Origin: Nitrospirota bacterium
GTDB lineage: Bacteria > Nitrospirota > Nitrospiria > Nitrospirales > Nitrospiraceae
NCBI GenBank assembly: GCA_028876065.1
Contig: JAGWTI010000031.1
Span: 1-33,315, forward strand
Reading direction: 5' to 3'
DNA: 33,315 nt
The notes beneath the pieces were generated by a model that did no database searches, was not told where the DNA came from, and worked only from the letters and a program-made list of their open reading frames with translations. This document shows, one piece after another, positions 1 through 33,315 of the stretch. Position 1 is the stretch's first letter, and each line of letters begins with the position of its first letter. A program made the translations under genes and the position numbers.

Positions 1-251
1 CCTCCGGAGAGATTCAGGGCGCGCTGGAGAAATACTATCCCGCCGCGCACGACGTGAACCGGATCTACGCGTTGAGCTATGCGGCCTGCGTGGCCTGCCG
101 CCTGGACCCGACCGATGTGAAGGGCTGCGCCCAACGGTTCAACGAGATCATCAACGCGAACAACGCCAAACGCGACGAGAGTGCGCGGACGGCGGAGGCC
201 TACCACCAGCGACTGGTCGGGCCGATACAAGGCACGCCAGGGGGGAAGTAG
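1..251 (+). CDS. Small lipoprotein, 3' part only (duplicate of 7119-7595)
   Basis: This is the last 82 codons of a gene that begins before the window; the reading frame enters at base 3 and stops at TAG 249-251. Bases 1-124 are identical to 7345-7468, inside the complete lipoprotein gene at 7119-7595, and then the two diverge. The visible protein carries the same three cysteines (AACVACRLDP and KGCAQRF) and a charged helical tail. The missing 5' end presumably holds a lipobox as in the full copy. Function is unknown and I recognise no named family. Similarity to the second copy continues past the stop codon into 279-404, so a larger unit was duplicated. Confidence 0.85.
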   Translation, partial: SGEIQGALEKYYPAAHDVNRIYALSYAACVACRLDPTDVKGCAQRFNEIINANNAKRDESARTAEAYHQRLVGPIQGTPGGK

Positions 252-278
252 CCCCCTTGGGGCATCGTCCCCATCCCG

Positions 279-404
279 ATGGCGCGCCGCAGCTCAGGAA
301 CGGGCCGTCACGACATGCTGGCTTGCTCCCTGGTTCCTTACGCTACAGGCGTCCCATCCAGACGAGGCCACATCCTCTCCATATCAACCGAGTCAGGGAT
401 TTGA
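279..404 (+). pseudogene. Remnant of a lost barrel gene (5' end of a duplicate of 7627-8569)
   Basis: Just after the duplicated lipoprotein gene, an ATG at 279 opens a 41-codon frame beginning MARRSSG, which parallels MIRRSRSG at 7627. The spacer before it (about atcgtccccatcccg) is shared by both loci. After the first few codons the similarity to the barrel gene disappears. I read this as the start of a first copy of the outer-membrane protein gene, the rest having been deleted or decayed. From 405 to about 560 I see no gene. The match is short, so confidence is modest. Confidence 0.4.
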
Positions 405-569
405 GGCATTGTTGCGCCGGCTCCAGACTCAAAAGCGGCCTATAGAAATTAGTCCACAGCAAGACGCAAGCAGAAATGCGGGGATGCGAAAAACTCGGTA
501 CCGGGCACCTGTCGTAGAGCCAGGGCACGGTATTTGCGTATCTTAACGCACTTTGCGAAAACAGTTTTA

Positions 570-595
570 TTGAGGGTTCATTTTGAATTCCTCAA
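570..595. promoter_or_regulatory. Imperfect inverted repeat in AT-rich leader
   Basis: TTGAGG at 570-575 pairs with CCTCAA at 590-595, and an inner TTCA/TGAA pair nearly continues the stem around a three-base loop. The repeat sits in an AT-rich stretch (about 540-660) unlike the surrounding DNA, roughly 110 bases before the first lipoprotein gene of the surface locus. It could be an operator or an RNA hairpin. Several AT-rich hexamers follow (TATAAC at 640-645), but none has a well-spaced -35, so I do not assign a promoter. Confidence 0.35.
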
Positions 596-705
596 GTTTC
601 CACCCATGCTTCCGATAAGAATAAAAATGAAGCTTAACGTATAACAATAGACTCTAATGGCTCACACTATGTCCAATTGACCCGCGATATGTAGAGGAGG
701 TGCCC

Positions 706-1032
706 ATGGCTGTGTCGTCCAACAACGCAACCATTCGTTCGGGAAGAGCAATAGGCTTTGTCCTCCTGCTCGGCCTCTGGGCCGTGGCCGGTTGCGCGAC
801 CTCCGGCGATCTGGATCAAATCCGGCAGGAGGCGCAACAGGGGGAGAGCAAGCTGCGGGCGGATCTGATGAAGGAGCAGACGCAGTTCGCCACCCTGGCG
901 AAGGAGAACGAATCGCTGCGCGCCGCCCATGCCAAGATCTCCCAGTCCGTCAAAGAGTATTTGAAGGCCGAAGAGGCCCGGCACATGAGCGCGTTGGACC
1001 AAGTCCGGGCAGCCATGAAGGGCCTGGAATAA
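706..1032 (+). CDS. Short coiled-coil lipoprotein
   Basis: This 108-residue protein has an N-terminal signal sequence ending in a lipobox (AVAGC, Cys30), so it should be lipid-anchored. The rest is one long charged, alanine-rich helix with heptad character (residues about 35-108), resembling Lpp-type or alanine-zipper lipoproteins. ATG 706 is preceded by GAGGAGG at 694-700, an ideal ribosome site; an in-frame GTG at 700 is less likely. The first 45 or so residues closely resemble those of the giant protein encoded 11 bases downstream: both have Cys30, then GCAxSGDxxQxRQE. The two are probably co-transcribed and may assemble through their coiled coils. Function is inferred only. Confidence 0.75.
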   Translation: MAVSSNNATIRSGRAIGFVLLLGLWAVAGCATSGDLDQIRQEAQQGESKLRADLMKEQTQFATLAKENESLRAAHAKISQSVKEYLKAEEARHMSALDQVRAAMKGLE

Positions 1033-1043
1033 AGGAGATGCCG

Positions 1044-4000
1044 ATGGAGCGCAAGAACCGGAACGACGGCCACGCCAGCCTCTCCCGAGTCTGGAGCATC
1101 CTGTTGGGCATCGGCCTGGTGGCGGCCGGCTGCGCCAGCTCCGGCGACGTGGAACAGGTCCGGCAGGAGCGGGAGCAGGCCAAAGCCAAGATGAGCGCCG
1201 AACTCCAGCAAGAACGCCAGCTCGCCCAGTCCATGGAAAAGGAGAGCGAGGCGCGGAAGGCCGAGGCCGACAAGCTGGCCAAGGCCTTGGGAGGCGGCGC
1301 GGCGGCCAAGGCCATGGTCCCACGCCAAACGGCGGGCATGACCCTGACCGCGGCCCTGCAGAATAGCAATTGCCTCGACAAAATTGCGGCACAAAGCCCC
1401 AATCCGGCCGTTCCACAGGCTCTGTTTATCGGCGGCACCTTGCCGACCAAAGGCGGAAACTCTGCCTGCACCTCCGTCACCATCAGCACGACCGATACGA
1501 CGCCGTTTTCCGCCGCCAGCCCCCTGATTCCCGTCGTTGTAGGATCGGGTGGGACCCTGACGCTTGTGGACCCCGGCGCCGGCAGTCGGCTGACCCTCTA
1601 TGCCAGCTCCTTGCTGATCAAGAACAGTGGCACGATGCAGGCCGGCACGGCCTCTAATCCCGTCCAGGGCCAAATCACGATCGCGATGGCCGGCAATCAG
1701 TCGGCAGCCCTCGCTCCTTCCGCAACAGGCGGCGCTTCAATCGTAACCACCTCGAACAACGCCCCCAATGCCCGCGATATTACCGTGATGGACGGCGGCA
1801 CGTTGGCCCTCTATGGCGCCAAGGGTCTGTCGGCAACGCCAGGCACCCTGAACAAGGACATTGTCAGTGGCACCAAGAGCTGGACCTATTTAGCTGTGCC
1901 GGCCGGACCGGCCAAATATAACGATGCGGAAAACGTCAGCGCGCCCGTGCCGGCGACGAATCCGGACACGACGTTGACGCTGGCAACGCAGGTAGACTGG
2001 CAGATCAACAACTGGGTCTCCGTCGCCACGACCAGCTTTTCGTCTCATCAGACGGAGATCGTGCAGATTTGTGGCATCTCGTCGGTCGCCAACCCCGACC
2101 CCCAGGCATCAACGCTGGGCTTGCCCGCCAACGTGAGCCAGGTCACCTTGTGTTCAACCACTCCGCTCAAGCATTACCACTACGGCGGGCTCACACCCAC
2201 GCCGGGGTTCTTCCCGGCCGGGACCAAGCAAGTCGTCGCGAAGGGCGGCAACGCCATCGATGTCGGTCGCCAGGCAAAGAGCTTCTACGACGACCATACC
2301 CGCAACTACGGCATTGACGAAAGGGCGGAGGTGGCGCTGCTCTCGCGCAACATCAAGCTGACCTCCGTGGCCGGTTCAGCCGGGGACCAACAACTGTTTC
2401 AAAATACGGCGACGTACCCTCTTTCTTACGATATGGGCGGTCACGTGGTCGCAATGGTCACCGGCACGACCTACCCCACTCTGCAACTGGTGGGGGTGGA
2501 GATCGAAAAATTCGGGCAAGGGCTCACCGGACGGTACCCGGTCCATCTGCACATGCTGCAGAATCTGCCCGCGGGGAATGTGCTGGTTCAGGATGTCAGC
2601 GTCCACCACAGTTACAACAAATGCTATGTGCCCCACCAAACGCCTAACGCTCAGTTCTATAACAACGTCTGCGTCCGCACAGTGGGCCAAGGGTTCTATC
2701 TGGAAGACGGCAACCACATCACCGGCAATCAGTTCATGCGCAACCACGTCGCCGGCACGATGGCGGCCCTTTCAACTTACTCATTTCCGCAACAAAATGG
2801 CAGCCAGTATTGGGATGGCGACAATCTGCAAGTCCAACATTCCCACGTTCAAAGCGGCTCGATCACGGGGGCCACGAACGCCAGCCCCATTGTTGTCACC
2901 ACCAGCGCGCCTGTTCCATCCAACGGGATGCAGGTGACCGTTGCCGGCGTCCTGGGGAACACCGCCGCCAACGGGACATGGCCCGTCTCCAGCACCAACC
3001 CCTCCGCCGGCACCTTTGCGCTCCAGGGCTCGACCGGCAACGGAACGTTTGTCCAACCCGCCGGCGCCTGGACCATCGGCGGGCTGAATGCCATCACGGG
3101 CATCGTGCTGGACTCGGGCAACCTGCTCGCCATCCAGACTCAAAGCACCCCCGTGACGGGCACTCAGGTCACGATCTCCGGCACTGGGACCGCTGCCGAT
3201 GGGACCTGGACGATCACGAATGTGATCAGTGGCCCCCCTCGGTTTTCTCTCGTCGGCTCGAAAGGCAAATCCCCGGGGACCTATTCCTGTTGCAACGGAA
3301 CGTGGACGGCCTCCGGGACCGTGACCGATGCCACAAATAGGAGTCCCATCGTCATCACCAGTTCGAGCTCGCTCAACTCCGGCGCCAAAGTGACGATCTC
3401 GGGCGTCCAGGGGAACACCGCCGCCAACGGGACTTGGACGGTCACCAACATCGACGCCACGCACTTCTCGCTCCAGAGCTCGACCGGCAACGGGAACTAT
3501 CCCAAGCCCACGTGGGCCGATACCAACCCATCCCCCAACTGGTACAACGTCAACAACATCCCGGACACGGCCCAATCCAATGCCAATGGGAATACTCTGG
3601 ACTCGACGCATCCCGGAGGGTTTTGGATTACCAATCTCGGGAATGCCTTTGTGAACAATTCGGTGGCCGGGTGTCAGGGCCCGGGGCGAGGCTATTGGCT
3701 CTTGGCCCAAGGCCCGACGACCACCGGCTATCCGGAATTCACGGGCAATCGTGTGCATGGGTGTTATAACGGGATCGACAACGACGACACCACGGGCAAC
3801 ACCGTGCAGCCCTACCCCATGCTGTCCAGCACGGCGCAATATGCCCCTGTGCTCTTGCTGACCGACAACACGATCACCCGTTCGCGCAATAAGGCCGCCT
3901 GGTTCCGAAACTGGTACGCCACCCTCCACAATCATCGGTTCGCGACCAACCTGCGCGGGTTCTCCCTGCTGGTCGGAGGGGGGCCGGAGGGGACCTTCCC

Positions 4001-6284
4001 CGGTTTCTGGGGTCTCGTCTATCAAAACGTGATCGCCGGGATGACCCGGAACAATGTCGAGCGGTATCCGGCCTGTTCATCCGCCGGATGGCAACCGGAA
4101 TGCACCGACGTGGGGAATTTCAGTTTTGAAAACTACCCGGCCCACAATGTGAATATCCAAGGCTACAGTTATTACGACGGCCCGGCCCGGATCGAACACA
4201 ACCGCTTCGTCAATTTCCGCTTCGATCCCACGGGCATTCATGCGACCGATCGGGCCGCCCGATTGCTGACGAAAACCGATATTCAGCACATCGCCACCAC
4301 CGCCGGGATGGTGGGCCAACTCCAGGGCATTGTGACCCAGGCTGCGGCGAATGCCGCTCCGTCTTCGAACTACCAAGGCTATCCCGGCGATGTGGCCAAC
4401 GGTTGGCAAACGTCCAACGCCCAAACCGTTCCCCCGACGCAGTATATCCGCGACAGCATTTGGGACAATGTGGACTTCAAGCACCAGGTCTATACGGAAG
4501 CGGTCAACATGGGGCCCTTCCTCGACGGAGACAAAACGACCGTGATCCGAGACCTGGACAGTCACCTGACCGGACTGAGGGTCGTAGACGGCGGCGGAAA
4601 CTCCCATCACGACATCGTGCCGATTTCACTCAACAGCGTGGACTACTTCGCCACCGAGTACACCGTGGACGAGCCCCATTCGCGAGGCCCCAACGATTTT
4701 CGCTCAACTTCCTTGATGAGTCCCCACAAGTACGCCACGTTGAATGTCGAGTCCGTGACGAGTCCCGCTGGAGGCATCCCCACGCCGTTTCACGTGGTAG
4801 CTCGGCGGGACATGCCCGCCTATGGCGATACGGTGTATCCCAGTTTGTTCTTGTACGGTCGTGGGAAAAACCCGATCTACGAACCGTTCGTGATGGATCG
4901 AATGGGCTACACAGTCTACGGGGTGCAAGGAGTTGAACACTATCCGCCGTATACTCCCACAGCCTTCCAGAATCGGCTCCTCTTCAGCTATACCGACCCG
5001 CCGGTGCATAAGGCCGGCGATTATTTCGTCAATCGCATCGCCGTCTATCAGCCGGTGACGACGCCGTCGAACATCAAGGTCTATCGGATCAGCCGCCAGT
5101 GGGGGGGACAGCTCTATGGCACGGCACAGTACCCGCCCAGCTTTCACCCGCCTGTCGGGGCCTCGTGCGATCACACCTTCTTTGACAGACAATCCGAAAA
5201 GGAGGCCAAGTGGACGGACTGTATGAAGCGCGCCTTGAATCAAGGTGGGTACTCCGGCGGGATGACCATCCCGGCGGCGACGAGTTTGCAGCAGTTTGAA
5301 CAGCCCTACAAGACCTTAATGGGCGTCACAAACCCGCAGCCCTCCGACATCACGAATTTCATAAACGCGCAGACGTACTACTACGACACTACGAACAACC
5401 TGCTGTACTTCTACATGATCGAGGATAAGCCGGTGCAGAAACAGTATTCCCCCTATGGCACCTGCCATGCCGCCAAGTACAGCGATTACGTGACGCAGAT
5501 TCAGGGGATCAAGAGCTTCAGCGACCCGAATAGCGTGCAAGCCGCGTTGGACGCATCCTGCCTGGTCAGCGGCGGCACGCCCCAGCCCAATGATTTGTTT
5601 GTGTGCCATGAAACCGGCTGCACGGCCTACCTGGTGGATTTATCGGCGGCAACGATCACGACTCCTGGCGCGCCGCCGGCCACGCCGCCGCATCCCATTA
5701 CCCGCAAGGACTACAAAGCCTGGAACCAGTACCATTTTGTCTACGGGACGCCTGCGCAGGAACCCAATGGCGTGCCGGTGCCGACCACCGCGCCTCAAGA
5801 CGGCACGCCATTGCCCGCCTTCCTGGCGCCGACGGATGGCTTGCCACCCAACCAGGGCGGCAATCAAATTACCTATGATTTTTACCCCCTATCGGGCGGG
5901 CCGAACAGCGGCCAACCATTTCCGGTGACGGAAAACTTCCGCTACCATTGCGTCACGGCGCCGCCCTGGGCGCCGGTGAACGCTAGGGGCGCCTACCCTC
6001 CCAGCGGAGGCTTTACCTATCCTCTGAGCCCTTCTGTGTGTATGACGGCTGCCCAGGGAACCGCCGTCATGGAGACGGGAGTCGTGTTGCAGGTGGTCGT
6101 CACCAATCCCGGTAGCGGTTATACCTCGCCGCCGACGGTCACGATTACCCCCCCTGCCGGCGGAATGCAGGCTCAGGGAGTCGCCACCATCGCCAATGGA
6201 TCGGTGACCGGGGTGACCATGACGAATCAAGGCAGCGGCTATAACTTCGGACCGCAAGTTACGTTTTCTCCTCCTTCCCAGTGA
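1044..6284 (+). CDS. Giant surface lipoprotein with G8/CEMIP-TMEM2-like beta-helix
   Basis: This 1746-residue protein starts at ATG 1044 (AAAGGAG six bases before; an in-frame ATG at 1038 is too close to that site). In order it shows: a signal sequence with lipobox AAGC (Cys30); a coiled coil (about 35-85); a G8-like beta domain (about 150-260, GGTLTL...SLLIKNSGTMQAG); and a right-handed beta-helix. The helix carries hallmarks of animal CEMIP/TMEM2 and PKHD1L1: GRYPVHLHM near residue 496, then VSVHHSYNKC, GQGFYLEDGN, GGFWITN and NNSVAGCQG. Three immunoglobulin-like repeats with NTAANGTW motifs (about 605-820, E1_FCCH-like) interrupt it. Two GSGY...PPTVT repeats end the chain. It is probably displayed on the outer membrane and may bind or cleave a polysaccharide; the family link is by motif only, and no activity is shown. 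Confidence 0.8.
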   Translation: MERKNRNDGHASLSRVWSILLGIGLVAAGCASSGDVEQVRQEREQAKAKMSAELQQERQLAQSMEKESEARKAEADKLAKALGGGAAAKAMVPRQTAGMTLTAALQNSNCLDKIAAQSPNPAVPQALFIGGTLPTKGGNSACTSVTISTTDTTPFSAASPLIPVVVGSGGTLTLVDPGAGSRLTLYASSLLIKNSGTMQAGTASNPVQGQITIAMAGNQSAALAPSATGGASIVTTSNNAPNARDITVMDGGTLALYGAKGLSATPGTLNKDIVSGTKSWTYLAVPAGPAKYNDAENVSAPVPATNPDTTLTLATQVDWQINNWVSVATTSFSSHQTEIVQICGISSVANPDPQASTLGLPANVSQVTLCSTTPLKHYHYGGLTPTPGFFPAGTKQVVAKGGNAIDVGRQAKSFYDDHTRNYGIDERAEVALLSRNIKLTSVAGSAGDQQLFQNTATYPLSYDMGGHVVAMVTGTTYPTLQLVGVEIEKFGQGLTGRYPVHLHMLQNLPAGNVLVQDVSVHHSYNKCYVPHQTPNAQFYNNVCVRTVGQGFYLEDGNHITGNQFMRNHVAGTMAALSTYSFPQQNGSQYWDGDNLQVQHSHVQSGSITGATNASPIVVTTSAPVPSNGMQVTVAGVLGNTAANGTWPVSSTNPSAGTFALQGSTGNGTFVQPAGAWTIGGLNAITGIVLDSGNLLAIQTQSTPVTGTQVTISGTGTAADGTWTITNVISGPPRFSLVGSKGKSPGTYSCCNGTWTASGTVTDATNRSPIVITSSSSLNSGAKVTISGVQGNTAANGTWTVTNIDATHFSLQSSTGNGNYPKPTWADTNPSPNWYNVNNIPDTAQSNANGNTLDSTHPGGFWITNLGNAFVNNSVAGCQGPGRGYWLLAQGPTTTGYPEFTGNRVHGCYNGIDNDDTTGNTVQPYPMLSSTAQYAPVLLLTDNTITRSRNKAAWFRNWYATLHNHRFATNLRGFSLLVGGGPEGTFPGFWGLVYQNVIAGMTRNNVERYPACSSAGWQPECTDVGNFSFENYPAHNVNIQGYSYYDGPARIEHNRFVNFRFDPTGIHATDRAARLLTKTDIQHIATTAGMVGQLQGIVTQAAANAAPSSNYQGYPGDVANGWQTSNAQTVPPTQYIRDSIWDNVDFKHQVYTEAVNMGPFLDGDKTTVIRDLDSHLTGLRVVDGGGNSHHDIVPISLNSVDYFATEYTVDEPHSRGPNDFRSTSLMSPHKYATLNVESVTSPAGGIPTPFHVVARRDMPAYGDTVYPSLFLYGRGKNPIYEPFVMDRMGYTVYGVQGVEHYPPYTPTAFQNRLLFSYTDPPVHKAGDYFVNRIAVYQPVTTPSNIKVYRISRQWGGQLYGTAQYPPSFHPPVGASCDHTFFDRQSEKEAKWTDCMKRALNQGGYSGGMTIPAATSLQQFEQPYKTLMGVTNPQPSDITNFINAQTYYYDTTNNLLYFYMIEDKPVQKQYSPYGTCHAAKYSDYVTQIQGIKSFSDPNSVQAALDASCLVSGGTPQPNDLFVCHETGCTAYLVDLSAATITTPGAPPATPPHPITRKDYKAWNQYHFVYGTPAQEPNGVPVPTTAPQDGTPLPAFLAPTDGLPPNQGGNQITYDFYPLSGGPNSGQPFPVTENFRYHCVTAPPWAPVNARGAYPPSGGFTYPLSPSVCMTAAQGTAVMETGVVLQVVVTNPGSGYTSPPTVTITPPAGGMQAQGVATIANGSVTGVTMTNQGSGYNFGPQVTFSPPSQ
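2860..3510 (+). repeat. Three tandem E1_FCCH-like repeats inside the beta-helix gene
   Basis: The segment encodes three successive units. The first and third are close copies (GxITGATNASPIVVTT...VAGVLGNTAANGTW and GTVTDATNRSPIVITS...ISGVQGNTAANGTW); the middle one is more divergent (TISGTGTAADGTW). At DNA level 24 bases are identical between 2954-2977 and 3410-3433. The units lie between the GQGFYLEDGN and GGFWITN motifs, which are close together in CEMIP/TMEM2 proteins, so they look like an insertion into a surface loop of the helix. Confidence 0.65.
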
Positions 6285-6354
6285 GCGGAGGTCTGGGGAG
6301 TCGCCATCGGGTTCCCCCCACTGGACTAACGGGTGTGAGAATAAGGTTGTCGGT

Positions 6355-6373
6355 CGCAAGACAGTCTCTTGCG
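6355..6373. promoter_or_regulatory. Hairpin upstream of barrel gene
   Basis: CGCAAGA (6355-6361) and TCTTGCG (6367-6373) form a perfect seven-base stem around a five-base loop, followed by TATAAG and the ribosome site of the gene at 6397. It could be an operator or a leader hairpin. A further weak hairpin (CCAGTG at 6278-6283 with CACTGG at 6320-6325) spans the stop codon of the giant gene, but no T-run follows either. Confidence 0.35.
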
Positions 6374-6396
6374 TATAAGCGGGAGTAAGAGGATTT

Positions 6397-7068
6397 ATGC
6401 AGGTCATCGAGCGAAACAGCCTCGCCAGCGGTTTCCGCCGTGTCGGTACCCTCTTGTGCTTTGGGCTTCTCGGCCTCTGGAGCCTTCCAGCTTCGGCCGA
6501 GTGGTACGTCGGCGGCACGGTGGGTGCGACGATCCCCAATGGGCTAACTGATACCAGCGGCACGGGGCAGCAGGGCGGCACGTTGAACACCTTTACCCAG
6601 CAAACGACGCTCGCCTACGGGGGCAAGGTGGGCTATTTCTTCGAGAGCCACAAGTGGCTGGGCCTCGACATGGACGTGTCCAATGCGACGCCGAACATCA
6701 ATGCCAAGCAGGCGTCGGTCACCGGCGGCACCGGGTTGGGCGCGAACAACGGGCAGAATTTGCGCATGACGGTCTGGTCCACGAATCTGGTGGCCCGCTA
6801 TCCGGGGGAGCGGTTTCGCCCCTATGTCGGCGGCGGGCTCGGCGTCTTCTTCGCCAATGCCGACGGGGCCTCCTCGGCGGACTGGGCGCCCGGGGCCACC
6901 GGCTTTGCGGGGCTCAACGTCAAGCTGATCGAGCACGTGTCCATGTCCCTGGAATACCGGTACCACTATGCGACGCTCCGTTTCGACAATATGCTGGGAC
7001 CGGGCCGGGGGTTTGAAGCCAATTACACGTCGAACACGCTGAACCTGGGGCTCAATTATCACTTCTGA
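6397..7068 (+). CDS. Outer-membrane beta-barrel protein
   Basis: This 223-residue protein has a signal peptide with a typical cleavage site (PASA-E, after residue 34). Alternating amphipathic strands follow, and the chain ends in aromatic-rich LNLGLNYHF, whose C-terminal Phe is the signature recognised by the BAM complex. Segments such as YVGGTVGATIPNG, RPYVGGGLGVFFANA and VSMSLEYRYHYATL match the OmpA-like/OmpW-like small eight-stranded barrel group. The start at ATG 6397 follows AAGAGG. It lies 112 bases after the giant lipoprotein gene and before a lipoprotein and another barrel, so it is probably part of one envelope locus. The substrate or partner is unknown. Confidence 0.8.
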   Translation: MQVIERNSLASGFRRVGTLLCFGLLGLWSLPASAEWYVGGTVGATIPNGLTDTSGTGQQGGTLNTFTQQTTLAYGGKVGYFFESHKWLGLDMDVSNATPNINAKQASVTGGTGLGANNGQNLRMTVWSTNLVARYPGERFRPYVGGGLGVFFANADGASSADWAPGATGFAGLNVKLIEHVSMSLEYRYHYATLRFDNMLGPGRGFEANYTSNTLNLGLNYHF

Positions 7069-7118
7069 ACCTCGTGCAGCGTGCGGGAAACAAACATTTA
7101 CAGTCAGGGGAGAACATC

Positions 7119-7595
7119 ATGACGACATCGAAGCTCTTCCAACTGATGCGGCGCAAAGCTTCCGCGGTGGTGTCTATCATAGGCCTGCTTCTGTTGATGC
7201 AAGGCTGCGGCGGCACCGATGAGGTCCAGGTCAAGGGGGAGTCCTGTCCGCTGCCGTCCAGCGTGGCGGATGAGGACCGGAACACGATGAAGAAGTTCAG
7301 CGCCAGCGTCAGCGGCATCATCACGTCGGTGGCCGGCGGCAGCGCCTCCGGAGAGATTCAGGGCGCGCTGGAGAAATACTATCCCGCCGCGCACGACGTG
7401 AACCGGATCTACGCGTTGAGCTATGCGGCCTGCGTGGCCTGCCGCCTGGACCCGACCGATGTGAAGGGTTGCGCCCAGCGGTTCAGCGACATCGTCAATG
7501 CGAACCATGCCAAGCGCGAAGAGAGCGCGCGCACGGCGGAGGCCTACCACAAGCAAGTGCTCGATCCGCTCAAGGGCATGCCAGACGGAAAGTAG
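7119..7595 (+). CDS. Small cysteine-containing lipoprotein (complete copy)
   Basis: This 158-residue protein starts at ATG 7119 with GGGGAGA just upstream; a GTG at 7074 is in frame but has no ribosome site. The signal sequence ends in LLMQGC (Cys30), a lipobox. The mature part has cysteines in GESCPLP, AACVACRL and KGCAQRF, which could form disulfides in the periplasm, and a charged helical tail. I recognise no family. A second copy, cut off by the window edge, lies at 1-251; identity over 124 bases followed by rapid divergence suggests gene conversion. Its place between two barrel genes suggests an outer-membrane role, which is inference. Confidence 0.75.
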   Translation: MTTSKLFQLMRRKASAVVSIIGLLLLMQGCGGTDEVQVKGESCPLPSSVADEDRNTMKKFSASVSGIITSVAGGSASGEIQGALEKYYPAAHDVNRIYALSYAACVACRLDPTDVKGCAQRFSDIVNANHAKREESARTAEAYHKQVLDPLKGMPDGK

Positions 7596-7626
7596 CCCCT
7601 TTGGGGAGGTATCGTCCCCATCCCGC

Positions 7627-8569
7627 ATGATTCGCCGTAGCCGGTCAGGTGTCTCGATCGCGATGGTCGCCTTCTGGGGGCTCTGGGGGGGCGACGGCGC
7701 CCGGTCCGGCGCAGGCCGCCAGCATCCAGGTCAACGGCCAGTGGGTGAATGCCGGAGGCGGGATCCGCCCCGGTGTCGTCGGCAGCTTCCTCACCTATGC
7801 GATGCCCACGGAGAGCATGGAGGAGGGCCACTGGTACGTGAAGGCGGTGCCGGGGTATTTCCTCGATTCGGGCAGCAACGACGGGCAGAAGCTGTCGCAG
7901 TTCGACGCGCAGGGTGCCGGCATGTCCGTCCGGTTCCTGCGTGCCCTCTCCGACCACTGGGGCGTGGGTTTACAAGGCGTCTATGCCCGAACTGCCAGCG
8001 GCAATGCCCAACAAATCAGCTTCGGCGCGCAAGGGTACGAGACGCAGGGCAACAGCCGCCTCAGTCTTCCGTTACAGTATTCGGCCTATAGCGTGATGGC
8101 GGAAGTGGTGTACGATCCCATGAGCGGCCCGGGATTCCGGGTCCCCATGTTTCTCGGACTGAGCCTCAACGCCTTGGATGCCACGACCGAAGGCACCTTC
8201 CGGTTTCAGGGGAACTCGTTCTACACGAAAAACAAGACGCAGCCCATTCCCGTGCCCGGCATCTCGATCGGGATCGCGCCGCAGCATAGTTGGGGGCCGT
8301 TCCGGTTCATTCCGTTTGCCGTGGGCACGCATGACCTGCAAAAGCTGAAACGCTTGCACCGGCTCGAAAACGTCAGCACCGGCGAAGTGGTCGAGAGCGG
8401 GGGGGAGCCGCATAGCTATTCTTCCCTGCATTTTGGGATCACGCTGAAATACATCCCGTGGGACCTCTCGGTTTCCTACGTGCGGGCCGGCCTCTACCTC
8501 GCCGATCATGACTCTCCGGTCACCAGCCAAACGGAGCTGTTCACGCTGGCCTGGGCCAAGACCTTCTAG
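7627..8569 (+). CDS. Outer-membrane barrel protein, frameshifted in a G7 run
   Basis: From about 7692 the frame ending at TAG 8567-8569 encodes a barrel: amphipathic strands, GVGLQGVYARTA, LHFGITLKYIPWDLSVSYVRAG and a C-terminal TLAWAKTF ending in Phe. In this frame the only upstream start is GTG 7649, which gives no signal peptide. ATG 7627 in another frame opens MIRRSRSGVSIAMVAFWGLWG, a good signal-peptide start. Removing one G from the seven-G run at 7685-7691 joins the two into a signal peptide ending PAQA-A. The gene is therefore either phase-variable, decayed, or affected by a sequencing indel. The decayed homologue at 279 supports ATG 7627 as the ancestral start. Confidence 0.7.
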
Positions 8570-8879
8570 CAGGCTGTTGACAAACTATTGTGGAACCATT
8601 CGGATGCCAATGGCTCGCTGGCCCGAGATGACAGGAGAATCCCCCGCAGGATGGTCAAAAAGGCGACCGTCTCACCCGCCCAACCCCGCGCGCCAAGACG
8701 CGCGCCGTTCCCGTGGCTCAGCCGCAGCGAGCGAAAGGGGCGACGAGGTACATACCGAGCTTCGCTTGAACCGCTCGCTTCGATCATGTGCGAGCGGATA
8801 GTTACGTGACCTCATGCTTTCCGGTACGTGGAGCCTCTGAGCGATGCGAGCACGAAGCTGGCGGACTTTTTCAACATCC
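8570..8879. repeat. Nested MITE-like element after the barrel gene
   Basis: The stretch between the barrel gene and the M24 peptidase has no gene. It begins CAGGCTGTTGACAAACT right after a CTAG that contains the barrel's stop codon, and it ends ...AGTTTTTCAACATCCTG-like sequence followed by CTAG (8880-8883). An inner left end, CAGGATGGTCAAAAAGGC, starts at 8647 and is the same as that of the element at 21619-21742. The right half (GAGCGATGCGAGCAC...AAGCTGGCGG) also matches that element, but here a REP-type hairpin lies in the middle. I interpret this as one element inserted in or next to another. Confidence 0.7.
8771..8797 (-). repeat. REP-type hairpin
   Basis: Read on the minus strand, CCGCTCGC and GCGAGCGG form a perfect eight-base stem around the loop acatgatcgaa, followed by TTCAAGCGAAGC. 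Two further copies with different but still perfectly paired stems lie at 33026-33052 and 33089-33115. The hairpin sits inside the MITE-like element. Confidence 0.75.
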
Positions 8880-8949
8880 TGCTAGCCGCATCGCCAGCCC
8901 GGACCGGAGTAGGAAATCCCCGGCGATTCAGGGTATGATGTCCTCCGCT

Positions 8950-10161
8950 ATGGCTGATGCCCCAAACCTTCAACACCAGCGCGTGGCGGAGATTCAGCAG
9001 GCCCTGCGCGAGACGCCCGGCCTCGACGGCTGGCTCTTCTACGATTTCCGCGGCAGCGATCCCTTGGCCTACCGGGTGCTGCTGCTGGACCAAACCAAGC
9101 ACGTGACCCGCCGCTGGTTCTACTGGGTGCCGGCCCAGGGGACGCCGGTCAAGCTGACCCACAAGATCGAACCCCATGTGTTGGACGAACTGCCCGGCGA
9201 ATCGGTGCAGTACATGTCCTGGCAATCGCTGGGCGCCTGCCTGTCGCGCATCCTGGCGAAGGCGAAGCAGGCGGCCATGCAATATTCCCCGAGGAACTTC
9301 ATTCCCTACGTCTCGCGGGTGGATGCGGGCACGATCGAGCAGATTCGCGGCCACGGCGTGGAGGTGGTGACCTCGGCCGATCTGGTGCAGCGCTTCGAGG
9401 CGGTCTGGACGGAGCGGCAGTTGGCGTCGCATCAGGACGCGGCCGCCAAGCTCCGCACGATCGTGGACGAAGCCTTTCGGCACGTGGGCGAATCGGTCGC
9501 GGGACGCAAGGGCCTGACCGAGTACGGGCTGCAACAACTCATCCTGTCTCGTTTCAAGGAGCATGGCCTGGTCACCTCCAGCGCCCCCATTGCCGCCGTG
9601 AACGAACATAGCGCCGATCCCCACTATGGACCGGCCTCGACCGGCTCCGCCGTCATCGCGGAAAACCAGCTGGTCTTGATCGACCTCTGGGCCAAGCGGC
9701 CCGAGCCGGGCTCGGTCTACGCGGACATCACCTGGACCGGCTACGTCGGCCGAGAGGTGCCGGCCAAGCCGTGCGAGGTCTTCGGCGCGGTGCGGGATGC
9801 CCGCGATGCGGCGCTCGAGTTCGTGAAGACCCGCGTCGCGGCCGGCGATTTTCCCTGCGGCTGGGAGGTGGATGAAATCAGCCGCAACGTGATCCGCAAC
9901 GCCGGCTACGGGGACAAGTTCCTGCACCGCACCGGCCATTCGATCGGCGAAGAGGTCCACGGCAACGGCGCCAACATCGACAACCTGGAGACCCAGGACA
10001 AGCGGCGCCTGCTCCCCCGCACCTGCTTTTCCCTCGAGCCGGGCATCTACTTGCCCGGCCAGTTCGGCATCCGCAGCGAGCTGGACGTCTACCTCGCGGA
10101 GCGCGAGGCGGTCGTGTATGGCCTCCCCCTCCAGACGGAGATCGTGCCGATTCTGAAATGA
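8950..10161 (+). CDS. M24-family metallopeptidase (Xaa-Pro aminopeptidase-like)
   Basis: This 403-residue protein has an N-terminal creatinase/prolidase-like domain (about 1-170) and a C-terminal pita-bread M24 domain. All five expected metal ligands are visible: Asp245 (LIDLW), Asp259 (ADITW), His330 (RTGHSIG), Glu363 (SLEPGIY) and Glu377 (RSELDVY). Such enzymes use two metal ions to remove N-terminal residues from proline-containing peptides, usually in the cytoplasm; no signal peptide is seen. The start is uncertain among ATG 8935, 8938 and 8950. I chose 8950 because a -10-like TATGAT covers 8934-8939 and no ribosome site precedes any of them; this would make the mRNA almost leaderless. 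It stands alone between the repeat and tatA. Confidence 0.85.
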   Translation: MADAPNLQHQRVAEIQQALRETPGLDGWLFYDFRGSDPLAYRVLLLDQTKHVTRRWFYWVPAQGTPVKLTHKIEPHVLDELPGESVQYMSWQSLGACLSRILAKAKQAAMQYSPRNFIPYVSRVDAGTIEQIRGHGVEVVTSADLVQRFEAVWTERQLASHQDAAAKLRTIVDEAFRHVGESVAGRKGLTEYGLQQLILSRFKEHGLVTSSAPIAAVNEHSADPHYGPASTGSAVIAENQLVLIDLWAKRPEPGSVYADITWTGYVGREVPAKPCEVFGAVRDARDAALEFVKTRVAAGDFPCGWEVDEISRNVIRNAGYGDKFLHRTGHSIGEEVHGNGANIDNLETQDKRRLLPRTCFSLEPGIYLPGQFGIRSELDVYLAEREAVVYGLPLQTEIVPILK

Positions 10162-10239
10162 AAAACTCTCAGCGAGCCGCCCTCAGCGTGAGCATGCCGG
10201 GCTGATGGCTGAATGCTGAAGGCTCACCGCGTCCTTCCC

Positions 10240-10269
10240 TTGACACCCTCCGGGCCCACCGGATACAGT
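10240..10269 (+). promoter_or_regulatory. Sigma70-type promoter of tatA
   Basis: A perfect -35 (TTGACA, 10240-10245) is followed after 18 bases by TACAGT (10264-10269). Predicted transcription starts near 10276, leaving a leader of about 36 bases with an AAAGGA ribosome site before ATG 10312. The stretch just upstream (10200-10225) has the degenerate gctgatggctgaatgctgaa motif seen in several intergenic gaps here. Confidence 0.7.
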
Positions 10270-10311
10270 CTGCAAGAGGCGCGCATCGAGGAAAAACAAA
10301 GGATCGTACGC

Positions 10312-11127
10312 ATGTTCGGCACCCTGGGTATTTCGGAACTCGTCATCATCCTCGTCATCATCCTGATCATTTTCGGCGCCGGCCGGTTGCCGCAAATCGG
10401 CGAAGGGATCGGCAAGGCGCTCAAGGGGTTCAAGAAGGAAGTCCACGAAGCGCCGCCCCCGCTCGATCCGAATGCGTCACCGGCCGCTCAGGCCGCGGCC
10501 CAGCAGCAGGGACAGGTCGAAGACGCGCAAGTGGTTTCAGCGCCGGGGCAACCGGCTGCCGCTCCGACCGTCTCCCAACCCACGGCTCCCTATCAACCGG
10601 GCCCCGAACTGACGCCCGGCACCACGGCGTCGCTCATGGCCTCCGCCGCGCCGCAGGCCTATCAGCCGCCCAGGCCGAAAGGCGCTCCGGCCGCGCCACA
10701 ACCAGGGGCTCCGGCTGCGCCAGCCGGGCAAACGATGGAAGAGCGGCAGGCCGGGATGCCGCAGGCGCGCGCGGCCTATCCGCCTGTGCCGGCCGCCTCC
10801 GCCCAGGGCAAGGCGCCGGTGAAGCGCCCCTCCGCGGTCGTCAACAAAGAGGCCGTGGCCCGGGTGCAAGCCCAGCAGGCCGCGCTCAAAGCCAAAGCCG
10901 CGCAGGGCACGGCTCCCGCCGCTCAGGACATGCAGAGCCTCGGCGAAAGCCTGGGCGATGCCTTGCGAACGTTCCGGCAGGCGGCGGCGGACGTGCGGAA
11001 CACCATCGATCCGGAAATGCGGACGATCCGCGCCGAGATGGACGCGGCCCAAAAGGAAGTGGAGCAATCCATCGAAGCGGCCAAAGAATTGCCGTCCGTG
11101 CAGGAAGATCCGCCCAAACCGGCCTGA
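10312..11127 (+). CDS. tatA: Twin-arginine translocase TatA-type subunit, long form
   Basis: The first 45 residues are a classic TatA/TatE head: MFGTLGISELVIILVIILIIFGAGRLPQ has one membrane helix and the FGAGRLP hinge, then the amphipathic helix IGEGIGKALKGFKKE. TatA forms the pore-like oligomer that moves folded twin-arginine proteins across the inner membrane. At 271 residues it is much longer than the usual 60-90. An Ala/Pro/Gln-rich linker (about 50-215) leads to a charged C-terminal helix (SLGESLGDALRTFRQAAADV...) reminiscent of TatB tails, so it may combine TatA and TatB roles. ATG 10312 has AAAGGA eight bases upstream. No tatC is in the window. A possible substrate is encoded at 18776-20038. 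Confidence 0.88.
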   Translation: MFGTLGISELVIILVIILIIFGAGRLPQIGEGIGKALKGFKKEVHEAPPPLDPNASPAAQAAAQQQGQVEDAQVVSAPGQPAAAPTVSQPTAPYQPGPELTPGTTASLMASAAPQAYQPPRPKGAPAAPQPGAPAAPAGQTMEERQAGMPQARAAYPPVPAASAQGKAPVKRPSAVVNKEAVARVQAQQAALKAKAAQGTAPAAQDMQSLGESLGDALRTFRQAAADVRNTIDPEMRTIRAEMDAAQKEVEQSIEAAKELPSVQEDPPKPA

Positions 11128-11149
11128 CAACTTCAAGAGCGTATGGCAT

Positions 11150-11968
11150 ATGGCTGATGGCCGGATTCGCTCAATAACAGCCTTCCGTTCAGCCGGCAGC
11201 TATCAGCCATTAGTTCTTCTCCTTCTGCTCACTGCGCTCGGCGGATGCGTTCAGTCGCCCGAGCCCAGCCCTCCTGAACAGATCGTTGCGCGCCTGGTCT
11301 CGTTGCTCAAGGATCCCGATCCGGTCGTGCGCCGAACCGCCGCCTTGTCTTTGGGAAAAATCGCCGAACCGGACACGGCCGCGTCCTTGCGCGACGGGCT
11401 CTTCGACCCCGATACCCTTGTCCGCCAGCACAGCGCCTGGGCCTTGGGCAACTTGGGCGAGGCGGCGATCGATCCGGCCGGTCTCGTGCTTGTGCAGAAA
11501 CTGAACGACCCTTCCCCCGCGGTGAAGTCGACGGTGGCGCAGGCGATCGGCAAGATCGGCGCGACGCAGGGGATGGTGGAGCTGTTGGGGGACGCGTTGG
11601 AGGAAGCGGACCCGGCGACCCGGCGTGCGGTCGTGCAGGCTTTGGGTTGGCTGGAATCGCCCTCCGCCTATCAGATGTTGCTGGACGCGTTGACCGATGA
11701 AGATGCGGCGGTTCGACAGGGCGCCGTGGCAGCCCTCGGAGAGTTGGGCGATCCCCATGCGCTTCCCGCCCTGCGTCAACGGTTGCTGAAGGATCCGGAT
11801 GTCGGGGTGCGGAGCGAAGCCGCGTTCCGTCTCGGCAAGCTCGGGGATGACGCCTTGCTGCCGATGCTGCAGTTCATTTCGGCGAAGGATGAAGACGCGA
11901 ATGTCCGCCGGTGGGCCGCCTGGGCGGTGACGGCCTTGACCGAAGGCCCGGGCAACGCCAAGTCCTGA
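11150..11968 (+). CDS. HEAT-repeat lipoprotein
   Basis: This 272-residue protein has a hydrophobic stretch ending in a lipobox (TALGGC, Cys33). At least six HEAT/PBS-lyase-like repeats of about 31 residues follow (VRRTAALSLGKIAEP, VRQHSAWALGNLGEA, VKSTVAQAIGKIGAT, VRQGAVAALGELGDP, VRSEAAFRLGKLGDD, VRRWAAWAVTAL). Such repeats form a curved helical scaffold for protein binding. It starts 22 bases after tatA on the same strand. No good ribosome site precedes ATG 11150, and the first 20 codons lie in a hairpin (TGGCTGAT near 11151 with ATCAGCCA near 11206) that looks like an intergenic repeat, so the true start or its control is uncertain. The partner is unknown. Confidence 0.75.
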   Translation: MADGRIRSITAFRSAGSYQPLVLLLLLTALGGCVQSPEPSPPEQIVARLVSLLKDPDPVVRRTAALSLGKIAEPDTAASLRDGLFDPDTLVRQHSAWALGNLGEAAIDPAGLVLVQKLNDPSPAVKSTVAQAIGKIGATQGMVELLGDALEEADPATRRAVVQALGWLESPSAYQMLLDALTDEDAAVRQGAVAALGELGDPHALPALRQRLLKDPDVGVRSEAAFRLGKLGDDALLPMLQFISAKDEDANVRRWAAWAVTALTEGPGNAKS

Positions 11969-11987
11969 GCGCCGCCGCTCGCCCTTG

Positions 11988-12764
11988 CTACTTCACGTCC
12001 TTGGCGCAGCGGAATCCGTAGGAACTGATCCCGGAAGTCGGATCGTCATGGTTCCGGTCTGCGGAGCGCGCGAACAGACCCTCGTAGTTCCATCCTCCCC
12101 CGCGAAAACCGCGGGATTCGCCGTGCGAAGGACCGGTCGGGTTTTTGGATGGGCTTGACGCGTAATAGTCGGCGGCATACCAGTCGGCCACCCATTCCCA
12201 GACGTTGCCCGCCATGTCTGCGATCCCGTACGGACTGTTGCCGGACTTGAAACTGCCCACGGGGGCGAGGGTGTCGTAGCCGGTCCAACGAGGCTTTCCG
12301 AAGTTGCCCCGGTCGTTGGTCGGTTCCTCGTTTCCCCAGGGATAGGCTCGTCCGTCGGTCCCCCTGGCCGCTTTCTCCCATTCGGCTTCGGTCGGCAGGC
12401 GTTTGCCGGCCCACCGGCAATAGTTGTCGGCCATGAACCAGGTGACGCCGATGACGGGCCGGTCGGCGTCTCGGGGAAGGCGGGCCTCCTCCCAGCGTCG
12501 GGGCGGCGCCAATTGGGTCGCTTTGAGGAACGCGGCATAGCGCGATGTCGTGACTTCGAACGTGTCCATGTAGAAGGCGTCCAGGTGGACCTGGTGGATG
12601 GGCTGTTCGTCGTCGACTTCGTTGCTGCCCATCGTAAACTCGCCGGCCGGGACCAACACCATCGGCGCTCCGTCCTGGCCGGTCGTGTAGTGCGGCGTCT
12701 CGGCGGCCGACGGCGCGACGAGGGTGCAATACCAGGCCAGCGCCGGAATCAAGAGCCCACGCAT
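11988..12764 (-). CDS. Exported FGE-sulfatase (SUMF1-like) domain protein
   Basis: After a signal peptide (RGLLIPALAWYCTLVAPSAA) the protein is one formylglycine-generating-enzyme-like domain: MVLVPAGEFTMGSNEVDDEQP, FEVTTSRYAAFL, PVIGVTWFMADNYCRWAGKRLPTEAEWEKAARG, AYPWGNE, NVWEWVADWY, GFRGGGW and SSYGFRCAKD. The two active-site cysteines of true sulfatase-modifying enzymes are absent: the stretch after GFRGGGW reads NYEGLFARSADRNHDD. Sulfatase activation is therefore unlikely; related domains act as ligand-binding or other oxidative modules. ATG 12764 was chosen for its GGAA eight bases upstream and compact signal peptide; ATG 12797 is an alternative. It lies downstream of the PilZ gene on the same strand, probably in one operon. 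Confidence 0.8.
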   Translation of the reverse strand: MRGLLIPALAWYCTLVAPSAAETPHYTTGQDGAPMVLVPAGEFTMGSNEVDDEQPIHQVHLDAFYMDTFEVTTSRYAAFLKATQLAPPRRWEEARLPRDADRPVIGVTWFMADNYCRWAGKRLPTEAEWEKAARGTDGRAYPWGNEEPTNDRGNFGKPRWTGYDTLAPVGSFKSGNSPYGIADMAGNVWEWVADWYAADYYASSPSKNPTGPSHGESRGFRGGGWNYEGLFARSADRNHDDPTSGISSYGFRCAKDVK

Positions 12765-12863
12765 CGGGCGTTTTCCAGAATTGGCCGCGGCGATCATCGT
12801 GAGAAATGGGCACCTTCAGTTCGGACGAAAAAGCGAGGGGCGGGTCGGCGTACGCCGGCCACG

Positions 12864-13409
12864 TCATGCATCGGGCGGTTTCCGTTGAAGCGATGCGACC
12901 AGCGCGAGCACGCGTTCGCGCGCCTCGTCGGCGATCTTGGTAAAGCGGATGCCCATCCCCGGGGAAAACGTGTACTGGTCCGCTTTGGGGCAGACCCACA
13001 CGACGGCGCCACGGGCCTTCAGCCGCTGCGCGGGTTGGTCGGGCAACACGAATTCCAGATCGAGATTCGTGCCGACCGGAAGCGGCGTCAGACTCTCGAT
13101 GAACAAGCCGCCGCCCCCGATCCCCGTGGCGCGGCTGTCCGTCGGCTGATCGCCCGTCGTCCAGTAGCGTACTTGCGCGACGAGCGACGCGCGCGGCTGC
13201 ACCCGCATCTGCTCGGGCGGCCGCTGGGCTGCGGCCGCGTAGATGTGCTCGATCACCGCATGCCAGGTCACGCTCCCCAGCGGGTTGCCGTCGGGATCGC
13301 GCAGGACGATGGTCTCCTGCGCGCAGTCCACTTCCAGCGCCTTCCCTCTGTGCGTTTCCGTGACGGTGACCGGGAACGTCAACCGAGTGCGTTTCCCACC
13401 CTTGCCCAT
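12864..13409 (-). CDS. PilZ-domain protein
   Basis: This 181-residue protein has an N-terminal region of about 65 residues, followed by a PilZ-type beta-barrel: RVQPR (residues 69-73, the RxxxR c-di-GMP motif), ASLVAQVRYW, GGGGLFIESLTPLPVGTNLDLEFVLP, ARGAVVWV and GMGIRFTKI. The second motif (D/NxSxxG) reads TGIGGGG and lacks the acidic and serine residues, so c-di-GMP binding may be weak. PilZ proteins couple this second messenger to surface or motility functions. The start at ATG 13409 is supported by a promoter whose -10 ends ten bases upstream, which predicts a leader of only a few bases. The FGE-like gene follows after about 100 bases. Confidence 0.8.
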   Translation of the reverse strand: MGKGGKRTRLTFPVTVTETHRGKALEVDCAQETIVLRDPDGNPLGSVTWHAVIEHIYAAAAQRPPEQMRVQPRASLVAQVRYWTTGDQPTDSRATGIGGGGLFIESLTPLPVGTNLDLEFVLPDQPAQRLKARGAVVWVCPKADQYTFSPGMGIRFTKIADEARERVLALVASLQRKPPDA

Positions 13410-13418
13410 AACCACGCC

Positions 13419-13447
13419 AGTCTAGCGCAGGCTGTCCGATTGTCCAA
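13419..13447 (-). promoter_or_regulatory. Promoter of the PilZ gene
   Basis: On the minus strand TTGGAC (13447-13442) is followed after 17 bases by TAGACT (13424-13419). Expected transcription start is about 13412-13413, two to four bases before ATG 13409, so the message should be close to leaderless. No ribosome site is seen. Confidence 0.6.
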
Positions 13448-13478
13448 GCGCTATTGAAGTTGTGGCGGACCAAACGGC

Positions 13479-13511
13479 ACGGGGCGCCTCGGTGTTGCCG
13501 AGGCGCCCCGT
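13479..13511 (-). terminator. Strong hairpin after clpX
   Basis: A perfect 14-base stem (arms 13479-13492 and 13498-13511, core GGGGCGCCTCGG) with a five-base loop lies 80 bases beyond the clpX stop. A second, larger hairpin at 13540-13589 has outer arms TTCGGCGG/CCGCCGAA and an inner CCGGCC/GGCCGG. Only a short T stretch (GTTTGG) follows the first on the minus strand, so it may end transcription inefficiently or protect the 3' end of the tig-clpP-clpX message. Confidence 0.6.
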
Positions 13512-13591
13512 CCGGTATCGGATATCCCGCATGGCGCCGTTCGGCGGTCGGCCCTCCGGCCGGAATGGCCGGCGTCGGGCTCCGCCGAACC

Positions 13592-14842
<1,251 letters not shown>

Positions 14843-14875
14843 GCTGTGTCCCTCCCGGGGAACGCTCCTGTGCCG

Positions 14876-15511
14876 CTACTTGTCTTTGGCGCCGTCCTTG
14901 CCCTGCTCCTTGTCGGCGTCTTTGGGCCTCTTGGGCGGACGCGAGATCACTTCGTCGATCAGCCCGTACTGCTTCGCCTCCTCGCCGGACATGAAATAGT
15001 CCCGCTCGGTGTCGTTGGCGATTTTCTCCAAGGGCTGTCCCGTGTGCTTAGCTAATATGTCGTTCAATCGCTCCCGAATCTTGAGGATTTCCCGCGCATG
15101 AATGTCGATTTCCGTGGCCTGCCCCTGGAATCCCCCCATCGGCTGGTGGATCATCACCCGGGCATTGGGCAGGGCGAAGCGCTTGCCTTTCGTCCCGGCC
15201 GCCAGCAGCAGTGCCCCCATGCTGGCCGCCTGGCCCAGACAGATGGTGTTGATCGGCGGCTTCACGTATTGCATCGTGTCGTATATGCCCATGCCGGCCG
15301 TGACGCTCCCGCCGGGCGAATTGATGTAGAGATTGATGTCTTTTTCCGGGTCCTCGGCTTCCAGGAACAGCAATTGGGCAATGATGAGGTTGGCGAAAAT
15401 GTCGTCGATCGGCGCGCCCAGGAAGATAATCCGGTCCTTGAGCAGGCGCGAGTAGATGTCGTAGGCGCGCTCACCGCGGTTGGTCTGCTCGATGACGATC
15501 GGCACTAACAT
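14876..15511 (-). CDS. clpP: ClpP, serine protease subunit
   Basis: This 211-residue protein has the Ser97 (GQAASMGA), His122 (MIHQP) and Asp171 (ERDYF) catalytic triad, and the NSPGGSV oxyanion segment. ClpP forms two stacked seven-member rings enclosing the proteolytic chamber and works with ClpX encoded next to it. The start [10 protein letters not shown] is the usual mature-like start with little or no propeptide. AAGGAC precedes ATG 15511. The C-terminal tail after residue 195 is short, lysine-rich and charged. The gene lies between tig and clpX, the standard order, 126 bases from tig. Confidence 0.97.
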
Positions 15512-15637
15512 AACACTCTGTCCTTTCTGTTCCGGTTACTCACGAGGCCCATCTTATCACAACTTTTCCGTCACGGCCTCTCTTCACGGTCTATTTTCTC
15601 TCCATCCCTTGCGTCTTCTCTGACCCCGGGGGTTCTC

Positions 15638-16960
15638 CTACCCTTGGATCACCGAATGGCGGAAGACGAAGTCCAGCGCCTTGTCGGCCAGGATGCGGGC
15701 CCTGAGCTCGTCGATGGAGTCTTGCCCGCCGGACTGAATCAGGCGGCCCAGCTCCTCCGGCGCCATCCTGAGCTCCTGGCTCAGCCGCAGGAGTTCGTTT
15801 TGGATGTCCTCCTGCTCGACCTTCAGCCCTTCCTTCTCGGCGATCGCTTCCAACACCAGGCCGATTTTGACCCGACGCATCGCCTCGGCCTTGTGCTCCT
15901 CACGCGCCTTCCGGATTTCCTCCTGACGCACGACCGGGTCCGGCGACTGGGGTTGGCCTTTCTGCCGCTGGCGGGCCTGCATCTGCTGGCGGACGATCGC
16001 TTCCAGCTCCCGCTCCACCAGGGTGTCCGGGAGATCGAAGTGATGGGTTTCCTCCAGCCGCTTCAGGATCGTATCTTTATAGGTATCTTCGACGTCTTTC
16101 TTGAGCGCTTTTTCCATTTCGCCGCGGAGTTTCTCCGTGAGCTCGGCCATTGAGGCATAAGGGCCGCAGTCTTTCGCGAATTCGTCGTCCAAGGCGGGGA
16201 GCTTCTTCCGCTTCACCGCCGCGACCGTGACCCGATAGACGACCGTTTTCCCGGCCAACCGCTGGTCCGGGTGGGAGGCAGGATACGGTTGCGGGATCTC
16301 GGCGAGTTCCCCTTCCTTCTTGCCCACCAGCGCTGCGTCCACCTCGATGCCCAGAATCGGCGTTTTGGAGCCGATCTTGTGGAGTTGTCCGGTTTGCTTC
16401 GCGCCGTCCACCGGCGTCTGCTCCAGGAATCCCTCCACGTCCAAAATGGCATAGTCCCCTTCGGCCAAGGCCGTGCCGGCCGGCGCGGCCTCGAGCTGCG
16501 CCTGCCGCTCGCGCAGGACGTCGAGCGTCCCGGCGACTTGCTCATCGGTGACGGTGCGTTTGTCCGGCTTCAGCGAAATCGGGTTGGGCGCCTTATAGTC
16601 GCGCAACTCGATCTTCGGCTTGATTTCGACCGTGGCCGTGAACGAGAAGGCGGCGTCTTTCTTGATTTTCACCCGCTCGAGCGGCGGAATTTCCACGAGG
16701 ACCGGGACGATGCCCGCTTCCCGGACGGCCCGTTCATAATAGTCCGGCACCAGCCGGCGGACCACATCTTCCTCGACTTCCTTGGCATAACGTTTTTCCA
16801 GCATGGACAAGGGGGCCTTGCCCGGCCGGAAGCCCGGGATGCGCACATGCTTGTTCAGCTCCGCGTAGGCCAGCGCGAAGTGTTTATTGACATCCTCGGA
16901 GGGGACTTCGATCTTCAGCGCGCGTTTGACAGGGCCGAGTTCGGTGACATCGACTTTCAT
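15638..16960 (-). CDS. tig: Trigger factor, ribosome-associated chaperone
   Basis: This 440-residue protein has the family's normal length. The N-terminal ribosome-binding domain carries the signature IPGFRPGKAP (residues 41-50). A central FKBP-type peptidyl-prolyl isomerase domain spans about 155-245 (AEGDYAILDVEG, LVGKKEGE), and the long helical C-terminal arms (about 250-440) cradle nascent chains. Trigger factor binds near the peptide exit tunnel and helps fold new proteins. It is the first gene of the tig-clpP-clpX group. The 156 bases between it and tRNA-Leu contain only the degenerate cagtcagcgatcagcc repeat-like sequence. Confidence 0.95.
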   Translation of the reverse strand: MKVDVTELGPVKRALKIEVPSEDVNKHFALAYAELNKHVRIPGFRPGKAPLSMLEKRYAKEVEEDVVRRLVPDYYERAVREAGIVPVLVEIPPLERVKIKKDAAFSFTATVEIKPKIELRDYKAPNPISLKPDKRTVTDEQVAGTLDVLRERQAQLEAAPAGTALAEGDYAILDVEGFLEQTPVDGAKQTGQLHKIGSKTPILGIEVDAALVGKKEGELAEIPQPYPASHPDQRLAGKTVVYRVTVAAVKRKKLPALDDEFAKDCGPYASMAELTEKLRGEMEKALKKDVEDTYKDTILKRLEETHHFDLPDTLVERELEAIVRQQMQARQRQKGQPQSPDPVVRQEEIRKAREEHKAEAMRRVKIGLVLEAIAEKEGLKVEQEDIQNELLRLSQELRMAPEELGRLIQSGGQDSIDELRARILADKALDFVFRHSVIQG

Positions 16961-17116
16961 GATTCCACCAAGAGCAGTCAGCGATCAGCCATCGGCAATC
17001 GGCCCGGTTGGCGGCAAGAACAAATGGAAGAGCCGCCCTGCTCGATTGCACCGGCGCTACAAGTCTTCCGTTTTTGGGCTGAAAGCCGAATACTGAACGC
17101 TTCTGTTGATTGTTTG

Positions 17117-17199
17117 TGGTGCGAGAGGGGGGACTTGAACCCCCACGGTTTCCCACGAGATCCTAAGTCTCGCGCGTCTGCCAGTTCCGCCACTCTCGC
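17117..17199 (-). tRNA. tRNA-Leu (anticodon TAG)
   Basis: The minus strand folds into a class II tRNA: acceptor GCGAGAG/CTCTCGC, a D-arm with GCGGAACTGGCAGACGC, anticodon stem CGAGA/TCTCG around CTTAGGA (anticodon at 17163-17165), an 11-base variable arm, T-arm GGGGGTTCAAGTCCCCC, discriminator A and encoded CCA (17117-17119). It reads CUN leucine codons. It lies upstream of tig on the same strand and has its own promoter. Confidence 0.97.
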
Positions 17200-17296
17200 G
17201 CCCGGTTGGTCGGAAGGCACGGTCGCAGAATTTCGACGGAAAGCGACGGGCCCATTGAGGTTCTCTCTTGCAGCGTCCAGCCCTCGCTCGGCTATG

Positions 17297-17326
17297 GTTG
17301 TACAGGGCAGGGTATCTCACTGTCAA
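17297..17326 (-). promoter_or_regulatory. Probable promoter of tRNA-Leu
   Basis: On the minus strand a perfect TTGACA (17326-17321) is followed after 18 bases by TACAAC (17302-17297). Transcription would begin about 17290, some 90 bases before the tRNA. Confidence 0.5.
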
Positions 17327-17461
17327 CATGTCGCATCGTTCTCGGCAAGGACGATCAGGCTCCGCTGGTGCAAGATTTTAGCGGGGGGTATACTATGCCT
17401 GTCCGGCCGATCAGGCGCGCCAGCGCACGCCTTCCGGAAACGGGCCGGAGAGGAGGGAGCT

Positions 17462-18535
17462 ATGGCACGTGGATGGACGAGTATCGTGGCCGCGCTGCTG
17501 CTCGGGAGCGTCGCCGGCATGAGCTGGGCATCCCGCGACTACTTCACGCAAGAGCAAAGAGAACAGTTGACGAAGGTCCAGACGGTCTTGGTGGAAGTCT
17601 TGGCTCTCACCGATAAGGGAGCGGGCGACGCCGCGCCGCTCGCCGAGGTGGTGGTGCGCCGCATGGCCGACCTGGGCTATACCGTGGTGACGAGCGGCGC
17701 CCAGCCTCACGACGTGGTCGTGAAGGTCAAATGCGAACAGCGGAAGACCTGGGAGGGGACCAGCACCATGGGCAGCGATGCCGACCTGCCCGACTCCCCC
17801 TCGCGTACCTGGAAAGGCCCGGCGTGCCAACTCACTTATGTCCTGGGCGGGGCCAAAATCAAGTGGCAGAAAGAGGTTCGAACGGACTTCGAGGATGCCG
17901 TGGCGGCGGCTCAAAAAGCCAATGCCGACGATCCGGGTCTCTATGCCATGACCCGTCTGAAAGAGCGGTTGGAGCAGTACGACTTTCCCGTGCGGTTGGC
18001 GGCCGAATGGGGCCAGGCCGACCGGTTGCTCAAGTTGCTGGATGCGTCGGGCACCAATCAATTGCGCAAGCTGAAAATCATTTCCCTGCTCGGCGAGATG
18101 CTGGCGGACGAGGCCATGCCGAAGCTCAAGGAAGCCCTCAAAGACAAAAATCTGGCCGGCCAGGCCGCCGAGGCCATGGGCAGCATCGGCAAGGACGGGA
18201 TTCCCATCCTCATCGACATCCTGCAGACCTCGAAGGACCCGGAGCTGCAGGCCGCGGCCGCCAAAGGACTCGGGCATGTCGGCGGCCTGCACGGAGACCC
18301 GCGTATCATTCCTCCGCTGCTCCAGATGCTGGATGCGCCGGGGATCGATATCCGGGTCCAGACCGAGATCGCCTGGGCGCTCGGCAAGCTGCCGGACAAA
18401 CAGTCGGTGGAGCCGTTGTTCGCGCTCGACCGGAAGCTGCAGAAAATACGCACGGACGACCCGCTGGTCAAGAAATTGAAGGAGGCGGTCTTCTGGGCGA
18501 TCAAGCAGTGCTATACCGAAGACCAGTACAGTTGA
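17462..18535 (+). CDS. Exported HEAT-repeat protein
   Basis: This 357-residue protein has a cleavable signal peptide (SIVAALLLGSVAGMSWA-S). An N-terminal alpha/beta region (about 25-160) has TVLVEVLALTDKG and VVRRMADLGYTVV, and resembles domains that sense small ligands, although I cannot name it. HEAT-like repeats follow from about 180 to 350 (KLKIISLLGEML, LAGQAAEAMGSIGKDG, LQAAAAKGLGHVGG, VQTEIAWALGKLPD). A periplasmic scaffold role is inferred. ATG 17462 follows a strong GAGGAGGGAG site, and TATACT at 17389-17394 is a likely -10 although its -35 is poor. It is a second HEAT-repeat envelope protein in the window, not closely similar to the one at 11150. Confidence 0.8.
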   Translation: MARGWTSIVAALLLGSVAGMSWASRDYFTQEQREQLTKVQTVLVEVLALTDKGAGDAAPLAEVVVRRMADLGYTVVTSGAQPHDVVVKVKCEQRKTWEGTSTMGSDADLPDSPSRTWKGPACQLTYVLGGAKIKWQKEVRTDFEDAVAAAQKANADDPGLYAMTRLKERLEQYDFPVRLAAEWGQADRLLKLLDASGTNQLRKLKIISLLGEMLADEAMPKLKEALKDKNLAGQAAEAMGSIGKDGIPILIDILQTSKDPELQAAAAKGLGHVGGLHGDPRIIPPLLQMLDAPGIDIRVQTEIAWALGKLPDKQSVEPLFALDRKLQKIRTDDPLVKKLKEAVFWAIKQCYTEDQYS

Positions 18536-18549
18536 ACTTCGGACAACAG

Positions 18550-18580
18550 GCGGCGCACCGGGCCTGTCGCCGCATTTTTC
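18550..18580 (+). terminator. Rho-independent-like terminator
   Basis: GCGGCG (18550-18555) pairs with CGCCGC (18568-18573), followed at once by ATTTTTC. It lies 15 bases after the stop of the HEAT-repeat gene. The loop is 12 bases long, so the hairpin is moderate. Confidence 0.5.
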
Positions 18581-18775
18581 AGGCGTGATCCTAACGGACC
18601 TCGTGACACTATCGGGGTTTCATGGTAAGGACTAGGCCCGGCGGCGGCGTCAACTCTTTCCTGCGGAAGCGTATGGCCGGCCGGCGCGCCGCGCCGGAGA
18701 TGCGCATGGCGTTGCACCCTGTGGGCGGGCCGGGGACCGGACCCGCTGCCGGCGATCGAGAGGAGACCTGTGACG

Positions 18776-20038
18776 ATGAGCAAGATATCCCGCAGACGGT
18801 TCCTGCAGACATCGGTGCTGGCCGTCGGCGCGCTGGCCCTGGGCGATGTGGCGAAGGATGCGCTGGGCCTGCTGGGTGAACGGAGCCTGGCCTCCGCGGC
18901 CGACGGGTCGAAGCCGGCCGCGCCGATCAAGATCGGCATTCTGGACCCCCTCACCGGACCCTATAAGACCTCCTCGATCCACGATGTCCATGGCGCCACG
19001 GTCGCGATGGACTGGTACAACAAACGCGGCGGGGTCTTGGGCCGCCAAGTCGCCATCGTCGAGGCCGACACGGCCTCCAACGTGGAGGTCGCGCTCAAGG
19101 CGGCGACCAAATTGATCGACGAAGATCGCGTGGATTTCCTGATGGGCACGTTCACGGGCGAATGCTCACTGGCCGTGAGCGAGCTGGCGAAGAAGGAAAA
19201 CAAGCTGTTCATGGTCACCGGCGCGCACATCATGGAGCTCACCGGCGCCCGGTGCAATTCCCACACGTTCGTGTTCATGCCGAACGCCCGGATGCTGGCG
19301 CAGGCCGTGGCCCCCGAGATCGTGAAAGCCTACGGGACCCGCTGTTACACGATCACCGCGAACACGATGGACGGCCGGGCCGCGCTGGAGGCGATGACTC
19401 AGGCTCTGCGTGGGCAGGGAGCGGAAATGCTCGGCGGCGCCACGACCCCCTTCGGAACGACGGATTTTACGGCCGCGTTCACCGAGGCCAAGGCCGCCAA
19501 GCCCACGGTCATCGTGCTCAACCTCTACGGATGGGACCTGGTCAACGCGCTCAAGACCTATGCCAAGATGGAACTGGCGAAGGAGAAGATCGGCGTCGGC
19601 GGCATGGTCGCCGGCGAGCAGATCGGCCGGCCTTTGGGCTATGCCAGCAACGCCGGTGTCTGGGGGCTGATCTGGGACCCGAAGGTCAACACCGAAGGCT
19701 CCAGGAAATTCATCCAGGGCGTGATCGACAAGTACAACCATACCCCGACCTCGCGCTGTTACCTCGGCTATGCGGCGATGACGCAGATCCTCGAAGCGGT
19801 CCGCCGCACCGGCACGACCGACACGGCCACGATCATCAAGGCCTTGGAAGGCCATGAATTCGACGGGCTGAAAGAGGGCCGGTCCTATTTCCGGGCCTGG
19901 GACCACCAACATGTGCAGGATGTGTTGGTCGGCGAGGCGTACGGGAAAGAATTGGGGCTGGGACACTATAAGATTCTGACGACCATCCCCGGCGACTCGG
20001 TGGCAGGCACCCGCGATCAAACCACCTGCAAGCTCTGA
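18776..20038 (+). CDS. ABC-type substrate-binding protein, LivK/UrtA-like, Tat-exported
   Basis: This 420-residue protein has a twin-arginine signal (SRRRFLQTSVLAVGALAL) and then a type I periplasmic-binding fold of the branched-chain amino-acid/amide group (Peripla_BP_6): IKIGILDPLTGPYKTS, HGATVAMDWYNKRGGVLGR, DFLMGTFTGECSLAVSELA and TTDFTAAFTEAKAAKPTVIVLNLYGWD. It would capture a small amide, urea or amino acid in the periplasm; the ligand cannot be read from the sequence. No permease or ATPase gene is nearby, so it is an orphan or serves a distant transporter or sensor. ATG 18776 follows AGGAG at ten bases; GTG 18770 is an alternative. Export through the TatA system of this window is plausible. 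Confidence 0.85.
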   Translation: MSKISRRRFLQTSVLAVGALALGDVAKDALGLLGERSLASAADGSKPAAPIKIGILDPLTGPYKTSSIHDVHGATVAMDWYNKRGGVLGRQVAIVEADTASNVEVALKAATKLIDEDRVDFLMGTFTGECSLAVSELAKKENKLFMVTGAHIMELTGARCNSHTFVFMPNARMLAQAVAPEIVKAYGTRCYTITANTMDGRAALEAMTQALRGQGAEMLGGATTPFGTTDFTAAFTEAKAAKPTVIVLNLYGWDLVNALKTYAKMELAKEKIGVGGMVAGEQIGRPLGYASNAGVWGLIWDPKVNTEGSRKFIQGVIDKYNHTPTSRCYLGYAAMTQILEAVRRTGTTDTATIIKALEGHEFDGLKEGRSYFRAWDHQHVQDVLVGEAYGKELGLGHYKILTTIPGDSVAGTRDQTTCKL

Positions 20039-20055
20039 ATCGGACGAGCCCGCGC

Positions 20056-20916
20056 CTAGCGCCGCGCCGCCACACAGATGGCTTCGCCGGGCATCCGCAC
20101 CGTTCCGTCGGCTCCCGCATACTGCCGGGCCGCCTCCGTGATCGCGCGCCACACCTCAGCCTGCCGCGCCGCCGGCTCCTTGGCCACCAGCGCCACGATC
20201 GGCGCCGCGATGTCCTGTTGGAACCGGGTGTAGTCTTCGGCCGAAGCCCACTCGAACGTCAGCGAGAGCGGTTCGCTGCGGATGTCGGAAAATCCCGCTT
20301 GTGCCAGCGCCCGTTCCAGGATCGTCACGTCCGCCAGGCTGAAGGGGCCGAGCGTGCCCGGTGGCGGCGGGGGAGATTGCAGCTGCTGCCGGACCGTATC
20401 GATCGCCAGGCCGATAAACGGGACGTTCGCCGGCGGTCCCCACACGGCCGCGGCCAGCCGCCCGCCCGGCTTCAACAACCGGTGCAGGTTGGCGAGGGCG
20501 CCGGTCAAATTCGGCAGGAACATCAGGCCCCAGCGCGACAGGACGGCGTCGAAACGCGGCTCCGGAAAATCCAGCGCCTCCGCGTCCATCTCGTGGAATT
20601 CCAGGTTCGTCAGCCCCAGTGCGGCGGCCCGCTCCCGCGCGACGGCCAGCATGAGCGTGGCCTGGTCCGTCGCGATGACGGTTCCCGTCGGCCCGACCTT
20701 ATGGGCCGCCGTCACCGCAGGCTCCCCGATGCCGGTCGCCACATCCAACACCGTCTGACCGGCTCGGATGTCCGCCAGTTCCACCAGCAGGTCGCTGGCC
20801 GGCCTGGCGCTCCGCTCCATCGTCGGCCACCACTTCTTCCACCCGGCGGCGACGTTACTCCAGCTCTCTTTCTGCGACGCCTTGTACTGGACGGGATCGA
20901 AGGATTGAGCACTCAT
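20056..20916 (-). CDS. Class I SAM-dependent methyltransferase (UbiE-like)
   Basis: This 286-residue protein has the standard motifs: VLDVATGIGEPAV (motif I, SAM binding), TDQATLMLAVARERA, FHEMDAEALDFPEPRFDAVLSRWGLMFLPN (motifs II/III) and RLLKPGGRLAAAVWG (post III). The order matches UbiE/COQ5-like small-molecule methyltransferases, and it has a C-terminal extension with a PPPPPG segment. The substrate is unknown. It converges on the ABC binding-protein gene, 17 bases away, and no good ribosome site precedes ATG 20916. The gene upstream on the same strand is of different base composition. Confidence 0.85.
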   Translation of the reverse strand: MSAQSFDPVQYKASQKESWSNVAAGWKKWWPTMERSARPASDLLVELADIRAGQTVLDVATGIGEPAVTAAHKVGPTGTVIATDQATLMLAVARERAAALGLTNLEFHEMDAEALDFPEPRFDAVLSRWGLMFLPNLTGALANLHRLLKPGGRLAAAVWGPPANVPFIGLAIDTVRQQLQSPPPPPGTLGPFSLADVTILERALAQAGFSDIRSEPLSLTFEWASAEDYTRFQQDIAAPIVALVAKEPAARQAEVWRAITEAARQYAGADGTVRMPGEAICVAARR

Positions 20917-20961
20917 GACGCAGGAGAAATCATGATGAAGGTGTCAGGTGGATTTGCCAAT

Positions 20962-21342
20962 TCATCCTTTAACATTGAAGGGCTGAAGGAAGAAATTGTC
21001 GGTTAATGGTTCTGCTCGAATTTTCAGATCTCTGCACATTGCCTTGAACAAATCTAGAAGCTTTTGATTTGAGACGTCGTTGCTCCTCGCAGGGTTCATA
21101 CTAATCTCGTGAAAAGCTTTGAGAGCCGTCAGAACATCTTGGGAATCGTAAAATATGACAAGAACTTTATTGAGAGCTTCAGAGAACTGTTGCCCCTTTA
21201 AATCATTTCGATTACCCAAGAGTTGCTGCAGCACTTGAATTTTTGCTCGCCGTATTTCGCTCCGTTCGTGGTACCAGGTTGAAATTCCGACGCCGAGCAA
21301 ACCTGAAACAAGAGCTGAGACCAGAATGCTCACCCAGTTCAT
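20962..21342 (-). CDS. Small membrane-anchored protein (DUF6680-like)
   Basis: This 126-residue protein has one N-terminal membrane helix (MNWVSILVSALVSGLLGVGIST), then a charged helical cytoplasmic part (YHERSEIRRAKIQVLQQLLGNRNDL...VFYDSQDVLTALKAFHEI). The pattern of helix, basic linker and 'yHxSxdvl.A...f' resembles DUF6680-type proteins of unknown function; this is a loose match. ATG 21342 has GGAG seven bases upstream, better than ATG 21354. Base composition is clearly AT-richer than the neighbours, suggesting recent transfer. From 21355 to 21488 I see no gene. Confidence 0.65.
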   Translation of the reverse strand: MNWVSILVSALVSGLLGVGISTWYHERSEIRRAKIQVLQQLLGNRNDLKGQQFSEALNKVLVIFYDSQDVLTALKAFHEISMNPARSNDVSNQKLLDLFKAMCRDLKIRAEPLTDNFFLQPFNVKG

Positions 21343-21488
21343 TGGTATCTCCATTAGCTAAGGTTAAGCTCACCTTGTAATGCAAAGACTACCCCCTCTA
21401 CCGAGCCAGAGCAGACCACATCACGCGCACTCCGTCAAGCTGACCGCGCAGCGGTGGGGAAAGCACGAACTTACGAGCATATGCCAAG

Positions 21489-21618
21489 CTAGGGGGGGCA
21501 GTTCGTCACGTTGGCTTGGTCTTCGATGATCGTCGCGAACAGCTTACGGCCTGCTTCGGAGACTCTGGGGATGCCCACAAAGACGATTGTGCTGAGGGGC
21601 AATACCATTTGATCACGT
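21489..21618 (-). pseudogene. C-terminal remnant of a second ATPase-GNAT gene
   Basis: Read on the minus strand, about 40 codons end in VSEAGRKLFATIIEDQANVTNCPP-stop. The intact gene at 22942-24432 ends ASEAGRTLLATIIEDQAAVTK. The match is in frame and over 20 residues long. A stop codon and the edge of the MITE-like repeat at 21619 cut off the rest. It appears that a tandem paralogue once lay beyond the monooxygenase gene and was destroyed, probably together with the repeat's arrival. Confidence 0.7.
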
Positions 21619-21742
21619 CAGGATGGTCAAAAAGGCCGTCCGGCGCGGCCGCAGCGAGCGAGGGGGCGAGGCGTACTCTGTGCGGTACGGTGAGCCTCCG
21701 AGCGATGCGAGAACAAAGCTGGCGGTCTTTTTCACCATCCTG
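21619..21742. repeat. 124-bp palindromic MITE-like element
   Basis: The ends are near-perfect inverted repeats: CAGGATGGTCAAAAAGGCCG from 21619 and, on the other strand from 21742, CAGGATGGTGAAAAAGACCG. Inside, CGCAGCGAGCG mirrors CGAGCGATGCG and GAGGCGTAC mirrors GTAC...GCCTC, so the whole element can fold into one long hairpin. It abuts the TAG stop codon (within CTAG) of the monooxygenase gene, as the related element at 8570 abuts the stop of the barrel gene. It has no coding capacity. Confidence 0.75.
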
Positions 21743-22930
21743 CTAGATCGTGCCTTCCATGACGCGCATGATGTCGCGCAACGCCTGATCCAAGGTATAG
21801 AAGCGGAGCAATTGCTCCCGGCCCCAGGCCAGGGGCAGCGAGTCGATCATCATGAGTTTCGAGAGGTGGCGCGAGTTGTCCTGCGCCGCTTCGACCTTGG
21901 GCCTGGCGCGACTCACGAACAAGCGCAGCGCATACTCGACGTGCGCCGCATCGGCGCGCGACAGTTCGTCGGCCAGCGCCGCCGCCGACATCATCGCCAT
22001 GGAGGCGCCGACTCCCGCCGTCGGCAAAAAGCCCGCGGCCGCGTCCCCCAGCAGTACGACCCGGCCGGCCGTCCATCGCCGGCATCGGCAATCGTGCAGG
22101 TCCCAGAAAAAGGGGCGGGGGTCTTTCTCCAGTGCGTCCAGCACGGCCGGCACCGGTCCCCCGAAATCCCGCAGGTGATGCCGCACGTGTTCGGCGAAGG
22201 CGATCCGGCCGTCTTCCTTGAGCGCCTTTGTGGGGCCAGCGATGACGACGCCCTGCGCCCCCTTGACCGGATAGATGCCGACGAGAAAGCCCGCGCCCCA
22301 AAACTCCGCCATCGTCTCGGGAGGCACGATGGCTTCGTCCGCCCACGTCACCCAACAGCCCCATCCCGTGTCCCAATAGGCAAATTCCTCCGGCCCGAGC
22401 AGCATCGACCGCGTCGCCGAATGCATGCCGTCCGCGCCCACGACCAGGTCGAACGAAGCCTGCGATCCGTCGTTGAACGTTACGCGCACTTCGTCTTGTT
22501 CCGGCTGGAGGGCGGTCACCGTCGTTCCGACATGGATCGGCAGATCGCCGAGCGCCGAGCGCAGGACGGCGAGGAGCTCCGCCCGCTTGAGCCCGACCAG
22601 CGGTCCGTACTGGGCCAGAACCGCATCGAAGTCGAACCGGTGGAGCACCTCTCCCTTGCCGTTACCCAATTCGTAGTAGCGGGCGGGCCGGCTCGTCGCG
22701 AGCAGCCGATCGAACAGACCGAGGCCGTGCAGGACCCGGCTGCCGATGGGATAGAGGGCGACGTTGTACCCGGCCTCATCGAGGCTCCCCGCCCGTTCGA
22801 CGATATGGGGCTGTTCGCCCCGTTGGCGCAGCAGAGCCGCCAGCGTCAACCCCGCGACGCCGGCGCCGATCACCAGGGTCCGTATCCGTCCGTGTCCTCT
22901 CGCGCGAATCGTGTCTCCCACCGTGCTCAT
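21743..22930 (-). CDS. FAD-dependent monooxygenase (PHBH/UbiH-type)
   Basis: This 395-residue protein is a group A flavin hydroxylase: GAGVAG (22-27) is the dinucleotide motif for FAD, VVGADGMHSATR is the DG motif, and RVVLLGDAAAGFLPTAGVGASMAM is the GD motif. These enzymes use NAD(P)H and oxygen to hydroxylate small aromatic or isoprenoid compounds in the cytoplasm. The substrate is unknown. An AAGGAGG ribosome site lies before ATG 22930. The gene starts 11 bases after the stop of the ATPase-GNAT gene, so the two share a message. Confidence 0.88.
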   Translation of the reverse strand: MSTVGDTIRARGHGRIRTLVIGAGVAGLTLAALLRQRGEQPHIVERAGSLDEAGYNVALYPIGSRVLHGLGLFDRLLATSRPARYYELGNGKGEVLHRFDFDAVLAQYGPLVGLKRAELLAVLRSALGDLPIHVGTTVTALQPEQDEVRVTFNDGSQASFDLVVGADGMHSATRSMLLGPEEFAYWDTGWGCWVTWADEAIVPPETMAEFWGAGFLVGIYPVKGAQGVVIAGPTKALKEDGRIAFAEHVRHHLRDFGGPVPAVLDALEKDPRPFFWDLHDCRCRRWTAGRVVLLGDAAAGFLPTAGVGASMAMMSAAALADELSRADAAHVEYALRLFVSRARPKVEAAQDNSRHLSKLMMIDSLPLAWGREQLLRFYTLDQALRDIMRVMEGTI

Positions 22931-22941
22931 CGTCGTCCTCC

Positions 22942-24432
22942 TTATTTCGTCACAGCCGCTTGGTCCTCGATGATCGTGGCGAGCAGCGTGCGTCCGGCCT
23001 CCGAGGCCGTATGGATATCGGCCGGCACGATGTTCACATTGTTCAAATATTGCAGCCGCAACACGTCGCCTTGGCCGAATTCCGGGATCAAGGCCCCGAA
23101 GAAAAAGCCAAGCTCCCTGAGTCCGGCGCCCAGCTCCCCTGCCCCTTCCTGGGCGAGGGGCAGGTCCACATAGATGCAGTCCACACGCTGGAGCCGCAAT
23201 TCGTGCAGATGGGACCGGACGGCATCCGGCGTGTCCCGGCCGAGCAGGTCCACGGTCAGGATCGCCTGATTATGGTCGGGACGGAGCGAGACAGTGAGGT
23301 GTCCGGCTGCCGGAAGGCTGACCCGCCCCGCATCCCGATCCGACACCACCGTTCGTGGAATGTCCGCCGCGTCGTAAATCCTCCGCGCCAGGTCCCGATA
23401 GGGCTTGGGCAAAAACACGGTCGCCGGTTCATGGGCGAGGGCCGCGAGGTACAGAAAGGCGATCGATTGGCGCCGCGGGTTGTCCGACTCGCTGATGCTC
23501 CGGAACGAAACGGCGCCCGAGGTATAGCCGAGGAGAAACCCGACTTCATGGGCCCCCACGTCCAGACTTCCTTTCTGGCTGAAGGGGTGGACGGTCACCG
23601 CTTCGCTATAGATGCCGACGACCTGACTCGCGGCCGCCTCCTCTCGGGCTTGCCGCTTCATGCGCTGGAACAGGCCATGACCCCGATAGCGGGGGTCCAC
23701 CACCGCCTGGCCCGACTCGGCCACTTTGGCCCCGGGCCGGGGCAAGGTCAAGGCCAGGTGCCCGATCAAATCGCCGCGCTGATTGCAGGCGACGTAGGAC
23801 TTCATCAGCCCCGCCCGTTGTTTGGCCTCCACTTTCTCCGGGTAATAGATGAACTCGCCCGGGTAGGTGTAGCCGTAACAGCGGTAGACGAGGCGGGCCA
23901 ACTCGGCCGCTTCCTCCAGGTGCATCGGCCTGGTGGCAATGGCCTCCTCGGGGTGCGCCTCCGCCGCTTCGACCGTGGCCCGATGTTCCTGCGGGTCCGC
24001 CTTGTCGCGGAAGTCTTCGGCCGGCAGTTCGCGGATCAATTCCACCCGGTTGCCATGGGGCCCGCGATTCAGAAAGGTGGCCTGATCCACGTAGCCGGCC
24101 GAGAGGATGGAGGAGAACCGGGAATCCTGGCCCTCCTGCAAGGGGCGGTAGTCGAAGGGGAGCCCTTGGTCCTCGACGGCGACGACCAGGGCGTGGGCCC
24201 GTTGCAACAGGGTGACGTCGATGGACCGACGAGTGTCTCCTTGATAGCCCTGCGCCACGATGTTGCGGAAAATTTCATCCAACACCGCGTCCAGTTTCCG
24301 CGCATCCTCTTGCGCCAGCCCGACCGAGGTGGCGATGTCGGCGACCAGATCGGCGAGGGCCGGCAAGAAGCGCGGGTCTGCCAGCAGGGTCGTGCGAACG
24401 ATCAGGCGCTCCGTGTGATTCACCTCGGGCAT
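22942..24432 (-). CDS. Fused HATPase_c (anti-sigma-type) and GNAT acetyltransferase protein
   Basis: This 496-residue protein begins at ATG 24432 with GGGAGAGG upstream. The N-terminal part (about 1-140) looks like an RsbW/SpoIIAB-type ATPase domain: KLDAVLDEIFRNIVAQGY (N-box) and ALVVAVEDQGLPFDYRPL (G1 box). The middle (about 165-330) is a GNAT domain with the acetyl-CoA loop RYRGHGLFQRM. The last part (about 400-496) resembles a second, degenerate acetyltransferase half. It may be a regulator that combines phosphorylation-type signalling with acetylation, but the target is unknown and no sigma factor or antagonist is nearby. It is followed by the monooxygenase. Confidence 0.82.
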   Translation of the reverse strand: MPEVNHTERLIVRTTLLADPRFLPALADLVADIATSVGLAQEDARKLDAVLDEIFRNIVAQGYQGDTRRSIDVTLLQRAHALVVAVEDQGLPFDYRPLQEGQDSRFSSILSAGYVDQATFLNRGPHGNRVELIRELPAEDFRDKADPQEHRATVEAAEAHPEEAIATRPMHLEEAAELARLVYRCYGYTYPGEFIYYPEKVEAKQRAGLMKSYVACNQRGDLIGHLALTLPRPGAKVAESGQAVVDPRYRGHGLFQRMKRQAREEAAASQVVGIYSEAVTVHPFSQKGSLDVGAHEVGFLLGYTSGAVSFRSISESDNPRRQSIAFLYLAALAHEPATVFLPKPYRDLARRIYDAADIPRTVVSDRDAGRVSLPAAGHLTVSLRPDHNQAILTVDLLGRDTPDAVRSHLHELRLQRVDCIYVDLPLAQEGAGELGAGLRELGFFFGALIPEFGQGDVLRLQYLNNVNIVPADIHTASEAGRTLLATIIEDQAAVTK

Positions 24433-24457
24433 CTCGTCCTCTCCCGCTCCGCCTGCA

Positions 24458-24486
24458 AGCATAGGGAGCCGCAGGGCCGATGGCAA
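24458..24486 (-). promoter_or_regulatory. Promoter of the ATPase-GNAT/monooxygenase operon
   Basis: On the minus strand TTGCCA (24486-24481) is followed after 17 bases by TATGCT (24463-24458). Start of transcription is expected near 24451, about 20 bases before ATG 24432. It faces away from the peroxidase promoter in the same intergenic gap. Confidence 0.65.
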
Positions 24487-24520
24487 GCCCTTCTTTGTGC
24501 ATGGAGCGGACGATCCTTGC

Positions 24521-24549
24521 TTGTCGCTGATCAGCACGCATGCTACGAT
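24521..24549 (+). promoter_or_regulatory. Promoter of the cytochrome c peroxidase gene
   Basis: TTGTCG (24521-24526), a 17-base spacer and TACGAT (24544-24549) give a sigma70-like promoter with a leader of about 16 bases carrying the GAGGGAG ribosome site. Confidence 0.6.
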
Positions 24550-24571
24550 CCACGGCGCTGAGGGAGCTGCG

Positions 24572-25642
24572 ATGGCACAGACATGCACCGTCGGGCGCAT
24601 CATTCATGCGGCAATTCTGTCGTTGGGGCTGGGCCTGGCTTGCTTGTCGCCCGGCTCCGTCTTACCGGCCGACCAGGGATCCGCCAAGGGCGGCTACGTG
24701 TTGAAGGTGCCGTTCGGCCTCGAAGCGCCCGACGAGTACATCCCCAAGGAGAACCCCCTTACGCAGGAAAAGGTCGAACTGGGCAAGCTGCTCTTCTTCG
24801 ATCCCCGCCTCTCCCAGAACAATACGATCTCGTGTGCGACCTGCCACATCCCGCAACTGGCTTGGACCGACGGGCAGCCGGTCGGCGTCGGCATCCATCG
24901 CCAGTTGGCGACCCGCAACACACAGACGATCCTCAATCGCCTGTACAGCAAGGAGCAGCTCTGGCATGGGAAGATGCCGTCGCTGGAGGCGCAGGCCCAA
25001 AATCCTCTGGCCAAGCCGGTCAGGATGGGGATGCCTTCCTACGATGCCGAAGTGGCCAAGTTGAACGCGATCTCCGGCTACCGGGAACGGTTCCGCACGG
25101 TCTTCGGCACTGACGTCACCATCGAGGGGCTGGCCAAGGCGATTGCGGCATTCGAGCGGACGATCCTCTCGGGGAACAGCCCGGCGGACCGGTTCGATAT
25201 GGGCGGGGAGGAAACGGCGATCTCCGAGTCGGCCAAGCGCGGGTTGACGTTGTTCCAGGGGAAGGCCCGGTGCACCCGGTGCCATTCCGGGTTCAACTTC
25301 ACCGACGAGAAGTTCCACAATCTCGGCATCGACTGGGATACGGACAAGACGGACCTCGGCCGCTACCTGGTCTCCAAGGATCCGGAGGACGTGGGGGCTT
25401 TTAAAACGCCCACGATCCGGGAAATTGCCCGGACCGCTCCCTACATGCACGACGGGCGGTTTGCGACCCTTGAGGAGGTGGTCGACTTCTACGATCGAGG
25501 CGGCATTCAGAACCCGCACCTCTCGAACTTGATGGTGCCGCTCCACCTGACGGAGCGGGAAAAGAACGATCTTGTCGCATACATGAAGGCCTTGAACGGA
25601 GAAGGATGGCAAGTCGAGCCGCCGACGGAATTCCCTCGCTGA
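24572..25642 (+). CDS. Di-heme cytochrome c peroxidase / MauG family protein
   Basis: This 356-residue periplasmic protein has a signal peptide (cleavage near residue 33, SVLPA-D) and two haem c sites: CATCH (88-92) and CTRCH (234-238). Further family motifs are LGKLLFFDPRLS, FERTILSGNSPADRF, FKTPTIREIARTAPYMHDGRF (axial ligand region) and LVAYMKALNGEGW. Enzymes of this type reduce hydrogen peroxide with electrons from cytochrome c, or oxidise protein residues in MauG-like members. The start at ATG 24572 follows GAGGGAG. It is transcribed divergently from the ATPase-GNAT operon. Confidence 0.92.
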   Translation: MAQTCTVGRIIHAAILSLGLGLACLSPGSVLPADQGSAKGGYVLKVPFGLEAPDEYIPKENPLTQEKVELGKLLFFDPRLSQNNTISCATCHIPQLAWTDGQPVGVGIHRQLATRNTQTILNRLYSKEQLWHGKMPSLEAQAQNPLAKPVRMGMPSYDAEVAKLNAISGYRERFRTVFGTDVTIEGLAKAIAAFERTILSGNSPADRFDMGGEETAISESAKRGLTLFQGKARCTRCHSGFNFTDEKFHNLGIDWDTDKTDLGRYLVSKDPEDVGAFKTPTIREIARTAPYMHDGRFATLEEVVDFYDRGGIQNPHLSNLMVPLHLTEREKNDLVAYMKALNGEGWQVEPPTEFPR

Positions 25643-25675
25643 CCTATCTCCGCGTTCGACCCGCACCGCCTTGTC

Positions 25676-25704
25676 TTGCCGCTGACTGGTCCCCATGCTA
25701 AGAT
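25676..25704 (+). promoter_or_regulatory. Promoter of tRNA-Ser
   Basis: TTGCCG (25676-25681), a 17-base spacer and TAAGAT (25699-25704). Transcription should begin about 25711, 20 bases before the mature tRNA. Confidence 0.65.
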
Positions 25705-25730
25705 GCCTTTCCCCTAACGGCACAGGTTGC

Positions 25731-25820
<90 letters not shown>

Positions 25821-26090
25821 AACTTGGCGCGATACACATTGGTATGTAGGGTTTGGGCAATGGCGCGCCATTGCCTTACCAGCAGGTAGTGATTTTCCTG
25901 GCCCATGAAAAGGTGCGCGCAGCGCGCGACTCCATTTAAGGTACTTGGCGCGATAGAAGCCGCCGGATTGTGAACCGATGGACAATGGCGCGCCAGAGTA
26001 CCTTCCGGCAGTGGCCACGAACGCCGGGAGCGGTGTCGCGGAACGCGACATCCTCCGAGTTTTTTGAAATAATGCTTGTCGCGAAAGCGA

Positions 26091-26395
26091 CACCTTTTCA
26101 TGGGAATGGAACTTCATTGCCTGCTGGTACAACTGGCGCGGCACTGCCGGCTGGTTCGCCGTCAGTATGTTTCTCTCGCGCCAAAAAGAACGGGGCCGGG
26201 CCCTGTGCAACAGAATCCTGTGAACCCCGCCAGGTCCGGAAGGAAGCAACGGTAAGCAGGCTAGTTTGTGTGCCGCAGGATCACCTGGCCCCACTATTTC
26301 TTGGCGCGATAGAAAATACCCGGTTGATTTGTCAGCAGGCCATGGCGCGCCAGTTGTACCAGCAGGCAATGAAGTTCCATTCCCATGAAAAGGTG
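26091..26395. repeat. 50-bp identical inverted repeats flanking ffs
   Basis: Bases 26091-26140 are the exact reverse complement of 26346-26395, and weaker similarity extends beyond both. The SRP RNA gene (26192-26292) lies between them. They are parts of the 122-bp repeat array. Recombination between the arms would invert ffs; such an inversion would leave the RNA gene intact but could move it relative to its promoter. Confidence 0.8.
26192..26292 (+). ncRNA. ffs: Signal recognition particle RNA, small bacterial type (4.5S)
   Basis: The conserved apical core CCAGGTCCGGAAGGAAGCA (26231-26249) and the GTAAGCAGG and GTGTGCCGCAGGATC strands form the Ffh-binding hairpin with its GGAA tetraloop. 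The ends GGGGCCGGG (26192-26200) and CCTGGCCCC (26284-26292) pair, closing the long rod. With Ffh protein it targets membrane proteins to the translocon. The length of about 101 bases is normal for the 4.5S type. A weak promoter-like CTGCCG...TATGTT (26144-26171) lies inside the adjoining repeat. It is upstream of dnaX and downstream of tRNA-Ser. Confidence 0.93.
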
Positions 26396-26658
26396 CGCGA
26401 AGCGCGCGGTTCCATTTGAGGTTCTTGGCGCGATAGAAAATACCCGGCTGATTTGCCAGCGGGCCGTGGCGCGCCAGTTGTACCGACAGGCCGTGATGTG
26501 TTCGGCTCATGAAACGGTGTCGCGGGGCGCGACTTCTTCTTCGACAACAATTCAAGTAAGGGCCCCATCCACTTCCCGGCCGAGCTGATCACGACCTGTC
26601 CTAAGGGTCTGCGAGCGTCGGTCATCTGATGTTGGATGCCCCGGGTCGAGCAGAGAAG

Positions 26659-28569
26659 ATGGACTATCAGGTTTCTGCCAGAAAGTACCGGCCGGGCACC
26701 TTCGAGTCGGTGATCGGCCAGCCCCATGTCGTGCAGACGCTGGTCAATGCGATCGCGACCAAGCGCATCGCGCACGCCTTTCTCTTTTCCGGCACGCGCG
26801 GCGTGGGCAAAACCACCGTCGCCCGCATCCTGGCGAAAGCCCTCAACTGCGAGCAAGGCCCGACCGGCACACCCTGCGAAACCTGCGCCAACTGCCAGGA
26901 GATCACCCAGGGCACCTCCGTGGACGTGGTCGAGATCGACGGCGCCTCCAACACCAGCGTGGACGATGTCCGGGAAATCCGCGAGAACGTGAAATTCGCG
27001 CCCTTCCGCGGTCATTACCGGGTCTACATCATCGACGAAGTCCACATGCTCTCGAACTCCGCGTTCAACGCGTTGCTGAAAACGCTGGAGGAACCGCCGG
27101 CCCACGTGGTGTTTATCTTTGCCACCACCGAAATTCACAAGATCCCGGCCACGATCCTGTCCCGTTGCCAGCACTACAATTTTCGGCGAATTTCCAAGGC
27201 CGAGATCATCCAGCGGCTCAAACACGTCGCCGACCAGGAAGGCCTCACGATCGAAGCCCGCAGCCTGGCGGCCCTGGCCCGCGCGAGCGAGGGCAGCATG
27301 CGGGACGCGCTCAGCTTGCTGGACCAGGCGGTGGCTTTCGGCGGGAAGGCCCTGCAGCACCGTGATCTGGAAGCGCTGCTCGGCTCGGTGCCGCAGGAGT
27401 TGGTCCGCGCCATGGTGGCGGCGATCCGCGCGCAGGACAGCCCTGCCGCGGTGCGGGTGGTGGCCCAGTTGCTGGATCAAGGCCACGATTTGCGGGCCTA
27501 CTGTGGAGAGTTGGTGGAGCATCTGCGCAATCTCCTGGTCGCCTCCATCGTGCCGGCCGGCCAGGGGCCGCACGCGTTTCACGGGCTCATCGATTTGTCC
27601 GAGGAAGACATCGCGCAAATTATCGCCGAAGCCGGCGCCTTCAGGGCCGAGCAGCTGCAGGAGTTGTTCAAGATCTTCTCTCAGACGGAAGATACCTTGC
27701 GGCTCAGCAGTCATCCCCGATTCGCATTGGAAGTCGCGGCGGTCCGTGCCGCAAGCCTGTCTGCCGATGGAACGGCTCCTGCCGCGGCCGTGGCGGCTTC
27801 GGCGCCGGCGGCGCGTCCTGTCGTTCCGGCCAAGCCCGCGGGGCCATCCTCGGCCGGCCCTGCTCAGCCGGCCCGTGCCGCTCAGCCGTCTGTGTCGCCG
27901 TCGCGGCCGGGGCCCGACTCGGGGGGCGCCTCCGTCGCGCCGCGCCAGCCGGCTCCTGCAATCCCGGCGAAACCTCTGGGAACCGTTCCGGCAAAAGGCG
28001 CTCCGCCAAGCCCGGCGTCCCCGCACGTCGCCAAACCGATCGGGGCAGGCCGGCCGCCCAACGTTCCGCCGCAGAAGCCGGCAGAACGGTCCGGCGAACG
28101 TTCGGCACCGGCCAAACCGGCGCCAACCGCCGCCCCCTCTACGGCGCCGCCGATCCGGATCAACTGGGAGCATCTGCTCGAACGCATCGAACAGGAGCAT
28201 CCCAGCATTGCCCCCTTCCTGGCCCAAGGAACGTTGGTGGGCACGGATCGTGAGAGCGTGACGATGGGCTATCAGAAAGGGTCGACGGCCTTTGCCCGCA
28301 TCAATACCGAGGCTACCCGCAACCTGGTGGCCGGTCTCTGCTCCGAGCTCGTCGGGCGGAAAGTGCGGGTGAGCGTGATCGAGTTGGCGGAGGGGCAAAC
28401 GCAGGCGCCCAGCATGGCTCAGACGAGACTGGCCAAAGAACGGGAGCAGAAACAGGCGCTCCTGGAGCGGACCAAGGCCCACCCCCTCGTCAAGCAGGCG
28501 CTGGCCACGTTCGGAGGGGAACTGGTGGAGGTTCGCGAGGTGACGCCACAGAAGGAGACCGAGGCATGA
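26659..28569 (+). CDS. dnaX: DNA polymerase III subunits gamma/tau
   Basis: This 636-residue protein starts MDYQVSARKYRPGTF, matching the family start, so ATG 26659 is preferred to ATG 26629. It shows Walker A GTRGVGKT (45-52), four zinc-binding cysteines (64, 73, 76, 79), IIDEVHMLS (Walker B) and ATTEIHKIPATILSRCQ (sensor 1/arginine finger region). Domain III follows at about 240-360. A long Ala/Pro-rich linker (about 370-505) leads to a C-terminal tau-type domain (INWEHLLERIEQEHPS to the end). DnaX forms the clamp-loader core in the replisome. I saw no A6G-type slippery site for making gamma. It overlaps ybaB by four bases. Confidence 0.95.
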   Translation: MDYQVSARKYRPGTFESVIGQPHVVQTLVNAIATKRIAHAFLFSGTRGVGKTTVARILAKALNCEQGPTGTPCETCANCQEITQGTSVDVVEIDGASNTSVDDVREIRENVKFAPFRGHYRVYIIDEVHMLSNSAFNALLKTLEEPPAHVVFIFATTEIHKIPATILSRCQHYNFRRISKAEIIQRLKHVADQEGLTIEARSLAALARASEGSMRDALSLLDQAVAFGGKALQHRDLEALLGSVPQELVRAMVAAIRAQDSPAAVRVVAQLLDQGHDLRAYCGELVEHLRNLLVASIVPAGQGPHAFHGLIDLSEEDIAQIIAEAGAFRAEQLQELFKIFSQTEDTLRLSSHPRFALEVAAVRAASLSADGTAPAAAVAASAPAARPVVPAKPAGPSSAGPAQPARAAQPSVSPSRPGPDSGGASVAPRQPAPAIPAKPLGTVPAKGAPPSPASPHVAKPIGAGRPPNVPPQKPAERSGERSAPAKPAPTAAPSTAPPIRINWEHLLERIEQEHPSIAPFLAQGTLVGTDRESVTMGYQKGSTAFARINTEATRNLVAGLCSELVGRKVRVSVIELAEGQTQAPSMAQTRLAKEREQKQALLERTKAHPLVKQALATFGGELVEVREVTPQKETEA

Positions 28570-28892
28570 GCAGAAACCCATTCGGCAATCTCGGCAATAT
28601 CATGAAGCAGGCCCAAGCCATGCAAGCGCAGATGGCCAAGATCCAGGAACAGGCGGCGGCCAAGCAGGTCAGCGGGACCGCCGGCGGGGGAATGGTCACC
28701 GTGACCGCCAATGGGGCCATGGACATCGTCTCCGTCAAGATCGATCCGGAAGTGGTCAAGTCCGGGGACGCCGAGATGTTGCAGGATTTGGTGGTCGCCG
28801 CGGCGAACGAGGCGCTTCGGAAATCGCGCGACATGATGGCGGAGGAAATGAAAGCGGTGACGGGCGGGTTGAACATTCCGGGGCTGATGTGA
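28566..28892 (+). CDS. ybaB: YbaB/EbfC nucleoid-associated protein
   Basis: This 108-residue protein is the family's full length. It has the N-terminal helix NIMKQAQAMQAQMAKIQEQ and the strand and helix segments VSGTAGGGMVTVTANG, IVSVKIDPEVV and LQDLVVAAANEAL. YbaB forms dimers that bind DNA and is nearly always encoded between dnaX and recR. Its ATG overlaps the dnaX stop (ATGA at 28566-28569), implying translational coupling. Confidence 0.95.
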   Translation: MSRNPFGNLGNIMKQAQAMQAQMAKIQEQAAAKQVSGTAGGGMVTVTANGAMDIVSVKIDPEVVKSGDAEMLQDLVVAAANEALRKSRDMMAEEMKAVTGGLNIPGLM

Positions 28893-28895
28893 ACA

Positions 28896-28980
28896 ATGCT
28901 GAAGGATGAATGATGAACGCGGAATTTCATTTTCAAGCATTTCGCTTTCACTTAGCACTCATCATTCATCATTCATCATT
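28896..28980. repeat. Intergenic ATCATTC-type repeat before recR
   Basis: The gap holds GCTGAAGGATGAATGATGAA and later three direct copies of ATCATTC (28951-28975), partly complementary to the first half, so an RNA hairpin could form between ybaB and recR. It resembles the loose gctgatggctgaa motifs at 10200-10225, 11150-11210 and 16974-17000. I take it as a low-complexity intergenic repeat class. Confidence 0.5.
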
Positions 28981-28994
28981 TTGACTTGGTAGCT

Positions 28995-29597
28995 ATGGCG
29001 ATGGATCAACAGGGGCTTCTCGCCCGCCTCATCCGAGAACTGGTCCGGCTGCCGGGCATCGGCCAGAAAACCGCCCAGCGGCTGGCCTTTCACATTCTGA
29101 AAACGGAGCAGGAGGAAGCCCTGCGGTTGGCCGACGCGATCCATGCCGTCAAGGACGGGTTGACCTTCTGCCGCCAATGCCGGAACATCGCCGAGGGCGA
29201 CCTGTGCGAATTTTGCCTCGACCCCAAGCGGGACAGCACGAAAATTCTCGTGGTGGAGGAGCCGAGCACGCTCTACGCGATCGAGCGCAGCGGCGGGTTT
29301 CGCGGGCTGTACCACGTGCTGCTGGGCACGCTCTCGCCGTTGGATGGAGTCGGCCCCTCCGACATCCGGGCTCAGGAGCTGGCCGACCGGCTGAAAGCCG
29401 GCGGCGTGCAGGAAGTGATCTTGGCGACGAACCCGACGATCGAGGGCGAAGCCACGGCCATCTACCTCACCAGGCTGATCAAGCCGTTCGGGGTCAAGGT
29501 CTCGCGCATTGCCTACGGGATTCCCGTGGGGATGGATATCGAGTATGCGGATGAAGTGACGCTGATCAAATCCCTCGAAGGGCGGCGGGATCTCTGA
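28995..29597 (+). CDS. recR: Recombination mediator RecR
   Basis: This 200-residue protein has the helix-hairpin-helix LPGIGQKTAQRLAFHIL (19-35), a zinc finger (Cys59, Cys62, Cys71, Cys74) and a Toprim domain (ILVVEEPSTLYAIERSGGFRGLYHVLLGTLSPLDGVGP). Its C-terminus has the ATNPTIEGEATAIYL and GIPVGMDIEYADEVTL segments. RecR acts with RecO and RecF to load RecA on gapped DNA. The start is unclear: ATG 28995, ATG 29001 and TTG 28986 all lack a good ribosome site, and the repeat lies just upstream. It is the last gene of the dnaX-ybaB-recR group. Confidence 0.95.
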   Translation: MAMDQQGLLARLIRELVRLPGIGQKTAQRLAFHILKTEQEEALRLADAIHAVKDGLTFCRQCRNIAEGDLCEFCLDPKRDSTKILVVEEPSTLYAIERSGGFRGLYHVLLGTLSPLDGVGPSDIRAQELADRLKAGGVQEVILATNPTIEGEATAIYLTRLIKPFGVKVSRIAYGIPVGMDIEYADEVTLIKSLEGRRDL

Positions 29598-29647
29598 GCC
29601 GTCCGCGATGAGACGAATGGCGAAAAGATCCGCGCAGCATAGATACA

Positions 29648-29677
29648 TTGACGCAAATTTCCGCGCTCTGCTATAGT
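29648..29677 (+). promoter_or_regulatory. Promoter of the dksA-like gene
   Basis: TTGACG (29648-29653), an 18-base spacer and TATAGT (29672-29677). Transcription should start at or within a few bases of ATG 29683, and no ribosome site precedes it, so the message appears leaderless. Confidence 0.75.
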
Positions 29678-29682
29678 TTCGC

Positions 29683-30183
29683 ATGGCCACACGTCGAGTC
29701 CGAACACCGGTGAAAAAACGGGCGGCGCCCAAGGCCGCGGCGAAGTCTGCCGCGACGATCCGCAAGTCGCGTCCGTCCTCCTCCGCCCACAAGGCCGCCC
29801 CGAAGCGTCCGGCCAAGAAGGCGGGCAAAGCGGTCGGAAAGTATCCCGACATCCACCGGGACCTTCAGCGGCAGAGAGCGTCGCTGCTGCAGGAGGCCGG
29901 GGTGGCGCTGACGAATCGCACCGACTTCGAAACCTTCCCGGACCTCAGCGACCAGGCCTCGGCCGAGATGGATCAGAATTTTCTGTTGCGGTTGAAGGAT
30001 CGCGAGCGAAAGCTGATCAAAAAGATCGACGAGGCGCTGGATCGGATGGCCACCAACGTCTATGGGATCTGCGAGAGTTGCGGGCAGGATATCCCGTACA
30101 ATCGGCTGAAAGCGCGTCCCGTCACGACGCTCTGCATCGAGTGCAAGACGTTGCAAGAGCAGGAAGAGTTGATCCGCAAATAA
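29683..30183 (+). CDS. DksA/TraR-family zinc-finger protein with basic N-terminal tail
   Basis: This 166-residue protein has a DksA-like coiled coil and zinc finger: D87-L-S-D90-Q-A92 matches the DxxDxA tip that reaches the RNA polymerase secondary channel. DRERKLIKKIDEALDRM and the finger Cys130, Cys133, Cys151, Cys154 are close to Escherichia coli DksA. Such proteins modulate transcription initiation with ppGpp. The first 52 residues are an unusual Lys/Ala/Pro-rich tail (KKRAAPKAAAKSAATIRK, KRPAKKAGKA), like histone H1, which may bind DNA or RNA. The gene has a good promoter and appears leaderless. It converges with the TPR lipoprotein gene. Confidence 0.9.
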   Translation: MATRRVRTPVKKRAAPKAAAKSAATIRKSRPSSSAHKAAPKRPAKKAGKAVGKYPDIHRDLQRQRASLLQEAGVALTNRTDFETFPDLSDQASAEMDQNFLLRLKDRERKLIKKIDEALDRMATNVYGICESCGQDIPYNRLKARPVTTLCIECKTLQEQEELIRK

Positions 30184-30201
30184 GCCCGCCGGCTTGTCCC
30201 C

Positions 30202-31371
30202 TCAGTGCTTCGTCAGGGCTTCGACGCGTTTCTTGGCGTGCGCGAACCGTTCCTCCTCCTCGGGAATCCCTTCCCCCAAGGCGAGATACGTTTCATACTC
30301 GGTGACGGCGCGACGGACGTTGATCGCTTCGTACGCCTGGGCGAGGTTGAACCGTGCGATAGGATAATTCGGACGGAGCGTGACGGATCGTTGGAACGCG
30401 TCGAGCGCCTTTTTCTGGTCGCCCAGCGCCCGGTACACGTCGCCGAGATTGTTGAGGACGTCCGGCCGGCTGGGGTAGACGCTGAGAGATTGCTGCATCG
30501 CGTCGCGCGCCTTTTCCAGCTGCCCTTGCCGTTTCAGCGCCAAGCCCAGTTTGTGATGGGCTTCCGACAGCATCGCCTTGTCCGTGAACCCGCCGGCGAT
30601 GGCTTTCCCATAGGCGGTGGCGGCGACCACCGGGTCGCCGGGGCCGCAATAGGACAGCTGGGCCGTTTCGCCCCGCGCGAATTGTTGGAGCGACGCGAAG
30701 GGTTCCTTGTCCTCGGCGCCACGGACGTCGACCTTGCCTCCCTTCCCCTTGCTGCTGGCGGCCACGCGGACGAGAAACTCCTTCCGATAGGGACTCAGCA
30801 GGCTCTCGTAGGTGTCGATCGCGACCGAGGCCATCAGCAGGCTGGACGCATCGCGCGGCCCCATCGTGATGTATTGGGTGGTGCTCTTTTCGTCTCCGGT
30901 CCGGTAGAGCGTGCTGAAGTCGAGGTTCGCGCGGCTTGGGGCCTGGGCGAGGCTCATGTAAAACTCCACGGCAGGTTTCAAGGCCGCGAGCGTTTGGCGA
31001 AGGACCGGATAAGGGTTCAGGTCGAGGCCGCTGGGGAACGTGAAGAGGGCGCCAACCAGCAGCCCCTCCTCGTTGAAGAAATACGATTCATCCGAACCGG
31101 TTGCGCTCTTGGCGGCCGGGATGCGCCATTCTTCCCCGCCGCCCCATGGGACTTTCTGGATGGGGACCGTCCGGTGAGCTTTCAGGAACTCGGCCTGTTG
31201 TTCGCAGATTTGCGCGGATTTCATCAGGATCAGATCGCTGGCCGCGGGGGGCAGTTCGCGGTGCAGGGATTCTTCGGCACAGCCGCCGGCGAGCAGGGCC
31301 GACATCGTCAAGGCCCAGCATGCGTTCCTTGTGCCGGACATTCGGAGCATGGGAGAGACGGGAAACCTCAT
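30202..31371 (-). CDS. TPR-repeat lipoprotein
   Basis: This protein of about 389 residues has a lipobox (LLAGGC, Cys31 from this start). A middle region of unknown fold (about 35-220) has the segments SDLILMKSAQICEQQAEFLKAHR and PRDASSLLMASVAIDTYESLLSPY. Three to four tetratricopeptide repeats follow (SEAHHKLGLALKRQGQLEKARDAMQQSL, PDVLNNLGDVYRALGDQKKALDAF, PIARFNLAQAYEA). TPR lipoproteins often organise envelope complexes. Starts at 31371, 31350 and 31341 are all possible; none has a clear ribosome site, and a longer start at 31413 falls inside a hairpin. The small lipoprotein gene lies upstream on the same strand. Confidence 0.75.
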   Translation of the reverse strand: MRFPVSPMLRMSGTRNACWALTMSALLAGGCAEESLHRELPPAASDLILMKSAQICEQQAEFLKAHRTVPIQKVPWGGGEEWRIPAAKSATGSDESYFFNEEGLLVGALFTFPSGLDLNPYPVLRQTLAALKPAVEFYMSLAQAPSRANLDFSTLYRTGDEKSTTQYITMGPRDASSLLMASVAIDTYESLLSPYRKEFLVRVAASSKGKGGKVDVRGAEDKEPFASLQQFARGETAQLSYCGPGDPVVAATAYGKAIAGGFTDKAMLSEAHHKLGLALKRQGQLEKARDAMQQSLSVYPSRPDVLNNLGDVYRALGDQKKALDAFQRSVTLRPNYPIARFNLAQAYEAINVRRAVTEYETYLALGEGIPEEEERFAHAKKRVEALTKH

Positions 31372-31391
31372 AGGGCTGAGTGGATGGATCA

Positions 31392-31419
31392 AGCCCGGTA
31401 GGGTGCATCCCACCGGGCT
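31392..31419. promoter_or_regulatory. Perfect two-part hairpin before the TPR gene
   Basis: AGCCCGGT (31392-31399) pairs with ACCGGGCT (31412-31419), and inside it GGG pairs with CCC around TGCAT, separated only by one unpaired A. No T-run follows on either strand. It lies between the small lipoprotein gene and the TPR gene, both on the minus strand, so it could be an attenuator, a processing site or a 3' end for the upstream gene. Confidence 0.6.
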
Positions 31420-31441
31420 CCCGCGAAGGTCCTAACGGAGG

Positions 31442-31768
31442 TTAATAGGCGCTGGGCCGTTGCGAATGCAACATGGCGTCTTCGCTGGTGTACCCGAATA
31501 GATTGGGCCTGGTGGAAGCCAGGTTGTACCACTGCCGGTTCCAGACGTAATCGAAGGCATTGGCGAAGGGGCTCATCCAGAACGCGACCCACCGAAGCGG
31601 GTGGTCGTCAACGGCCGACGTGCCTTCCGGGTCCGTATAGACCAGGGCCGTGCTTTCCATGGACGAATAGATCGTCGTCTGGTTGGTTCTCACTTCCGTG
31701 GTCCTCGTGCAGCCGGCGGCCACCAAGGCCAGAACGAGTATCAGTCCAGCGAATGGCATGCTCTTCAT
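31442..31768 (-). CDS. Small lipoprotein
   Basis: This 108-residue protein has a short signal sequence ending LVAAGC (lipobox, Cys20). The mature part has TTIYSSMESTALVYTDPEGT and then WVAFWMSPFANAFDYVWNRQWYNLAST, an aromatic-rich segment that may sit at a membrane surface. I know no family. The start at ATG 31768 follows AGAGGTG. A good promoter lies at 31820-31848. It is followed by the TPR lipoprotein gene, and the two may form a set. Confidence 0.75.
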   Translation of the reverse strand: MKSMPFAGLILVLALVAAGCTRTTEVRTNQTTIYSSMESTALVYTDPEGTSAVDDHPLRWVAFWMSPFANAFDYVWNRQWYNLASTRPNLFGYTSEDAMLHSQRPSAY

Positions 31769-31819
31769 CGCATCACCTCTCTGTCTTCAGCGAAGCCCTG
31801 CCTGTTACGCACAGGTCCA

Positions 31820-31848
31820 AGTGTAGCCGACGAGGCCGATTCTGTCCA
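31820..31848 (-). promoter_or_regulatory. Promoter of the small lipoprotein gene
   Basis: On the minus strand TGGACA (31848-31843), a 17-base spacer and TACACT (31825-31820). The leader of about 45 bases carries a five-base CCTGT/ACAGG hairpin (31801-31815). Confidence 0.6.
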
Positions 31849-32042
31849 GCTATTCAAGGTTTTGGGGGAGAAGGGGTGAAGGAAGAACGGGCAAGGACAC
31901 GCGGGAGGAGTTTCTCAAGGAGTACGCGCAAAGACGCTGGAGGTATTTCTCGGTCGGCGTCGATGACGATAGCGAAGCTTCCCCTGTCCCCTTTCGGTGA
32001 TTGTATGGGCCGCGCAAGGCTGGCGGTTCCGGAGAGGCGGCC

Positions 32043-32582
32043 TTATGAGCGCATCTTCAGGGTTCTGTTTGGCACGGATGGATCCAGTAGCCTTCTGGCA
32101 CCCTCGGAGCCGCATACGGGCAAATGCTTCGGGTCCAGTAAGCCCACCTGGACTAACACGCTCGCCTGATCCCAATAGATATGCTCATGCGTGATCTTGC
32201 CGTCCTGAATGCCGGCGATGACGACGACGGCGACTTCAACCTTCTTTCCCGTTGGGGCCACCTCCGGGAGCAGCCAGTCAATCATCGTCGTGTGCGTAAA
32301 CGTTATGACCAATTCTTCCACGATTTGATTCGTCCCAACGGTGAGGGACACGCGGTTCATGGTCACGTCGGGTGGAAAGAATTTGCCGACAAGATGATTC
32401 TTGTAAAAGCTTCTGACCCCCTCGTATCCGTTGCCGCCCATCATGTTGGCAATATTGAGGAGGTGCGGGTTGTCGGCCATGGTTGTCATCGTGGTCTCCA
32501 AGTCGCCTTGGAGTTCGGCATGGACGTGCTTCTCGAGAAGCTTGATCATGGCGAGCTCGGATGCCGAATAGGTCTTGTCCAT
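32043..32582 (-). CDS. SnoaL/NTF2-like protein
   Basis: This 179-residue protein (from ATG 32582, preceded by GGAG at seven bases; ATG 32609 has no such site) has a small cone-fold pattern: helix SASELAMIKLLEKHVHAELQGDLETTMTTMADNP, then GYEGVRSFYKNHLVGKFFPPDVTMNRVSLTVGTNQIVEELVITFTHT, and strands EVAVVVIAGIQDGKITHEHIYWDQASVLVQVGL. This is typical of SnoaL-like polyketide-cyclase/ester-cyclase proteins, which bind small hydrophobic molecules. The reaction and substrate are unknown, and no pathway genes are adjacent. The ~275-base gap before it (31769-32042) contains only a promoter and a possible coding remnant. Confidence 0.75.
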   Translation of the reverse strand: MDKTYSASELAMIKLLEKHVHAELQGDLETTMTTMADNPHLLNIANMMGGNGYEGVRSFYKNHLVGKFFPPDVTMNRVSLTVGTNQIVEELVITFTHTTMIDWLLPEVAPTGKKVEVAVVVIAGIQDGKITHEHIYWDQASVLVQVGLLDPKHLPVCGSEGARRLLDPSVPNRTLKMRS

Positions 32583-32723
32583 GGCGGGCTCCGATGGTTT
32601 CAGGGCCATGAATTCAAAACATGCGCAGCAGGCGGTTTCGAGCGAATCCGCCGCGAATCATAGACTCGCCGGCGCATATTTGCAATTCGAAGGTGTGCCA
32701 GATTTCCCGTCCCACGATGGTCT

Positions 32724-32937
32724 TAGCCCGCATTATTCATGAGGGTTCGTGACGAAACCGCTGAGACGCCCAGCGAGACGGGCGCGTGGAGCCGTGAGGG
32801 AGGGAGGCATCCTTGAACAGGATGTCGACCGACCGAGCGGCGAGCCCGCCCGCTTGGCCGCGACAAGCCAGCGGCCAGGCTTGTCGCAGCGGCGTATCGG
32901 CGGTTGCAGTAGAAGCCGTCATGAATAATGCGGGCTA
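32724..32937. repeat. 214-bp MITE with perfect 19-bp terminal inverted repeats
   Basis: TAGCCCGCATTATTCATGA at 32724-32742 is the exact reverse complement of 32919-32937. The outermost TA on each side could be a duplicated TA target, as made by IS630/Tc1-mariner-type transposases. The inside is GC-rich with short palindromes (GACAAGCC...GGCTTGTC near 32862-32885) and no plausible gene. It is therefore likely a non-autonomous element moved by a transposase encoded elsewhere. From 32583 to 32723 I see nothing. Confidence 0.88.
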
Positions 32938-33025
32938 GACACGGATTCAATGACGATAACGCGATGGTGGGCCGACGGCTCACACGAAGCGCGGGGAATT
33001 AGATTCCTTGTGGAAAGGAACCTCT

Positions 33026-33115
33026 CCGCCGCGAGATGATCGAACGCGGCGGTTCAAGCGAAGCTTGGTATGGAGGCAAAAAACCACTCCGCCCGCATAT
33101 GATCGAAGCGGGCGG
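33026..33115. repeat. Two tandem REP-type hairpins
   Basis: Hairpin one is CCGCCGCG (33026-33033), loop agatgatcgaa, CGCGGCGG (33045-33052). Hairpin two is CCGCCCGC (33089-33096), loop atatgatcgaa, GCGGGCGG (33108-33115). Each is followed by GGTTCA-type sequence. The unit length is 63 bases. The same design occurs on the other strand at 8771-8797. Stem bases differ but pairing is kept. Confidence 0.8.
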
Positions 33116-33196
33116 TTCATGCCGGCGAGAAATCGAATCGAAGCCTTTCGCGGATCGCCTCATCAAACATGAGGCTCCCGCCAAGCAAGCTCGGCG

Positions 33197-33271
33197 TGGT
33201 GGGCGATACAGGTATCGAACCTGTGGCCTCTTCCGTGTGAAGGAAGCGCTCTACCACTGAGCTAATCGCCC
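33197..33271 (-). tRNA. tRNA-Val (anticodon CAC)
   Basis: The minus strand gives acceptor GGGCGAT/ATCGCCC, D-arm TAGCTCAGTGGTAGAGC, anticodon stem CTTCC/GGAAG around TTCACAC (anticodon CAC at 33239-33237), T-arm CACAGGTTCGATACCTGT, discriminator A and encoded CCA. It reads GUG valine codons. Its promoter would lie beyond the window end. Confidence 0.97.
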
Positions 33272-33315
33272 ACAGGCTGGCGAGTCTAACATAGGGGTTT
33301 TCAGCCAGTCAACGA

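Follow-up and report, generated by a model that had tools for sequence, protein, structure and literature searches.

The closest described systems are the human proteins TMEM2 and CEMIP (KIAA1199/HYBID), for which both whether and where hyaluronan is cut are disputed and the active site has no assignment. The TMEM2 substitutions R265C, D273N and D286N, all located in lectin-like domain 1, were reported to abrogate activity, and one laboratory saw no activity in the purified TMEM2 ectodomain (PMC10206443). The first-pass annotation of the DNA studied here had spoken of animal relatives that bind or cut hyaluronan; cutting by TMEM2 itself is a matter of dispute, with PMC10206443 and PMC10276149 standing against PMC10474455. 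Bacterial G8/CEMIP_beta-hel proteins as such are already covered by Pfam, and a literature search, judged by titles and the first parts of abstracts, found no papers about bacterial CEMIP/TMEM2 homologues.

The window, that is, the whole stretch of 33,315 nucleotides that was analysed, is an entire contig (C26) of a genome assembly of 3.4 Mb in 158 contigs. It encodes a giant CEMIP-like lipoprotein of 1746 amino acids in one uninterrupted forward frame (1044–6284), which is open from position 792 and starts with the ATG at 1044, six bases past AAAGGAG. The features of this gene, of its neighbours and of loci elsewhere with the same N-terminus are listed below, in window coordinates unless a locus is named.

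3–251, forward: 3′-terminal part of another copy of the lipoprotein gene at 7074–7595, truncated by the contig start
706–1032, forward: small zipper lipoprotein of 108 amino acids, homologous to the N-terminus of the giant
1044–6284, forward: giant CEMIP-like lipoprotein (Pfam, PDB and alignments of relatives)
1044–1133, forward: signal peptide and lipobox of the giant, with Cys30 (sequence; Cys aligned in lineage relatives)
1131–1295, forward: Lpp-like zipper module of the giant, common to other exoproteins of the lineage
1470–1823, forward: G8 domain of the giant (Pfam PF10162)
2310–2831, forward: CEMIP beta-helix block with GRYPVHLHM and GQGFYLEDGN, aligned to TMEM2 478–614
2871–3515, forward: three E1_FCCH-like repeats of ~63 amino acids within the beta-helix
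3537–4223, forward: second beta-helix block, which holds GGFWITN and aligns weakly to TMEM2 655–815
4524–4583, forward: DGDK...D.D..L.G motif, matched to its TMEM2 counterpart; weak alone (−2.3 bits)
6027–6281, forward: C-terminal glycine-rich repeats of the GSGYTSPPTVTI type, also found in phage tail and baseplate families
6397–7068, forward: outer-membrane beta-barrel (OMP_b-brl), conserved neighbour
7074–7595, forward: small lipoprotein, conserved neighbour
7649–8569, forward: another conserved neighbour, probably an outer-membrane protein, without a Pfam family
L036 3815–5473 (G028:C49): zipper N-terminus on a histidine phosphatase
L037 3382–6165 (G003:C23) and L038 144–2702 (G001:C64): zipper N-terminus on GH141-like beta-helix proteins

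Profile searches against the G8 and CEMIP families placed both domains above their curated Pfam cut-offs: G8 (PF10162) scored 40.3 bits against a cut-off of 22.9 (E 3.5e-10, residues 143–260), and CEMIP_beta-hel (PF24606) 97.9 bits against 27.3 (E 9.2e-28, residues 464–596), with further sub-threshold matches to E1_FCCH and Beta_helix. The only solved structure matching with significance was the human TMEM2 ectodomain, 8C6I, at E 6.8e-15 with the single sequence and 1.2e-23 with the family profile. The two proteins are collinear, running from the G8 region through the main beta-helix block and the second block to a very weak DGDK...D.D..L.G match, this motif being the only part of the TMEM2 domain X region that aligns in the giant. 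The motifs GRYPVHLHM (residues 496–504), GQGFYLEDGN (548–557) and GGFWITN (858–864), already named in the first-pass annotation, were aligned in five relatives and are largely invariant, with single substitutions in some. Judged by these profile and structure matches, which lie far beyond chance, the core of the giant is truly related to human CEMIP/TMEM2. AlphaFold2 returned pLDDT values of 29.8 and 29.6 (window and Thalassospira sequences, three source proteins); at a confidence this low (30), the beta-helix fold of the giant rests on homology to 8C6I. The first-pass proposals of a G8-like domain and, by homology, of a CEMIP-type beta-helix are thus borne out.

In the post-G8 segment and the C-terminal part of the giant, Pfam matches to the lectin-like (GG/ILEI) domains were lacking even at E values up to 10, and the end of the G8 match (residue 233) is separated from the next shared strand (residue 318) by 84 residues, compared with 211 in TMEM2. 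The missing ILEI match and the shortened segment therefore identify the giant as a CEMIP/TMEM2 scaffold without detectable lectin domains, so that the CEMIP/TMEM2 architecture proposed at first holds for the G8 domain and the beta-helix but not for the lectin-like domains. An ILEI search across the window's genome likewise gave no match; it adds little, because the controls were equally silent and there was no positive control.

Within the retained core, 131 residues of the giant were aligned with TMEM2 and 47 were identical; 39 of these 47 are the same in every one of the six bacterial giants. Polar residues invariant in the six giants and identical in human TMEM2 number 19, and include D425, R427, E429, H467, E486, Q492, R497, H501, H503, H521, H522, H531, E554 and D555 of the giant, corresponding in the same order to D480, R482, E484, H519, E535, Q541, R546, H550, H552, H575, H576, H585, E608 and D609 of TMEM2 (residue number = 8C6I chain position + 82). 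On this alignment, the conservation of the 19 residues is an enzyme-like pattern, and the shared set provides a concrete list of candidate active-site residues, which may together form one site. Since no lectin domains are detectable and the core residues are kept, the shared residues are the place to look for an active site. A G8/beta-helix protein with the same His/Glu/Asp/Arg set and no detectable lectin domain sets a candidate active site apart from the part that may capture the substrate, and the bacterial giant family thereby names residues worth testing in TMEM2/CEMIP.

The N-terminus of the giant carries the lipobox VAAG|C with Cys30, and a Cys occupies the equivalent place in the lineage relatives. 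The Lpp/OprI alanine-zipper model NF040598 scored 22.8 bits against this region, below its cut-off of 43, and small hydrophobic residues made up a fraction of 0.57 at the a/d heptad positions, a value equalled by 18% of shuffled sequences. Because the Lpp/OprI score is below the cut-off and the heptad pattern is no better than that of shuffles, a coiled coil in the N-terminal helix is plausible at most; of the coiled-coil lipid anchor suggested in the first-pass annotation, the lipid anchor is retained, and the coiled coil stays a plausible suggestion. Residues 16–84, which span signal, lipobox and zipper, recur at 58–76% identity at the start of several unlike proteins. Among them are the products of the genes directly upstream of the giant, with TIG and weak thaumatin matches in G001 and with FN3 in G003 and in G014; at other loci of two genomes the module precedes a beta-helix protein that has a GH141 insertion domain (G003:C23, G001:C64). 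More distant versions begin the G028 histidine phosphatase (41%) and the 108-residue lipoprotein that stands alone (~39%). The beta-helix gene of G001 lies in two frames (L038 144–662 and 675–2702), reflecting either a real break or an assembly error. The same anchor, which carries GH141-like beta-helix and histidine phosphatase domains, thus displays enzyme-type domains elsewhere. The module was present in 5 of 396 genomes of the window's phylum; it is absent from the giants of Thalassospira, whose N-terminus is a signal-like stretch, and one lineage has therefore either gained the anchor on its core or lost it. One lipoprotein anchor is accordingly reused on several unlike exoproteins of a nitrite-oxidising lineage, and little is known of how that lineage handles matrix polysaccharide. 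A more far-reaching proposal, which we regard as improbable, is that the zipper is a lineage-specific docking module through which neighbouring small, medium and giant zipper proteins would form one surface complex displaying several polymer-degrading enzymes, with the lectin-free CEMIP-like beta-helix as its largest catalytic arm.

The stop codon of the small zipper lipoprotein overlaps the ribosome-binding site of the giant, and four genomes of two genera share one arrangement: small lipoprotein, (zipper protein), giant, beta-barrel, lipoprotein. The 7649–8569 protein was recognised in two of the three other cluster genomes and, beside the barrel and lipoprotein, in G010. We read this cluster as a putative cell-envelope operon. 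The cassette is partly duplicated in tandem: window positions 1–293 match 7345–7641 at 88%, and contig C59 ends in a copy (70%) of the upstream region that includes one more small zipper lipoprotein (L019, L022), the duplicated copy being interrupted by contig ends. Transporters and glycan-utilisation genes were not identified beside the giant gene. Farther along the window, clpX, clpP and tig were recognised by eye from translations (13592–16960, reverse strand), with TatA and M24 peptidase genes nearer the cluster. The window also contains a small SRP RNA (26194–26293, forward), three tRNAs (17120–17199, 25731–25817 and 33200–33271) and a periplasmic binding protein of the urea/branched-chain amino-acid type that scored well below the urea-transporter cut-offs (18770–20035, forward).

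The window's genome encodes a 5′-truncated protein of 831 amino acids (from the first ATG) whose match to Kuenenia NxrA (7b04) extends over almost its entire length and scores 1126 bits, which makes the host very likely a nitrite-oxidising lithotroph and agrees with its earlier description as a chemolithotroph. Gene content suggests that it belongs to a Nitrospira-like lineage. The giant family is rare and patchily distributed: a CEMIP_beta-hel domain occurs in 6 of the 396 genomes of the phylum, and the giant type in only four of these six. The core of the window protein is 59–60% identical over ~1345 residues to that of Thalassospira (Alphaproteobacteria), a between-phyla value that nearly matches the 63% of the same-genus pair G000/G001; the window and Thalassospira versions of ClpX, a highly conserved housekeeping protein, share 66–67% identity. 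The tree of the core joins the window protein to that of G014, a member of another genus, with support of 100/100, whereas the beta-barrel, M24 peptidase and TatA of G000 are 91.5, 95.1 and 90.9% identical to those of same-genus G003 and 79.8, 72.6 and 70.0% identical to those of G014. This disagreement between core tree and flanking genes is best explained by exchange of the giant gene through transfer or recombination, which may have run in either direction. No relative of the giant was found in the viral contigs searched, and the plasmids searched yielded distant partial matches only.

The E1_FCCH-like repeats of ~63 residues vary in number and place, with three in the window giant, three in the G001 protein, four in G003, none in G014 and seven, spread over five places, in each of the two Thalassospira proteins. 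They occupy about seven different points of one conserved core, near residues 359, 509, 600, 930, 1012, 1547 and the C-terminus (window numbering). These points of the conserved core accept a domain without loss of the rest; the inserted units probably serve as spacers or as ancillary domains for binding. The repeat type of window 2871–3515 was also observed in L002, L003, L012 and L013.

With moderate confidence, we interpret the giant as an outer-membrane-anchored, polysaccharide-active beta-helix protein that would cut, or at least bind, a matrix polymer, its substrate reach adjusted by the inserted repeats. It would be held in the outer membrane by its lipid, as suggested by Ala at +2 and the beta-barrel neighbour; the G8 domain and the CEMIP-type right-handed beta-helix, a fold predicted from 8C6I homology, would bind and probably cleave an extracellular polysaccharide, most likely in the biofilm matrix of the cells themselves or of their neighbours; and any catalysis would fall to H467, E486, R497, H501, H503, H521, H522, H531, E554 and D555 of the invariant polar set. 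This interpretation is supported by the profile and PDB homology to G8/CEMIP/TMEM2, by the 19 polar residues shared with TMEM2 in an enzyme-like pattern, by a core nearly as conserved between phyla as between some genomes of one genus, by the GH141-like beta-helix and histidine phosphatase carried on the same zipper anchor elsewhere, and by the retention in four genomes of the cluster, with its small lipoproteins and a barrel predicted to lie in the outer membrane. It is weakened by the undetectable lectin domain, which is thought to bind sugar, by the inactivity of the purified TMEM2 ectodomain in one laboratory (PMC10206443) and by the lack of identified transporter or glycan-utilisation genes beside the giant gene. 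A role on matrix polysaccharide is nevertheless a reasonable reading of the sequence, whereas the host-like polysaccharide suggested in the first-pass annotation finds no support in the present analysis.

The main rival, which we consider possible though unlikely, is a non-catalytic adhesin or matrix scaffold, in which the beta-helix would serve as a stiff rod for display, attaching to surfaces or to polysaccharide and doing no cutting. The size of the giant, the repeats inserted at seven core points, the C-terminal repeats common to phage tail proteins and the FN3 or TIG domains, rather than enzymes, on the adjacent zipper proteins would all suit such a rod; the conserved polar His/Asp/Glu motifs of the helix, found even in human TMEM2, would be superfluous in it. 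Outer-membrane lipoproteins face the periplasm by default, and this, together with the Lpp-like N-terminus and the failure to identify a surface-export gene alongside, is what a periplasmic envelope protein would have in its favour, with the zipper directed inward as in Lpp and the giant acting on peptidoglycan or on a periplasmic polymer during export. We judge that placement improbable, since the Thalassospira core stands behind a signal-like N-terminus with no zipper, and so is not tied to the anchor, and since inserted repeats of this size are characteristic of exoproteins. That the giant is a true hyaluronidase acting on animal-like hyaluronan, to which the homology to CEMIP/TMEM2 would point, is very unlikely: lectin-like domain 1, the site of R265, D273 and D286 (PMC10206443), is not detectable in the giant, NxrA-based metabolism gives no reason to expect a hyaluronan source, and the activity of TMEM2 itself is disputed.

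Compared with known systems, the giant shares with human TMEM2 (8C6I) and CEMIP a G8 domain continuous with a CEMIP-type beta-helix, the GRYPVH.H, HHS...C...H and LEDG motifs and a weak DGDK...D.D match further on. It differs from them in having no detectable lectin-like (GG/ILEI) domains, in its inserted bacterial repeats and in its lipid anchor, which stands in place of a transmembrane helix or free secretion. The Thalassospira proteins (~1885 amino acids; L002, L003) resemble it in core (59–60% identity) and repeat type, but have a signal-like N-terminus without zipper anchor, seven repeats in five places and other gene neighbours. Smaller bacterial proteins (L015, L016) likewise have G8 and CEMIP_beta-hel above the Pfam cut-offs, and a Croceibacterium plasmid protein annotated as "G8 domain-containing protein" is counted among them here; unlike the giant, such proteins have no zipper and are only weakly similar to its core, and L015 bears PKD and cadherin-like domains at its C-terminus. 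As in the Lpp/OprI alanine-zipper lipoproteins (NF040598), the lipobox of the giant is followed by an Ala-rich stretch, although its zipper scores below that family's cut-off and is fused to a large ectodomain.
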